Of a stretch of 6,772 bases of DNA, positions 1-6,772 are shown one piece after another; the first letter of the stretch is position 1; the number at the start of each line of letters is the position of its first letter. The stretch comes from Nitrospinae bacterium RIFCSPLOWO2_12_FULL_45_22 (lineage in GTDB: Bacteria; 2-12-FULL-45-22): contig MHDQ01000107.1 of NCBI GenBank assembly GCA_001803565.1, positions 1 through 6,772 of the forward strand. The letters run 5' to 3'. The position numbers were made by a program, and so were the translations under genes. Below the pieces are notes generated by a model. That model saw only the letters and a program-made list of their open reading frames with translations. It made no database searches and was not told the origin of the DNA.

Positions 1-10
1 AAAACTTCAT

Positions 11-112
11 AATTCGAAATTCCTTGTTCGATATTCAATATTCAATACTTGTTTTAATCAGACTGTTAAATTAAGTTAGCGCTTATGGAGGGCTAGGGTG
101 AGGGGGATTTTC
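11..112. repeat. Intergenic stretch with short low-complexity repeats downstream of the CBS gene
   Basis: No gene is visible between position 1 and the stop codon of the CBS gene. Bases 11 to 50 are AT-rich and contain the tandem unit ATATTCA twice, within GATATTCAATATTCAATAC. Bases 84 to 112 are a purine-rich stretch on the plus strand (GGAGGGCTAGGGTGAGGGGG). From memory, both patterns resemble short interspersed intergenic repeats common in some environmental bacterial genomes. I cannot show other copies in this window, and I see no hairpin with a T-tract that would make a good terminator. Confidence 0.3.
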
Positions 113-128
113 AGGACAAAGATTATCC

Positions 129-836
129 TTATTTTAATTTGCTCGATACATCAATAATCAGGCTTGCCGTCAATCGCGATCTATCTACTACTCCGGCAAA
201 CTTTCCTTTTTCATCAGTAACAGGGAGGGTTTCCACATTGAGAGCCTCCATCCGTTCAAGAGCCGTCTGTTTGCCGGTATCCTCCCGGATGGCATCGTTG
301 GCTGAAACAAAACGGGGTAATCGTGATAAAAAGGCGATGTCAGCTCTATTCAACCACTGAGCAAAATCATCTGACCTGAAATCCGCTTCAGGAGCCAGGA
401 AGATCGAATTGAGCTCCCTGGCATCCGCCATACCAAAAAACTTCCCGCCACTGTCAACTATAATTACATATTTAAAAAAGGGATATTCAGAAAGCCCTTT
501 GAGATATTCCTGTATAGCCGGTCCATAATATCCACCATGACCCAAACGGAAAAATAGTGCCTCTGTCTTGTTCTTTATTAACCGGGGGATTTCTTCTATC
601 CCTGCTTTTGGCTCCATTATGATAGATTCTACAGGAAGCTTTACCGGGGTAATCTGTTTCGCAACCGCGGCCTTAGATGCCTCGACAAAGGCCGTCTGTA
701 TCTCGAATTCACCAAGTTTAAGTTTAGGAATTCTTCCTGTTACCAGTAGCCAGAGGACTATCGGTATGAGGGCAAGCACCATATCCGAATATTTGACCTC
801 GAATTTCTCGCCGATCTTGATGCGTAGGATTATCAA
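129..836 (-). CDS. Membrane-anchored protein with a pair of CBS domains
   Basis: This 235-residue protein has one hydrophobic segment near its N-terminus (about residues 16 to 36, DMVLALIPIVLWLLV), so it is probably anchored in the inner membrane. Two CBS-like repeats follow. The first is about residues 66 to 148 (ending in VIIVDSGGKFFGMADARELN). The second is about 175 to 232 (AIREDTGKQTALERMEALN, then LPVTDEKGKFAGVVDRSRL). In other proteins CBS pairs bind adenosine nucleotides and regulate a partner. No catalytic domain is present, so a sensory or regulatory role is inference. The first in-frame start is TTG at 836, with no clear ribosome binding site. A TGA in the same frame lies just upstream. 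The native start may have been lost where the lysozyme fragment joins. The gene overlaps the lysozyme frame by 113 bp. Confidence 0.75.
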   Translation of the reverse strand: MIILRIKIGEKFEVKYSDMVLALIPIVLWLLVTGRIPKLKLGEFEIQTAFVEASKAAVAKQITPVKLPVESIIMEPKAGIEEIPRLIKNKTEALFFRLGHGGYYGPAIQEYLKGLSEYPFFKYVIIVDSGGKFFGMADARELNSIFLAPEADFRSDDFAQWLNRADIAFLSRLPRFVSANDAIREDTGKQTALERMEALNVETLPVTDEKGKFAGVVDRSRLTASLIIDVSSKLK

Positions 837-1041
837 TATCGTTATTAAGCAACTTCATTGCCTCTTCATTAGTAATTTCCATGCCCACGCGGTCAATGGT
901 TCTCCCCAGTTCCCCCGTGACAGGATGTGCCTCTATGTGCCGGCCAACCCCTATAGTTAAATGACCGGTAGGGCATAAATAGGATTCTAGTTTTTTGCCT
1001 TCATGTATTTCGAGTTGTTTCCGTAATTTATCTTTATTCAT
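724..1041 (-). pseudogene. N-terminal half of a phage-type lysozyme (GH24 endolysin), truncated
   Basis: The frame encodes 105 residues, but only about the first 70 look like a T4/P22-type lysozyme (endolysin that cleaves peptidoglycan). The catalytic Glu region is IHEG (Glu14). It is followed by YLCPTGHLTIGVGR, the conserved active-site beta hairpin with Thr29. Cys23 stands where T4 lysozyme has Asp20; Cys here is a frequent variant in this family. ITNEEAMKLLNNDI, near residues 55 to 69, matches the helix before the C-terminal lobe. The rest of the C-terminal lobe is absent. From about base 834 the frame runs out of phase over the CBS gene, and its last 35 residues are not lysozyme-like. The start at 1041 is well supported by GAGGAGAGG five bases upstream. 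Complete family members are about 130 to 165 residues long, so this is a relic, probably of phage or secretion-cassette origin, and unlikely to be active. Confidence 0.75.
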
Positions 1042-1062
1042 TGAATCCTCTCCTCAAATCCC

Positions 1063-1122
1063 TTATGGGTATAGGCAATTAGACCGTAAAACAACTGCTA
1101 ATAAATGACTTAAGTTTGCCAT
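1063..1122 (-). CDS. Tiny candidate ORF (19 residues) just upstream of the lysozyme fragment
   Basis: The ATG at 1122 is preceded by GGAAGGGG with a short AT-rich spacer, a good ribosome binding site for so short a frame. The frame reads MANLSHLLAVVLRSNCLYP and stops 21 bases before the lysozyme start. It could be a leader peptide, the stump of a truncated gene (lysis genes often sit next to a holin), or chance. No similarity is recognised. The ribosome binding site is the only real evidence. Confidence 0.2.
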   Translation of the reverse strand: MANLSHLLAVVLRSNCLYP

Positions 1123-1235
1123 TATTATTCCCCTTCCTTATCTTGATTTGGTTGTTAGTCATTGGTCATCAGCACGTCTGTACCTATTGGGGTTATACCT
1201 GTATCAGTGAAGTGGCATGAAATAAATATCATTCC

Positions 1236-2534
1236 TCAAACCGTCTTTAGTGCCCCCGTCCAGGTCTCAAACGCAGGGAAATCTATCCCCCTTTCCTCTT
1301 TTCGGTAAAAGATAAGGTAGGTAAGGTTTTTCCAGCCAATGAAACCCAGGCCTTCTTTACTCTTAAGGTATCTGGTACGCCAGGTCCCGCTATTAAGATA
1401 GACATATTCCTTTGGGCCATCAGGTCCTTCTATAACCCGCAAGGGTATTTGCAGGGGTTCATGGGTATGACCATAGACCAGGTATCTTATGCGACTGTCT
1501 AAGTGGGAATATTCCTTTGGGGCAGCCTCCAGAAGATCGTCCCTGGCAAAACGATCTTTTACTCCCTCAAAAAGTGGCATGAGTTTCTCAGAGGGAAAGA
1601 TCTTGAATTTTTCCAGCAGAAACAATACCGACTGGATCTTATCTGCCTCATCCCAAAAGTCATACCATTTATCATGATGGCCATACCACCTTTTTACAAA
1701 CTCCAACTGATTGAACTCCTTTATCGTTTCATCCACTGCATCCTCAATAATCTCTTTCAAAGTGAGGTTCTTTTTTACTTGATAAAGTAGCCATTCAATG
1801 ATGGCTGAAAATGGTCTCACATTTTCGATTTCTTGAAAATTTCTCTTTAGGGCAGCCTGTTCCTTCTGGGGCAATTGTTTAATTTCATCCCTATTCATGA
1901 TTTTCCAGGGAAGCTTTGCCACTAATTCGGTTGTGATAGGGTCGCCAATGGGCACCCTCATATAATCCTCGTACCTATAAGAAATGCTACCCTCATAGTT
2001 GAATTTGTCATATTCATGGCCATGTCGGGCAAATACCGAATAATCTATATTTTCGAAAAAATGGCTAAATAGGGTATCACCTTGAAGTGGCATCTTCAGC
2101 CAATGACAGACCTTTTCCCTCAGGCTCCTGTATTTACTACACAACCTATCATGATTTCCCGGTATATATACCCTCTCCGGCTCAACCGGAAGGCCAAACT
2201 CCTCTTTTAAGTCCCCTTTTAGTAGATCAAAGGTATCCTGATTCTTTCTTATTATGGTATCAAAGATGCCATTGGCATTCTCCTCAATCCTTTTCTCATT
2301 CTTCCCCCAGGGCCGCTCATCTTCAGGATATCCAAACCATATCTCGGTTCTCAAGAAATCAAATATGTCGCCTAAGAAAACTAGTTTAATCTCATCTATC
2401 CTTCTTCCGTCTTTAATCAGCCAATCACATGTACCGGCTAAGTCTCCAAAGAATATTTTAAAGGCATCTACCGGGACGTTGTGTTCACCGGCGCTTCCAT
2501 CTACAAAATGCAAATCACTAATAAAGATAAGCAT
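1236..2534 (-). CDS. Calcineurin-like metallophosphoesterase, 432 residues
   Basis: All signature motifs of the two-metal calcineurin-like phosphoesterase superfamily are present in order: D7-x-H9 in ISDLHF, GD56 in FLGDIFD, GN127-H128-D in PGNHDR, H171-G-H173 in ARHGHE, and GH356-T-H358 in YGHTHEP. These residues bind the metal pair and the phosphate. The substrate cannot be told from sequence. The long insert between the HGHE and GHTH motifs (about 180 residues, rich in charged helices with several WYGHHDKWYDFW-type aromatics) is unlike short nucleotide-phosphodiesterase members and probably shapes substrate choice. No signal peptide or membrane helix is seen, so the protein is probably cytoplasmic. 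I place the start at the ATG at 2534. A TTG six codons upstream is also in frame, but the ribosome binding site GGGAGGT lies between them. The gene seems intact. It has its own leader and is not tightly coupled to its neighbours. Confidence 0.88.
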   Translation of the reverse strand: MLIFISDLHFVDGSAGEHNVPVDAFKIFFGDLAGTCDWLIKDGRRIDEIKLVFLGDIFDFLRTEIWFGYPEDERPWGKNEKRIEENANGIFDTIIRKNQDTFDLLKGDLKEEFGLPVEPERVYIPGNHDRLCSKYRSLREKVCHWLKMPLQGDTLFSHFFENIDYSVFARHGHEYDKFNYEGSISYRYEDYMRVPIGDPITTELVAKLPWKIMNRDEIKQLPQKEQAALKRNFQEIENVRPFSAIIEWLLYQVKKNLTLKEIIEDAVDETIKEFNQLEFVKRWYGHHDKWYDFWDEADKIQSVLFLLEKFKIFPSEKLMPLFEGVKDRFARDDLLEAAPKEYSHLDSRIRYLVYGHTHEPLQIPLRVIEGPDGPKEYVYLNSGTWRTRYLKSKEGLGFIGWKNLTYLIFYRKEERGIDFPAFETWTGALKTV

Positions 2535-2541
2535 CTCTCTT

Positions 2542-2548
2542 ACCTCCC
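2542..2548 (-). promoter_or_regulatory. Ribosome binding site deciding the metallophosphoesterase start
   Basis: The minus strand reads GGGAGGT, then seven bases, then the ATG at 2534. The site lies inside the codons that would follow the alternative TTG start at 2552. It therefore supports the shorter 432-residue protein, which begins MLIFISDLHF directly at the first beta strand of the phosphoesterase fold. Confidence 0.75.
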
Positions 2549-2575
2549 ACAATCCCCTTTATCTGCTAACGCGCT

Positions 2576-2600
2576 GGGCTCCCGAGGGAACGGGAGGCCC
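2576..2600 (-). other. GC-rich hairpin in the leader of the metallophosphoesterase gene
   Basis: GGGCTCCCG and CGGGAGGCCC pair around a six-base loop (AGGGAA on the plus strand), giving nine G:C-rich pairs with one bulged base. The hairpin ends about 28 bases upstream of the ribosome binding site. No T-tract follows on either strand, so it is not a standard intrinsic terminator. It could stabilise the mRNA or be a short dispersed palindrome. A regulatory role is inference. Confidence 0.4.
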
Positions 2601-2867
2601 CATCTCCGTCTCATCAGAGCAATCCTGCCTAATGCCGCCCCCTCGCCTGAAAGACATCCTGTTTCATCTTACTTTACCCTTTATCGCCCTTGCGGATTCA
2701 TCCGACCTCATTCCCCGATATGGTAACAAACAGGGCATTCTGAACATACTCGGTGTAATTACCAATGATATGGGACTCGAACCTAAGACAGCCCCAACAT
2801 TCAAAAAATTAATACGCCACGGCGATCTCTATTGGGGTTTATCTAAACCGAGCACCTACCGCAATTC
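2601..2867. other. Gap with no confident gene between the leader hairpin and the insertion sequence
   Basis: About 270 bases separate the leader hairpin from the left end of the insertion sequence. A plus-strand frame is open from an ATG at 2631 through the IS end to 2943 (MPPPRLKDILFHLTLPFIAL and onward). It lacks a ribosome binding site and I recognise no family. A perfect 6-bp hairpin, GGTTTATCTAAACC, lies at 2836 to 2849. A tRNA-like T-loop string on the minus strand at about 2774 to 2788 does not fold as a tRNA arm. The stretch should also hold the promoter of the metallophosphoesterase gene, but I could not pick one out convincingly. Confidence 0.3.
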
Positions 2868-2876
2868 CAGACTTCT
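2868..2876 (+). repeat. Left terminal inverted repeat of the insertion sequence
   Basis: CAGACTTCT reads inward and matches the right end perfectly over nine bases, with further imperfect matches on both sides. It sits just past the transposase stop codon, a normal place for an IS end. Confidence 0.55.
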
Positions 2877-3102
2877 CCAAATAGCCAATGAAAGGAGGCT
2901 ATTTTTTGGACATTTTGTTAGGTCTTTCCCCAACTTCATATAGAAGGAGCTTGCCATTGGAAAGACGAGCTCCCATCTGGTTTAAAACCTGGCAAAGCTG
3001 TATCTGTGCGGCTTGGAATCTAGGGACTTCAAGCGGTTCCAGTCTTATCAGTACTGCCTCCGGATTCGTCTTGATCCACCCACGACAACGGGTAATGGCC
3101 TC

Positions 3103-3130
3103 CCTGTCTGCCAAGGCACAGGCAGGCAGG
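3103..3130. repeat. GC-rich palindromic mini-repeat inside the transposase gene, copy A
   Basis: On the minus strand this contains CCTGCCTGTGC followed, after a short centre, by GCAGACAGG. The two halves can pair as an imperfect hairpin. It shares both halves with copy B at 4020 to 4046, differing mainly in the centre. It is translated in frame as VLPACALADRE, a Cys/Ala-rich patch unlike the charged sequence around it. I read it as an inserted small palindromic element, not native transposase sequence. Confidence 0.5.
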
Positions 3131-3609
3131 ACAGGAATCAAGTCCCGAGGATTGGGGAGAAAGTTAGCAAAGAGCTCTATAAGTTTTTTCCGGCTATTCC
3201 AGACTAACGATTGGGCCAGATCCCATAAATTCTTACCTTCTGTACCGATTTCTTTGAACTTTTCTTCCTTCACCTCCGAGAGATCGATTCGCTCAGGACA
3301 CCCTTCCAACTCCTCCTGGGCGCGGGTAAGCTGGAGCTTCAATTGCTTTTGCTGCTCCTGGAGCCTCTTGCTCATACGAAGCGTACCATCCTTTTTATAC
3401 CTCAAAGGGAGCCTCCCCAGGTCGCGCTCACATTTGTTCAATCTCTTCTTTAGTTCCTTGAGCTCTTTTTGTAATTCCTTGTGCCTAGGGTTGGCTATAT
3501 CCTGTCGCTGGCTCTCCTTGTCCATCTCCAGGAGGGGATGGTAATGCATATTGAGGCGATCTCCCATATGTTTGAAGCCGTTTTCGCTAATACCCCAGCG
3601 GCCCAACGA

Positions 3610-3669
3610 GGTAAAGGTATAGGTAAAGGAAGAGGTAAAGGTAAAGGCCTCTACCTCTACCTCTACCTA
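3610..3669. repeat. Self-complementary hexanucleotide repeat tract
   Basis: On the plus strand six GGTAAA-type units (including variants GGTATA and GGAAGA) run from 3610 to 3645. After a GG step, three CCTCTA units and a degenerate CCTATT follow. The two arms are inverted versions of one another with one transition per unit, so in minus-strand RNA they pair through G-U wobbles. The tract lies at the junction of the two transposase frames. It encodes GRGRGRGLYLYLFLYLYLYL in the upstream frame, a low-complexity peptide that is clearly not part of the original protein. Confidence 0.75.
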
Positions 3670-4019
3670 TTATGGTTATGGTGTCTTCCTGGTCATCTTG
3701 GGTCGCACAGGCCACCCGACGGTCACTATCTTTGTCCCAGATGATGATCCGCCTCAGCACCCAGAGGGTACCCGTGCTGTGCTTACTTGCCTGGTTATGA
3801 TAGAGCTTCTTTTCCTCCAGGGCCTGGTACGCTTTATCATTTACCCTAAAAACTTCTCCAAAACGTCCTTCTGGTATAGCAGCCAACTCTTGGGGATCGG
3901 TATGCTTCTCCCAGGTCACAAAACGATACCCCTTCAGGGAGAGAAAATGCTCCACCCCCCACGCCTCCCGGTCAACCACAATCAAAGGCGCTTTGCCACC
4001 AATGTAGGAAGCCCACTTG

Positions 4020-4046
4020 CCTGCCTGTGCGGGGCACGCAGACAGG
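4020..4046. repeat. GC-rich palindromic mini-repeat inside the transposase gene, copy B
   Basis: The plus strand reads CCTGCCTGTGC, a GGG centre, and GCACGCAGACAGG, which form an imperfect hairpin. The outer halves match copy A at 3103 to 3130. On the coding strand it reads LSACPAQAGK in frame. This interrupts the otherwise transposase-like run between SGYYTQR and the strand preceding VVDREAWG. It looks like an in-frame insertion that kept the reading frame open. Confidence 0.5.
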
Positions 4047-5156
4047 TGACCCCGCTGGGTATAATAGCCACTGCGAACCCTCTCCTTACCATAGTAGGGA
4101 ATAAAATGCCCATCAATATAAATACACCAGAGAGAGACCAGGCCCAATTGGGCCTGTCGTTTGAAGAATTCCTCTACCAAGTCCAAAGAGACCTTCTGGG
4201 CACAGGCATGGTGTATCTTTTCCCAGAGGACTTCTCTGCTGAAGAGTTGCTTCAAACCAAGAATTTGCCCGAATTCCCGGCGATATACGGTCTTGAGCTG
4301 CTCTACCGACCTCAGATTATGAATCATCATCATGGCAAACAGGTAAACCACCAGGGCATAGCGTCCCAGATAGGATTCACAGCAACTCATAAAATCAAAA
4401 AAGCCCTGAAATATGCCCCAGTAGAGAAAACTACCGGCATATCTGCTCTCCTGAAACTCATGCGTTTCGTTGAATATCTCCGGAGGCTCTCCCAGAGCTA
4501 CAGGCTCGGGCTCTTCCAGGGGCAAGCTCATCTGCCTGCTCAGGGCCTCCTCGCGAAGTCTTCGACGTTCGGCCTCCAGTTGACGGGCCTTGTTGCCTAC
4601 CGGCAACTCCTGGCCATGCTCTTGGCGCCCCTTTCGCCGGCTACCCTTATAGCTGTTTATCAGACCTTCACGTCCCGATCTCTTGAAGGTATCTACCCAG
4701 TTATCAATGCTTTGTCGAGAGATACCAAAGGCCTCGGCCAGACGACTCTTAGTGACTCCGCACTCCAACACCAACTCTACCACCAGACTCCTGCGGTCAA
4801 TGGCCTCTTTGATATGACAGATCTTATAAGGGATGCCATAGCGATAAACGGTGAGATGGCTTTTGCCAAGCCACTCAATCGCAAAACCATTGCCGATAGA
4901 AATACGTCGATCATCTTGAGAATCGGTAGGAAAAAGGGCTTGCTGAACCATAATTGCCTCCCGTGGCTAATGAATGTTAGCTACAGCAAAGGCAACTTAT
5001 CATATCTTGCCATAATTATCAATATTTTTTACATTTATTTTACTATTTTGATAATTTTTATAATTTTTTGTAAATCCAATTCTCCAATTATTCGACTTTT
5101 TGGGTCTCTGCCCTCACAAAAAGGACATTACCAGACACCACGGTAACGGAGATCGA

Positions 5157-5165
5157 AGAAGTCTG
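5157..5165 (-). repeat. Right terminal inverted repeat of the insertion sequence
   Basis: The minus strand reads CAGACTTCT inward from 5165, the inverted partner of 2868 to 2876. The base before it (5166) closes the last recognisable HicA codon, so this is also where the toxin gene is cut. Confidence 0.55.
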
Positions 5166-5213
5166 AACTTGTTTCACTTGATATGGCTTTGCCTTATCCT
5201 TGTCCTTCTGTAA

Positions 5214-5223
5214 ATTAATCTTT
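5214..5223 (+). repeat. Target-site duplication, left copy (ATTAATCTTT)
   Basis: ATTAATCTTT lies directly outside the left terminal repeat of the MITE-like element. It is identical to 5333 to 5342. In hicA it represents codons for K-I-N, which are duplicated. If the terminal repeat is counted as 24 bp, the duplication shrinks to 8 bp; the sequence does not distinguish the two. Confidence 0.8.
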
Positions 5224-5332
5224 AGGGGTATTACCTTGACTGCGGTTGTATCGATATATGGTGCTTTATGAAACATTCAAATACTAAATATTGGGGATAA
5301 TAGCCATTTACCGCAGTCAAGGTAATACCCCT
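5224..5332. mobile_element. MITE-like element of 109 bp inserted in hicA
   Basis: The element starts with AGGGGTATTACC and ends with its exact reverse complement. The perfect terminal inverted repeats are 23 bp long (5224 to 5246 and 5310 to 5332) around a 63-bp AT-rich centre. It is flanked by ATTAATCTTT on both sides. It has no coding capacity of its own. It interrupts a recognisable gene whose frame is restored by removing the element and one flank (119 bp), which makes the insertion direct rather than inferred. Its ends differ from those of the neighbouring insertion sequence (CAGACTTCT), so another transposase must have moved it. Transcribed RNA would fold into a long stem. The 8 to 10 bp duplication narrows the transposase family but does not fix it. 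Confidence 0.9.
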
Positions 5333-5342
5333 ATTAATCTTT
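5333..5342 (+). repeat. Target-site duplication, right copy (ATTAATCTTT)
   Basis: This is the second copy of the direct repeat, outside the right terminal repeat of the MITE-like element. It forms the end of the intact N-terminal part of hicA (codons for K-I-N at residues 53 to 55). Confidence 0.8.
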
Positions 5343-5543
5343 TCAACTATACCCTCTTTTCGAAAAATATGATGGCTGCCTCTTATCCGTTCTTCAAAGC
5401 CTAAGTTTTTCAGCAAGTTGCATAAGTCCTCGAAATGAATATTTGCATCGGATGTTCCACTAAGAATCTTGAGCAGGAGCTTCTCATGTTTACCCATCGC
5501 TTCATTTTACCAGAAATTAATGACCATTTGATTATTTTTATTA

Positions 5544-5634
5544 GCATAACGCTCCGCATGACCAGAGCGGGCAATCACGTTGGAATGAAAACGTGCCGGG
5601 CTTAACCTGCGTCTGGTCGATGTTCTTGTTAGAG
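5544..5634 (-). other. Integron attC recombination site (91 bp)
   Basis: Read on the minus strand, the site opens with the R'' core CTCTAAC (5634 to 5628) and closes with the R' core GTTATGC (5550 to 5544), close to the RYYYAAC and GTTRRRY consensus. Between them are the inner arms CATCGACCAGA and TCTGGTCATG, which pair over ten positions with a single extrahelical base. A second extra base follows in the next short helix. A separate CACGTT/AACGTG hairpin forms the variable tip. Unpaired spacers (AAGAA and CGGAGC) separate the core and inner arms, as in known attC sites. In the recombining strand both extrahelical bases are G in the first arm. The TAA of the upstream gene lies within R'', and the next gene starts 52 bases past the crossover point, a typical cassette layout. 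The length is within the usual attC range. Confidence 0.8.
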
Positions 5635-6453
5635 ATGCTCTTTATTAAGATAAAATTCCCGTAAAACAACCGTTTCCATCAGACTATCTTCTGTATCAAA
5701 GAGAGCGAGGCTGTTGATATTCATGTTATCAAGAATCTTTAACACGTTTATTCTCTCGGAAATCGGCAACGTGAACTTCCAGAGTAAATTCTCGCCTTCC
5801 TCTGCCCCTGCAAATGCATTTTCGTGAAGCATGTACATTACGCCCTGTTTGGTTTTTTCTGCGCAGATCGTATATTCACTTTGCTGCACGTAGTGACGCC
5901 GATGGCTGGGCACATTCCCTGGCAAGCTTGTAATTATCGGAGCGTTTCCGACTTGGGTTTTCCCTTGAGATCCCCACTCTATGTAAGCGTATATTCCAAC
6001 CTCCACTGTCTCTTCAGGCGGTTTATTAAATGCGAAATAAGAGGCGATATAGGGAGACTTTGTCCAGTCCAAAAGCGGCGAGGGAAATCCGTGGTGACGC
6101 AAATAGATCATGTACTCTTGCGCAGGAAACGAGTGCAGACCAAGAAGAAAATCAGTGTCTTTTGCCCATTGCTCAAAGTCGACCGATTCGACATGCCATC
6201 TCCGCCCCGCAAATGTTTCTATTTGCGGTCGAACCCGTTGTGCAATGTCAAAATACTTGCGAGCATCGAATTGATCCTGATGAGTATACCTTTCTAGAGT
6301 CGTACGAAGTTTCCAAGATGCATATGGTTGCCCACGGAACAATACATTAGATACATCCATAACAGTTTTTTTCTGTAGATCCTTGCGCTGCTCGTTTAAT
6401 TTAACCAATTTTTGTTCAAACTCGCGCCAGCTGTTTAATTTCTTTATCTCCAT
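5629..6453 (-). CDS. FRG-domain protein, probable integron cassette gene
   Basis: This 274-residue protein has the FRG motif that names its domain: FRGQPYASWKL at 39 to 49. The other conserved blocks of that family follow: YLRHHGFPSPLLDWTKSPYI (117 to 136), then ASYFAF, and QQSEYTI (190 to 196). The biochemical role of FRG domains is not established. They occur as single-domain proteins in accessory regions, and I do not assign an activity. There is no signal peptide or membrane helix. The ATG at 6453 has GGAG eight bases upstream. A strong promoter lies about 45 to 75 bases upstream. The TAA stop is embedded in the R'' core of the attC site, the usual sign of a cassette-borne gene. The length and motifs suggest an intact gene. 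Confidence 0.82.
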   Translation of the reverse strand: MEIKKLNSWREFEQKLVKLNEQRKDLQKKTVMDVSNVLFRGQPYASWKLRTTLERYTHQDQFDARKYFDIAQRVRPQIETFAGRRWHVESVDFEQWAKDTDFLLGLHSFPAQEYMIYLRHHGFPSPLLDWTKSPYIASYFAFNKPPEETVEVGIYAYIEWGSQGKTQVGNAPIITSLPGNVPSHRRHYVQQSEYTICAEKTKQGVMYMLHENAFAGAEEGENLLWKFTLPISERINVLKILDNMNINSLALFDTEDSLMETVVLREFYLNKEHL

Positions 6454-6498
6454 AGTAAGATCTCCAACATTTACTTTTATTATTCTATTTTTAGCTGA

Positions 6499-6527
6499 AG
6501 TATATATTGGAATAACCCTGATATCAA
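6499..6527 (-). promoter_or_regulatory. Sigma70-type promoter for the FRG gene
   Basis: On the minus strand TTGATA (6527 to 6522), a 17-bp spacer and TATACT (6504 to 6499) fit the consensus -35 and -10 boxes at five of six positions each, with optimal spacing. Transcription would start near 6492, giving a 5' leader of about 40 bases. It may be the cassette's own promoter or one upstream of the array. The upstream cassette boundary is not visible, so I cannot tell which. Confidence 0.65.
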
Positions 6528-6579
6528 TAATTTTTAGAGATATTTTATTGAAAATGCGGCAAATAAATCGGCATTCGGC

Positions 6580-6603
6580 ATAATGATAAATATTTATGAT
6601 TAT
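6580..6603. repeat. AT-rich 24-bp imperfect palindrome upstream of the FRG promoter
   Basis: ATAATGATAAAT is followed directly by ATTTATGATTAT, an inverted repeat with one G:G mismatch per arm pair. It lies about 50 bases upstream of the -35 box. It could be an operator-like site, or a chance palindrome in AT-rich DNA. Function is not shown. Confidence 0.35.
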
Positions 6604-6772
6604 ACCAAATCGGTTAAATTGAGGACTTTGTTACTGGAAGAATTTAAGAAGTTTCTGCTGCAAAAGAGACCATTAAGCCTCAATATATCCCCTGGAGTTA
6701 TTATCTTACCCTTTTCAACCTAAGGTATAGATTTCTCCCTGTAGTCTTGCCTTCATCCAAATAACCTCAGGG
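6604..6772. other. Right edge with no confident gene
   Basis: Together with the promoter region this makes about 319 bases without a gene upstream of the FRG start. Short open stretches exist on both strands. One plus-strand example reads LLEEFKKFLLQKRPLSLN and onward, and a minus-strand frame reads IITPGDILRLNGLFCSRN. Neither has a convincing start, ribosome binding site or recognised family. No integron integrase, attI or second attC palindrome is visible here. Confidence 0.3.

Follow-up and report, generated by a model that had tools for sequence, protein, structure and literature searches.

An attC recombination site at the end of an FRG-domain gene marks a probable integron cassette in a Nitrospinae bacterium

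Integron gene cassettes are mostly of unknown function. When the bottom strand of a canonical attC site folds, its extrahelical bases protrude on the same side, arranged as T-N6-G. The closest described sites are those of class 1 cassettes (aadA1, aadA2, cmlA and others; locus L087), which have R'' and R' boxes, spacers, an L'' arm with a GAC pattern and one extrahelical G in the bottom strand, and which lie at the 3' end of a gene whose stop codon is close to or within R''. Sedentary chromosomal integrons, such as those of Vibrio and Xanthomonas, have an intact intI, tens of attC sites, and cassettes of the toxin-antitoxin and restriction type. In 2025, Darracq, Getz and Kieffer described integron cassettes with anti-phage genes whose defence was tested in the laboratory, according to the passages of PMC12444791 that cite these works. 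In PMC9503650, the Frg domain is assigned to the ART superfamily and described as a possible NADase in prokaryotic immunity.

Here, we analysed a 6772-bp stretch of DNA (the window), which is an entire contig (G000:C107), and found an attC site at the end of an FRG-domain gene. This site shares all of the class 1 features listed above; it differs from class 1 attCs in its R' box (GTTATGC), in its 40-nt variable loop, and in the base opposite the normally extrahelical T, an A, which may displace the bulge by one position. The genome resembles the Vibrio and Xanthomonas integrons in all three respects named above; however, its sites are spread over many contigs of a fragmented assembly, in which two or more integrases are intact and several others are broken. 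The FRG protein has the same profiles and motifs as FRG/PDC-S15 proteins, with the difference that its gene is, most probably, carried in an integron cassette. Its cargo type, a candidate defence gene, is that of the cassettes of Darracq, Getz and Kieffer, whereas the defence by FRG is a prediction. The plus strand of the window is the bottom (recombinogenic) strand of the attC, and the site has the following parts:

5544 to 5634, minus strand: attC recombination site, 91 nt (model R1, 32.1 bits with the site held out; model R2, 23.8 bits; sequence)
5628 to 5634, minus strand: R'' inverse core CTCTAAC, with the FRG stop codon TAA within it at 5629 to 5631 (sequence)
5612 to 5618, minus strand: L'' arm GACCAGA, partner of 5560 to 5566 (sequence)
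5560 to 5566, minus strand: L' arm TCTGGTC, partner of 5612 to 5618 (sequence)
5544 to 5550, minus strand: R' core GTTATGC (sequence)

The GACCAGA and TCTGGTC arms form seven ungapped pairs; further inward, a bulged C precedes two G-C pairs and a bulged A precedes another two pairs. Two 9-nt spacers separate the arms from the R boxes. CTCTAAC fits RYYYAAC except for its first base (C for R), and GTTATGC fits GTTRRRY except at position 5 (T for R), where a T is also present in 5/16 of the other attC sites of the model set from the same genome. At 91 nt, the imperfect palindrome with its L boxes and unpaired spacers lies within the 57-141 bp of attC sites, and both covariance models described below align to it from end to end. 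By the core rule (PMC3053210), the recombination point is expected in R', between 5550 (G) and 5549 (T). The first-pass annotation, made from the letters of the window, had described a TAA stop of the FRG gene inside an R''-like CTCTAAC and a GTTATGC core closing a 91-bp site, and both are as claimed (minus strand, 5634-5628 and 5550-5544, 91 nt overall); its pairing of the inner arms over ten positions with an extrahelical base and spacers was about right, at 7 + 2 + 2 pairs with two bulges.

The folding free energy was unusual neither for the strand as read (z = -1.64) nor for the recombinogenic bottom strand (z = -1.31). Hence, the case for an attC rests on the covariance models and not on stability. 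The bottom-strand fold has a single extrahelical G beside the GACCAGA/TCTGGTC stem, as an attC should show. The motif T-CTGGTC-G is present in the site, with the G bulged in the fold and the T able to pair with an A. Since this A stands opposite the usually bulged T and may shift the bulge, recombination of the FRG attC may be inefficient.

Model R1 was built from 16 attC sites on other contigs of the same genome, with the window site excluded; R-box scans, stem scans and inspection of the contig sequence around integrases supplied the training sites, on which the classical attC pairing was imposed. Conserved in their alignment are AAC/GTT, one T and one A of the left arm, the GA of the extrahelical region and a T.A in the right arm. 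We found 84.7% of the cells paired versus 67% after shuffling, and a covariation score of 0.434 versus 0.138; this covariation collapses once the partners are shifted by one base. Applied to the window, R1 scored 5634-5544 on the minus strand at 32.1 bits, the ends and the strand both being exact (E = 2e-6; genome-wide E = 0.0011), and the next non-overlapping match reached 13 bits. That match, at 1096-1160, was set aside as chance, being weak and not recurring at that strength with R2.

Model R2, made from twelve attCs of plasmid integrons only (class 1 and cyanobacterial), gave 23.8 bits at the same site (E = 5e-5), with the next match in the window at 6.3 bits. In the R2 genome scan, in which the best 150 of 528 candidates were scored, the window site is absent among the at least 56 sites listed. 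An Rfam scan of the window gave no attC family and nothing above the gathering score. On class 1 integrons, R1 recovered 6/6 attCs in L087 and 3/4 in L086, all on the array strand and at 31.5-55 bits. Other loci, totalling 79 kb and in several cases containing integrase fragments, yielded a single match, to a site already listed on contig C287. Hence, R1 was counted as a valid attC detector. Two simpler approaches were rejected. A pattern scan for R'' plus GTTATGC was too loose and returned real attCs (C261 and C281) together with random matches, and an ad hoc stem score placed the attC below a purine-rich repeat at 3601-3681, so covariance models were used instead. As both models pick the exact site, the attC proposed from the letters is borne out: 5544-5634 on the minus strand is a genuine integron attC site.

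The assembly comprises 3.67 Mb in 321 contigs, and is thus fragmented, with 85% completeness and 1.3% contamination. With R1, at least 65 attC sites reached E < 0.01 across the genome, distributed over 33 contigs; this figure includes the window site and most training sites. Intact integron integrases that exceed the curated cut-off of 265 are encoded on two contigs, with 467 bits for C243 and 439 bits for C304, and many fragments are present as well; 14/14 control genomes fell below this cut-off. The C243 integrase is 56% identical to a Kovacikia minuta protein and 49% to IntI1, and this contig has the textbook layout of intI, upstream region, first cassette, attC, HigBA-like pair (higBA) and attC. 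C304 carries seven attC sites on the strand opposite to intI. Across C243, C304, C115, C136, C17, C95, C287 and C317, we noted two or more intact integrases and several broken ones, many with an attC on the same contig; the integrase-bearing contigs are either several integrons or one split by assembly. A second genome of this phylum, which belongs to the same order, was examined; it gave five attC matches and encodes an intact integrase (506 bits).

On the window contig, R1 found a single attC. IntegronFinder 2.0 calls a CALIN from at least two attC sites by default (PMC9024848), so under these defaults this contig is not a CALIN and would go unreported. The first-pass annotation had named three outcomes that would count against its attC, namely no covariance match, no further attC sites nearby and no integron integrase in the genome. 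Only the second of them was observed: the covariance run matched at 32.1 bits, and the C243 and C304 integrases lie above the cut-off.

The other end of the FRG gene was read from a leader that recurs elsewhere in the genome, and the features of this part of the window are:

5629 to 6453, minus strand: FRG-domain gene, 274 aa (Pfam PF08867, 8e-18; PADLOC PDC-S15, 4e-33)
5550 to 6467, minus strand: putative whole FRG gene cassette, 918 bp core to core (attC at one end, shared leader stopping at a GTT core at the other)
6462 to 6468, minus strand: GTTGGAG core, attI-like, bordering the FRG cassette on its 5' side (last point of identity with C238)
6468 to 6611, minus strand: leader, probable attI/Pc region (BLAST; recurs on C238 and C28)
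6499 to 6527, minus strand: promoter-like TTGATA-17-TATACT, directed at FRG (consensus match only)

By BLAST of the window against its own genome, the leader is 94% identical over 96 nt to C238:27-122 and 80% identical to C28:4274-4418. The identity with C238 passes through the core (GTTGGAG/GTTAGAG, 6468-6462) and then ends, with 7/30 bases matching beyond it, which is the chance level. Behind the leader, C238 has a chorismate-mutase-like gene; an attC occupies 451-505, and after it comes a methyltransferase-like gene (both names from translations). Two different genes after one leader, with the switch at G/TT, are what insertion at attI gives. As a separate observation, 142-2345 of C238 (L053) comprises this first cassette and, beyond the attC, the methyltransferase-like gene plus a third gene; this may be a cassette of the restriction type.

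We found cores of the GTTRRRY type at both borders of a single gene in the attC orientation, the 5' border being placed by the leader. The FRG start codon lies 14 nt past the border-core G, with GGAG in between. Both promoter hexamers also occur in C238, and C28 has the variants TTGACA and TACAAT, which suggests that TTGATA-17-TATACT in the leader is a cassette promoter; such hexamer matches are frequent by chance, so this promoter is support and not proof. The C28 copy of the leader adjoins a dprA-like gene with no intI between them, which is odd for an attI. No intI was seen beside any of the leader copies (window, C238 and C28) or in the 305 bp between the core and the right contig end, and R1 gave no attC signal at 6462-6772 with filters off. 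A near-perfect AT-rich palindrome at 6573-6610, upstream of the attI-like leader and present also on C28, is a possible protein-binding site.

Because the leader is shared up to the core and is then followed by different genes, FRG is probably the first cassette beside attI, and hence the array need not continue rightward. The earlier proposal that FRG is cassette-borne thus holds, with an attC at one end and a shared leader ending in a core at the other. Its companion, that the array goes on beyond the right edge toward an integrase, is not supported: to the right of FRG lies the GTT core behind a promoter-bearing, attI-like leader shared with C238.

Three other accounts of these observations were weighed. 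The site could be a terminator or another hairpin at the FRG end that carries CTAAC and GTTA termini by chance; this is extremely improbable. Its fold, at the z values given above, is indeed not unusually stable, and a stop codon can lie within CTAAC in the absence of an attC, as at the end of locus L091, CTCTAACA, which gives no attC match. However, two models, one of them from wholly outside this genome, single out the exact ends and the coding strand, no T run follows the site, and a recombination core is also present at the opposite end of the gene. Hence, the held-out matches and the second border have already refuted a chance hairpin in practice.

The remaining two accounts accept the attC and concern the leader. 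That on C238 the same leader precedes another cassette, then an attC and additional genes, as a reused attI gives, and that the leader ends in a GTT core, both speak against a secondary-site event, in which IntI would have put the FRG cassette into a promoter region outside the integron and the leader would not be attI. We regard such an event as unlikely, even with the C28 leader copy beside a dprA-like gene without an adjoining intI, the lone attC on the window contig, and the off-target integration by integron integrases described in passages of PMC10127599 counted in its favour. It is quite unlikely, too, that the leader forms the tail of a preceding cassette, promoter-bearing or gene-less, with a decayed attC, which would make FRG internal and extend the array to the right. 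Multi-cassette arrays in this genome (C304 and C17) and the gene-less promoter cassettes of large integrons, known from passages of PMC11014356, are compatible with such a cassette, but there is no attC signal at 6462-6772 even with filters off, and on C28 the leader occurs without any attC.

We therefore favour, with a probability of about 90%, the attC of a single-gene FRG cassette running from 6468/6467 to 5550, most likely the first behind attI and a cassette promoter at about 6468-6611. In such a cassette, IntI would fold the plus strand of the site into the attC hairpin and cut at G/TT, moving the FRG gene in or out through recombination of the attC at 5544-5634. The leader would be the attI, its promoter would express FRG, and the intI would lie beyond the contig end or act in trans. 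The FRG protein may then act against phages as an NAD-using enzyme of the ART type.

On the other side of the attC, a HicA-like frame begins 47 nt past the site, and this part of the window contains:

5231 to 5497, minus strand: hicA remnant, with its frame running into the insert (PF07927, 28.8 bits; alignment to C122 and C2)
5224 to 5332, no strand assigned: 109-bp insert splitting hicA, with 24-bp perfect terminal inverted repeats (repeat search; empty site C122:7147-7312)
2866 to 5163 (ends approximate), minus strand: insertion sequence remnant with a frame-broken transposase at 3587-4951 and 2899-3606 (ORFs and HTH matches; both ends together on C218)

The intact C122 relative aligns with the window hicA in two pieces (99% and 95%) that overlap by 10 bp, and the insert is flanked by a 10-bp direct repeat (5214-5223 and 5333-5342). 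Hence, the window hicA carries a 109-bp insert with a 10-bp target repeat. Homology to intact hicA resumes beyond the insert down to about 5167, and the right end of the insertion sequence abuts the lost 3' part of the gene; the hicA pieces were compared separately, with the gene not reassembled. Window BLAST on the genome found no second full copy of the insert. Dispersed, REP-like repeats of about 25-37 bp lie in the transposase region at 3095-3139 and 4020-4046, with a dozen-odd near-exact copies on other contigs. A purine-rich repeat at 3609-3671, which breaks the transposase frame, is also found on C92 and C138.

As hicA is split and shortened and no hicB was found in the window, the locus lacks an intact HicAB module. 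R1 found no attC after hicA in the window, and the hicA relatives on C122 and C2 are not beside an attC. HicAB-like pairs do lie beside attCs elsewhere in this genome, on C156 (between two attCs) and C228. Since no attC follows, the relatives lack attCs and the gene is broken, its status as a cassette is doubtful; hicA may belong to the flanking DNA beyond the final attC, or it may be a damaged cassette. Of the suggestion that the attC joins FRG to hicA as cassette cargo, what stands is the positional adjacency.

The FRG protein has conserved RG and RHHGxPxPLLDW motifs in addition to its Pfam and PDC-S15 matches. Foldseek with the predicted model (pLDDT 87) gave ART toxins as the top matches, which were non-significant (E 0.013). 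By its PDC-S15 match, the gene is a predicted candidate for anti-phage function. A relative on a Rhizobium plasmid sits within a type I restriction operon. We found no FRG in phages and no other FRG gene in this genome, and a single-sequence search of the genome and viral contigs gave no close relatives, so an alignment was needed to find them.

The comparison set comprised 80 FRG loci from named genomes (490 kb), most of them not beside an attC. R1 made six matches in this set, all on the FRG strand and four touching the FRG gene; by a rough estimate, the chance of at least 4/6 random matches falling next to the gene end is near 1e-5. Two of the four are firm. In Omnitrophota (L101, 36.1 bits), the attC ends 12 nt before the FRG start, and the FRG stop TAA lies within CTATAAC with a partial attC after it; in Ectothiorhodospiraceae (L116, 28.0 bits), the FRG stop lies within GCCTAAC. 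The deltaproteobacterial match (L118, 24.7 bits) is intermediate, with the stop within CTCTAAC and a second attC-like site further on, and the match adjoining FRG in Cellvibrionales (L154, 17.4 bits) is weak. The stop codon is thus inside R'' in 3/4 of the attC-adjoining relatives. The R' core is damaged in several of the FRG-adjoining sites, which may therefore be old. Loci L091, L092 and L094, whose FRG stop also lies in CTAAC, were left out as they have no attC structure.

We consider it possible, at somewhat less than even odds, that FRG (PDC-S15) genes are recurrent integron cargo across several bacterial phyla, traded as ready-made anti-phage effectors of the ART type, with the gene here in the first, expressed position. 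Our search of the published literature found no paper on an FRG-integron link, which is not proof of absence. Some novelty lies in the repeated association of FRG genes with attC sites, the attC itself being of a known kind.

Many cassettes protect against phages according to the 2025 laboratory work, as reported in passages of PMC12444791. The FRG gene is a single-gene defence candidate, found as a probable cassette here and beside an attC in up to four unrelated lineages, and it would be easy to test. The analysis also places a large integron system in this lineage, where it is present in both of the two genomes examined.
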